Positions 1-64,000 of a DNA stretch of 64,000 nucleotides are shown in pieces. Position 1 is the stretch's first letter. Each line of letters opens with the position of its first letter. The notes beneath the pieces were generated by a model. It was not told the origin of the DNA. It worked only from the letters and a program-made list of their open reading frames with translations, and ran no database searches. Location: positions 13,045,700 to 13,109,699 of the forward strand of contig OX439131.1 in assembly GCA_949318235.1 (NCBI GenBank), given 5' to 3'. The DNA is from Ecdyonurus torrentis (lineage: Eukaryota > Arthropoda > Insecta > Ephemeroptera > Heptageniidae). The position numbers and the translations under genes were made by a program.

Positions 1-136
1 GTGCTGATTTTATTTTATATTTAAATTAAAATTATTGTTAAATATAACAATAAAAAAAAGTGAATTATAGAAACAGAAAACATAAAACCATAATGCATTC
101 TGAAAGTTAAAAACATTTTACAATGCTTTTACTTAC

Positions 137-3100
137 TTGTCTCCATGCATTCCATAAATTTCTCAATAAATTCATTTGATAATGATCTCGTGCACTATTG
201 AGATGTTTCTCCACAGCAGATTGATTTGCAAGACGCCAAACACAAAACGATTTCTCTAAAATCCTCGTATTGTGATGTTGTTCTGCAACTAGAAAATATA
301 TTTCTCGAATTTCTAATGATTTTTTAAACACGCCAAAACCAAGTTTAAGACGTCTAAGACGACAGAATTTTAACGCTAGCTGTTCCAGAGCTCGTATTCG
401 AGCTTGTTCTTGTAGTTGTTGAACCTTTAATTCATGTTCAATTCTTTTCTCTTCTTCCAATTCTTCTCGTTTCAATCGTTCTTTTTCCTCTCGCAGTTTT
501 TGTTGTTCTATTATTCGTAACTTTGTTTTTTTCCTCAGTTCTTCTTTTCTCTTTTGCCTTTCTCTTTGTCTAGCTTCCATCTGTACGAGGAAATTTGGTT
601 TGGGTTTATTGTAATGACGATCGAGAATGGATGGAAATGTTGATTTCAAGTAATTTAATTTTCTTTGCATTGGAAGTGAAACTTCTTGTAAACTACTTTC
701 TAAATAAATTTGAGCTTGTTGTGCTGACCTTTCAGTTGCTAACTTTATTTGTTCTAATTTTAATTGATTTATTAGTTTTTGTTGTTCCCTTAATTTATTT
801 TTTTGTTGTATTACGATTTTTTCAAGTGATACTTGATCACTGGGGGTTGACATTTTTTCAACTTTAATTGAAATAGCCTTCGGTTTAATTTTAGCCTGTG
901 GCAGATACGGACAAATAAATTTTGTGTCTCTTCTTTTAATTGTGTTTGCTTTGGAAGCCTCTGTAGTTAATTCTGATACAAAATTATCAATTCTTGATAT
1001 TCGTTCAATATTTTCACCTTCAATTTTTTGGTGGATTTTATTTGAAATAGTTATATTCCGCCATTCTTTCCAATAATATGTTAAAATATCTGACGTATTT
1101 ATTTTTGGAGTCATTGGTTCTCTCTTAGTGATTTTTACATCAACTGTTTGAATTTGCACACTTTTATCTTGCACTACTGGAGGCAATTTATTTGTCATTA
1201 TTGCTCTAGCCTGGTTCACACCTTCAACTTTAATTGATCCCGCAAACAATTCTACAGTATTTTTTAAATCTCTTGAATTATGCATTTCATCACTACCTTC
1301 TTTTGATGTATTTATATCTTTGAAATATATATCATCCTGCTGCCCTATTTCTAATTTTAATATATTTTTGTCATTGCCTATTAATCTTATGTCTGCATAA
1401 TTGCAGCTTTTTGGACGTTGTTGACGCTTTCGAGATTTTTCAATAATGTAATGAGGATAACTTTCAAATTCAAATTGAGATGACTTTGCTAGATCCATTT
1501 TAAATTGTTTCAGTTCTCTATCGTAGGCTTTATTTTTATACCGAATTTCTTTTTCTAATAACTCTTCTTGTGACACAAGCCTGTTGAAAGAAAAAAAAAG
1601 TTAATAGAAAATTTTATATTTAAAGTTGCAATACATGTAATGATGTAATTTTATATTTTGCATAGTTCTTGTTGGTATAAGAATAAAATAGTAATTATTA
1701 TAAATATACTTTCAACTTAAAATAAAATCTTACAATTGTAAATGTTTATACAAGTGTAAGCCAGATATACAGTATTATAATAAATATATGTCTTCTTACT
1801 ATATAGGGGTATATAATACTTAAAATGTTTAAAATATTACTGCTTTTATTCTAAATGAGCTCGGTAATTTGTAAATTTATTTAAATTCGTTGAAAAAAAA
1901 AAGAACTGTTTGGAAGATTTTTTAAATTAAAATAACATATTATATATTATATAATAAGTGACTTAAAAAATCACTTCAATATACTACATCCATTCTTTCA
2001 ACAAGGTGTATCAGTCCCATATTGAAGGCCTGCAGGACTTGCAAAATAATCATTTTTGATATTTAAAAATAGTATAAACTTGATTTAATAGTTTAAAAAA
2101 AAACGAATAAAATAGTAAAGAAAAAAAAAACTATAGCTCTCTCAGAATATGCAAAAAATAATTAAAAAAAAAATTATATATATAAAAAAAAAGAAGCTTA
2201 AATGTTAATACGTATACAATTAAGAGCCGTATATTATCACAATAGTCTGACACTGTCATATAGCATCCATACAAAACAAAAATATTAATAATATTACAAC
2301 CCTTTAATATATAATATTATAATATGTATTTATTGCAGTGGCACCAAATCGTTAAAATAAACAGAAGACAAATATGAAGCATACCTTTTCGCTTCAACGA
2401 TGATTTCAGTTTTATCAATCGGTTTTTTACTCCTCATTTGCTTAGAACGTTCCTTTACCTGCACAATAAAAGTAGAAAAAAAATTAGAGGTCTAAAAATT
2501 ACAATATTATACATAGAAAAAAAAAAGCCATAAAGTGAATAGGAGATTTACTATAACCAAAAATAACTTCATGCATTTTTTTAATGCTGTTTTGAAGTCC
2601 TAAGTATAATTTTGCTAAATATGTATGTAGGTGTATCCGTCAAAGACTATAACATAGAAAAAAAATGTTCTAAATAAAAGAAAAGCCACAAAATTTATAG
2701 AAGATGCAAATTGTGAGTTATTATATACATTAAAATTATATTTATATCAGGGACCGGAACCGCCTCTAATATTTGGTTCTTAAAAAGCTGTTCTCAATGA
2801 GTGGTACTTTGGAACCGGTTCCCAGAACCGGTTCTAGGAACCGCTTCAAAAAAAGCGGTTCTGAGCGGTTCCGCGGGTTAAAAAAAATTCTAATAATAAC
2901 TAAGAAAGGAAAAAAATTAAATTATTATATTTTTATATTAATATTTCAAATAATAAGTCAATAATAAATATAACCTAGGTTATATGTTTCTTTTTAAGGC
3001 ATCCTATGGATACGTAAAATGTTAAAATACGCATTTTTAAAGCCAAAAATCACGAGTACGATTAGTTATATAGTCAAAAGTTACTTTTTTATACATTTTT

Positions 3101-3918
3101 AGAGAGATCTTTAAAAATATTTTAATTTTTGAGAACCGGTTTTGAAAAGGCGGTTATTAGGAACCGATTCCTAGAACCGGTTCTGAAAAAGCGATTCTTA
3201 AAGAACCACTTCCCAGAACCGCTTCCAGAAAAAGCGGTTCTCGGAACCGCCTAAAAAAAGCGGTTCTCGGAACCGGAACCGCGTTCCGCGCGGTCCCTGA
3301 TTTACATACATAAAGTAAAACATTTTGGCATATATATAAATATATTGTACAATATAATTATCTGATATTATTATATGTAATGTTAAATGCATTATATTAT
3401 ATATTTTTTACTAATTTTACATCGATTTCACTTTTTTTTTTTTTAACGCATTGAAAGAAAAGTTATCGCATGATATGATACAAATCTACGAGTTATAATT
3501 GATGGGGGACATTATACTTAAATGTCACTCATTGCATAGCATGCGATTTTTAATAAATAAACAGTCGAGTATGAGTATAAAGTCAATATAATTTTATCAA
3601 ATATCATTATAGTAGGACACGTAAAGAAAAACATACGCAGTTTAAATTTATTAGCAGAAAATAACAAATAAATGTAATAAGTTTTATAAAGTAATTGAAT
3701 CAGTTACAAAATATATAAATAAAAAATAAATTAATATTAACTTTTTTTACCTTATGGTGCCTCATATTCATTTCTAAATGAGGATCAGACGCAAGCAGAA
3801 CTTCTTCTGCCTCATACATTTTTTCTTTTTGCTGTTTTGTTATTATTTCAGCTTGAAAAAGTTCATCCATTGTATTTCTTACATTTTCAGGAGGTGATAT
3901 TTCATTTCTCCAAGCCAT
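137..3918 (-). CDS. CCDC191: CCDC191-like coiled-coil protein (partial, continues past left edge)
   Basis: Probable cytoskeletal or centrosome-associated coiled-coil protein; family assignment is from overall resemblance to CCDC191 and the function is inferred. Exons on the minus strand: 3918-3751 (starts MAWRNEISPPENV), 2458-2385, 1580-137; phases join cleanly (168+74+1444 nt, 562 codons). The open frame runs on to a stop at 107, but a strong donor (CAA|gtaagt, 136-131) suggests that the exon ends at 137 and the gene continues outside the window. The large exon has a charged Glu/Lys/Arg/Gln coiled coil encoded by roughly 430-580, followed by Trp-rich Sfi1/CCDC191-like segments (FCVWRLAN, LWNAWRQ). 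The start is the first ATG of the exon facing WDR45. Intron 1 (2459-3750) carries a hAT-like element. A C-terminal part is missing, so full length cannot be judged. Confidence 0.72.
2748..3299. mobile_element. hAT-like non-autonomous DNA transposon (552 bp)
   Basis: Begins CAGGGACCGG and ends CGCGCGGTCCCTG, imperfect terminal inverted repeats of hAT type. The flanking 8-mers ATTTATAT (2740-2747) and ATTTACAT (3300-3307) match at 7 of 8 positions, as expected of a hAT target duplication. Both subterminal regions are dense arrays of GGAACCG/CGGTTCC variants in alternating orientation, with an AT-rich middle. No transposase frame. Lies in intron 1 of the CCDC191-like gene. Confidence 0.75.
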
Positions 3919-4267
3919 TTGTCACAGACTCCGAAATTTAATGATGAAAATGTAAAGAGCGCTCGCTCTCTAAAAGTTGTGTGTATTTGGTTGTCATGGT
4001 AACGGAGGGAACGTAAGACGATTATTGAATCGATTAGTCCCAAAATCGAGATCGATCGAATCGATGTTAGAAACAGCTGGTGATTGTTGACGTTCGTTCG
4101 TTCATGTTTTTCTCCGTGAAATGAGACGCAGTTTTTAATTTCAACAGATTATGTATTTTAATATTATGTGTCTGTAAAATATATATATATTTGTGATATG
4201 CTTAGAGTATTTAAAAATTGCCATGATTTGTGATAGATTACAAATATCCTGAAACAAAGACTTTGTG
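3919..4267. promoter_or_regulatory. Shared 349-bp bidirectional promoter/5'UTR region
   Basis: The start codons of the CCDC191-like gene (minus) and WDR45 (plus) face each other with only 349 bp between them, so both promoters and both 5'UTRs must lie here or overlap unless an upstream non-coding exon exists. The stretch is less AT-rich than its surroundings around 3960-4110. I see no clear TATA box, as is common in divergent housekeeping promoters. Promoter function is inferred from geometry only. Confidence 0.5.
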
Positions 4268-6565
4268 ATGGCCTCCAACACTGGGAAAGGCATTTTTAAT
4301 TTACGTTTCAATCAAGACCAAGGTTTGTGAAACCCCTAGGCAACATATGCGCATGAATTTTTGCATTTAACATATTTCACATTTTTTAAATGTCAGATTC
4401 ACAATTTTATTTTATTGCTATCTGTTGAAATCTGAACGTAAGACAAAAAATAAAAGCAAATTTCATGATTTTCAAACAAAAATTAAAATCCACATGCATT
4501 TTACATAAACCTTGATGCGAAAGGACTGACAGAGTGGTGCAGTATTTTGTTTGATCGATTTTCTCTTTAACACATATGATGTTTTTTAAATTATCTGTAA
4601 GTTTATTTTAAACAATAAACATTGTTTTCTTTCCTTACGTTTAAAAGGACAAATTCTTTATTATTTTGACAGAAAATATGTTACATATTATGTATGTATG
4701 TGTGACACAAAAAAGAAAGCGCTTATCTGGGCTACGAAATTGTTGCTTCATATTATTTTGTAATGACGTCATCTTCGTTTGTGAATGTACATATACATAC
4801 ATACATACAATTAATAATCTAAATAGATAGGCTAACTTTGGACATTCTATTTTTTTTTATTATATTATAGTTATTATTATTTTTTTTTACATATTTATAG
4901 TCATATTTCTTTACTATGATTAGAGCGTTTATTTATTTTTTTTCTGCCAAAATTAATGACATATATTATGTATTGTTGACTCTCTCTCCCCCGGCTCCTC
5001 CTCTCTTCTTGATATTTTTTATGTATGCACACACACGATTGTGATAGTTTATTTTATCATTCAAGAATCTTGCGCTAAATTTGCAGACTTATTTTCTTAA
5101 AAGAGAAAAACACGTGCTGCATTTAAATGGTAAAATCAATTATCACAATCGTGTGTACAGTAAAAATAGTTTGCATATATATGTATATTTTAATTGCATG
5201 TACATACCTGCTAGTGTAAACAAAATTAACAATGAATGCTTAATTGTCTTATTATTTCAGGTTGTTTTTCATGTTGTATGGAGAGTGGTCTCCGAATATA
5301 TAATGTAGATCCACTAGTAGAAAAGTCTCACTATGGTAGGTTCAATAATATAAAAATATAATAAAATAAATACATAAAACAATATTAATAATAAAAACAA
5401 CTAGCTATAATTGATTCTTATAATTTCAGATATCGGCCTAGTAGGAAGTGTTGCTCATTGTGAAATGTTACATCGCACAAACTTAATTGCATTTAGTGGT
5501 GGAGCTCCAAGACCTAAGTTTGCAGACAATACAGTACTAGTCTATGATGATCATTCTAAAAAATTTGTACTTGAATTTACTTTTCCCACACAAGTTAAAG
5601 CAATTAGACTACGTAGAGATAAGTAAGTTAAAATTTGTTTTATTTGTAAATATTTAAAAATTAATAAATATTAGGAAAAAATCGTCTATGCGATAGTTGA
5701 TAATTATAAAAGATTTGATAGAAAAACGCTTATAGGAAAAATTGGGGAATTATCTCCCATTCCCCAGTTTTTCCTAATCTATCTATGATGTGTTTTTCTA
5801 TCAAATCTTTTATAAATATCATATCATATATATGTATCAATTTAAGGAAAAAACCATCGCGGTTAGGATCAATATTAAAGAAAAGGATAGAATAACCAGC
5901 AAGGGCCTTACCACAGTAGAAGTTCTATGGAGAGGTCGAAGTCTCACATGGCACAGTGTTTTGTTATAAAAAAGTTATAAAAAGTTATAAAATGAACTTT
6001 TTTATAACAAAACACTGTGCCATGCGAGACTTCGACCTCTCCATAGAACTTCTACTGTGGTAAGGCCCTTGCTGGTTATTCTATCCTTTTCTTTAATATC
6101 ATATATATATAAATATCTTTAAAAAAAATAAATATTTTTATTCATAAATATTTATAATTCTATTTTACAGGCTAGTGGTTGCATTAAGAAGACAAATTCA
6201 CGTCTTCTCGTTCCCTGAACCTGCTCAGAGGTTATTGACCCTAGAAACACGTGACAATCCCCTAGGTTTGTGTGAATTGAGTCCTCTGTCCACTGCGGAA
6301 CGGCAACTGCTTGTTTTTCCTGGACACAAAGCAGGCAGTGTACAACTTGTTGTAAGTACAATATTATGTTGATACTTGAACAACAATTGCCAGCCATCTA
6401 CATACACTATACTGCCTTGCTAGTAGAGATGGCTGAGCATCTTTGAAAACCCGCATTTATAAAAATAATACTTTTTTTTTATAATTTTAATTATTTTTAT
6501 TTTATTAAGATTGTTTGGAAAAAATTACTTTAAAATTGTAATAAAATTGGGTTACTACTAGTAAA

Positions 6566-6628
<63 letters not shown>

Positions 6629-7807
6629 TCTCTCTTTTAAACAACCAACTTTTTGTTTCTCCCTAGGACTTGGGAGGTGCGGAAGGTGCCGGCAGCTCAA
6701 GTGCTCCAGTCACAATAAATGCTCACCAAGGAGAGTTAGCATGTCTAGCAGTAAATCCCCAAGGTTCAATGGTAGCCACAGCCTCTAATAAAGGTACCTT
6801 GATTCGTGTATGGGATGTAGCACGTAGATCTCAACTAGTGGAGTTAAGAAGAGGCTCAGACCCTGCAACACTTTACTGGTAAGTACTCAGCAAAATAATT
6901 ATTGGGATACAGTAATTTACTTATCAAGTGTGTATATTACAGTATCAACTTCAGTCGTGACTCGGAGTTTTTGTGCTGCTCCAGTGACAAAGGCACAATT
7001 CATATATTTGCACTCAAGCACACCCACCTCAATCGCAGATCAACGTAAGTTACAATTTATAATAACTAGAATACAGTATGCCTTGCATAATATAAGAAGT
7101 ATGTATTGTAAGTATATACTAATTATTTTTGTATAGGTTCTCTAAAATGGGCTTCCTTGGTAACTACGTAGAGTCACAGTGGGCTCTAGCCAACTTTACT
7201 GTGCCTCCCGAGTGCGCCTGTATCTGCGCCTTTGGCACTCGTAGTTCTGTCATAGGTGAGACTTACTTTTATTCTTTAAACAATTTGCATGCCTTAAATA
7301 CATAAAAAATTATCCATTATTATTAATGTGTTTCAAAATACCAATAATAGTAAAATGTTACACTAATTGCTTAATTAATTAATTTCTATCTTTGTCTTTT
7401 TTAAAGAAGCATGAATTGTACAATGACCCTTGTCGGTGATCAATGTAATTATTAATTAATAACACTAATAGAAATAATCCTTGCCAATCATGCATGGTGT
7501 GTTTGTATGTTTTGTATAGTATTTTTAAAACAAGTAAATACAGTGATAAAATTCTCAAAAATAATAATGAAAAACAAAACAAAACATTTTTTGAAACACT
7601 ATAAGCCATTTTTACTTTCACACGTACTCAAGTTCTTAAATATTATGTAACACAAGAATATTTATGAGTATGTAATGTACATTCTGTAATTTTTCAGCAA
7701 TATGTCTGGATGGTACGTTCCACAAGTATGTGTTCAATACAGAAGGCAACTGCAACCGAGAAGCATTTGACGTTTTTCTAGATGTGTGTGGGGATGATGA
7801 ATTCTAG
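4268..7807 (+). CDS. WDR45: WD repeat domain phosphoinositide-interacting protein 4 (WDR45/WIPI4)
   Basis: PROPPIN-family beta-propeller that binds PI3P at forming autophagosomes and acts with ATG2 in phagophore growth (family knowledge). Exons: 4268-4322, 5261-5335, 5430-5622, 6171-6351, 6667-6878, 6943-7044, 7137-7255, 7698-7807 (TAG). They sum to 1047 nt, 348 aa, close to the usual ~360. All introns are GT-AG with matching phases. The lipid-binding LRRG motif is at about residues 228-231 ([13 protein letters not shown]). The N-terminal FNQDQ and the C-terminal [17 protein letters not shown] match WIPI4 better than WIPI3. Intron 3 contains two foldback elements and intron 4 a (CT)n tract. 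A polyadenylation signal AATAAA is at 8015-8020. Head-to-head with the CCDC191-like gene. Confidence 0.93.
5708..5812. repeat. Short foldback element in WDR45 intron 3
   Basis: Inverted arms: AAAAGATTTGATAGAAAAAC (5708-5727) returns as its complement ending at about 5812, and GGAAAAATTGGGGAAT pairs with ATTCCCCAGTTTTTCC. A relative with the same terminal 20 bases is at 42531-42664. Confidence 0.6.
5846..6101. repeat. Foldback element with ~100-bp arms in WDR45 intron 3
   Basis: Left arm about 5872-5975 and right arm about 5998-6099 are near-perfect reverse complements (for example CCAGCAAGGGCCTTACCACA against TGTGGTAAGGCCCTTGCTGG). The left edge AGGAAAAAACCATCGCGGTTAG also begins fragments near 35541 and 39990 and resembles the edge of the hammerhead-bearing repeats at 40747 and 41632. 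Confidence 0.7.
6571..6625. repeat. (CT)n microsatellite
   Basis: Uninterrupted CT dinucleotides about 55 bp long, immediately upstream of the acceptor of WDR45 exon 5; it may serve as an extended polypyrimidine tract. Confidence 0.9.
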
Positions 7808-10800
7808 CAGCTCGTGTCACTCGTGTGTATATTATGCGCAATATCACAGTTATTTACAACAATTTTACTAGAAAGGTGACATCACTTCACTTCTCTAGTC
7901 ATCATTAATGTTTCTATATTATTTAAAAACATTTTTGCTTACTCAACAAAATACAATTTAATATTAAAATGTATAAATTATAGTTAAAAAGAAAAGTTGT
8001 TTTTTTATAATAAAAATAAAGTTGTAGGTCCAAGTAGGTTTTGATAGAATTTTTATGATTTTTTTATACCCATTTTTTAGTACATTGATAATTTTAATTG
8101 AATAATTTTTTATTTCAATGTTTAATTACTTTTGCTGGTGTGTTTGTCCTAATAAATAAATAATAATAATAATAATAATTGCCTTTTATGTGAAGTATTA
8201 TAAGTTTGCTTCATGTTAATAAATTTTGAAATGAATATAAATGATTATAATGATGGCTCATGGTGTAAATAATTAACAATATTAATAGCTATGCATAACA
8301 TAATATTCCTCATCTTACATTCTGGTCTTTTTGTTTTTATTTGAAAAAAATATAAATTCATGCAATTAGCTTGAAAATAAAAATAGTGTATTTATAAAAT
8401 TGTTGTACATTATTAGATCTTTGAAAAAATTTAACTTTTTAAACATTTGTACATTTTGTTTTTTTTAAGTAAATGTGTAACATAACATACAACATTGTTT
8501 CATATTGTAATTATATTATACGTACTATTATAATATATGATAAACATTGCTGCATAAATAAAGCATTGTAATTGTATGTTTGCATGCAATAAATAGTTCA
8601 TGTAAACTAAAACGAGGATAAATATAAACAAATTTTATAAAATTATTTAATTTTCTTTTGATTTTTTTATATGGTAACCTGGGTGTGTTTAATAATTTAA
8701 TAATGAAAATAAAATGAAATAGCTTCTAAGATGGACAGTTTAGTATAATTCTGTACAGTACAGTACTGTATATTACATTACATGAGGCATTGGTTGTAGT
8801 TACAATTTTTATGGGAAAAGGAAATTTTAAAAATTTGTTTCTTCTAAATTTCTTGCAAGTTAATTATTAAAAATTTAATCTATAAATTTGCAGTTGAAAA
8901 GTAGTGATAAGATATACTTCTTCCCTCTCATAATAATTGAAAAAAAAAATGTAAGCACATTGCTTGATAGGCATGGTAATATGAAGTTGTCTTTAAGTGT
9001 TGTTAAATCATTTATACTTCATAACCATTGCTTTACAGAAGTCAGGTTCATACAGGGAAAAGGCATGTGAGCTACTTGAACTTACTGGGTGGGTAGTTAA
9101 AACGAAATTATTGAACGGTGAACGGCCACATGGGTCATCAACACGCACTCGACAACCAATAATTAACCACAATTAACTTATATAGCTAGGATGATCAGCT
9201 CAGTCACATAAATCCAAACTTGTGACGATTTATAGCTTAGTAAAAGATTTACGTTTATGTGTTTATGTCACAGTTTCTCCTCCAAATCAAGTTGTGAAAA
9301 GCGCATACGTGGTCTCGCGTTGCATAGCTTCTCATATAGCTATATAATATGCTATATGATGGCTATATGTATACCTAAAATTATAGATTTTGATTCAGAA
9401 AGGGTTTCGTTTAAAAAAATAATAATACAAGTGAAATAACTGTCTTCAAGAACCGATTTAACAAGGCATAGTTAGAAAGCAACTAATTTCAGGAACCAAT
9501 TAATTTTTTTTGTATACAGTATTTCAGAGAAAACAAAAAACAAATTTCAAGGCTGCTATTGATCCTTATCACTTATTCTGTAAAAGTGCGTCGTCAAAAC
9601 AGAACATATAACATATCTTTTGGTTGTGCTGAATCTTGCAACACTAATATTACTAATAAGGAGTGTCTAAGCGTATAATAATACGGCACATACAAGCTCA
9701 AAAGAACCTGCCACTTTTTATTATTTTTATTTTTTATGTTTTGTTGTTTTGTTGATTAAAAATAGAATTGAAGTTGTATCCTGCAGAGTATGCACCACGC
9801 GTAGCTTACATATGCAACTGGTTGCCTAGTTACATATCTTGCAGGCGCCGTGCATTTACATCAAAGTTTTAATAAAATTTATTGAACACTATTTATTGCA
9901 TTGTTTGAAATTGTCACAATTAGTCTCAATCACAAGAAAAACAATCATATAATAATAATAAAAGTTCTGGTCTGAAAAAGTATAATAGTCTTTCTGATAT
10001 ACATACTTGTTAGAGAACCTAAATTCGTATTGACTTTTGAAAGGCCTGATAAAGGCACACACACACTTAATTATACACACAACACTCACATGCAAACACT
10101 CCGTTTCTCTTGGACTCTCTTTGCTGATGAAACTTATAAACATATATACGAGTTAACAAGATTTTTCATTAAACAATATAATAGTGAATATTATAGTGTT
10201 TATAAACAATCAAACTACTCCAACAAACCTCCGTGAATGATATAATTACTTTTCTCACTTATCAATCTCATGATTATGACCATGGGTCTTTAATTTTTTT
10301 TATTATAGGTACATATATTTGTTACTATATTTACTTTCTATAAATGAACATAAAAAGCAGAAGCTCGACTTTCAAATTTTAAAGAGGAAGAACAAAGAAC
10401 CTTCTAACTATAATATTACTTACGTTATTAGTATAGTTTTAAATTGAGATGTACTGTACATTACATAAACATAACAAGCAACTTTATTTATGTTTACAGT
10501 AATCGTATGGTAACAAAAAAATAATGTTAAAAAATTTAAGGATAGAGTAAGAGGGATGTTAGGTTAGAGCAATGTAAACAAATGGAGCTGTTCACACATC
10601 ATGTAATTTTCAAATACGTGAACGTCTCGATTCGTTTAAATTGTTGCAACTTAGTTTATCCGTCAAAGTTATCAAAGTTTATCGGTCGACGCAAGTCAAA
10701 TTTATGCATCATGTGAATAATACTCGATGTGAATAAAATTTTACTATACTAATGCGTATTTGTGTAATACAAAGACTTTTTTTATAATCATGAATATTTT

Positions 10801-11971
10801 AAAATAAAATGATAAATTTAACTTACTATATGTCGTAAGAAATTTTACTTCTTTTTTTTTAAAAATTCTAAATTAAAAAAACAAAAACATTAATCGTGTT
10901 AAATGTAACGTTTTTTTTTTTTAATTATTATCTATTAAACACAGTAGTATTGTTCGTAAACCCTGTTTTCTTATTGCACCAAAAAATTCGCATTACATTA
11001 GAATATTATATAACCATCGTCATTTTAGGAACAGAGAACAGGGTTTACGAACAGCATTACACTGTGTGTACAACATACATCACATCTAAACATTCAATTG
11101 ATAGATAAATGTAATGTAGAATGTATTTTTATCGTAAAATTTATCTGCTTGTTCAAAGTTAGAAATTAAGTATCACTATAATTGCTTTGTATTCATCATA
11201 AATCATAAAAGCTATGCAAATTTAACTATAATAAAATTGCTTTATTTATTTTGTTTGCTTGTTCTTGGATTGCACAATGTTCTCTATTTTATAAATATAA
11301 TTAATGTAGTTTATAAAATATATAAACAAAATGATAAAACTTGATTGTCAAAACACGTCATATTTGAAGTCCATTTTTTATATAATATGGTAGGGCTCAT
11401 ATTATTTAACACCTCTGTAAATTTATATTATATTCATATTGTAATTAAAACCAAATGTTTTGAATTTAAATTCTATAAATTCTTTATTTGTGCCATATAG
11501 TACAGTCACGTGTCACTTTAATATAATACAATATTCAAAACGTTTATACTGTTTTTATTATTATTATTATTATTATTTTATTTTTATTTTTTTACTTTCT
11601 TTATACCTATATTTATTCTATATTTTTTTGTAGATGTTTAACCTTGGCAGATGCATTGTTTTTGTATACTGATTGTAGGAGAAAGAAATGAATAAAGAAT
11701 TTTGAATTTTGAATTTTTTTTTTTGACCTATAAGTATTGTTCATAGGACGCGTAAATTTACACGTCGTATGAAAATCATTGATACAATTTTTTAAGTTAT
11801 TACGTTATTTATTACCATACATACATTATGCAGTATAAGTATATTAACTATACGTTATTAATTGTAATAGTTATTAAAAAATATGACTAAAACTGTAAAA
11901 ATTATTTAAAATCATTTATTTCATTTCTTTCTCCTACAATCAGTATACAAATACAATGCATCTGCCAAGGT

Positions 11972-12061
<90 letters not shown>

Positions 12062-12289
12062 GTTATTATTATATTCATTATATATACAGTATATCTCAAG
12101 AAAATTGTGTATTTTGTTATTATAAAGCAAACAGTGGTAGAGTGGAATTAAATTACAATTAAAAGAAGTGGTTTATTTTATGAGATAATTAGATTTAGTA
12201 AATTGTTAACATGCGACATTATACTGTAAAGCGTTGATAATGTTGATGCAAATAAAATGTGTCCAAAATTTTTTTTTTATTTACAATAT

Positions 12290-12327
<38 letters not shown>

Positions 12328-12365
12328 TAAATTAATTTTTTATTTTTAATTACATATAATTTTAA

Positions 12366-12431
<66 letters not shown>

Positions 12432-12450
12432 CATGAAATTGAGTGATTAT
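7808..12450. other. Intergenic region between WDR45 and the P450 gene (convergent 3' ends)
   Basis: No supported gene. It contains the WDR45 3'UTR, a small inverted-repeat element (10951-11053), a ~50-bp inverted pair of a LINE-tail-like sequence (GGAGAAAGAAATGAATAAA at about 11675; its complement at about 11918-11936), (TA)n tracts at 11974-12058 and 12373-12430, and a poly-A run at 12297-12325. Scattered open frames of 60-84 codons have no recognisable protein features. Confidence 0.6.
10951..11053. mobile_element. MITE with TGTTCGTAAACCCTGTT termini (complete copy)
   Basis: Starts TGTTCGTAAACCCTGTTTTC and ends AGAACAGGGTTTACGAACA, near-perfect terminal inverted repeats around a ~65-bp core that includes GCACCAAAAAATTCGCATT and ATCGTCATTTTAGGA. 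Relatives occur near 19043-19125, 29925-30212 (nested copies) and 59651-59745. Confidence 0.7.
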
Positions 12451-15268
12451 TCAAAAGTCTGCAACGAAGCGTGGTTTGACGAGCGCTCTGAATGGTCGTG
12501 GAGCAAGGGTGAAGCCTCCCACAACCTCCAGCGAGGGTGGATCTTCTCCTAAAGGAACGAGCAAGGAGAAACGCTGCATGATTGCAGTGAAGAACAGGAA
12601 CAAGTTGTTCCTTGCAAGAGATTCACCGAGACATTGACGTTTGCCTGATAAATATGAATAAATTTGCAATTTAATATTTTGTATATACATCATACTGTAA
12701 TCAAAAGTCGACAATTAATTCTTTCCTTACCTGCTCCGAACGGCAAGAGTGCTTCTGAACGTAGTAGTTTACCATCGTTAGAGATAAATCGCTCTGGTCT
12801 GAATACTTCAGGGTCACCCCAAATTTTAGGATCCATATGAATGTATGCCAAATTCAGGAGGACTCGTGCGTTCTGTGAAAATTTTCATTGCAGTAACTTA
12901 TTTGTACTTTTAAAATATATCAAAAAAAAAAAAAAAAAAAAAAAGTAATAATAATAATGAATATGTGTAGATATTTATTTATGTTTACTAGCCTTTGGAA
13001 TTACGTATCCTCTAAAATCAATGTCTTTTCTTGCAAGCAGAGGTGCATGAGGTACAGCAAGAGGAACTACGGAGCTCCAGCGTAAGGCCTCGAGTAGTGT
13101 TGCTTCCGTGTACACCAATCTAAAGATATAGTTTATATTTAAAAAAAAAAAAAAAAAAACAACTTGTAATATAGTGCATTTTGCGGAATGTAACATGGAG
13201 CTTTTCAAAAAATTAAAATTATTTGTTATTATGTTATCATTTGCATAAAAAAATAGTATGTTCACAGACTTTTTTTTTTTTTTTTTTTTTTTCACATTTG
13301 GAAATAATAGTAATGAAACTGGCAGTAGCTTTTCTATAGTCCTATAATAAGGTTTATTTTTAAAGCATGACATTACTAACCTAGCTCGATCTTCCAGACA
13401 AGGCAATCTGTCACGTCCCACAACGCGATCAATCTCCACTTGCAGCTTTTCCTGTACGTGCGGGAATCGAACCATGTACACCAGAGCGAATGTCACTGAA
13501 TTGAACGTAGTATCCGTGCCAGCACTAAATAGATTTCGACACACGGCGAGTAGCTGCTTCTCTGGAGAATTAGAAAAGAATTAAATAATATGATGAGATT
13601 ACGTTCAGATTTCAGATTACATTTTTAAATTCAATAATCTATATATTTTATACATACCTGAATAATATGAATTTGGGTTTGATTCTTGTTTTAACATTTC
13701 TGTCAAGTAAATATCAAGAAAATCACGTGGGTTTTCAGTATCCAAACTTTCTCTGTGACTTTTTATATCTTCCTATAAGTTGGGAAATAATAATTTCAGT
13801 AATTAAAACATACATCACTCACTCGCTCATCAAAACTAAATTGTAAGTTTGTTGATGAAAATGAATTTAGGCTATAAGTATTTGCACTCTTAAAAATACG
13901 TTAATTAAATAAATATTCATGAAAATTTTACCTGAACAAATTTATTTATTTGCTCTCTTGTTCTTCTAAATGTCTTTAAATGTGTAAATTGAGGAAATAA
14001 TTTTGCAAACCAAGGAAAGCTGCTGGCAGTCCCGCCAGCCGCGGTTGCTTCCCCCGTCACCATTTTTACCATATTGATGAGACGTCGCAAGCGTTCATCT
14101 GAGTGAGAATATCTTTGTCCTGAGAAATCACAAGAGGTAATACGTGAGGTAATTTTCAGTTTTGATTTTTTTCTTCTTTCTATTACTATATAATATATCA
14201 CATTGAAAATATTGTTCATTAAAAAAAATCACTATAAAAATTAGTTTTAGAACTGATGAAATTCATAATCGATATTTTTGTAATCTCATGCATATCATAG
14301 ATTTTAATACTGATAACTACATACCAATACTAACTAACTAAAATATATATTATTGGTGATGTACCAAATGTGAATATGCCTATAAATTGACAAAAGGTTG
14401 TTTTATGTTTAAAGAATTATTTAATTGAATTTTCCCAATTATTATGATAAATATTGTTTAATTAATAATCCCTGAAGAAATGTGACCTGCAATGATGTGC
14501 CAAAGAACGTTGATACCCGAGGTTCCCAAGACCTCGTGTAATTCGACAGACTGCGACCACGAGGGGCCTGCCATGTTGGAGATCTCTGATAATAAAGTTA
14601 CCACCTTTGCAAACAATCGAAAGAAAGTGTTATATATTTTACATGTATATGCAGTAAGCTATATCAGTTAGTACCACATAAAACTATATTATTATGTATA
14701 TATTTGCCATATGAGTATGACAAAATAGTAAAATTTTATGTCATGTATCAGTATCTAAATTATTCATACATCCAGGCTAGAGTACTCTAGAAGCCTCTAG
14801 AAGGGGGTTTCTAGAGTACTCTAATCCAGGCTTAATTATTATTTTTAAATATATTGAATAATAATAAATACCTCTTCATGTATGATGCTTTCCATACTCT
14901 TTTTTCCAAAACCCAAATCCCTCAAATGACGTAAGACAAATCTTCTTTGTTCTCGCCACAGGTCACCTTGACTAAATATTATACCTAAAAAAAAGAGGAC
15001 CCAACAAGTTTTTAATAAAATACATTCACAACTTTTTAAAATATTTTATGTAAATTATATATTATAATAATTAATACCTATGTTTATATCTTTCTCGGCA
15101 TATGAGATGGGTCTTCCACTGAGTTCTTCTCGAGCACTGGCTTCTTTTATTGCTTCCACACCGGATAAAACCACAATCGGTTGAGAACCAAGGAAGATTC
15201 CTGATATATCACCATATCTGCATATAAAATTTCAAATTTAGTATTGCAAGGAGCTTGAAAAATGTAAA

Positions 15269-15349
<81 letters not shown>

Positions 15350-15919
15350 GATTGTAGTATTTGTAGTGCAGTACGTGTATACATAGTATGTAATCGAGGT
15401 TGAAGTAAAATTATTGTTTTATACCTGTTTGCCAGACGTGCGGTCTCGTGAACCAAAAGGTCTTTGGACATTTCTAAAATATTTCCAATCACAGGCCATC
15501 GTGGTGGACCTTCGAGGAATTGACAATAAGAAACACACGAATCGAACAAGAGATTTTTATTATTATTAGTAATTTTTGCATAAATAGTGGTCACAACATC
15601 TAGTCTATATAATAGCACATAATTATAATGGCACGCTATAATAGGAAGTGAGATATTTTTACATTCACTAAGTAATAAACTAATAAATAACTATTCTATT
15701 ATCTATTCTATAGTATAATTTTAATACATGTATTTTAATTATATCATTTTCATCCTATGAAAATATAATTTGAAAACATTTTTGCATGAACCTTGTATTA
15801 TATAAATAAAATAACTTTTATAACTGGTAATACTCACCTGGTGGAAATTTTGCTGGTTTTGAAGAAAGCTTCCATAGCAATAATACAATTATTACCACGA
15901 TTAGAAGAAAAACTATCAT
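12451..15919 (-). CDS. Cytochrome P450, CYP2 clan (one splice acceptor disrupted)
   Basis: Microsomal haem-thiolate monooxygenase. Exons (minus): 15919-15838, 15509-15425, 15217-15078, 14984-14872, 14604-14487, 14119-13932, 13772-13658, 13561-13381, 13119-12989, 12868-12731 (expected), 12644-12451. Expected 494 aa, typical for the family. An N-terminal hydrophobic anchor ([16 protein letters not shown]) is followed by [10 protein letters not shown]-helix WREQR, I-helix AGTDTT (~294), K-helix EALR, PERF, and haem-binding FGAGKRQCLG split by a phase-1 intron, with Cys at ~434. Exon 9 ends in phase 1 (GCT A|gtaaac), but the only nearby AG, at 12873-12874, would add AACG and shift the frame; the position that restores frame is preceded by CG. 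It is therefore a pseudogene, a null allele or a sequence error. The subfamily cannot be set; substrate unknown. Confidence 0.85.
15277..15342. repeat. (TA)n microsatellite in P450 intron 2
   Basis: About 66 bp of TA dinucleotides downstream of the donor of coding exon 2. Confidence 0.9.
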
Positions 15920-28677
<12,758 letters not shown>

Positions 28678-29227
28678 GGTGCCTCTCCCCACCAAACTTT
28701 ATTCTTTATTGTACCCTCTCCTCCCCCACACCATTATTGCTTTAAAGTCATAATGTAGTATTATATGATTTTACTAATTAACTGTGTTTCTGACGTTCTT
28801 ATAGTGTGTATTTGAATATTTTTATTTAACATTGTCAATGTGTTTTTTTTTAACTTTTAATATACATAAGCAAACTTCATTTTATTTGTCTATCTAGCTA
28901 TAAAGTGGAGAACAAATAGGGATTAAATGAACTATATCAGATGACTTTTTTTATTCAGAATTCTAATGTATATAGTTTCACAATTATAACCCATGGTTCT
29001 TCCTGTGCAAGACAACAAATTATAACCCACAATAATTTCACCTGGGCTACCCCCACCAAAACACCTTAGTCAACATTTTTCCCTCCCTCCACAATTAACA
29101 CTGATTTTAAGTCTTAATATGATTACTTATAGATTGCTGAACTTTTATAAATATGTTTTCAGTTTATTTGGATCTTTACTTTTGAGTGTACACACCATGT
29201 GGTTTAAAAAGTTTGTCTGAAAGAGAT

Positions 29228-29315
29228 AAGGAAAAATAGGGGGAACGGGAGATATATAATGATCTTACTGACAGGGACACTGTCACTGTGGTAGAGAAAA
29301 ATTTCTAACCCTCAG

Positions 29316-29364
<49 letters not shown>

Positions 29365-29505
29365 TTATGAGCCATTCTCATAAATTTATTTTCGGCCTGG
29401 GTTAGAAATTGTTCTCTACCACCGCGCCGGGTCCCTGTCAGTGTAAGATTTCTATATAATGATTAATTATATAAATTCTTTCCCATTCCCCAGTTTTTCC
29501 TATAA
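29228..29505. mobile_element. Foldback MITE split by poly-A
   Basis: The left end AGGAAAAATAGGGGGAACGG and ACTGACAGGGACACTG, GTGGTAGAGAAAAATTTCTAACCC are matched by their complements in the right half (GGGTTAGAAATTGTTCTCTACCAC, GGGTCCCTGTCAGTG, CCATTCCCCAGTTTTTCCT). The centre holds a ~44-bp poly-A run (29318-29361). Confidence 0.7.
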
Positions 29506-29924
29506 TCTATATATTTATGTGTATTTGCGTCAACTCTGTTATTCGTATCTTTAATATTTTTTATTATATCAAAATTATTTTGTGGTTATATTGGATATAT
29601 ATTTCCATTCATAAGTAAAGTTTGCATATATGTATATTCTTTCATAAAAACTTGTATTGAAATATCACATTCATAAATAAATTCCTAAATAGAAATTTAT
29701 TTTATTCTTTAATTATGATTTTACAAAAAAAAAAAATGAAAAAGTATGGACTTGGATTTACTATAATCCTGACCTGACATACAGATTGTTTTTATATCAA
29801 TTATATGCCTGCAAATTATATAATATTAGATTATAGTAAATATTTATACAAAAATTATTACCCCTGTACCCCTGTAGTAACTTTTTTTTTTTTTTTTAAA
29901 TTTTAGGAACAAAATTGTTGGCAA

Positions 29925-30212
29925 TACTGTTCGTAAATCCCGAGTAAATCCTGTAAAAAATGCGCATTCCATATGAATGCTGTTCGTAAACCGTGTTCTT
30001 TGCTCCTAAAATGACAATCGCTTTTGGTTATTCAAATGATAATGCTGTTCGTAAACCCTGTTCTCTGCTCCTAAAATGACGATCGCCTCTGGTTATTTAA
30101 ATGGAATGCGCATTTTTTGGTGCAAGAAAACAGGGTTTACGAACAACACTATGAATAACCAAAGGCGATCGTCATTTTAGAAGCAGAGAACAGGGTTTAC
30201 GATTTACGAACA
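29925..30212. mobile_element. Cluster of nested GTTCGTAAACCC MITE copies
   Basis: Four or more termini (GCTGTTCGTAAACC or its complement GGTTTACGAACA) in both orientations within ~290 bp, with shared ATTTTAGGAGCAGAGAACAG and GCGCATTTTTTGGTGCAAG cores. This looks like insertions into other copies of the same family. Confidence 0.65.
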
Positions 30213-30757
30213 TCATTACGCGTCGTTGGTTGGTGTGTTGGTCTGGGTGTTGGTGTTGGTACCCCTGCAATTTTGAAGATTGTTTTTGCTTTTGTTTTGC
30301 TTTGCTGGTTTTGCTCTTCATTTGCTGCAATTTGTTGTTGGTGATTGTGTATCGTATTTTGAGAGGTAAAAATAAAATTAGGTATAATAGGCATACGTTT
30401 ATATAATAAATGTATAATTAAGAAAAGAAATACATCATTGATAACATAAATATTGCCTGATAAATGCACGTGTGCATCGCGGCATCGCGTGAATATCGTG
30501 ATGGTCGCGACTCGCGATCGAACTTATCGGATGATATCGCGCGTGTATTATGTTCCTTCCTACACGTTCCTAATATATTGTTTCACTAGAAAGTATGATG
30601 TCGAGAGAAAAAATATATTTTAATATATATGTACATATTGCATGTATACAGCTCTGGCCAAAAGTTTGAGAACGATTTGCATAAGCATAGAGGCAACCCG
30701 CAGCCACACAACGTTCTCTTTTCTCTTCATGCGAGAAAACGCAGCGGCCATATATAG

Positions 30758-31100
30758 GGTCTATGCATTCATGTTAAAGTCGACGCCATGTTGGATAACT
30801 CAATAACATGGGTGGCATAGGAAAATAAATCATTTTGCCAGTTTAAAACCACTATGCAATATTTTTGAGAGCATTGATGGTGTAAATATGTTGAATTAGT
30901 ATCTCAAGTATGTGAGAAAAATAACAATAACAAAAAAATGAACCGATTTCCCAAAGAAAATTGGCTTAAATGAAGTTTGTCCTATGCTGAGCAATGTTAT
31001 TCACTACTCCAGTATGGCCTCCAAGCGCAATAAATATGACGTCATCCGCATACACCCTATACGATACGTACATAAGTCAAAACTCAAACCCGTTTGCCCG
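30758..31100. repeat. Direct repeat copy 1 (uninterrupted)
   Basis: From TGCATTCATGTTAAAGTCGA through AATTGGCTTAAATGAAGTTT to GACGTCATCCGCATACACCC. Copy 2 at 31368-32087 carries the same sequence in the same orientation with an insertion, so this copy represents the empty site. Confidence 0.7.
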
Positions 31101-31367
31101 TTTCTAAAACCCCTGTCCCTATTCCTGGATACCTGCGATAATCTCGCGGGCTTAAATAAGCCCTGTATCCTGCGCCTGTATCTACAACAATCTACAATAT
31201 TATTTAACGATGAGCGAACCTATAAAGTTAGGCTATATATTTATATCATATTTTGCTGCACAAAGGTTACATCTAATGTAAATATTTGAATGCACGGGGA
31301 ATAGGGTAGAATAGGTAGAAATAGAATTACTGTATGTAATCCTCTGATCAATAAACTTATTTATAAT

Positions 31368-32087
31368 GCATGCATTCATGTTAAAGTCGACGCCATGTTG
31401 GATAACTCAATAACATGGGTGGCATATATATAAGAAAATAAATCATTTTGAGAGTTTAAAACCACAATGCAATATTTTTGAAAGCATGTGATGCTGAAAT
31501 ATATGTTGAATTAGTATCTATCAAGTCAAGTATGTGAAAAAAAAAAAAATAACAAAATAGCAAAAAAGTTACCAATTTCCCAATAAAGAAAATTGGCTTA
31601 AAAAGCGCCCTTGTCAACTTACTTTTTATCATTTAGAATTATAGATTGATAATTACCATGCCTCATTATATCCATGAATTAGACACCAACACGATGATTT
31701 TGTATTTATTTTTATTTGTTTTCATTTTGACGGTTATTTCACATATCTGACGTCACTGTACCGATGGGGCAGTGATAGGGTAAAGAACTTGAGGGGGGGG
31801 CTTAAATTTATCACGTGACCAGAGCGGTGACTGTGATTGGCGACCATACATTGTGACGTCAGATACGTGATATAACAGTCAAAAAGAAAATAAATACAAA
31901 ACGTGTTTTTGTCTAATTCTGGATAATAAGGTATGGTAATTATCAATCTAGTATTCTAAATGATAGAAAAGTAACTTGACATAAGGGCTTTAAATGAAGT
32001 TTGTCATATGCTGAGCAATGTTATATTCACTACTCCAGTATATGGCCTCCAAGCGCATTAAATATGACGTCATCCGGATACACCCTT
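31368..32087. repeat. Direct repeat copy 2 (interrupted by a TTAA element)
   Basis: Same sequence as 30758-31100. It runs to GGCTTAA near 31598 and resumes after 31992 with TTAAATGAAGTTTGTCATATG, ending GACGTCATCCGGATACACCC. Confidence 0.7.
31599..31990. mobile_element. piggyBac-type MITE with TTAA duplication
   Basis: Flanked by TTAA on both sides. Terminal inverted repeats: left AAAGCGCCCTTGTCAACTTAC, right GTAACTTGACATAAGGGCT, extended by TTCTAAATGATA/ATCATTTAGAA and AATTACCATGCC/GGTATGGTAATT. A TGACGTCA-containing core is also inverted (31751 and 31855). The uninterrupted repeat at 30758-31100 shows a single TTAA at the same site. No transposase. Confidence 0.8.
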
Positions 32088-32216
32088 GGATCATCCAATA
32101 TCCGATTGAGGTCAAATTTTAGATTTTTCGGTCTCTATTAGTTTAAATATTTGGAGAACGCGTTATATACATAGTGGAACACTCGTTTGAGCTCTATATA
32201 GTTATAATATAATGTA

Positions 32217-32247
<31 letters not shown>

Positions 32248-33000
32248 TTTAATTTTATTTATTAAACACATTGCGTGTACAACATACATCTAAACATTCA
32301 ACTCATAAACATTACATATAATATCAAGATCAAATAACAGTATTATACATGTTGATCATTGCAGTGCCCTCGGCATAGTAGGCCATACTTAAATGTCTCC
32401 TAGAACATGTGAGGAGATGATACTGTTCACATGACATCCCACACAAGGAGCAGATACAATTATTATTACAAATGGCATTGTCATTATATGATAACATTTT
32501 ATTACAACATATCAGCTACCAGTATATAGCCCAGGATAAATATAGTGTTTGAGACACATTATAATATGTAGCTGCAACGGGATAAAGGAACTCCACGTAC
32601 CGCAACGAAATCATAAAATTTCACAACTATACACTTAAATGCATTACTAAAATTGAAAGTTATTCATTTTGTTTCGGTACGAACAAGCAATTTTTCACTT
32701 CTGATTGTACACATACCGGTATTATACTGATTTTATTTTGCTATTTAACTATTAATTATTAACACATTATTTAATTCACAGATTCACACTATTATTATAT
32801 TACAGTATTTTATTTATTTTAAGCTTAATTTAAGTAGATTTAACTGTTAGTAAACCACAGAGAGGCTAATTAAAGCTGTAAATAATAGTTGCACAAAAGC
32901 TTTAATATAATGCTTTAAACTGTTTACAATTTGTTGTTATATTTTATGTAATACTTTTTCATGATGCACAGTTGATTTTTATAGATTTTAATTTTCAGAG

Positions 33001-33402
33001 ATGATTGCCACAGATGAGGACTTGATTAAGAACATGAGAATGTCTACATCAACCAGGCAACTCTTAACCATACTTGACGTAAGTATTGACAACGATCAAC
33101 TACGATGTTATATGTTTATGCAAGTAACAAACAAATTTGTTTTTGCTTGACAAGCTTTCTAAAATACTATTTACTGATAAGCGAACCCGAACTTGAATGG
33201 GACTTTACTCTGGTAGTGGAGCACTCTTGCCAATGGACTTATCGGCATATCGCGCGGGAAAAAGCTGTAAGGGTCGTCCCCTAATTTAAATAACTTAACG
33301 CTTATATAGGAGATTTTTTTTTTTGAGGAAATTACTGTCTACTGTACCCATTCATTGTGTGTTTAGCCATATATTATGGCTTATATTTTAATAATATGTA
33401 TC

Positions 33403-33440
<38 letters not shown>

Positions 33441-36400
33441 TTTAAATTTTCATTCTTTACCAATCGGGCAGAGTGATGTACGTATAGGAAGAGACAATTA
33501 TGGGACACCTAATTTCCTATATTATATAGCTTGATGTAAAAGGAAAAATAAATAATAGTAATAAAAGAAGGGTACACTTTTACTACATGTACAGATTTGT
33601 CTTTATTGCCGACTTTTATTATTATTATTTATACTAATTTGTTTGATTGGTACCACATATGTACGTGATATGTCAAGGTATAGGGTAGGAGATTAAATGT
33701 AAGCTTCTTGGTGTGTAAGTGCCTGTAATATGAGTTTCCTATACTGTACTTCATTGTATACCTGCTGCAATAAGGATTTATTTATTTTTTAATTTTTTTT
33801 TTAATTTTTTTTATGACAAACACATTTATGGTATTGATTTTTTATCTCTTAAAAACTGTTTTACATATTTTAGGGACTGAGTGTATTGATCCAAGACCCT
33901 CAGCATGAGTTTAAAGCAAAAGTGACTGCTGCAATGGTAGCTTGGGAAAGAATAACATCTTTAGCTTCATCATCAGGGATATTGATTGATACAACGAAAC
34001 TGTTTTCCATTATCAGGTATCTAATAAATTACAACTTTTTCTGTATTAATTTGCTTTTTATATGTCAACATTTTAAGATAGTAATGAATAAAGAACAGTT
34101 TTTTAAATGTAAAATTGACATATTAGCTATACTGTATTAATTAATGCATAAAGGAGTTTGATACTAGCTAATCACTTACCTTTTATTATTTCAGTGGTAC
34201 AATGAGATTAGTATTGCATGATGATTGGGAAACAATGCCTGGAGTTATGAAAACAAAATTGGGGATAGAGCTGAAGAATTTCTTGGAGATAGTGAAGAAC
34301 AACAAATATCAGGTGGCAAATCTTCAGACGCTGATAAATATGATAGACGATCCGTGGGGACATCCAGCATGGAAATCTATCCTTCAAAATATTGACTTGC
34401 CTGAAAGTGTCAAAGGCAAGTTTGCAATTCAGCTATTTATAATCTTGATCCCGCCTTGTCATTTTAATGCAAAAAAAAGCTTTAATTATAATGTATAATT
34501 TGATTGATTAAGAAAAATAAACCACCAAGGTTTGTAAAATATAAAGAAAATAATAGAGGAAACCAGCAAGGGTCTTCATTGCTGTAATGAAGAGTCCCAT
34601 AGAGTTAGGTAAAAATCTGGCTAGATAGAGAATAAAAACTAATCCATATTGCATGGGCATAGCGTTTTGGCAATAAACTTCAAGAGTCGACGGAGTGTGT
34701 GCATCTATAAACTCTGAGAGTTGTGAGAGGAACTATGATTAATTATGACAATGTTATAGTGTTACATATATATATCGACTATCTTGAGTATAGTAAACAG
34801 CCGCCAGCATTGTTGTATTCAAATTTACATTGTAATATCACCACAGTACAAATTTGAAATAAAAATTAAGATCAACATCCTCGTAATGTGTACATATCGG
34901 ACAATAAATGTGTCAAGTTTTAAATTTTTAATTGTAATTAAAGTTAAAAATCCTCGCGGCCGTTTACTATCCGTGATGATCGATATAGTGGTTCACCTTT
35001 TTAATTATATAATATGAAATGTTATCTTCTTTGTAATTATTTTCTTGTTGGGTTTAGAGTATAAGGAGCTATAGGCCAGACATGTTGTCCAGTCCTAAAC
35101 CCTGCCCATTCAATTTTTTCCCCTATATACATTCAGATAAAATAGCTTGCCATAAATGGTTTATATCAATCTTGTTGCGAAAAAAAGGCCTATCTCGTTT
35201 TTTGTCAGTGGAAGCAAAAGGCCTATCTCTTATTTTGTCAGTGGAAGCAAAAGGCCTATCTCGTTCCCGAACGTTTTATGTAGATATGGCGCTCGAGATA
35301 GACCTTTTGCTTCCACTGACAAAATACGAGATAGGTCTTTGGCTTCCACTGACAAAATACGAGATAGGCCTTTAGCTTCCACTGACAAAAAACGAGATAA
35401 CCCTTTTTTTCGCAACAAGATCGATATGTGCATATTTTTTTTTTCTTCTCTTTGATTTGCAATGTTTTATACTGGAACAGCAAAGTGCATGCATATTCTT
35501 AACATTTAATTTTTCTTTTAAATAAATGAGATACTGTAATAAAAAGGAAAATAAACCATCGTGGTTAGGTATAATAAATTTGAAAGAGAAGGATGGGAGA
35601 GACCAGCAAGGGCTTTACCAATTGCGGGCAAACAAAACCAACCTGGGCTTTTTGTATTCAGATGGCTTGTATCTCAAAATCTGTAAAGAAAACTTCCAAA
35701 CTTTATGATACCATTTGAAAATTAATAGTAACGGCTACCTATGATAATTTTTTTTTTTAGAACTCATAACAATCAGATAAGAGACAAAATAATTACTGAA
35801 ATTAACATGGGCTCTTATATGGGACTAAAATTTAAAAAAATCATAATTTAAAATGTAGCATGGTGCCCCCCCCCCCCCCCACCCCACACACACACCAAAA
35901 AACAAAACACATTTTTGAAAATACTTTATCCTAATGTATATTACTATATATTGTGCAAAATTTCAGCTTTTTCTTTCTTTACAACTTTTTAGTAAAATCC
36001 CGTAGTGGTATATATGTACTAGTTATCGGCAGGCTCTTTTTACGGTGTTAAGTGTTAAGTTTACGTGTTTCTAACTAGAACCAACCATATTAGAATTCCG
36101 TCTACTTGCCATACCACTGCTTAAAACTCTTTTATCAGTAGAGGGGGCCGAAATAAATAGGGGTGCCGATAACTGCGACAGTGTCGGTTTGGCTGCTTTT
36201 CTCAACAATATACTATAATATATATAGTAGTATATAGGAATTTCGACCTTAAGATCCTTAAGCTGCCGATAACTAGTCCTATTACCATGGATATACCTGA
36301 TTTCCCGCTTTAATATACGTTAACATTCCCTTTATAATCATCCCCACTCCTATCCCCCTCATTACTCTCCCGATTCCTTATTCCTCTATTCCCTCCCTTA

Positions 36401-39400
36401 TTTTTGCTCATCATCTCCTTCTACACTTCCCCCACTCACCACATGTGTATATACCACAATGCAACACCTGCAGTCATTATTCATAGTTTCTCTCTGAGTC
36501 GACTGTAAGGACTGATGAAGGCATAACACACCATCTCTCTTGGAGTCTTGGAGTTTATTGCCAAAATATTTCCAATGTGTTAGTTTTTTATATCTGTGCT
36601 AGCAAGATTTTCACCAAACTATATATCGATGATGTTGCGAACAATATGTGGCAAAATAAGGCTCTCAAAATAGTATATCGACGAAATCAAATAGTAACCT
36701 CGTATCTTAGATTTTGATGTTTTCAAGTTTACAATAGCACTGTAGCTCAGAAAAAAATTACAAAAAATTAACTTTTATTTTATCCTAAGGCTCATGTATT
36801 GCACATTACTTCAGCACAGTTTCAAACTTTTCCAGCTGATGGTGTCTTTGTAATTAACTAATTAGTAACAAAAAATGAATTTTTTTGTGTAATTTTGAAA
36901 ACAATGATTTGAAAAGTGCATTTCCTCTGAAAGTACATGAGATAAAAATTTCAAACTCAAACAACCAATAAAGGAAATATTGATTATTCATGCCATGCAT
37001 ACAAAAAAAAATTGCAACCAACCCCTTTGCCAAAATATGCAAAAAACGTAACTTTGAAACTAAGGGTTTAGAAGCTGAAAATCAGTTTAGAGCCATAAAT
37101 TTGTATTGGTAAAATGATTTGATACTTTTATTGAAATAACCTTAAAATAACCCGAAATTATGATGTAAAATTCTTGAGAGCGCCTAATAAATGCAGCCCG
37201 CAGCACAATCAGCCTGTAAAATGCAACCCAGAGTACATATACTTTTTAAATAAATATATATTTCCTCCCACAACTAACTTAACAAAATAATTTGAATGGT
37301 TTCATATTATTACACAATACACAATTCTACCCCTAAAGTGATTTTCAGCTTTAAAACCCTTGTAGTCACAAAGTTACGTTTTTTGCATATTTTGGCAAAG
37401 AGGGGTTGGTTGCAATTCTTTTTTGTATGCATGGCATGAATAATCAATATTTCCTTTATTGGTTGTTTGAGTTTGAAATTTTTATCTCATGTACTTTCAG
37501 AGGAAATGCACTTTTCAAATCATTGTTTTCAAAATTACACAAAAAAATTCATTTTTTGTTACTAATTAGTTAATTACAAAGACACCATCAGCTGGAAAAG
37601 TTTGAAACTGTGCTGAAGTAATGTGCAATACATGTGCCTTACGATAAAATAAAAGTTATTTTTTTGTAATTTTTTTCTGAGCTACAGTGCTATTGTAAAC
37701 TTGAAAACATCAAAATCTGAGATACGAGGTTATAATTTGATTTCGTCGATATAATTTTCCATACAGGAAAAATACAATTGATCTATATAAAGAAACTAAT
37801 AAACTAAATATAAATAGCATGAACATTGTGGCACTATGCACTTTAATATATAGGATAATTCATAACTTAATAAAAAATGATTTTGAAATTGTATATAATA
37901 ATGAAATTCATAATATTACACAAGACAAGCTAAAGATATTCACATTGATTTCCAACGATCTAATATGGGACGAATGGCAATCTTAACCAAAGGTACTCAT
38001 TTATATAATGATCTACCAGATCAAATAAAAAATAAAAATTATATAACCTTTAAAAATTTATTAAAAAACAATGTTTTCAAAAAACAGTAATAAATATGCT
38101 AAAAAAAAAAGAAGAAAAAAAAAAAAAAAAAAAGCATTTACTACTATTCAAATGGATAATAACTATTTTTTTTTATACAAATGTGTGAAAAGACAATCAC
38201 CTAATCTTTCTTACCTTTTTTTATAATTTCTAACTATGATATTGCTTCGACACGAGCGAATAGCTCTCTGAAGTGGATTAATATATAATGACCTCAAAAC
38301 TGTATAATATGTATTCTTTATGAGTTAAATAAAATAAAAAAATAAATAAAAAATAACTCATATTTTGTCAGGCGAAGCAAAATGTGTAACTCGTTTTTTG
38401 TCAAGAAGCAAAATATGTAAGTCGTTCCCGAACGTAATGGAGATGGCGCTCGACTTACGCATATTGCTTCGCGTGACAAAAAACGACTTACACATATTGC
38501 TTAGCGTGACAAAAAACGACTTACACATTTTGCTTCGCCTGACAAAATACGAGTTACACATATTGTTTGCAACATCATTGATATGGAACTCTCTTCACTA
38601 TCTGGTAAGGCCCTTGCTGGTTTCTCCTAACCTTTTCTTTCAAATTTATCATATTTTAAATAGATGTATTACTTAAGAGTGCGCAGAACATTTTGATCAT
38701 GTTGATTGTCTTCAATGTTACAGAGGAGCTGGTGGTGGGGACAAGCCTTGAACTTGTGTTGAGACTGGAAGTGCTGTTGACGTCAGGTCATGAAGACGCT
38801 GCTCTGGAGGTTGCGTCCTTGGCCATGCACAGCTTTGTTCAGTCATACTCAAACCTGGGCAATCGATGTTGTTCTCAACACAAAATTAAGATCATTGATT
38901 GGTACACACAACTTTTATACAAGAAACAACAGCACGATGTTTTTGAGAAGGTAAAGCTTTCAGTCATATAATTATAGTTTATTAATTTATTTGGTTAATA
39001 AAAAGTTATAAATAATCAAAAATTAAAAGGGTAAAATTTGTTCAGTCTACTATTCCTGATACTGTATTTTTGTTTCATTTATTTATTAATTATACTTCTG
39101 CGTTGAACATAAAAAAAGAAAAGAAATTATACTTAAGTAAACTTCACCATTGCCTTAAATTTAATTGTAGTGTCACTTTTTATTATTATACACACACAAC
39201 TCAATGTGCTTTATTAATATTATTTATTTATTTAATTTTCCTTGGGCGATAATGTACATAAACTGATATAATATAAATTATGATATATTTAAAAAAAAAG
39301 AGAGGTCTCAAATCTTTCATTTTTGCATAGTCCACTACAAAGGTCCAATTTTCACTTGATCTTTCTCTCTCTCTCTAACTCTCTAGCTCTCTAGCTCTGG

Positions 39401-40288
39401 GAAAAAAATGCACCAAACAGGTAATTTTTTCTCCAGGTTAAAATTAATCAAGCATTAGACATTATAGCTGTGAGCACCCTTGATTTATAACTATTAGATA
39501 TAAAATTGATATTTGAAGAAAATATTTTGAATGTATTGTTTTTATTTCAGGGCCTTCCTCTGCCTATACAAGACCCTCAGCTTGAGTACTTAGCCAAAGT
39601 GAGTGCTGCTTTGTTTGCTTGGGAAAGACAAAAGTACTTGCCTGCTTTCAATGACATGAATAAAATGCAGTCAATTATCAGGTAAATAAAATGAGAGCTT
39701 CACTTTATATTAAAATGATGTACAGCAGCTCTGGCCAAAAGTTCCCAAATGATTTGCATAGGCAATCTGCAAAGCACACGATGTTGTCTTTATGAGAAAA
39801 TGCAGCGGCTGCTGCTGCCCCAGTCAGGAACTTTTGTCCAGAGCTGTACTTGTGCTAATTTGGTTTTTGAAGTACTGTAATCCAAACTAATAAAAATAAT
39901 AACCCTATATAGTTTTTTTTTCCTTCGATCACTAAACAGAATTAAGTAGTGCCTTAAAGTTGCATGATGTTTCTATTTAGAGAGAGAGATTAAGGAAAAT
40001 AAACCATCGCAATTAGGTATGATAAATTTGAAAGAAAAGGATAGGAGAAACCAGCATGAAGGGCCTTACTATAGTGAGAGAGTCCCATAGTTGAGTGAAA
40101 ATCTTGCTAGCACAGTTTTCATGTCCTTGCTAAAAATTTATGTAGGCTACAATTATTAATTTTACAATAAGAATATATAGCCTAATATATTTTTGTTATT
40201 ATTATTATTATTTAAGGTAAGTATATTATTATAGAAATTTCAATTAACTCATTATAATTTATAATTTATAATTATTGCACTAATATAT

Positions 40289-40319
<31 letters not shown>

Positions 40320-43300
40320 CTGAGATGACCCCCTTTGTTCCCCTTTCTCACTACATTTACTGGAATATACTAATATCTGAAATATTTATTAAATGTTCAT
40401 ATATATAATATTTTATAATGTTCTTGTGTTTCAGTGGTACAATGAGGTTGGTACTCCATGATTATTGGAAAACAGTGCCTGGAGTTCTAAAAAATAAACT
40501 GAATCAGCAGCTGAAACATTTCTCAAAGATTGTAGAGAACAACAAAAATCAAGCTGTGCTGCTCCTGGCATTGATGAAAATGATCAAGGATCCCTGGGGC
40601 CATCCAACATGGCAGTCCATCCTTAACAATGTCAACCTGTCTGACAGTGTTAATAAAGGCAAGTTTGATTTTTTAATCAACTTCTTTTTGTAGTATTGGA
40701 TATTATGTTTGTAATTGTAGGAATAAATAAAATTATAAAAAATAGGCGTATTAGGAAAAAACCAACGCGGTTAGTATTAATAAGTTAAAAAAATATTTAG
40801 AAAATAGTTGGTAGAGATTAGAGCACGTTAAATTGAAAATTAATAAAACGCGAAAATTCTCTAATTTAAATAGTAAATTGGGACTAGGGATCAAATACTC
40901 TAGCTTGAGCTAGTTAAAAAGTAGACGTTAAAGGGATGGAGGTATAGTGTCAAAATAAAATACGATGTGCCTAGCATCTCACGTTCTCACACTACGTCAA
41001 AGACACAACATTATAAAACAGCATCAGACTTACTCTTTGCCTTAGACCGGTTTCATCCTTTACCTAGGACTCATCAGTAAGGCTCGGCAGAGAGCTCTGT
41101 ACAGCTAGAGATGGCTCACACCACATCTGCTAACTGACTGAGCTGAGGAAGCAAGTGGCAGTCGCGTTTTTATACGCGATGCCCCCCGCAGCTGCACGCG
41201 CTGATTGGTTAAAATCGCGCGCGCAAACTCGGCTTGCTGTTTAAAACCTCTCGTCCTCACACTGTAATATAAAATCGTGTCTAAGAGGGGTGTAAGACAG
41301 GCAGCCAGCAAGCAATATGTGTCCTCCCTCACTTCCCAGAGTTCCCCAACTCTAGAAAGATCGCGAGAGCACTACGCCTACCGACTGCACAGTATCGTGA
41401 TTCACGCTAGTTACATCGCTTTATATGTTGACACTGGGGTAGGAAAAGCAAAAAGATAATAGAGTAGGAGAGATAGAATAAATATTATGCGCTTTGGCAT
41501 ATAGTTTAATTAATTTAGTACGTGCTCTTATTGACGTTGGCAAGTAAAAGGGCCGAATAAAATAAAAATGAAAGAATATTATTTACAAAAGCTTAAAATT
41601 AAAAAAAAAAGATCGACTTGGCGATAATATGCGTATTAGGAAAAAACCATTGCGGTTAGTATTAATAAGTTAAAAAAATATTTAGAAAATAGTTGGTAGA
41701 GATTAGAGCACATTAAATTGAAAATTAATAAAACGCGAAAATTCTCTAATTTAAATAGTAAATTGGGACTAGGGATCAAATACTCTAGCTTGAGCTAGTT
41801 AAAAAGTAGACGTTAAAGGGATGGAGGTATAGTGTCAAAATAAAATACGATGTGCCTAGCATCTCACGTTCTCACACTACGTCAAAGACACAACATTATA
41901 AAACAGCATCAGACTTACTCTTTGCCTTAGACCGGTTTCGTCCTTTAATTACCTAGGACTCATCAGTAAGGCTCGGCAGAGAGCTCTGTACAGCTAGAGA
42001 TGGCCACTTGCTTCCTCAGCTCAGTCAGTTAGCAGATGTGGTGTGAGCCATCTCTAGCTGTACAGAGCTCTCTGCCGAGCCTTACTGATGAGTCCTATAA
42101 GGTAATTAAAGGACGAAACCGGTCTAAGGCAAAGAGTAAGTCTGATGCTGTTTTATAATGTTGTGTCTTTGACGTAGTGTGAGAACGTGAGATGCTAGGC
42201 ACATCGTATTTTATTTTGACACTATACCTCCATCCCTTTAACGTCTACTTTTTAACTAGCTCAAGCTAGAGTATTTGATCCCTAGTCCCAATTTACTATT
42301 TAAATTAGAGAATTTTCGCGTTTTATTAATTTTCAATTTAACGTGCTCTAATCTCTACCAACTATTTTCTAAATATTTTTTTTAACTTATTTATAAAAAA
42401 TAGGATTTTTTTTTTTTTTTTTTTTATATGTCCTAAAATATATTTTAATTTTTAACACACATACTGCAATTGGAGTAATAATTATTTTACATTAAAAATA
42501 ATAATTATTTTACATTAAAAATAATCAGTAAAAATATTTGATAGAAAAACACGTTGATAGCTGGGGGGGGGGGGGGGGGGGGAGGAATGGGAGATAGTAA
42601 TGAGCTCTAATGAGCTCATTTCCCAATTTTTCCTAATCTGTGAGTTTTTCTATCAAATCTTTTTATTATCAATCATATATAGCATATAGGCACATTTTCC
42701 TTGACATTTATTTCATTATAAAATAGATATAAAATTGTGTAATACTGATGTTTTGCCTGATGTCTGTTAACAGAGGAGCTGGTGGTGGGGACGACAAGCC
42801 TTGAGCTTGTGTTGAGACTGGAAGTGTTGTTGATGTCAGGTCTTGAAGACGCTGCTCTGGAGGTTGCGTCCTTGGCCATGCACAGCTTTGTTCAGGCAAA
42901 CTCAAACCTGGGCAAACAAAGCTCTTCTCAACACAAAATTCAGATCATTGATTGGTACACACAACTCTTATACAAGAAACAGCAACAAAAATACATTTTT
43001 GAGAAGGTTGGTTTGCATATATTTGTCATATAAAGAGATTTCTAAACATTTGTAATCTTTTAATAAAATTTTAATTTCTAACTGAGCTGGGAGGAGGAGG
43101 GGGTGGGGGTGGGGTATTAATCTCGATTTCAAAGAACTATACTTGCTACAGTCATGTACAGTAAAATAGTTGATATTATATATTTTCCAAACAACAAGAC
43201 TTTAAAATAATATATTGTTGTTTCATTCTTAAATTTTAAAATGGAAAAGTTATATAATTCAAACTGCATGTATATAATTTTATAAGTTATTTGTTAAGTA

Positions 43301-44040
43301 GATAGGATCTATTGTGTGTTATTCAATATTAAATTTATGCACTGCATTTGTTTCTGAGTTTGTTTCATCTATAACATTTAATTTCTATTTCTCCAGGTAC
43401 TGAAGTGTATTACATTTGACGAGGGAGTACAACTTGTGAAGAGGATCTCCAGTAAGAGCAAGGATGCTCTACTGAAAGACTGCAGTGCAAGTGACATTGC
43501 TTTACTTTGTGCTAGCAGTTTGCTGACTCACTCTATCTCAAAGTCCTCACTTCATATCAAGACACTTGCTGAACTTGCTTCTGTGTGGGCCTATTTGCAC
43601 CAGAAAAAAGGAACTGGGGTAGGGACTGTGACTAAGAAAGTAGAAGAACTGCTCAAACAAGCTCAAAGCAGCCAACATGTGTATGCACTTTGCAGTATTT
43701 TGCAAGAACACAAGAAGGTAATTTGAATTAAGCTTTTAACTGAATTTTAAAACTTACAAGTTTTAATTCAATGGCGTGATTCCTTCCCCCCCCCCCACCC
43801 CCCCCCCCCCCCCATTATATTAAGGAATGAAAAAGAATAGTGCCAAATCCAATTGATTTTCTAAAGTAGATTAAGAATGCAGCTTAATTTTGAAGAGCAA
43901 TTTATGGTTTATTAAAATTGATTAAAATTATGTAAATTTAATAATGTGCATCAATCTGGATCTATCCCAATATTGAAAATGGATTACAAAACTGCTTTTA
44001 CATTTAAACACATGAATAAAAAAAGTAAAATAATAAAAGT

Positions 44041-44085
<45 letters not shown>

Positions 44086-45424
44086 AAGGAGGGTGGACAT
44101 GAAAGAAGAGGGAGTTTCCCTTGCAGTTTTGATCTGCCAGGAGATAAAATTTCTGATAACGGATTTTTTTTTTCTGAGGATTTATTTTGGTAGCAGTATA
44201 GTATATACTGCATACTCTGTATGCATACTGTATACTCTGTGAAATATAATAAAAGACAAGGAAAGGTAGCTTTCAGAGCACCACTACTACTTTCTACTCT
44301 ATATTAATAAAAGTTTTTTCTCCATATTGATTATATAATAATTGAATTGATTTCAGGTATGTAAAGAGGTTTGTGGCAAATTTGTCGAGGAGGTGGTTTC
44401 CTGTCTTGGCGGAGACATCAACAAGCGGGAGAAACAGAAAGGTCAGAGTGCAACAGTCACAAGTGCAGACATTGCACTTTCTTATGGTTTCTCTCAATTA
44501 GCTAAACTATTTAGTGATGACAATATAATGTACCGAGAATGTTTGTTGTCATCGTTTTCTTTAAATCCTACAAAAGAAATGTATTCTCAACTTGTTAAAG
44601 TAGCAGGTGAAAAATATTTAAAGAAAGCTGATAACAAACAATCTTCAGAGAAAAATCAAAAACATAAAACTGTAAAAGACAGTAATAGAAGGAACAGTAA
44701 ATTACAGGTTTCTGTTTCAAACATGAGTGTCAAGTCTTGTATTGACTTATCAAACATCATTAACAAAGTTCGTGTAGGCAGATTGAGTTGGTCAATGCCA
44801 TGGCATGAACTGAGTGTTCTATGTCAAAGGTACTTCCTCCACCCTGAAGCTCGTCCCCTTACGTCAACACGTAATAAGAGAAGTCCCAGTAAGATTTCCA
44901 CACCTAAACCAACAATAGCAACTGCAGCCAAAACTGATAAAAACTCTTCAATATCAAAAATAAAAGTAACCTCAAATTCAATAAATGACACTAGTTCTAG
45001 TAAATCTCAACCAACAAAAAAGATTAATGAAGATTTGCAGGTTCTTGTTGAATCTGTTTGTAAAAAGCTCATCATATCCGATGATATTGAACGTAAAAAC
45101 ATGTCTGTATTGGAACTCCCTAGTAATCTGGCTTTGCCATTCAACAAAAATAAGACCAATGGATCTACCGAGCAGAGTGTCAAAGAATTAGAAACTAAAA
45201 TTAGTACCTTCTTAAATACAAAAAAAGTGACAGATCCAACAACAAGGACAGGTGAAAAAAAATTGGGATCAGAAACAGTAGGGGTTGCTGGCACTTCCAA
45301 TGAAATACCTCAGAATGCAGACCTTTTGAGTTCTGTTAATTTATCCATTTCCCTACTTCCTGACTATGCCATCCCACTGGTGATGCAAACCAGAAGCAAG
45401 GCACTAAACAAAATTGATAACTAG
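33001..45424 (+). CDS. Helical protein, tentatively ZNF292/ZNF654/RLF N-terminal-like, with internal duplication
   Basis: Exons: 33001-33078, 33874-34016, 34195-34415, 38724-38950, 39551-39681, 40435-40658, 42774-43006, 43397-43717, 44357-45424 (TAG). They sum to 2646 nt, 881 aa. Residues ~27-223 and ~224-419 are two copies of one three-exon module (QDP.. / TMRLVLHD.W.T.PGV, DPWGHP.W.SIL / EELVVGT..LELVLRLEVLL, IDWYTQLLYKKQQ). The DPW..IL and LRLEVLL pattern resembles the all-helical N-terminal half of vertebrate ZNF292/ZNF654 (from memory, unconfirmed). The C-terminal exon is Lys/Ser-rich, basic and without visible zinc fingers, so DNA binding is not shown. Two introns use GC donors. The acceptor lies 2 nt before the ATG, so an upstream exon probably exists and could extend the frame. 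AATAAA at 45746-45751. Confidence 0.8.
35165..35427. mobile_element. Foldback element with tandem 36-44-bp subunits
   Basis: Ends ATCAATCTTGTTGCGAAAAA and TTTTTCGCAACAAGATCGAT are inverted repeats. Inside, units of the type GTCAGTGGAAGCAAAAGGCC + TATCTCGTTTTTT occur about three times per arm, in opposite orientations. The arms meet at TTCCCGAACGTTTTATGTAGATATGGCGCTCGA. Confidence 0.75.
36672..37087. repeat. Left arm of a ~415-bp inverted repeat
   Basis: Complementary to 37338-37755 over nearly its whole length (for example GCCATGCATACAAAAAAAAA here against TTTTTGTATGCATGGC there; CCAGCTGATGGTGTCTTTGT against ACAAAGACACCATCAGCTGG). The ~250-bp loop between the arms has no coding sequence. Confidence 0.85.
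37338..37755. repeat. Right arm of the ~415-bp inverted repeat
   Basis: Reverse complement of 36672-37087 with a modest number of mismatches. In a transcript of the host intron this would fold into a long double-stranded RNA hairpin. Confidence 0.85.
37790..38358 (+). mobile_element. 3' fragment of a CR1/Jockey-like LINE
   Basis: A short frame at 37965-38090 ends in LYNDLPDQIKNKNYITFKNL and FKKQ-stop, matching the usual C-terminus of LINE reverse transcriptases (LWNSLP..IK..S..SFK..LK pattern). It is followed by a 3' non-coding part ending TGAGTTAAATAAAATAAAAA near 38345. The upstream frame is broken. Family placement is tentative. Confidence 0.55.
38357..38585. mobile_element. Foldback element related to that at 35165
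   Basis: Units of GCGAAGCAAAATGTGTAACTCG + TTTTTTGTC in inverted arms that meet at TTCCCGAACGTAATGGAGATGGCGCTCGAC. It ends ATTGTTTGCAACATCATTGA, like the TTGTTGCGA..GAT terminus of the 35165 copy. Sits 140 bp before exon 38724. Confidence 0.7.
39726..39846. mobile_element. Small Tc1/mariner-like MITE (121 bp)
   Basis: CAGCTCTGGCCAAAAGTTCC at the left is matched by GGAACTTTTGTCCAGAGCTG at the right. The element is bounded by TACAG on the left and TA on the right, compatible with a TA target. A partial copy with the same end is at 30650-30735. In the intron after exon 39551-39681. Confidence 0.7.
39985..40110. repeat. Terminal fragment of the AAACCATCGCGGTTAG family
   Basis: AAGGAAAATAAACCATCGCA, then GAAAGAAAAGGATAGGAGAAACCAGCA and GTCCCATAGTTGAGTGAAAA. 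Similar fragments occur at 34510-34620, 35541-35620 and (complement) 38595-38655, and the first ~20 bases recur at 5846. Confidence 0.55.
40747..41114 (-). repeat. Long terminal-type repeat A (~368 bp)
   Basis: Begins CGTATTAGGAAAAAACCAAC and ends near GCTAGAGATGGC. Direct copy of 41632-42004 with few differences, among them a base change next to the ribozyme core. Also complementary to the inverted copy at 42047-42390. Confidence 0.85.
41033..41095 (-). ncRNA. Type I hammerhead ribozyme motif, copy A (one weakened base pair)
   Basis: Minus strand: GCCTTA, CTGATGA, GTCC...GGAT, GAAA, CCGGTC, TAAGGC. Same architecture as copy C, but the base before GAAA is T instead of C, turning the closing G-C pair of stem II into G-U. 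Predicted cleavage lies between plus positions 41045 and 41044. Activity may be reduced. Confidence 0.7.
41115..41631. other. Internal region of the hammerhead-bearing element
   Basis: About 515 bp, markedly more GC-rich than the host intron (for example GATTGGTTAAAATCGCGCGC near 41203). Two overlapping frames of 60 and 75 codons on opposite strands show no recognisable domain. The first ~44 bp (41115-41158) recur inverted at 42005-42046. Confidence 0.5.
41632..42004 (-). repeat. Long terminal-type repeat B (~373 bp)
   Basis: Begins CGTATTAGGAAAAAACCATT. Direct copy of repeat A and, with 42047-42390, forms a ~340-bp inverted repeat separated by only ~42 bp. Confidence 0.85.
41918..41984 (-). 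ncRNA. Type I hammerhead ribozyme motif, copy B (core intact)
   Basis: Minus strand: GCCTTA (41972-41967), CTGATGA, stem II GTCCT...AGGAC, GAAA, ACCGGT, scissile C, TAAGGC (41929-41924). All core positions conform. Stem II loop differs slightly from copy C. Confidence 0.8.
42005..42390 (+). repeat. Inverted, truncated repeat C
   Basis: Reverse complement of 41158 back to about 40783: starts with 42 bp of internal sequence (CACTTGCTTCCTCAGCTCAG), continues through the long repeat, and breaks off inside TTTAACTTAT directly before the right-hand target duplication. It therefore lacks the terminal CGTATTAGGAAAAAACC. Confidence 0.8.
42068..42136 (+). ncRNA. Type I hammerhead ribozyme motif, copy C (core intact)
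   Basis: Stem I GCCTTA (42079-42084) pairs exactly with TAAGGC (42125-42130), with a distal helix CTCT (42070-42073)/AGAG (42133-42136) beyond an internal loop. Core CTGATGA 42085-42091; stem II GTCCT (42092-42096)/AGGAC (42110-42114); GAAA 42115-42118; then ACCGGT (42118-42123) and scissile C 42124. A15.1-U16.1 and two C-G pairs are present, but stem III has no loop bases: ACCGGU is self-complementary, so two molecules could pair through it. This fits the minimal dimeric hammerheads known from metazoan retroelements. Confidence 0.82.
42531..42664. repeat. Short foldback element with poly-G centre
   Basis: AATATTTGATAGAAAAAC at the left pairs with GTTTTTCTATCAAATCTTTT at the right. It contains an ~18-bp G run (42564-42581) and AATGAGCTCTAATGAGCTCATT. 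Related to 5708-5812. Confidence 0.6.
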
Positions 45425-47736
45425 ACATGAAACAGAAAATGTCTCACTCAGTAAAGAATTATTTTAATATATTATTTGACCAGAGCATGCCTTCTCTCTC
45501 TCTCTCCCTCTAAATATTTTTAACTACTGAAATCTATTAATATTTTATTGTAAATGAATTTTATGATAAATTTTTATTAGTATCTAAAAATATAAGTATA
45601 ACTGACAAATATTAATCGTAATAATAACTTCTTTAATCAGGTGTTATGTGAGGAGTTGACAGTCATATTTTACAAAAACTAGACCACTGTGTGTCAACAC
45701 CATCTGAATCAAATGTAAACACTTTTCTTTATTGTCATTTTAATTAATAAAGAGGACTATACTATGAACTATAGCTGCCTGGTATTAAGTTTTTATCTGT
45801 TTAGATTAAAAATTCATTTACTCGCTCAATTTTTCTTAATTTAAAACTAGTGTTCTATTAAATCTTTTTTGTGTGTGAAATTAATTTTGTCCTTTATTAT
45901 TAATTAATTTACATAATATACGATAAAAAGCTAAATTGTTTTATTTATTTTGACAGCTGTATATATACAATTGCTGCTTACTTATAATTAATTATTATAG
46001 GCTAATAAAAAGATTTGACAATAAATTAAAATAGGAAAATAATATAGATTTTATATTTTATAAATACATTGATATATATCCTTTATTTTACTTTTGTTTT
46101 CTTGTGATGAATATTCACCCTTGTCATTTCATTAATATATTTTACTATAAAAATATACTGCTGGAGAGTTACTCTCATTTCAGCTTCAATTTTTTCTATT
46201 TTTATGTATCAATTTGATCAATATGAAAACCCATATATTATTTTAATTATTATAATTATTGAACAAAAAGGTAAATTTATATTTATTTGACAACATAAAG
46301 ATTTTATGAAATAGTATTTTTATGTAAATGTTTAAAAATAAAAAATAATAATAGGAACAGATACTTTGTTTATTGTTTTTATGATTCGATATGCTATAGC
46401 TTAATTTTTTTGAATATGCTCACTTGTTTAACTTTATAGAAAGTATAAGTAGGGCTTTATCTGATATTATAACATTTAACTGTAAGTTTGTCAGTGGTTC
46501 AGTTAAAGGAATACTCTGGAGGGTTGCAAACATTTTTATTCATACTCTGAAATGTAGACCTACCTCTAGAATTTGGATACCTTTTTGCTAAGTGTATTAT
46601 TAAAAAATTATCAATAAAAAATTTCAATAATAATATAAGTTTTATTTGTGCATGCCAAATCAAAGTTTTTTTTTTTAATCAACTTTTTACTATATTCTGT
46701 AATATGTAAGATAACGCACGATTACTGTTCAATATGCAAATCAAAGAAAAGTCATAGATTATAATTAAAGCATATTACATGATATTGAAAGTTACATCAC
46801 GCGAAAATCTTCAGTTAAAAAAAATATATATAAAAAGGGGACGTAAATTGCAAGCTCGAGGCTGCTAATGAGAGAGAGAGAAACTCTCTTTTTATCATTC
46901 TATGGTTATAGCTTGTTAAAAGTTTATTACTATTAGTGTGTAATACATTTGCTGTTATGATACGCTAATATTTGCAACAAAATGCTATCTCTAATATGTG
47001 TGACTAAACATTAGAAGCTTTACATATTTTTAGGCAGTAAAATAAGGAAAACCTCGCCTAATATAATCTATATTATGCCAAGTTAACATTAATCATTGCA
47101 GTCAATAATATAAATAAACCAAATTATTTGGTATAGCTGCATGTTGCATGTCTCTTAAAAATAATAAGTACTTTTTCATAGTATACTTTGGTCAGGCTCT
47201 ATGGGTTGTTTGGCAAGTCTTAAATTCATATTATGAACTTTGAAAATGTCTCAAATTCAGAGATTGTCACAGGTGCTAGGTCACCAGTTACCATATTGCT
47301 CCTTTTTGTAATATATTAACAGTGATATAACAAAAGATTTCAGATTTATTATAAAAAAGGGGGGGGGGAATTGCTCAGTTTACTTACAATGTGTGTGAAA
47401 TATAAAGGTATAAAAAAAGTTCTAGGTTGGTCTTTTCTTATGTATTTAATTTATAAAACAAACAAACTATTATTCAAGTATCCTGTTCGTTATGCAACTT
47501 GTTCAGCTTGCTTGTCAAGCGGGTGTTCTAACCTACACTCTGCAGGTAAATTTTAGAAGCAGTTTTAAATTTAAATTAACAAACATAAAGAAAACAGCAA
47601 CTATAATAAAAATAATTATTAAAAAAATGAATATTGTGAATTCTTTATTATTACAAGCATTTAAATAAATAAAAAGAGCAAAATTGTACCATTATTTTAT
47701 ATTATATGTAAAAGTAATTTTTTGTACTAAGTTTGG
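45425..47736. other. Convergent intergenic region, ZNF292-like gene to sulfatase
   Basis: Very AT-rich, with 3' ends on both sides: AATAAA at 45746-45751 (plus strand) and TTTATT at 47644-47649 (minus strand, ~90 bp beyond the sulfatase stop). A segment near 45640-45690 (GTTATGTGAGGAGTTGACAG ... TTTTACAAAAAC) resembles 62240-62300, suggesting an old dispersed repeat. No supported gene. Confidence 0.55.
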
Positions 47737-48399
47737 TTAAAAATCTCTGAGAACGACACGTTTATGCGGTGGCGGCTCAAAGTCTCTCCAATGAGTCCAG
47801 GTATAACCCCAGTACTTAGGGTTGCTGTTGGGATCAAGAGGACGATTCCTGGCGCGCACCACGGTAGTGTTGTGTCTCTCTAAGGCAGCCTGCATCAAGA
47901 TCAACACTGAAGGATATTTGCTCGCTAAGTTCACGCTCTCGCAAGGATCAGTCTCAATATCAAACAGGCATGTGTCTCCAAGTAAAGGGTGGCATAATGT
48001 CGTTTCATTCTCCTGAAAAAGAAATAATAACATAACATTTCGAATCACTTCATATAATTTTGGAATTTAAGAATTGTTTGTATCCTTCTTTGAGATTACA
48101 TACATAGCAGTGGAAGTAAAATTCGAACATGTTTGAGAAATAAATAAAAAGTGAAAAAAAAAAAAAAAGTACCGCTTTACACGTGACTTCCGCATGACCT
48201 CTAAGTTCCAGAATCACGTGCTCTGGAGGAAGTGGACTTGAAGTGTTTGCCAATGCGCGCGCAACCTCGCTGTCTTGCACAGCTTTGATGTCATAATCAC
48301 CCTCACGTCCTGAAGGCTCAATTACAAAGTCGTAATTACCATCGTAAATTGTGCCTAAAAATAAAATGTTGCATTCAAATTTTGTCACTCGCATTCAAG

Positions 48400-48474
<75 letters not shown>

Positions 48475-51434
48475 CACCGTGAAATAATTTCCATCTTCCA
48501 ATTCTGAGAGCATTGATTCCTCGCTTGTTGTCAATGGCTAGAAGTAATTCTTTATACGTATATTTTTCAGGATCATTGAGTGCCTCCCAGATATTTTGTC
48601 CATCTAGATTAGCAGGCACGGAGACATTAATTGCAGTGAGCAGCGTGGGCAGCCAGTCCTGGATATGAGCAAGCTGCGTGGACACGCGAGGCGTGTTACT
48701 TAGTAAAGGACTCCATATCAAAGCTGCACCTCGCATTCCACCCTCCCACATCTGAAACAGCAAAGTTGATATATGTATAACTTTATTGATTATAGTTATT
48801 TATATCACCCAGTTCACCGTTATATATTATATGTTTTTTCACTCCTGTGATGTTTAAAAAGATATATATATCTTTAAAGAAAAGTAAATTTGCATACTGA
48901 ATCTTTAGTGCCTCGGAGCGGCCAGTTGCTAGCTGCGTTGAGGTTGAAGCCACCTGCTGGTCCTCCGTTATCTGAACTGAAGATGATGATTGAGTTCTCC
49001 AGCATATCACGTGCTGCCAGAGCTGACGTGACGGCCCCCACGGACCGATCCAGCATCGTCAGCATTGCTGAAAATATAATTCTCTAGTCATTGTATTTTT
49101 CGTATTTTTTGTATTAAGTCAGTCGTATTTTTTATATTTCATCGTCAATAATTTTAATACATATTGGTACGCATACTTTCCCAGCGTTCAAGTCACTAAT
49201 GCTATTTGTAAAACAGGTGGCTTATAGACAAATTACAATTATATCATTTGTTGTATTACATCATTACTCTAAAAAAAATCATTCTCGCACCCATATAACT
49301 TTCTTTCTTTCTTTCTTTCTTTTTCTTTTTCTTTTCTTTTTTTTTTTTTTTAATTATAATATGTAGACAAAATGTTGAAAAATATTTATTCATAATATTT
49401 TAGCATATATAATTTAAGAGACTTGAGAGAAAAAATCATAGTTAAAGTTTATTAGATAGAATAAAAATAATACTAATAAATCCATACTTGCGAACGTCCT
49501 GCGGTTAGGGTCCTTGATGTAGGCAAACTGTTCCATGATTTCCGGATCTGGCGGCGCTTGTAAAGGCAAGTAAGGATTTCCTGAGTGGACAGCAAGGTGT
49601 GCGAGGTACAAAAACATCGGGCGGTCAGTATCATGTTCCTCAATCAATTTTACAGCCTCGTCAGTGAGCAGCGTTGTCGTGTACTTGCCTCGTGACTCGT
49701 GCGATACGTTGAGACCACGACGCATGTCGTAGCCCCAGTAGAATAGCTGTGAAAGTAAAAATGCATACATTTTATAGAGTTATATCTTTTTAATGGTTGT
49801 CTAATTCTAACATTTACCTGACTATATATATTATAGAGAAATTAATTTAGTATATATTTCACTTGGATATATATTAATAGCAGAAAGTCTTTATATTATT
49901 AACTACAAAATACTGTTTTCATTCTCCTCCTGCTTCGCCCCTGGATAACTTTTTATGGCAATGAAATAAATAATACATATATAGTATGTTCTTCATACTT
50001 CAATCGTTTTTATTTAATACCGATTTTCTATTAAGTGAAAGTAACGCAATTTGCAAAACGAAATAAAACAGTTCGTGCAATAAACTCACGCTCTCCTGCG
50101 CTGTATGATCGTAGTAATCCTGTCGTCCTGACCAGTAGCCGAAGTGCGTGTGAAAGCCACGGTATGTCGGCGTGTACTCCTTAAGGAAGAGGCCGAGGTG
50201 CCACTTCCCCACGGCATGACTCACATAGTCATGTTCATTGAGGTACTGCGGCAGTAACTTCTCACGTAAAGATAAACCCCATGGCTCGTTCGCAAATATT
50301 GTGCGATGCTGCATGCCTATAAAATTGAAATGTAATCAAAACTGTAGGCGGGTTGCTATATACACAGAATATAATATTCAATACAGTATAGGTAGATTTA
50401 TGATTTCAATTTTTAATTATATATAATATCAACTTCGAATGAATTAATTGATCTTGAATACTCAGTCAGTGAATGAATATATTATGGCACTCAAATTTAC
50501 TTTAATGCAAATTGCAAAATTATAATTATTATCAATTTATTCAGAAAGGCTCAGTTAATTTTATCTTCACAAAATTGAGAAAAATAAAAGTACTATACCT
50601 GTGTGAATAGGGTGTCTACCGGTGAGAAGGGCTGCTCGTGATGGCGTACACACGGGCATGACGTAATAGTTGTTGAGAATCACCCCCGAGTATGCCAAAG
50701 CATCAATATTAGGGGTGGGGATTTGATTAGAGCCGTGAAATCCAACGTCATTCCAGCCCTGGAAAGTTTCATTATGTAAAATCAAACTTTTCTATTCTAG
50801 TCTTATGTTAAATTTTTAATTTGCTTCTTCATCTCAAAGTGAGAATAACAATTATGTAATATGTAATAAAATATCTTTACATATTTGCATTCATATGAAA
50901 AAAACATAAATTGCCAAAATAAAGAAACAAATATCATCAATTGAAGAAAAGAAAAAAAAAAAAAAAAAAGAAGTTATATAATAACTCGGGATAAATATCA
51001 ATGTAATGCATTACTTTTTTTAATAATTAATCTAAATATTTCTTCTTGCAGCTTCAATATGTATAATATACTTTTATAATTTCTTTTAATAATATTAAAT
51101 GCCCTTGCCCCAGGCCTACTGTATACCTAAAATCATATTGTATATAAAACCATTTTCTAAATTTTGCATTATATATAATGCATATAGTGTATTATAGTAA
51201 TGCATATAGTATACATAGTATACTGTATTTTAAAATGAATTAAATGAAACATACAAAACACAAAACGAGTACAATAAAAATAAAAGTATACAGTAGAAAA
51301 TCCAAAACGATCTTACAGTTTAAAAGGGGAAAAAAACTTACCAAATCATCAGCAAGAATTATAATAATATTAGGTCTTGAACTTGCATTAGAAAAACACA
51401 ATAAGTAAGAAATAATAAAAAATATGGTAAACAT
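47737..51434 (-). CDS. Arylsulfatase B-type sulfatase
   Basis: Secreted or lysosomal sulfatase that would remove sulfate esters from glycosaminoglycan-type substrates (family knowledge; substrate not shown). Exons (minus): 51434-51342, 50758-50599, 50316-50090, 49746-49488, 49067-48898, 48751-48478, 48354-48173, 48012-47737. They sum to 1641 nt, 546 aa, normal for ARSB/ARSI/ARSJ. N-terminal signal peptide ([17 protein letters not shown]), then [12 protein letters not shown] with the metal-binding Asp pair. The formylglycine signature [11 protein letters not shown] has its Cys at ~68. Further GKWHLG, HLAVH, FSSDNGG and WPLRG motifs match the family. The second half ([27 protein letters not shown]) is typical. 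All introns are GT-AG with consistent phases. A long (TA)n lies next to the donor at 48477. Looks intact. Confidence 0.92.
48405..48472. repeat. (TA)n microsatellite in sulfatase intron
   Basis: About 68 bp of TA beginning five bases inside the donor GTGCGA of exon 48751-48478. Confidence 0.9.
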
Positions 51435-52727
51435 TATTTTAATTAAAAAATTTATATACGTGTAGTCTCTTCTTCACTTAAACAATAATTGTGTGATCAC
51501 TTTGCACTTCTTTGGCTTTATTAACTAACACACTGGTTTACATAAACACACACATTTGCACAAGTAAATAATGAAATATAAATATTTATATGCACTAGTT
51601 TCACGTATAACTTTCAAAAAAGATAAGGAAAATGTAATCAATAAAAGTATGCCTTACTCAATGAAAATGTTTTATTTGTGAGATGAGTACAATCTATATA
51701 TTTTTTATGAACATTACCAGCTTACAATTTTCTTAAGACCTAATTTTTAAACAGGAACAGGATATATTATAATTATAATAAAATTAAGGAAATTATTGAA
51801 TAACTAAAAATAATATATAATTATATTATTAATAAAAAAAAAATCCACATAACATTATTATATAAAAAAAACACGTGCGTTTTACAAAGTTATATTAATA
51901 AAACTGAAATGTGTGAGAGAGTGATCTTATTTACTATACATGTGAGAAGAAAGCCAATTTAATGCTAATTATATTCTGGTTGAGAGGGAAAGTGAAAATT
52001 TCTACTACTACCGAGTGTAGCGCACACACAGCTAGTGGTCCGTCTGTTCGCCAGCTACATTCAACAGTGACACTTAAGAGGTCGAGGAGCAAGCACAAGC
52101 CGGTTGGCCCCGCAGGGAGATAAGATACAAATATGGGCAACGACCCATATGTAATCATAACAAAGAGAAATTATAATAATACATTTATAAAGAAAAAAAA
52201 TGTTGAAAAGAATAAGATTAGTGTTGAATCATTTTTTTTAAAGTTTTTATATTGATATGTGTTTGTATATTATGTAGTATATTATTATCACTATTATCAG
52301 GAATTGTACATTAAATTTCCTTTTTTTCCTATACTCACTGTATGCCTTGTGTTATTAAATGACAAGATCAATACGATCGATATCTTTATGGACAATATTT
52401 TTTTTTATCATATTTCTTTAATTTGAGAGTTCACTGCGTTCAGTGCAATGTAACATATAATATGAATATATTATATTGTTGAATATGATAGCAACATTGA
52501 ATTAATGTATTATTATAATATAAATATAATTGATACACCCATACATTAATTTGAATATTATTAATTACTATTAATTATTATAATTTATATGTGATATTAG
52601 AAAATTGAAGTATTCTTGTTATCTTGGCTTAATATTCTGCAGATTTTGTGCAATATTTTGTTTTATGATTTGTATTAATTAGCTGCATTATAAATTAGTA
52701 CACCATTAAGTTTATTTATACTTCCCA

Positions 52728-52731
<4 letters not shown>

Positions 52732-52800
<69 letters not shown>
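52732..52800. repeat. (CT)n microsatellite
   Basis: About 69 bp of pure CT dinucleotides. Confidence 0.95.
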
Positions 52801-52804
<4 letters not shown>

Positions 52805-53119
52805 TATAATTACGTATAGTATTTATTACTCTTTATATATCCAATAGCATTATTATAATGTTCATTAAGTAAGTTAAAATATATGTCATACATTATCTAA
52901 TCAAGGTCACAATAAGTCTTACTGATTACCAAAAAAATAATTTAGATATGAAGTCAAATCTATAGATTAAGACAGTTCTTTCTGTATGATATATCATTTT
53001 AGGATTTAAAATAACAAATGTTGCGTTTAAATTACGCATGTGTATGATTTTCTTATGAAAAAATAAATAACTTGCCTAAATTAAAGGGAGTATACTATAC
53101 TGCACAAAATTTTAACCTA

Positions 53120-53433
53120 ATAGAAGACTTGCAAAAGTAGGTTTAGTGATAAAATAAACAAACTAACTGCCCAACAATACTAACAAAGTGCTAGCAGACG
53201 ACTAACTTCAAATCCAGGAAAACAAAAGCTTTGAGGCTCAGTAAGCTACAGTAAAAAATTCAGCTCTGAAAAATAATTCTAACTCGATTTATAGCTGCTG
53301 TATTCCCCCATAAGAAAGCATGTTAAATGTAGACAGGAGCACTAACAGTGAAGTCGTCTGCTAGCACTTTGTTATTTGTTGAGCTGTGAGTTTGTTTATT
53401 TTCTCACTAAACCTACTTTTGCAAGTCTTCTAT
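53120..53433. mobile_element. MITE copy 3 of the GACTTGCAAA family (best preserved, 314 bp)
   Basis: The ends ATAGAAGACTTGCAAAAGTA and TACTTTTGCAAGTCTTCTAT are perfect inverted repeats, continuing through GGTTTAGTGA..AAAATAAACAAACT. The internal CAACAATACTAACAAAGTGCTAGCAGACGACT is also matched in inverse near 53355-53385. No coding sequence. Confidence 0.8.
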
Positions 53434-53721
53434 TGTCTGTATTTTTAAAATTTAGTCTATATTAAACATATTTATGAAGATGTACTTTATATAGAAATAG
53501 GGTACAAAACTAATCATGTATTAATATTTAAATTAATAATAATATGTGCATACATAGGATATAGGATAGGGCACCCTATTACACGTGTAATAAAATAAAA
53601 ATAAGTACGGTGAAGAGAAAAAAAAAGTTGCTTGTATTATTGCCATAAGACATTTTAAATTCGTTCTTCATATGGCCAACATTTCATAAATAGACATAGG
53701 AAGGCTAGATAATATTTCAAT

Positions 53722-53882
<161 letters not shown>

Positions 53883-54209
53883 ATAAAATCAGTAATATAT
53901 AATGATTAATTTAAATAGCTGTTGAAAAAGTTTTTACGGAAGTTATGAAATTGTTATCAGTTATAATTTAATAATAAAAAAAAAACATTATCTATATCAA
54001 TAATAATCTATCAAGATCAAGAGTATGGTAGATCATAAACAGTTTTGTAATGTACGTCACACAAATCTAAAAAATAGAATCGTGTTCTACATAGTAGTTA
54101 ATCACTTATTGAAGATAATTCTGGAGATAAAAAAAAGTCTATCATTTTCGTTGTAGAAATTTTATTGTTTCTCTCAATTATTCGTATTTTTTTTTATCCT
54201 AGTGTGAGC

Positions 54210-56258
54210 ATGTTTAAAAATTTAGTGATTTTTATAGTTTCCTGTGCTCTATTCATTGAAACGGTTAGTATTTTAACAAATATACATTATTTATTAACTT
54301 TAACCATTTTATTACATCATTTTTAATTTTTTATTTTCTACAGCTTATATAAACTAAACGCAATAATACTCGTACATAGTCAGATATTATATATGTTGAT
54401 AAATAATATTTCAAATTTTTTACTTATTGTCTCTTTCAAGCAAGACAAATTATTCCTAATATTTTATAGTGTAATAAAGTCTTAAAAATATGAAATCAAG
54501 TTTGGTGTTACTTTTAGTGATTCTAAATTTTTAAATGTTGATTACAATAATCAATAGATTTAATGTATTTCTAAATCAATAACTCAGAAATACAATTGAA
54601 TATAAAATTTACATTCTTACGATACGTACAGTACATTAATGATCAATGGTGTCATGTGTTGTAAAATTAAATAATTATCAATTTTACTTATATTAGTGCA
54701 CCGAGAATGTTGCGTCAGATTTCGAAAAAGACTTAGCGAGTGACATAACTGCAGCGCACGCTGAGCTTGACCAGTTTGTTGACGTCTTTTGGAGTTGGTA
54801 CTCCGTCAACTTGAACTTCAGTCTTGATCTCAAAAATGAAATCAAAGCTGAAATGGAACTAATCAAGGTCAACTTAGCTGCTTTGGATGTGAGTTTAGAT
54901 CATCTTCTCATTCAATCAATCGATCACATTTTCAAACACACAAGTTTACTGTTATTTTTCATTTTAATACGTATTGCTAATACAGAATTTCTAGAATAAT
55001 ATGATAATGCTATTTTTATTACTTATGATGAAGATCATTTTAATATATAAATATCTTAATACTTAATTGTCAAAAATTACATATTTTAATTTTTCCTGCA
55101 GCGTATATACATAGGTAATGCCATATATGTGTCTTTATTGCTATAAGTTGTTATCTAACTCGTACAAAAATAAATACACACGTAATAATTATATGATATG
55201 CTATAGCCTATTTTTTTAGCAACATTTGTGCACTATACAACATTACATAATTTATACTGTACTAATCATGTTACTATAATATTGTATCATAAATATTTAG
55301 TGTTCAATGATAAATACAGTAGAAAATAACGTAACATATTAGTTCTTACTAAGAGCGTAATCAATGCAAGGAACTCGAATTCTTTCGAATTATATTTACA
55401 ATATGAATTGGAATATCGCATCTGTCCACAAATTAATTTTGATTTAATGATTTACAGATAAGTGTAAGTGAATTGGCTGAAATAAATACCAAAATCGATA
55501 CTTCAATTACCGATACTGTGACTATATTTAATGAATTGTTTATGATGATGACTCGATACATCGTTATCGAATCTCGACTCAGGAATGACTTAGATAACGA
55601 CCTTAGCAACTTGCCATCTACATTTGAGGTTTTTAAAAATACGACAACTGACTTAAATAATTTTTGGGATCCATCTTTCAACAGCATTTACGTAACAATT
55701 CCTAGAGCTGTGGAGATAGAAATATTAGCTGTCATAGACGGAATGGTAAGAAATATAGTAATTTAATGATGATGAATTTTCATAGAGAAGAATCATTTTA
55801 ATAACGTATTGAAGTAAAACGATCACATAAAAATTATTAATCATAAAAATGGTCGTAACATAAAATATAGTCCTAACATTTTTGTAGTTAAAACAATAAA
55901 CACACTTAAAAAAAATTAAATATGGTATTTATAAGTAATAAAATTACTTAATTTATGCGTCGCTAATAAATATTTTTTACTTAAATAATATTTTGTACTT
56001 TCTCTCTCGATTTTTTTTAAAGAGCTAGGAGCGTATGAAATGAAACATTGGATACATTTTTTTTTTGTCTTATATTATATTTTCCTGTTACAGAGTGGAA
56101 CTGAAGTAGAAAACATAATGATGATATTAGCGACAGTAAAAGGTCGCTATACAGAGGGCCATGCAAGTGCTAATGACGCTAAGGTCTTGTGGGACATTGA
56201 GACCCTTGAGTTGGAGGAAGCTTTGGAGGTGGTTCTGCAGCAGATTCCTCCGCCTTAA
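54210..56258 (+). CDS. Small secreted helical protein of unknown function
   Basis: I do not recognise the family. Four exons: 54210-54263, 54697-54888, 55458-55745, 56094-56258 (TAA), 699 nt, 232 aa. Every intron is phase 0 and GT-AG, and the exon sum stays in frame, which supports the model. Exon 1 encodes only a hydrophobic leader (MFKNLVIFIVSCALFIET), a probable signal peptide ending at the exon border. The remainder is acidic and strongly helical in composition (LDLKNEIKAEMELIKVNLAA; SVSELAEINTKIDTSI; TEVENIMMILATVKGRY), with spaced hydrophobic residues as in a helical bundle or coiled coil and only one Cys after the leader. AATAAA at 56455-56460. It lies 624 bp upstream of the lectin gene on the same strand; shared regulation is possible but not shown. 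Confidence 0.75.
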
Positions 56259-56882
56259 TTGTAGAATTGATATATGTATTTTGTAATTCAAATTTCACCG
56301 GCAAACTATTAACATGTATATATTAGTAAAGCATGTAATGAATGATGCTAATAATTATGTATTATACTTACAGCTATATGTATTTGGATTTTGGATTATT
56401 AATATTTAAATCGTTTATATAAAACTGACTTGTTATACAAAACTGTTTGTTAAAAATAAAACTAATGACCTCTGCTTACATATTTATTTCGTACATTTTT
56501 GCTGTTGTATAAAATAGAGCATTTAAAACTTTTGCCAGCCTTTTTTTATTGTTTATATTACAAAACTTTTATTAAACATTGAAACATATGATTTGTCACG
56601 CTTTGTCATATCTTGACGGACTGTCAAATATTAGGGCCAATATTACAATACTTTTTATATTTATACCCGCATTGATATAGTATTATATTGTACTGTGCCG
56701 TATATATCTATCCTATATGTGTCTTATTGAATAACAATGAATTTGATATATTTTGTAATTTTCACATGACTGAAAGAAGAAAAAAAGTGAAGCGGAAATG
56801 TAGGTTATATCTAAAATAAAACGATAATTATTATTATTGCAATAACTCGTATTTTGTAATTTTGTAAAAGTTTAGATCAGAC
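56259..56882. other. Spacer between secreted helical protein and lectin genes
   Basis: AT-rich, holding the 3'UTR of the upstream gene and presumably the lectin promoter. No other feature seen. Confidence 0.5.
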
Positions 56883-57190
56883 ATGGATATCAAAGTTTTA
56901 GTTTCTGTCACAATTCTGGTAAATATAATGATAAATATTTGTATTTTATTTTATTTTATTTAATTATAATATATAAGGGTAATCAGTCACTCAGTAAAAC
57001 GTTAAATATATTTCTTTTTCTACACAAATACTGTAGATGTTAAATGCAGCTTTGGTTGAAATGATAAAAGTTCGTGAAGTATATAACTTTGAATTCAATT
57101 CTCCAGAAGGTATGAAAAAAATAATCTAGTACATTAAAATACATTATATATTCAGTTTTATTTGGGTTTCAAGAGAATATTACATTACTG

Positions 57191-57268
<78 letters not shown>

Positions 57269-57350
57269 GAAAAATTATTTCTGTTATATTTTAAAATTAA
57301 ATAATTAAATTTGTAAATGTGTTTGTGTTTATTCTTTTTGTTTCATAAAA

Positions 57351-57419
<69 letters not shown>

Positions 57420-58136
57420 TATTATTAGAATAAATCATAAACATATAGCATGAATTTTTAGTTAGAGTTATATACTGTATTATTATACAATTATAATTTA
57501 TGTTAAGAAGTAAAAATCAATAATATATTCGTATAATGCAGAGTGGGTAGATAGAATGCATAATATTCCATCGTTCAAATGTGTGAAGGCTTGCACCAAA
57601 GTTACAAGCAGCATTATTAAACAACTGAATTCTGATGAGATTTCTAGATTTGCTGACTGTAAAACTATGGTAAGATGATCCTTTGTTATAAATATGTTTG
57701 TATTTGAATTAGAATAGCATTCATGCATGAAGTAAAAGTGCAACATTATTATATATTACAGAAAATACAACTAACACCTACATGTAATAAAAAACGTAAG
57801 AGTACAAATGAATATTTTATATATATATGAATGAATAATAACATGGCATTTGAGTGTGTTAAAAGCTGGTTATTCTTTTACAGTGAAAGGTTTAAGTATT
57901 ATACGTTCTGGATTGAAACAATTTTATTTTTCACTGAAGATAAAAGTAAGTATTTTTATTATTTGGGTTCAAAATTTGTATTCACGAAATAATAAAATAT
58001 AATTTTTGATTGAGTTTTACACATCACAGCTAAAAAATTTCAAAAATAAATTTGATAAATGGTGATAATTATGCTATGCAATTCCTAATTGTAGGGTCAA
58101 AAACTGATTATTGCAAAGGACAACATTTTAATTTAC

Positions 58137-58235
<99 letters not shown>

Positions 58236-59431
58236 TTTAAAGTCTATATTTTATTTTCCATGTAATTGCTTACAATATTAAAAGAAAAAATATGCTGCTC
58301 AAAAGTAAAATATTAAATTCGTTAGACATAATATTCAACTTATATAAAAGGTGATACGTCATGGTCATGACAATATATTTTGACAATTCTGTAGCAAACT
58401 TGGTATAATGCATCTAAGTTCTGTAGACAACGGGGCTTGCAATTAGGACGTATTCAAGATGAAGCAACTGAGAGACTGATTGCACGATATTTAAACAAAG
58501 GTATGTATTGTAAAAATACATTTAATATATTTATCTTATTAATTAATTATTATTACAATGTATTTATTTGCTGTTTATTATATGTATATTTATTATCAAA
58601 CTCTTCAGCAAACACAAAATCTCCAAAAACCACGCAATATACAATTACGACCACTGTAAAGAAAATGGCACAAATCACGACTCCTTTATCTACGAGACCA
58701 ATATTTTCCATATTTGGACCGTTCTGGCAGCCCACAACAGCAACTAACACTCCAGTAACGACTCGTGTACTTACCACCAAGATGGCAACCACTATAAAAA
58801 ACAAACCAGTTGATCTTAATGATAAAAAACTTAACATAAAATTGTGGACTGGAGCTTCTAATCATGCGGATGTTGAAAATTTTTACTGGCAAGAAAATGG
58901 AACATCTTTAAATTTTACATTTTGGGATGATCAAGAAAGTCAATTTGATAATCATTGTGTTTTCGTGTCAAAGTAAGACTTAAAATTAAAAATTGCATAT
59001 ACATTTGTAATCTAATAATTATTTTGGTTTAGCTTTCTTACCACTGCAAATGTCTTTATTATTATTTAAATGTTTTGTAATAATTAATAATTTATTACCT
59101 CATTTGTTTACATTGTATTTTGATACAATTATTTTAAGATATAAGATATAAGATTTTATTACGTTCTATGTCTTTTAGCTGGACAACTGAGAATGGAACT
59201 TGGGATGTAAGTGAATGTAGCGAAGAAAATTACTTTTTCTGTTCCGTTCCAAAGCACTGCTTAGCAGAGAAGTGTGTCAGTGCTGCTCCTGCGGAGTGCA
59301 AGGGTCCTTGGTGCCCACAAATACCTTGTAAGATAAACGTGAGTACGTTTAGAATTAATACAGAACAAAACTTTGCTATTTTTTTAGTAGAGAATAAATA
59401 GTTAATAAATTACGAATGTATTTTGGATTTC

Positions 59432-59486
<55 letters not shown>

Positions 59487-59558
59487 GAATTGGAGAAACA
59501 GAGAGAAAGGAGAGAGAGAGAGAGAGAGAGAGTGCAAGAAAAGAGGGTACGAACAACA

Positions 59559-59594
<36 letters not shown>

Positions 59595-59615
59595 TTCTCT
59601 CTGTTTCTCCAATTC

Positions 59616-59658
<43 letters not shown>

Positions 59659-59754
59659 TGTTGTTCGTACCCTCTTTTCTTGCACCAAAAAATGCACATT
59701 CCATTTGAATAACCATAGTTGATAAGTCATTTTAGGAGCGGAGAACGAGAACAG

Positions 59755-59800
<46 letters not shown>

Positions 59801-61593
59801 AGATTAGAGAGAGAGAGAGAGGACATATATTTTAAATTAAAAAATGTCTGATTTAAAATTTTCAGATGTCCTTATTTCATGAGGGGGATTTATTAGGTAA
59901 CTATATTTTCATTATTTTCTTGCATTTTATTGTACGAGTTTTTGCATAATAATATGTAGCTTATATACAATTATTTAAATAACACGATTTTCCGCAAATC
60001 TATTAATCTCCACAGTACCTCAATCAATGGGGCAAGTAATTTCAGGCTGCGATGGTACATACTTTTTCAGCAAACAAAGCGTAAGATTATGAATTTTATT
60101 ATTATTGCTCATTAAAAATGATTTATTTTTTAAGTTAATTTTTTGCATTATATGTATAAGCCAATCCAATTTACGGTATTACACTGTTTCCATAATTGTA
60201 CTGAAGCATTGATTTACATCAGTGCAATATAATAATGCATTCTTCATAGATAGTCAACAATGTTGAAAGCACGCGAGATGTGTTGTCAAATGGATATGGA
60301 TCTCCTCAGTTTGGATTCCACGGATGAACAAGATTGTCTTCAACAGGTTTTCAATGAGTTAGGCAAGATATTTTATTCATTCCAGTCATGAATGTGCATA
60401 TATAATGGTTTTCACTTCAATATCTTAACAGTATTTTATGTATAATTTAAGTTAACAGGTATTATATATTAATTTTTTTCTTTGGTTTTAAAAAATATAT
60501 TGCCTTTATGTTAAAAATTAATTTTAAAAATGAGAAAGTATACAAGGGAAATTTATCAAAAATTACAAAAGTGCAAAGTTTCAATTAATTTGATTTCAGT
60601 TATAAAAAATTGCATTTTAACACTACATATTAACTTCCATATTATAACTTTTGTTTTATATAACAATTTATAAAAAAACTTTAATTCAAGGCATAACGGA
60701 GAAGTATTGGACCTCTGGTACTGATGAGGGTTGCGATAAAATGCACGGTTGGTGTGCAACTGGAGAACTAATTCCACTGGATCTGAAGTGGAAGAAATCT
60801 GAGCCTGACAATTTTCAACATATTGAACATTGCATTGTTATCGAGATGAACAAGAAGCAAGCATTACTAGCTGACGTGCATTGTAATCGAACCCTTAAAT
60901 ATATATGCAAGGTAATACAGTATAAAATATTATGTATTTATTGCATTTTAATCGGCTTGTATAGAAACACAATTATATCTTTACTTTTTGCTCTTTTCTT
61001 TGTCTCCCACGGTACTCTTCCCAAACCCTTACGCCCGGGGCATTGCCCCCCTGCCCCCCGATCCTCATTATTACATTGCTATTATAATAAATAAGGCATA
61101 CAGTAAATTTTTACCACGTAGTCCCTGTAGAAAAAGTTTTCAATTTAAAAGGAATTGGAGAAAACAAAATAGATCCCCACTTTGAATATTAAAATCATAC
61201 TTTAGATGCACTCAACACTTGTTTTACTAAATAAATTTAGATACAGACTGTATTTAGTAAAAAAGTGAATCTAAAATATGATTTTGATACCGTTAATTTC
61301 CGTATATATATAGATAAATCAAATTGAATTAAAAAAAGTATACTATAAGAGGCATTCCAAAACAACAGAGTACACTTTAAATTTACTTTATTTTGTAACG
61401 GGGTCTGTACAATATAGGATGTGGTGACATGGCATCATATTTTATTATGATCTATACAAAATATAAAAATGACAAGGTTGTTTTATTCAACTTTTATAAA
61501 CAACTTTTATGAACAATGGCCTAAATAAATACTACTTATTAAGTATTGGTTTTTCTTATTCTGAGTTTAATATATAATTAAGACAGAAAAGAT

Positions 61594-61635
<42 letters not shown>

Positions 61636-62002
61636 GAAAAATTAATTGATATTACTAGCGTATGGCACTATACCAGAGTCTAGTAATAATTTACTATCCT
61701 TTAACATGGTATTAGTGTTTCTTTTCAGAAAAAAAAAATTGTACTAGACCACCGCATAATTTCACGTGTTTTAAGACAATGACATATATATAGTGTGTTT
61801 TAAAGAATTATCAATTTATTTATATTTTTATGTTTGTATAATTATGTAGACACACGAACTTAAGTGGCTGCGCAACAAGACAGATCTGTTGTTTGATACA
61901 CGTTTGCCTTGTTCTGGTCCACAGTGCCCACCTCCATGTAAAGCACAAGTGAGTTTTTACTATGTCATAGAAAATACATTGAAATTTGCATCTAATAATA
62001 AT

Positions 62003-62074
<72 letters not shown>

Positions 62075-63555
62075 CTTTTATATTCATAAGCTATCTATTA
62101 CAAAACATACATTACAAACCCCCTTTCATTTCAATTTACTGAACTACATTTGGGTGGACTATAATATGTAGTTAGATATTTATATCTAACAATATAATAT
62201 AAAATGTAATAATAATAATAATCATAAGTAACTTTATTAAGGCGTTGTGAGGGCTTGACAGCCCTATTTTACAAAACCTTGACCACAACATTACAAGTAA
62301 ATTTTACATAAGCAAAAAGGAGATATAGCTTGAAATAACAAATATATTATATAATTTAAATTTATACATTGCTAGGATTAACAATTTTAATATAGGCATA
62401 AAACAATAATACTATTTTAACTCAATTCATATGTAGCCTCAAGATATACAAAAAGGAAAAAATAATACTGTACAACGTAAGTATGCCATAAGAATTATTA
62501 CGAATAGCTTTTTATTATTATACATTATACGACACAATATCACTTTTATGAATTGAAGCACTTTAATTAGTATAAATAATAATAATGGACAATAATCAAA
62601 GTTACTTTATCTTAAATTATATAATGATATACGTATAATATATATTTTTTAAATATGTAAATTATTTTTGGAATACCTTTTTTTTTCAGCTAAACCTTCA
62701 GGAATAATTTATACAGCTTGTAACAACAAGACACGATACTTTTTCAGTAAGAAAAAAGTAAGTTTTCAATATTATTATTATATTACTTTACATGTCATAT
62801 GTTTGACTTGACCAAATCAAGCCAACTCAATCAGGCCTTGCAAAATACTGTGTTTACATATAGGTTAATGTGTTTGATTATTACCCAGTATGATTCATGA
62901 TAAAAAAATTTAACAATAAATAATTTAAGACACTGTAAATTATCATAATTTATGTAATTATTGTTGTTGTTCTTTTCCAGCGCTTTTGGCTCGAGGCTTA
63001 TGATGATTGCTGTGCACTAAATATGACGCTGCTAAGCTTAGAAACTGAAAGTGAAATAACTTGTCTTGTAAATTTGTATAAACGTAAGTAATTATTATAC
63101 TTGGGTTAAATTTTTAATACTTGAGTCAGCAAGTAATAAGATAAAATTAACAATCTTCTTTAATGAAAAAATTCAAAAAATATATTGTAAAAATATGATT
63201 TTCAGGCAAATTTAACGAGACGAGAAACATTTGGACGTCAGGAAATGATCGAGGATGTATTTTTAAATTTGGTTGGTGTGGTTCTGGAGTAGAGTTTGGT
63301 ATAGATTTACCCTGGGCGAAGAATCAACCAGATAATTTTCAAAAACTTGAATACTGTGTCTCAGTGACTATGTTTGCCGACGAGAAAGTTGAAGAGGACG
63401 AGGAAGATGAAGATTCCGATGCGGGCTATCCTTATAACTCTAACTTGCCTAAGAAAGTGCAAGTCAAAATCGAGGATAATAAACTTGGTGTAGAATTCAA
63501 TGACTTTGAGTGCTTTAAGCAATTTTATTTCATTTGCGAAAGAAACAATATTTAA
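56883..63555 (+). CDS. Secreted protein with three C-type lectin-like domains
   Basis: Seventeen exons: 56883-56918, 57037-57109, 57542-57669, 57762-57795, 57884-57945, 58395-58500, 58609-58972, 59179-59338, 59866-59896, 60016-60080, 60254-60362, 60691-60911, 61850-61948, 62437-62476, 62690-62757, 62981-63083, 63206-63555; 2049 nt, 682 aa, in phase throughout. Hydrophobic leader MDIKVLVSVTILMLNAALVE. CTLD1 (~112-290): TWYNASKFC, LWTGAS, WDVSECSEENYFFC, interrupted by a ~75-residue Thr-rich insert (~147-225). CTLD2 (~340-463): MLKAREMCC, YWTSGTDEGC, EPDN (calcium/sugar-binding position, not a classic EPN/QPD), YIC. CTLD3 (~510-682): FWLEAYDDCC, IWTSGNDRGC, NQPDNF, with an acidic insert before the final FIC. 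Probably extracellular recognition; ligand unknown. Exons 59866 and 62437 are tiny and were placed by phase. AATAAA at 63739-63744. Confidence 0.85.
57193..57263. repeat. (TA)n microsatellite
   Basis: About 70 bp of TA in lectin intron 2; a second tract follows at 57355-57414. Confidence 0.9.
57355..57414. repeat. (TA)n microsatellite
   Basis: Second TA tract in lectin intron 2. Confidence 0.9.
58143..58227. repeat. (TA)n microsatellite
   Basis: About 85 bp of TA in lectin intron 5. Confidence 0.9.
59435..59825. repeat. Interleaved inverted repeats within (CT)n/(GA)n DNA
   Basis: Block X (CACTGTGAATTGGAGAAACA, from 59481) and block Y (GTGCAAGAAAAGAGGGTACG, from 59532) each reappear as reverse complements, X' ending near 59621 and Y' ending near 59687, in the order X-Y-X'-Y'. 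Alternating CT and GA tracts fill the gaps. Y' merges into a GTTCGTA...-type MITE fragment (59651-59745). In lectin intron 8. Confidence 0.8.
60363..60690 (+). other. GC-AG intron in the lectin gene
   Basis: The exon ends GAG TTA G and the intron begins GCAAGA; the next exon starts GC ATA ACG after ttcaag. The joined protein reads VFNELGITEKYWTSG without a gap in the CTLD. No GT donor nearby keeps the frame. Confidence 0.7.
62008..62070. repeat. (TA)n microsatellite
   Basis: About 63 bp of TA, preceded by (AAT)n, in lectin intron 13. Confidence 0.9.
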
Positions 63556-64000
63556 AATTTACTATTTCCATTTATTGTTATTTCTATAACTTTTGCAATT
63601 TAAATAATTAAAATAGTGTATTTTACTTAATTGTAAAAACCAACAACACATAAAATATGATGTAAAGAGAAGATATTATAATATACAGTATATTTGTAGT
63701 AGTATAAATATTATAATATTCCATGCACTCTATAATGAAATAAAAAAAATTCTTGCATGCAGGCTATGAAGTTTTTTAATATTACAATTATTTCTATTTG
63801 ATGTAAACCAGAATAATATATCATTGATGTAAAGAAAAAGGTTTTAAATTCCTTACTGTTTGTCTAATTTTTAAATTATATAAAGAATTACAAAGGATTA
63901 GACTTCTTTTACTATTTAGAATTATATTTTTCAAAGTTAGCAAGAAAGAGAAAATTCTTTTTAAATTGGTCAGTTTTTTTGCCAAAAAATATTTATAATA
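63556..64000. other. 3' flank of the lectin gene
   Basis: AT-rich 3'UTR and downstream DNA, with a likely polyadenylation signal at 63739-63744. No further gene starts before the window ends. Confidence 0.55.

What the first reader, a model, noticed from the sequence alone, without database searches (positions are those of the whole stretch)
40747..42390. Composite element with three hammerhead-bearing repeats and a perfect 14-bp target duplication
Two ~370-bp direct repeats around a ~515-bp non-coding core, plus a third inverted, truncated repeat starting exactly at the end of repeat B, all lie between two perfect copies of TTATAAAAAATAGG. Each repeat has a hammerhead motif. Direct repeats plus an inverted truncated copy and a target duplication of unusual length match the untidy structures known for Penelope-like elements, while the size and lack of coding sequence match retrozymes. 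A non-autonomous element combining both sets of traits in an arthropod intron may be a new family.
Basis: partly seen in the sequence, partly recalled or inferred. Interest (0 to 1): 0.9.

Follow-up and report, generated by a model that had tools for sequence, protein, structure and literature searches.

The report
Ribozyme-bearing Penelope hitchhiker element
A 1.6-kb DNA insertion with three hammerhead-ribozyme motifs and no recognised protein domain is laid out like a Penelope retrotransposon insertion and shares its end sequence with other insertions nearby, so it was likely copied in by a Penelope enzyme encoded elsewhere, which would link ribozyme elements to their suspected driver.

Summary
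The structure is real. Direct repeats A (40747-41115) and B (41632-42004) flank a 516-bp core; an inverted copy C (42003-42390) follows; perfect 14-bp duplications bracket all. A and B read on the minus strand. Each copy has a type I hammerhead motif (below Rfam's gathering score). Two corrections: C also carries 44 nt of core, and it lacks the last 32-33 nt of the repeat. That missing tail is the key. Two other insertions in this window (5834-6095; 35525-38653), whose interiors do not match this element, carry a homologous tail on one arm, lack it on the inverted arm, and have 13- and 9-bp duplications. This is the published Penelope layout: an inverted pLTR shorter by the tail, and two copying start sites bounding the tail. 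I read it as a non-autonomous element moved in trans by a Penelope-like enzyme and copied from tandem or circular RNA of 885-nt units. Enzyme, RNA circles, host and other genomic copies are untested: the genome search did not complete 14 times.

The parts
40733..40746 (.). Left copy of the 14-bp target duplication TTATAAAAAATAGG
40747..41115 (-). Repeat A (pLTR-like), carries the 3' tail
40747..40779 (-). 3' tail of A, absent from C; homologous to tails of E2, E4 and two more insert ends
41039..41083 (-). Hammerhead motif of A; predicted cut between 41045 and 41044
41116..41631 (-). Core, 516 bp; two stretches scanned for Pfam domains, none found
41135..41208 (-). Predicted promoter: CCAAT 41208, TATAAA 41174, initiators TCAGC/TCAGT 41146, 41141, 41137
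   Evidence: consensus motifs recalled
41632..42004 (-). Repeat B, continues into the core
41924..41972 (-). Hammerhead motif of B; predicted cut between 41930 and 41929; 885 nt from the cut in A
42003..42390 (+). Inverted copy C: 44 nt of core, then the repeat without its tail
42079..42130 (+). Hammerhead motif of C; predicted cut between 42124 and 42125
42391..42404 (.). Right copy of the 14-bp target duplication
5834..6095 (-). E2, second insertion with a homologous tail, tail-less inverted arm and 13-bp duplication ATATCATATATAT (5821-5833, 6096-6108)
35525..38653 (-). E4, composite insertion with a homologous tail, short (51-nt) tail-less inverted arm at 38603-38653 and 9-bp duplication TTTTAAATA (35516-35524, 38654-38662)
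5672..5811 (-). E3, possible further case: foldback with a tail-like end and 8-bp duplication ATAAATAT; tail match not significant alone

Best explanation
It is a retroelement built of 885-nt units with hammerhead motifs and no recognised protein domain, likely inserted by the enzyme of a Penelope-like element encoded elsewhere, which is predicted to have copied the element's RNA from two start sites on either side of a short 3' tail, one for each cut target strand. Shown in the sequence: in the sense (minus) strand the order is duplication - inverted C - B - core - A - duplication; A ends with the tail and C starts just inside it; a homologous tail, but not the interior, is found in two other insertions with the same end anatomy. 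Inferred: (1) tandem or circular RNA of repeat+core units is made, and hammerheads, pairing as dimers through the palindrome ACCGGU, cut it into 885-nt units. (2) The enzyme recognises the tail and cuts an AT-rich target with a 14-nt stagger. (3) One target end primes at the end of the tail and copies A, core and B (1.42 units). (4) The other primes 32-33 nt further in and makes C. (5) The two cDNAs join at a 2-nt overlap and filling the stagger gives the 14-bp duplication.
For: Layout and duplication. A 41-bp match of the repeat's 3' end to E2 (E 4e-6), the only match outside the element at E <= 0.01. Profile searches both ways: the A+B model finds E2 (E 4.8e-6) and weakly E4 (0.027); the E2-family model finds A (7.6e-5) and B (1.7e-4). 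E2 and E4 have tail-less inverted arms that abut 13- and 9-bp duplications. Published anatomy: inverted 5' pLTR 37 bp shorter than the direct ones, 31-bp tail, 9-bp duplication, and a gene moved in trans by pLTRs (PMC3846280, passages, Discussion); two start sites bounding the tail, both target strands cut and extended, AT-rich targets (PMC11167929, parts 1-2 of 4). Minimal hammerheads are conserved in Penelope-like elements (PMC6155905, PMC7761336, passages). A with B co-fold as a double hammerhead.
Against: No Penelope enzyme seen: only 20 of 257 stop-free stretches were scanned for domains and the genome search did not complete. Hammerhead cut to tail end is 298 nt here versus 85-92 nt in the anole element (derived). 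Two of five insert ends with the tail (34508, 39990) have no tail-less partner or duplication in the ranges tried. Inverted repeats are common here: 44 pairs listed, most without this tail. Minimum-energy folds of single hammerheads pair part of the catalytic core, and B with B does not fold as a double hammerhead. The tail hairpin is not in every predicted fold.
Confidence: 0.7

Rival explanations
1. It is an internally deleted copy of one autonomous Penelope-like element: A, B and C are that element's own pLTRs and the core is what is left after loss of the ORF. It inserted by the same two-site copying, but is a decayed member and not an independent ribozyme family.
For: Layout equals that of full Penelope inserts; short nonautonomous Penelope elements are in print for butterflies (PMC6685494, passage).
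Against: No trace of reverse transcriptase or GIY-YIG domain in the two core stretches scanned; hammerhead-to-tail distance differs from the anole element. Neither is decisive.
Confidence: 0.19
2. It is an animal non-LTR retrozyme moved by a LINE rather than by a Penelope-like element; the inverted copy arose by twin priming as in L1.
For: Type I hammerhead, low GC (39%) and a duplication longer than 4 bp fit retrozymes; PMC7229834 allows LINEs or Penelope-like elements as movers.
Against: No poly(A) or simple repeat at the sense 3' end; the start of C at a fixed place inside a shared tail fits the Penelope tail.
Confidence: 0.06
3. It is a foldback DNA transposon whose inverted repeats are terminal repeats, with a ribozyme motif carried along.
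For: Long inverted repeats with a target duplication; many foldbacks in the window.
Against: The two ends are unequal by the tail in E1, E2 and E4; duplication lengths differ (14, 13, 9 bp); a second direct repeat is not expected.
Confidence: 0.03
4. It is an assembly artefact or chance stacking of independent insertions.
For: The 885-bp periodicity could come from a collapsed tandem array.
Against: A perfect 14-bp duplication brackets the whole, and the three copies differ from one another.
Confidence: 0.02

Closest known systems
Penelope/Poseidon-type Penelope-like elements (Pen2a_Av, PMC3846280; PAc of the green anole, PMC11167929)
   Same: Direct pLTRs, inverted tail-less pLTR at the 5' end, ~30-40-bp tail, variable duplication, AT-rich target, minimal hammerhead, TATA and initiator motifs
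   Different: No recognised ORF; hammerhead 298 nt (not 85-92 nt) from the tail's end; duplication 14 bp versus 8-10 bp in the Adineta vaga passages seen
Pen3a pLTRs that moved an NRPS gene in trans (PMC3846280)
   Different: There the cargo is a host gene; here a core without a recognised domain that carries a predicted promoter, with hammerheads in the repeats
Animal non-LTR retrozymes (PMC7229834)
   Same: Type I hammerhead, low GC, no recognised protein, tandem unit, duplication longer than 4 bp
   Different: 885-nt unit instead of ~170-400 nt; minimal hammerhead without helix III; inverted copy; circles not shown
Plant LTR retrozymes (described in PMC7761336, passages)
   Same: ~350-bp hammerhead-bearing repeats around a 300-700-bp non-coding region
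   Different: Type I not type III hammerhead, 14-bp not 4-bp duplication, no tRNA-Met primer string found
Short nonautonomous Penelope elements of heliconiine butterflies (PMC6685494, one passage seen)
   Same: Non-autonomous and assigned to Penelope
   Different: No structure or hammerhead described in the passage seen, so no closer comparison was possible

Membership tests
Penelope-like element (autonomous) | ORF with reverse transcriptase and GIY-YIG endonuclease | tested here: not met
   Two core stretches (41108-41371 -, 41268-41456 +) have no Pfam family at E <= 1; longest stop-free stretch of the core itself 85 aa
Penelope-like insertion, non-autonomous | Direct pLTRs plus adjacent 5' inverted pLTR shorter by ~30-40 bp | tested here: met
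   C lacks 32-33 nt at its outer end and overlaps B by 2 nt
Penelope-like insertion, non-autonomous | Tail of ~30-40 bp at the 3' end | tested here: met
   32-33 nt in E1, 38-42 nt in E2, up to 45 nt in E4 where the end is set only by the duplication
Penelope-like insertion, non-autonomous | Variable-length target duplication in AT-rich DNA | tested here: met
   14, 13 and 9 bp; flanks 78-90% AT versus 70% for the window
Penelope-like insertion, non-autonomous | Minimal type I hammerhead in the repeat | tested here: met
   sub-gathering Rfam score; helix III reduced to ACCGGU; activity not tested
Penelope-like insertion, non-autonomous | Partner enzyme in the same genome sharing the tail | not tested
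   The genome search unanswered in 14 tries
Animal non-LTR retrozyme | Tandem unit of ~170-400 nt | tested here: not met
   Unit 885 nt
Animal non-LTR retrozyme | Canonical type I hammerhead with loop-loop contacts | tested here: inconclusive
   Helix III minimal and helix I a plain 6-bp stem; contacts not modelled
Animal non-LTR retrozyme | Expressed as circular RNA | not testable with these tools
   No RNA data; circular fold is suggestive only
Plant LTR retrozyme | Type III hammerhead, 4-bp duplication, tRNA-Met primer site | tested here: not met
   Type I match; 14-bp duplication; recalled primer string absent

The most novel reading that the evidence does not exclude
A Penelope counterpart of the SINE-LINE partnership: unrelated families without proteins, one of them an 885-nt self-cleaving RNA circle, ride on one Penelope-like enzyme because they share a ~35-nt tail that sets its two start sites.
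Probability: 0.35. Interest if true: 0.78.

Novelty: new variant of a known kind. Interest (0 to 1): 0.6.

Why it matters
PMC7229834 names Penelope-like elements as a strong candidate to move animal retrozymes, on indirect grounds. This insertion combines retrozyme-like content with Penelope-type insertion anatomy, and a short tail shared by otherwise unrelated insertions points to what the enzyme may recognise. That makes the proposal directly testable: put the tail on another RNA and ask whether a Penelope enzyme inserts it. The unequal ends are also a genomic trace of two start sites, one per target strand, as seen in vitro for the anole enzyme.

Tried and rejected
Genome-wide copies: the genome search on the window's own assembly was unanswered 14 times, so copies were not counted and no tandem arrays or enzyme were sought.

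Public collections: exact patterns from the element and tails gave 0 matches in viral contigs and in prokaryote genomes. One 17-base pattern gave two viral-contig matches with no further similarity, taken as chance. A protein search with the SUZ12-like exon scored none of 584 candidates.

E3 (5672-5811) was first counted as a further tail family. The tail model does not list it at E <= 20 and the A+B model gives E 4.6, so it stays only a possible case. Its hairpin ATCG..CGAT would be compensatory to AACC..GGTT, but that is one sequence.

Tail hairpin as a conserved structure: of the six tails besides E3, the minimum-energy fold contains AACC/GGUU in B, E2, E4 and 34508; A prefers a shifted 6-bp helix around the same loop; 39990 folds otherwise (longer stretches). 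Too few sequences for a covariation test, and none was run.

Folding as proof of an RNA circle: the sense unit has z -7.7 (40 shuffles) and -6.2 (30), antisense -1.8; but four control stretches of the window gave -4.1, -2.6, -2.6 and -6.3 (15 shuffles each), the repeat alone +0.3 and the core alone -2.7. Suggestive only.

Full report
WHAT IS THERE. In plus-strand order: duplication TTATAAAAAATAGG (40733-40746), repeat A (40747-41115), core (41116-41631), repeat B (41632-42004), inverted copy C (42003-42390), second duplication (42391-42404). A and B read on the minus strand, so in the sense direction the element is inverted C - B - core - A. A-to-B spacing is 885 bp over the first 300 bp of the repeat, and 885 nt separate the two predicted hammerhead cuts; B-core-A is about 1.42 units. 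C is the reverse complement of the last 44 nt of core followed by the repeat, without the repeat's final 32-33 nt.

HAMMERHEADS. Each copy has a type I hammerhead motif (3 matches, none in 100 shuffles). Rfam scores of 30.0, 29.9 and 25.1 bits are below the curated 34; in the 64-kb scan A is not listed. Helix III is only the palindrome ACCGGU, like the minimal hammerheads of Penelope-like elements, which lack helix III and may cleave as dimers (PMC6155905 and PMC7761336, passages). A with B co-folds into a double hammerhead. Against this, B with B does not, and the minimum-energy fold of each single copy pairs part of the catalytic core. Activity is untested.

THE TAIL. The last 41 bp of the repeat match 5845-5883 (E 4e-6), the only match outside the element at E <= 0.01. 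That is the end of a 262-bp insertion (E2), itself an inverted repeat in which one arm carries the tail and the other stops short of it and abuts a 13-bp duplication. Relatives of E2 align at 34508-34576, 35544-35620 and 39990-40075, and a tail-less inverted piece at 38603-38653. The 35544 copy and the 38603-38653 piece are bracketed by a 9-bp duplication that abuts the tail-less end (E4). E4 is less clean: its inverted arm is only 51 nt at 88%, its left end is set by the duplication, and other repeats lie inside it. In a null of 4000 random pairs, 9 bp or more arose in 0.175% and 13 bp or more in none (E4 was searched over a somewhat larger grid than the null). Profiles link the groups both ways: the A+B model finds E2 (4.8e-6), E4 weakly (0.027) and 39990 not significantly (1.7); the model of E2, E4, 39990 and 34508 finds A (7.6e-5) and B (1.7e-4). 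Five insert ends thus carry the tail (E1, E2, E4, 34508, 39990); three of five have a tail-less partner and a duplication, and for the other two I found neither in the ranges tried. Foldbacks are common here (44 pairs listed), and most lack this tail, so it is the combination that counts. E3 (5672-5811) is only a possible further case.

HAIRPIN. In the sense strand A, B, E2, E4 and 34508 contain AACC and GGUU around a short loop, and 39990 has AAUU and GGUU. The predicted minimum-energy fold uses AACC/GGUU in B, E2, E4 and 34508, a shifted helix in A and another fold in 39990. A tail hairpin is therefore likely but not proven.

HOW IT MOST LIKELY WORKS. In the rotifer Adineta vaga a typical Penelope insert has two direct pLTRs, an inverted 5' pLTR 37 bp shorter than these and overlapping the direct one by 15 bp, a 31-bp tail and a 9-bp duplication; Pen3a pLTRs moved a gene in trans (PMC3846280; passages, Discussion). 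The anole enzyme cuts and extends both strands and starts copying at two internal sites that bound the tail, in an AC-rich stem-loop, at AT-rich targets (PMC11167929; parts 1-2 of 4). Applied here: one target end primes at the tail's end and copies A, core and B; the other primes 32-33 nt further in and copies C. At the first junction the target ends in AATAGG where the next unit has AATATG; at the second it ends in TATAA where the element has TATTA. Both look like short priming matches (sequence). The authors of PMC3846280 favour self-priming on an antisense template for inverted structures; my data do not exclude that route.

TEMPLATE. C runs to core position 41159, 15-24 nt upstream of predicted initiators (A at 41144, 41139, 41135). 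If those start sites are right, C's template was a read-through of a tandem array or an RNA circle and not a transcript begun there. This rests on recalled consensus motifs. On the sense strand the only TATAAA followed within 40 nt by TCAGC or TCAGT is at 41174, between B and A, so from that promoter this copy alone would not make an 885-nt unit; outside transcription or an array would be needed.

COPY DIFFERENCES. The three repeats differ at few places, and 7 gap columns and one substitution sit in the hammerhead stem-loop II region. Either copying slipped there on each pass or the templates differed; I cannot tell which.

LIMITS. Only 20 of 257 stop-free stretches (55 aa or more, after dropping low-complexity ones) were scanned for domains. 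The hammerhead-to-tail distance (298 nt) differs from the anole element (85-92 nt, derived).

NOVELTY. Non-autonomous Penelope elements are in print (PMC6685494, passage), as is a gene moved by pLTRs (PMC3846280). In the titles and abstract starts listed for Penelope-like with hammerhead (22 of 22 papers), retrozyme (30 of 34), Penelope structure (25 of 128, 15 of 316), non-autonomous Penelope (9 of 9), hammerhead with arthropod terms (15 of 120), Penelope with twin priming (3 of 3) and pseudo-LTR with hammerhead (12 of 40) I saw no report of a hammerhead element of this kind with a Penelope-type insertion, or of a tail shared by unrelated families. The library lacks most subscription journals, including two key papers on Penelope hammerheads, so this is weak evidence of absence. 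PMC7229834 (parts 1-4 of 6) already reports type I hammerhead repeats in arthropods and proposes Penelope-like elements as movers. I therefore call this a new variant of a known kind.

Noticed in passing
38660-38968 and 42761-43030 (+): Two host exons on either side of the element translate to closely similar peptides (EELVVGTSLELVLRLEVLL...), an exon duplication within the gene.
   Followed up: partly
41672-42382: The host transcript would carry B and C as a near-perfect inverted repeat (283 and 51 nt blocks at 100%), and the hammerhead of C in sense orientation, so intron RNA may fold, be edited or be cut.
   Followed up: no
42529-42665: Foldback resembling E3 without a tail, right beside the element.
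   Followed up: partly
35163-35427 and 38354-38556: Another foldback family with subrepeats around tens of bp, inside or beside E4, without this tail.
   Followed up: no
36667-37758: Inverted repeat with arms of about 450 nt, 94% alike, inside E4, probably a nested element.
   Followed up: no
41039-41083, 41924-41972, 42079-42130: The three ribozyme copies of one insertion differ mainly by small indels in stem-loop II, a possible trace of slippage during copying.
   Followed up: partly
27829-28674 (+): VEFS-box ORF, SUZ12-like polycomb protein (Pfam PF09733, E 1.5e-31).
   Followed up: no
25741-26496 (+): 252-aa open stretch that looks like the end of an RTE-type LINE polyprotein (recalled resemblance); no Pfam match.
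   Followed up: no
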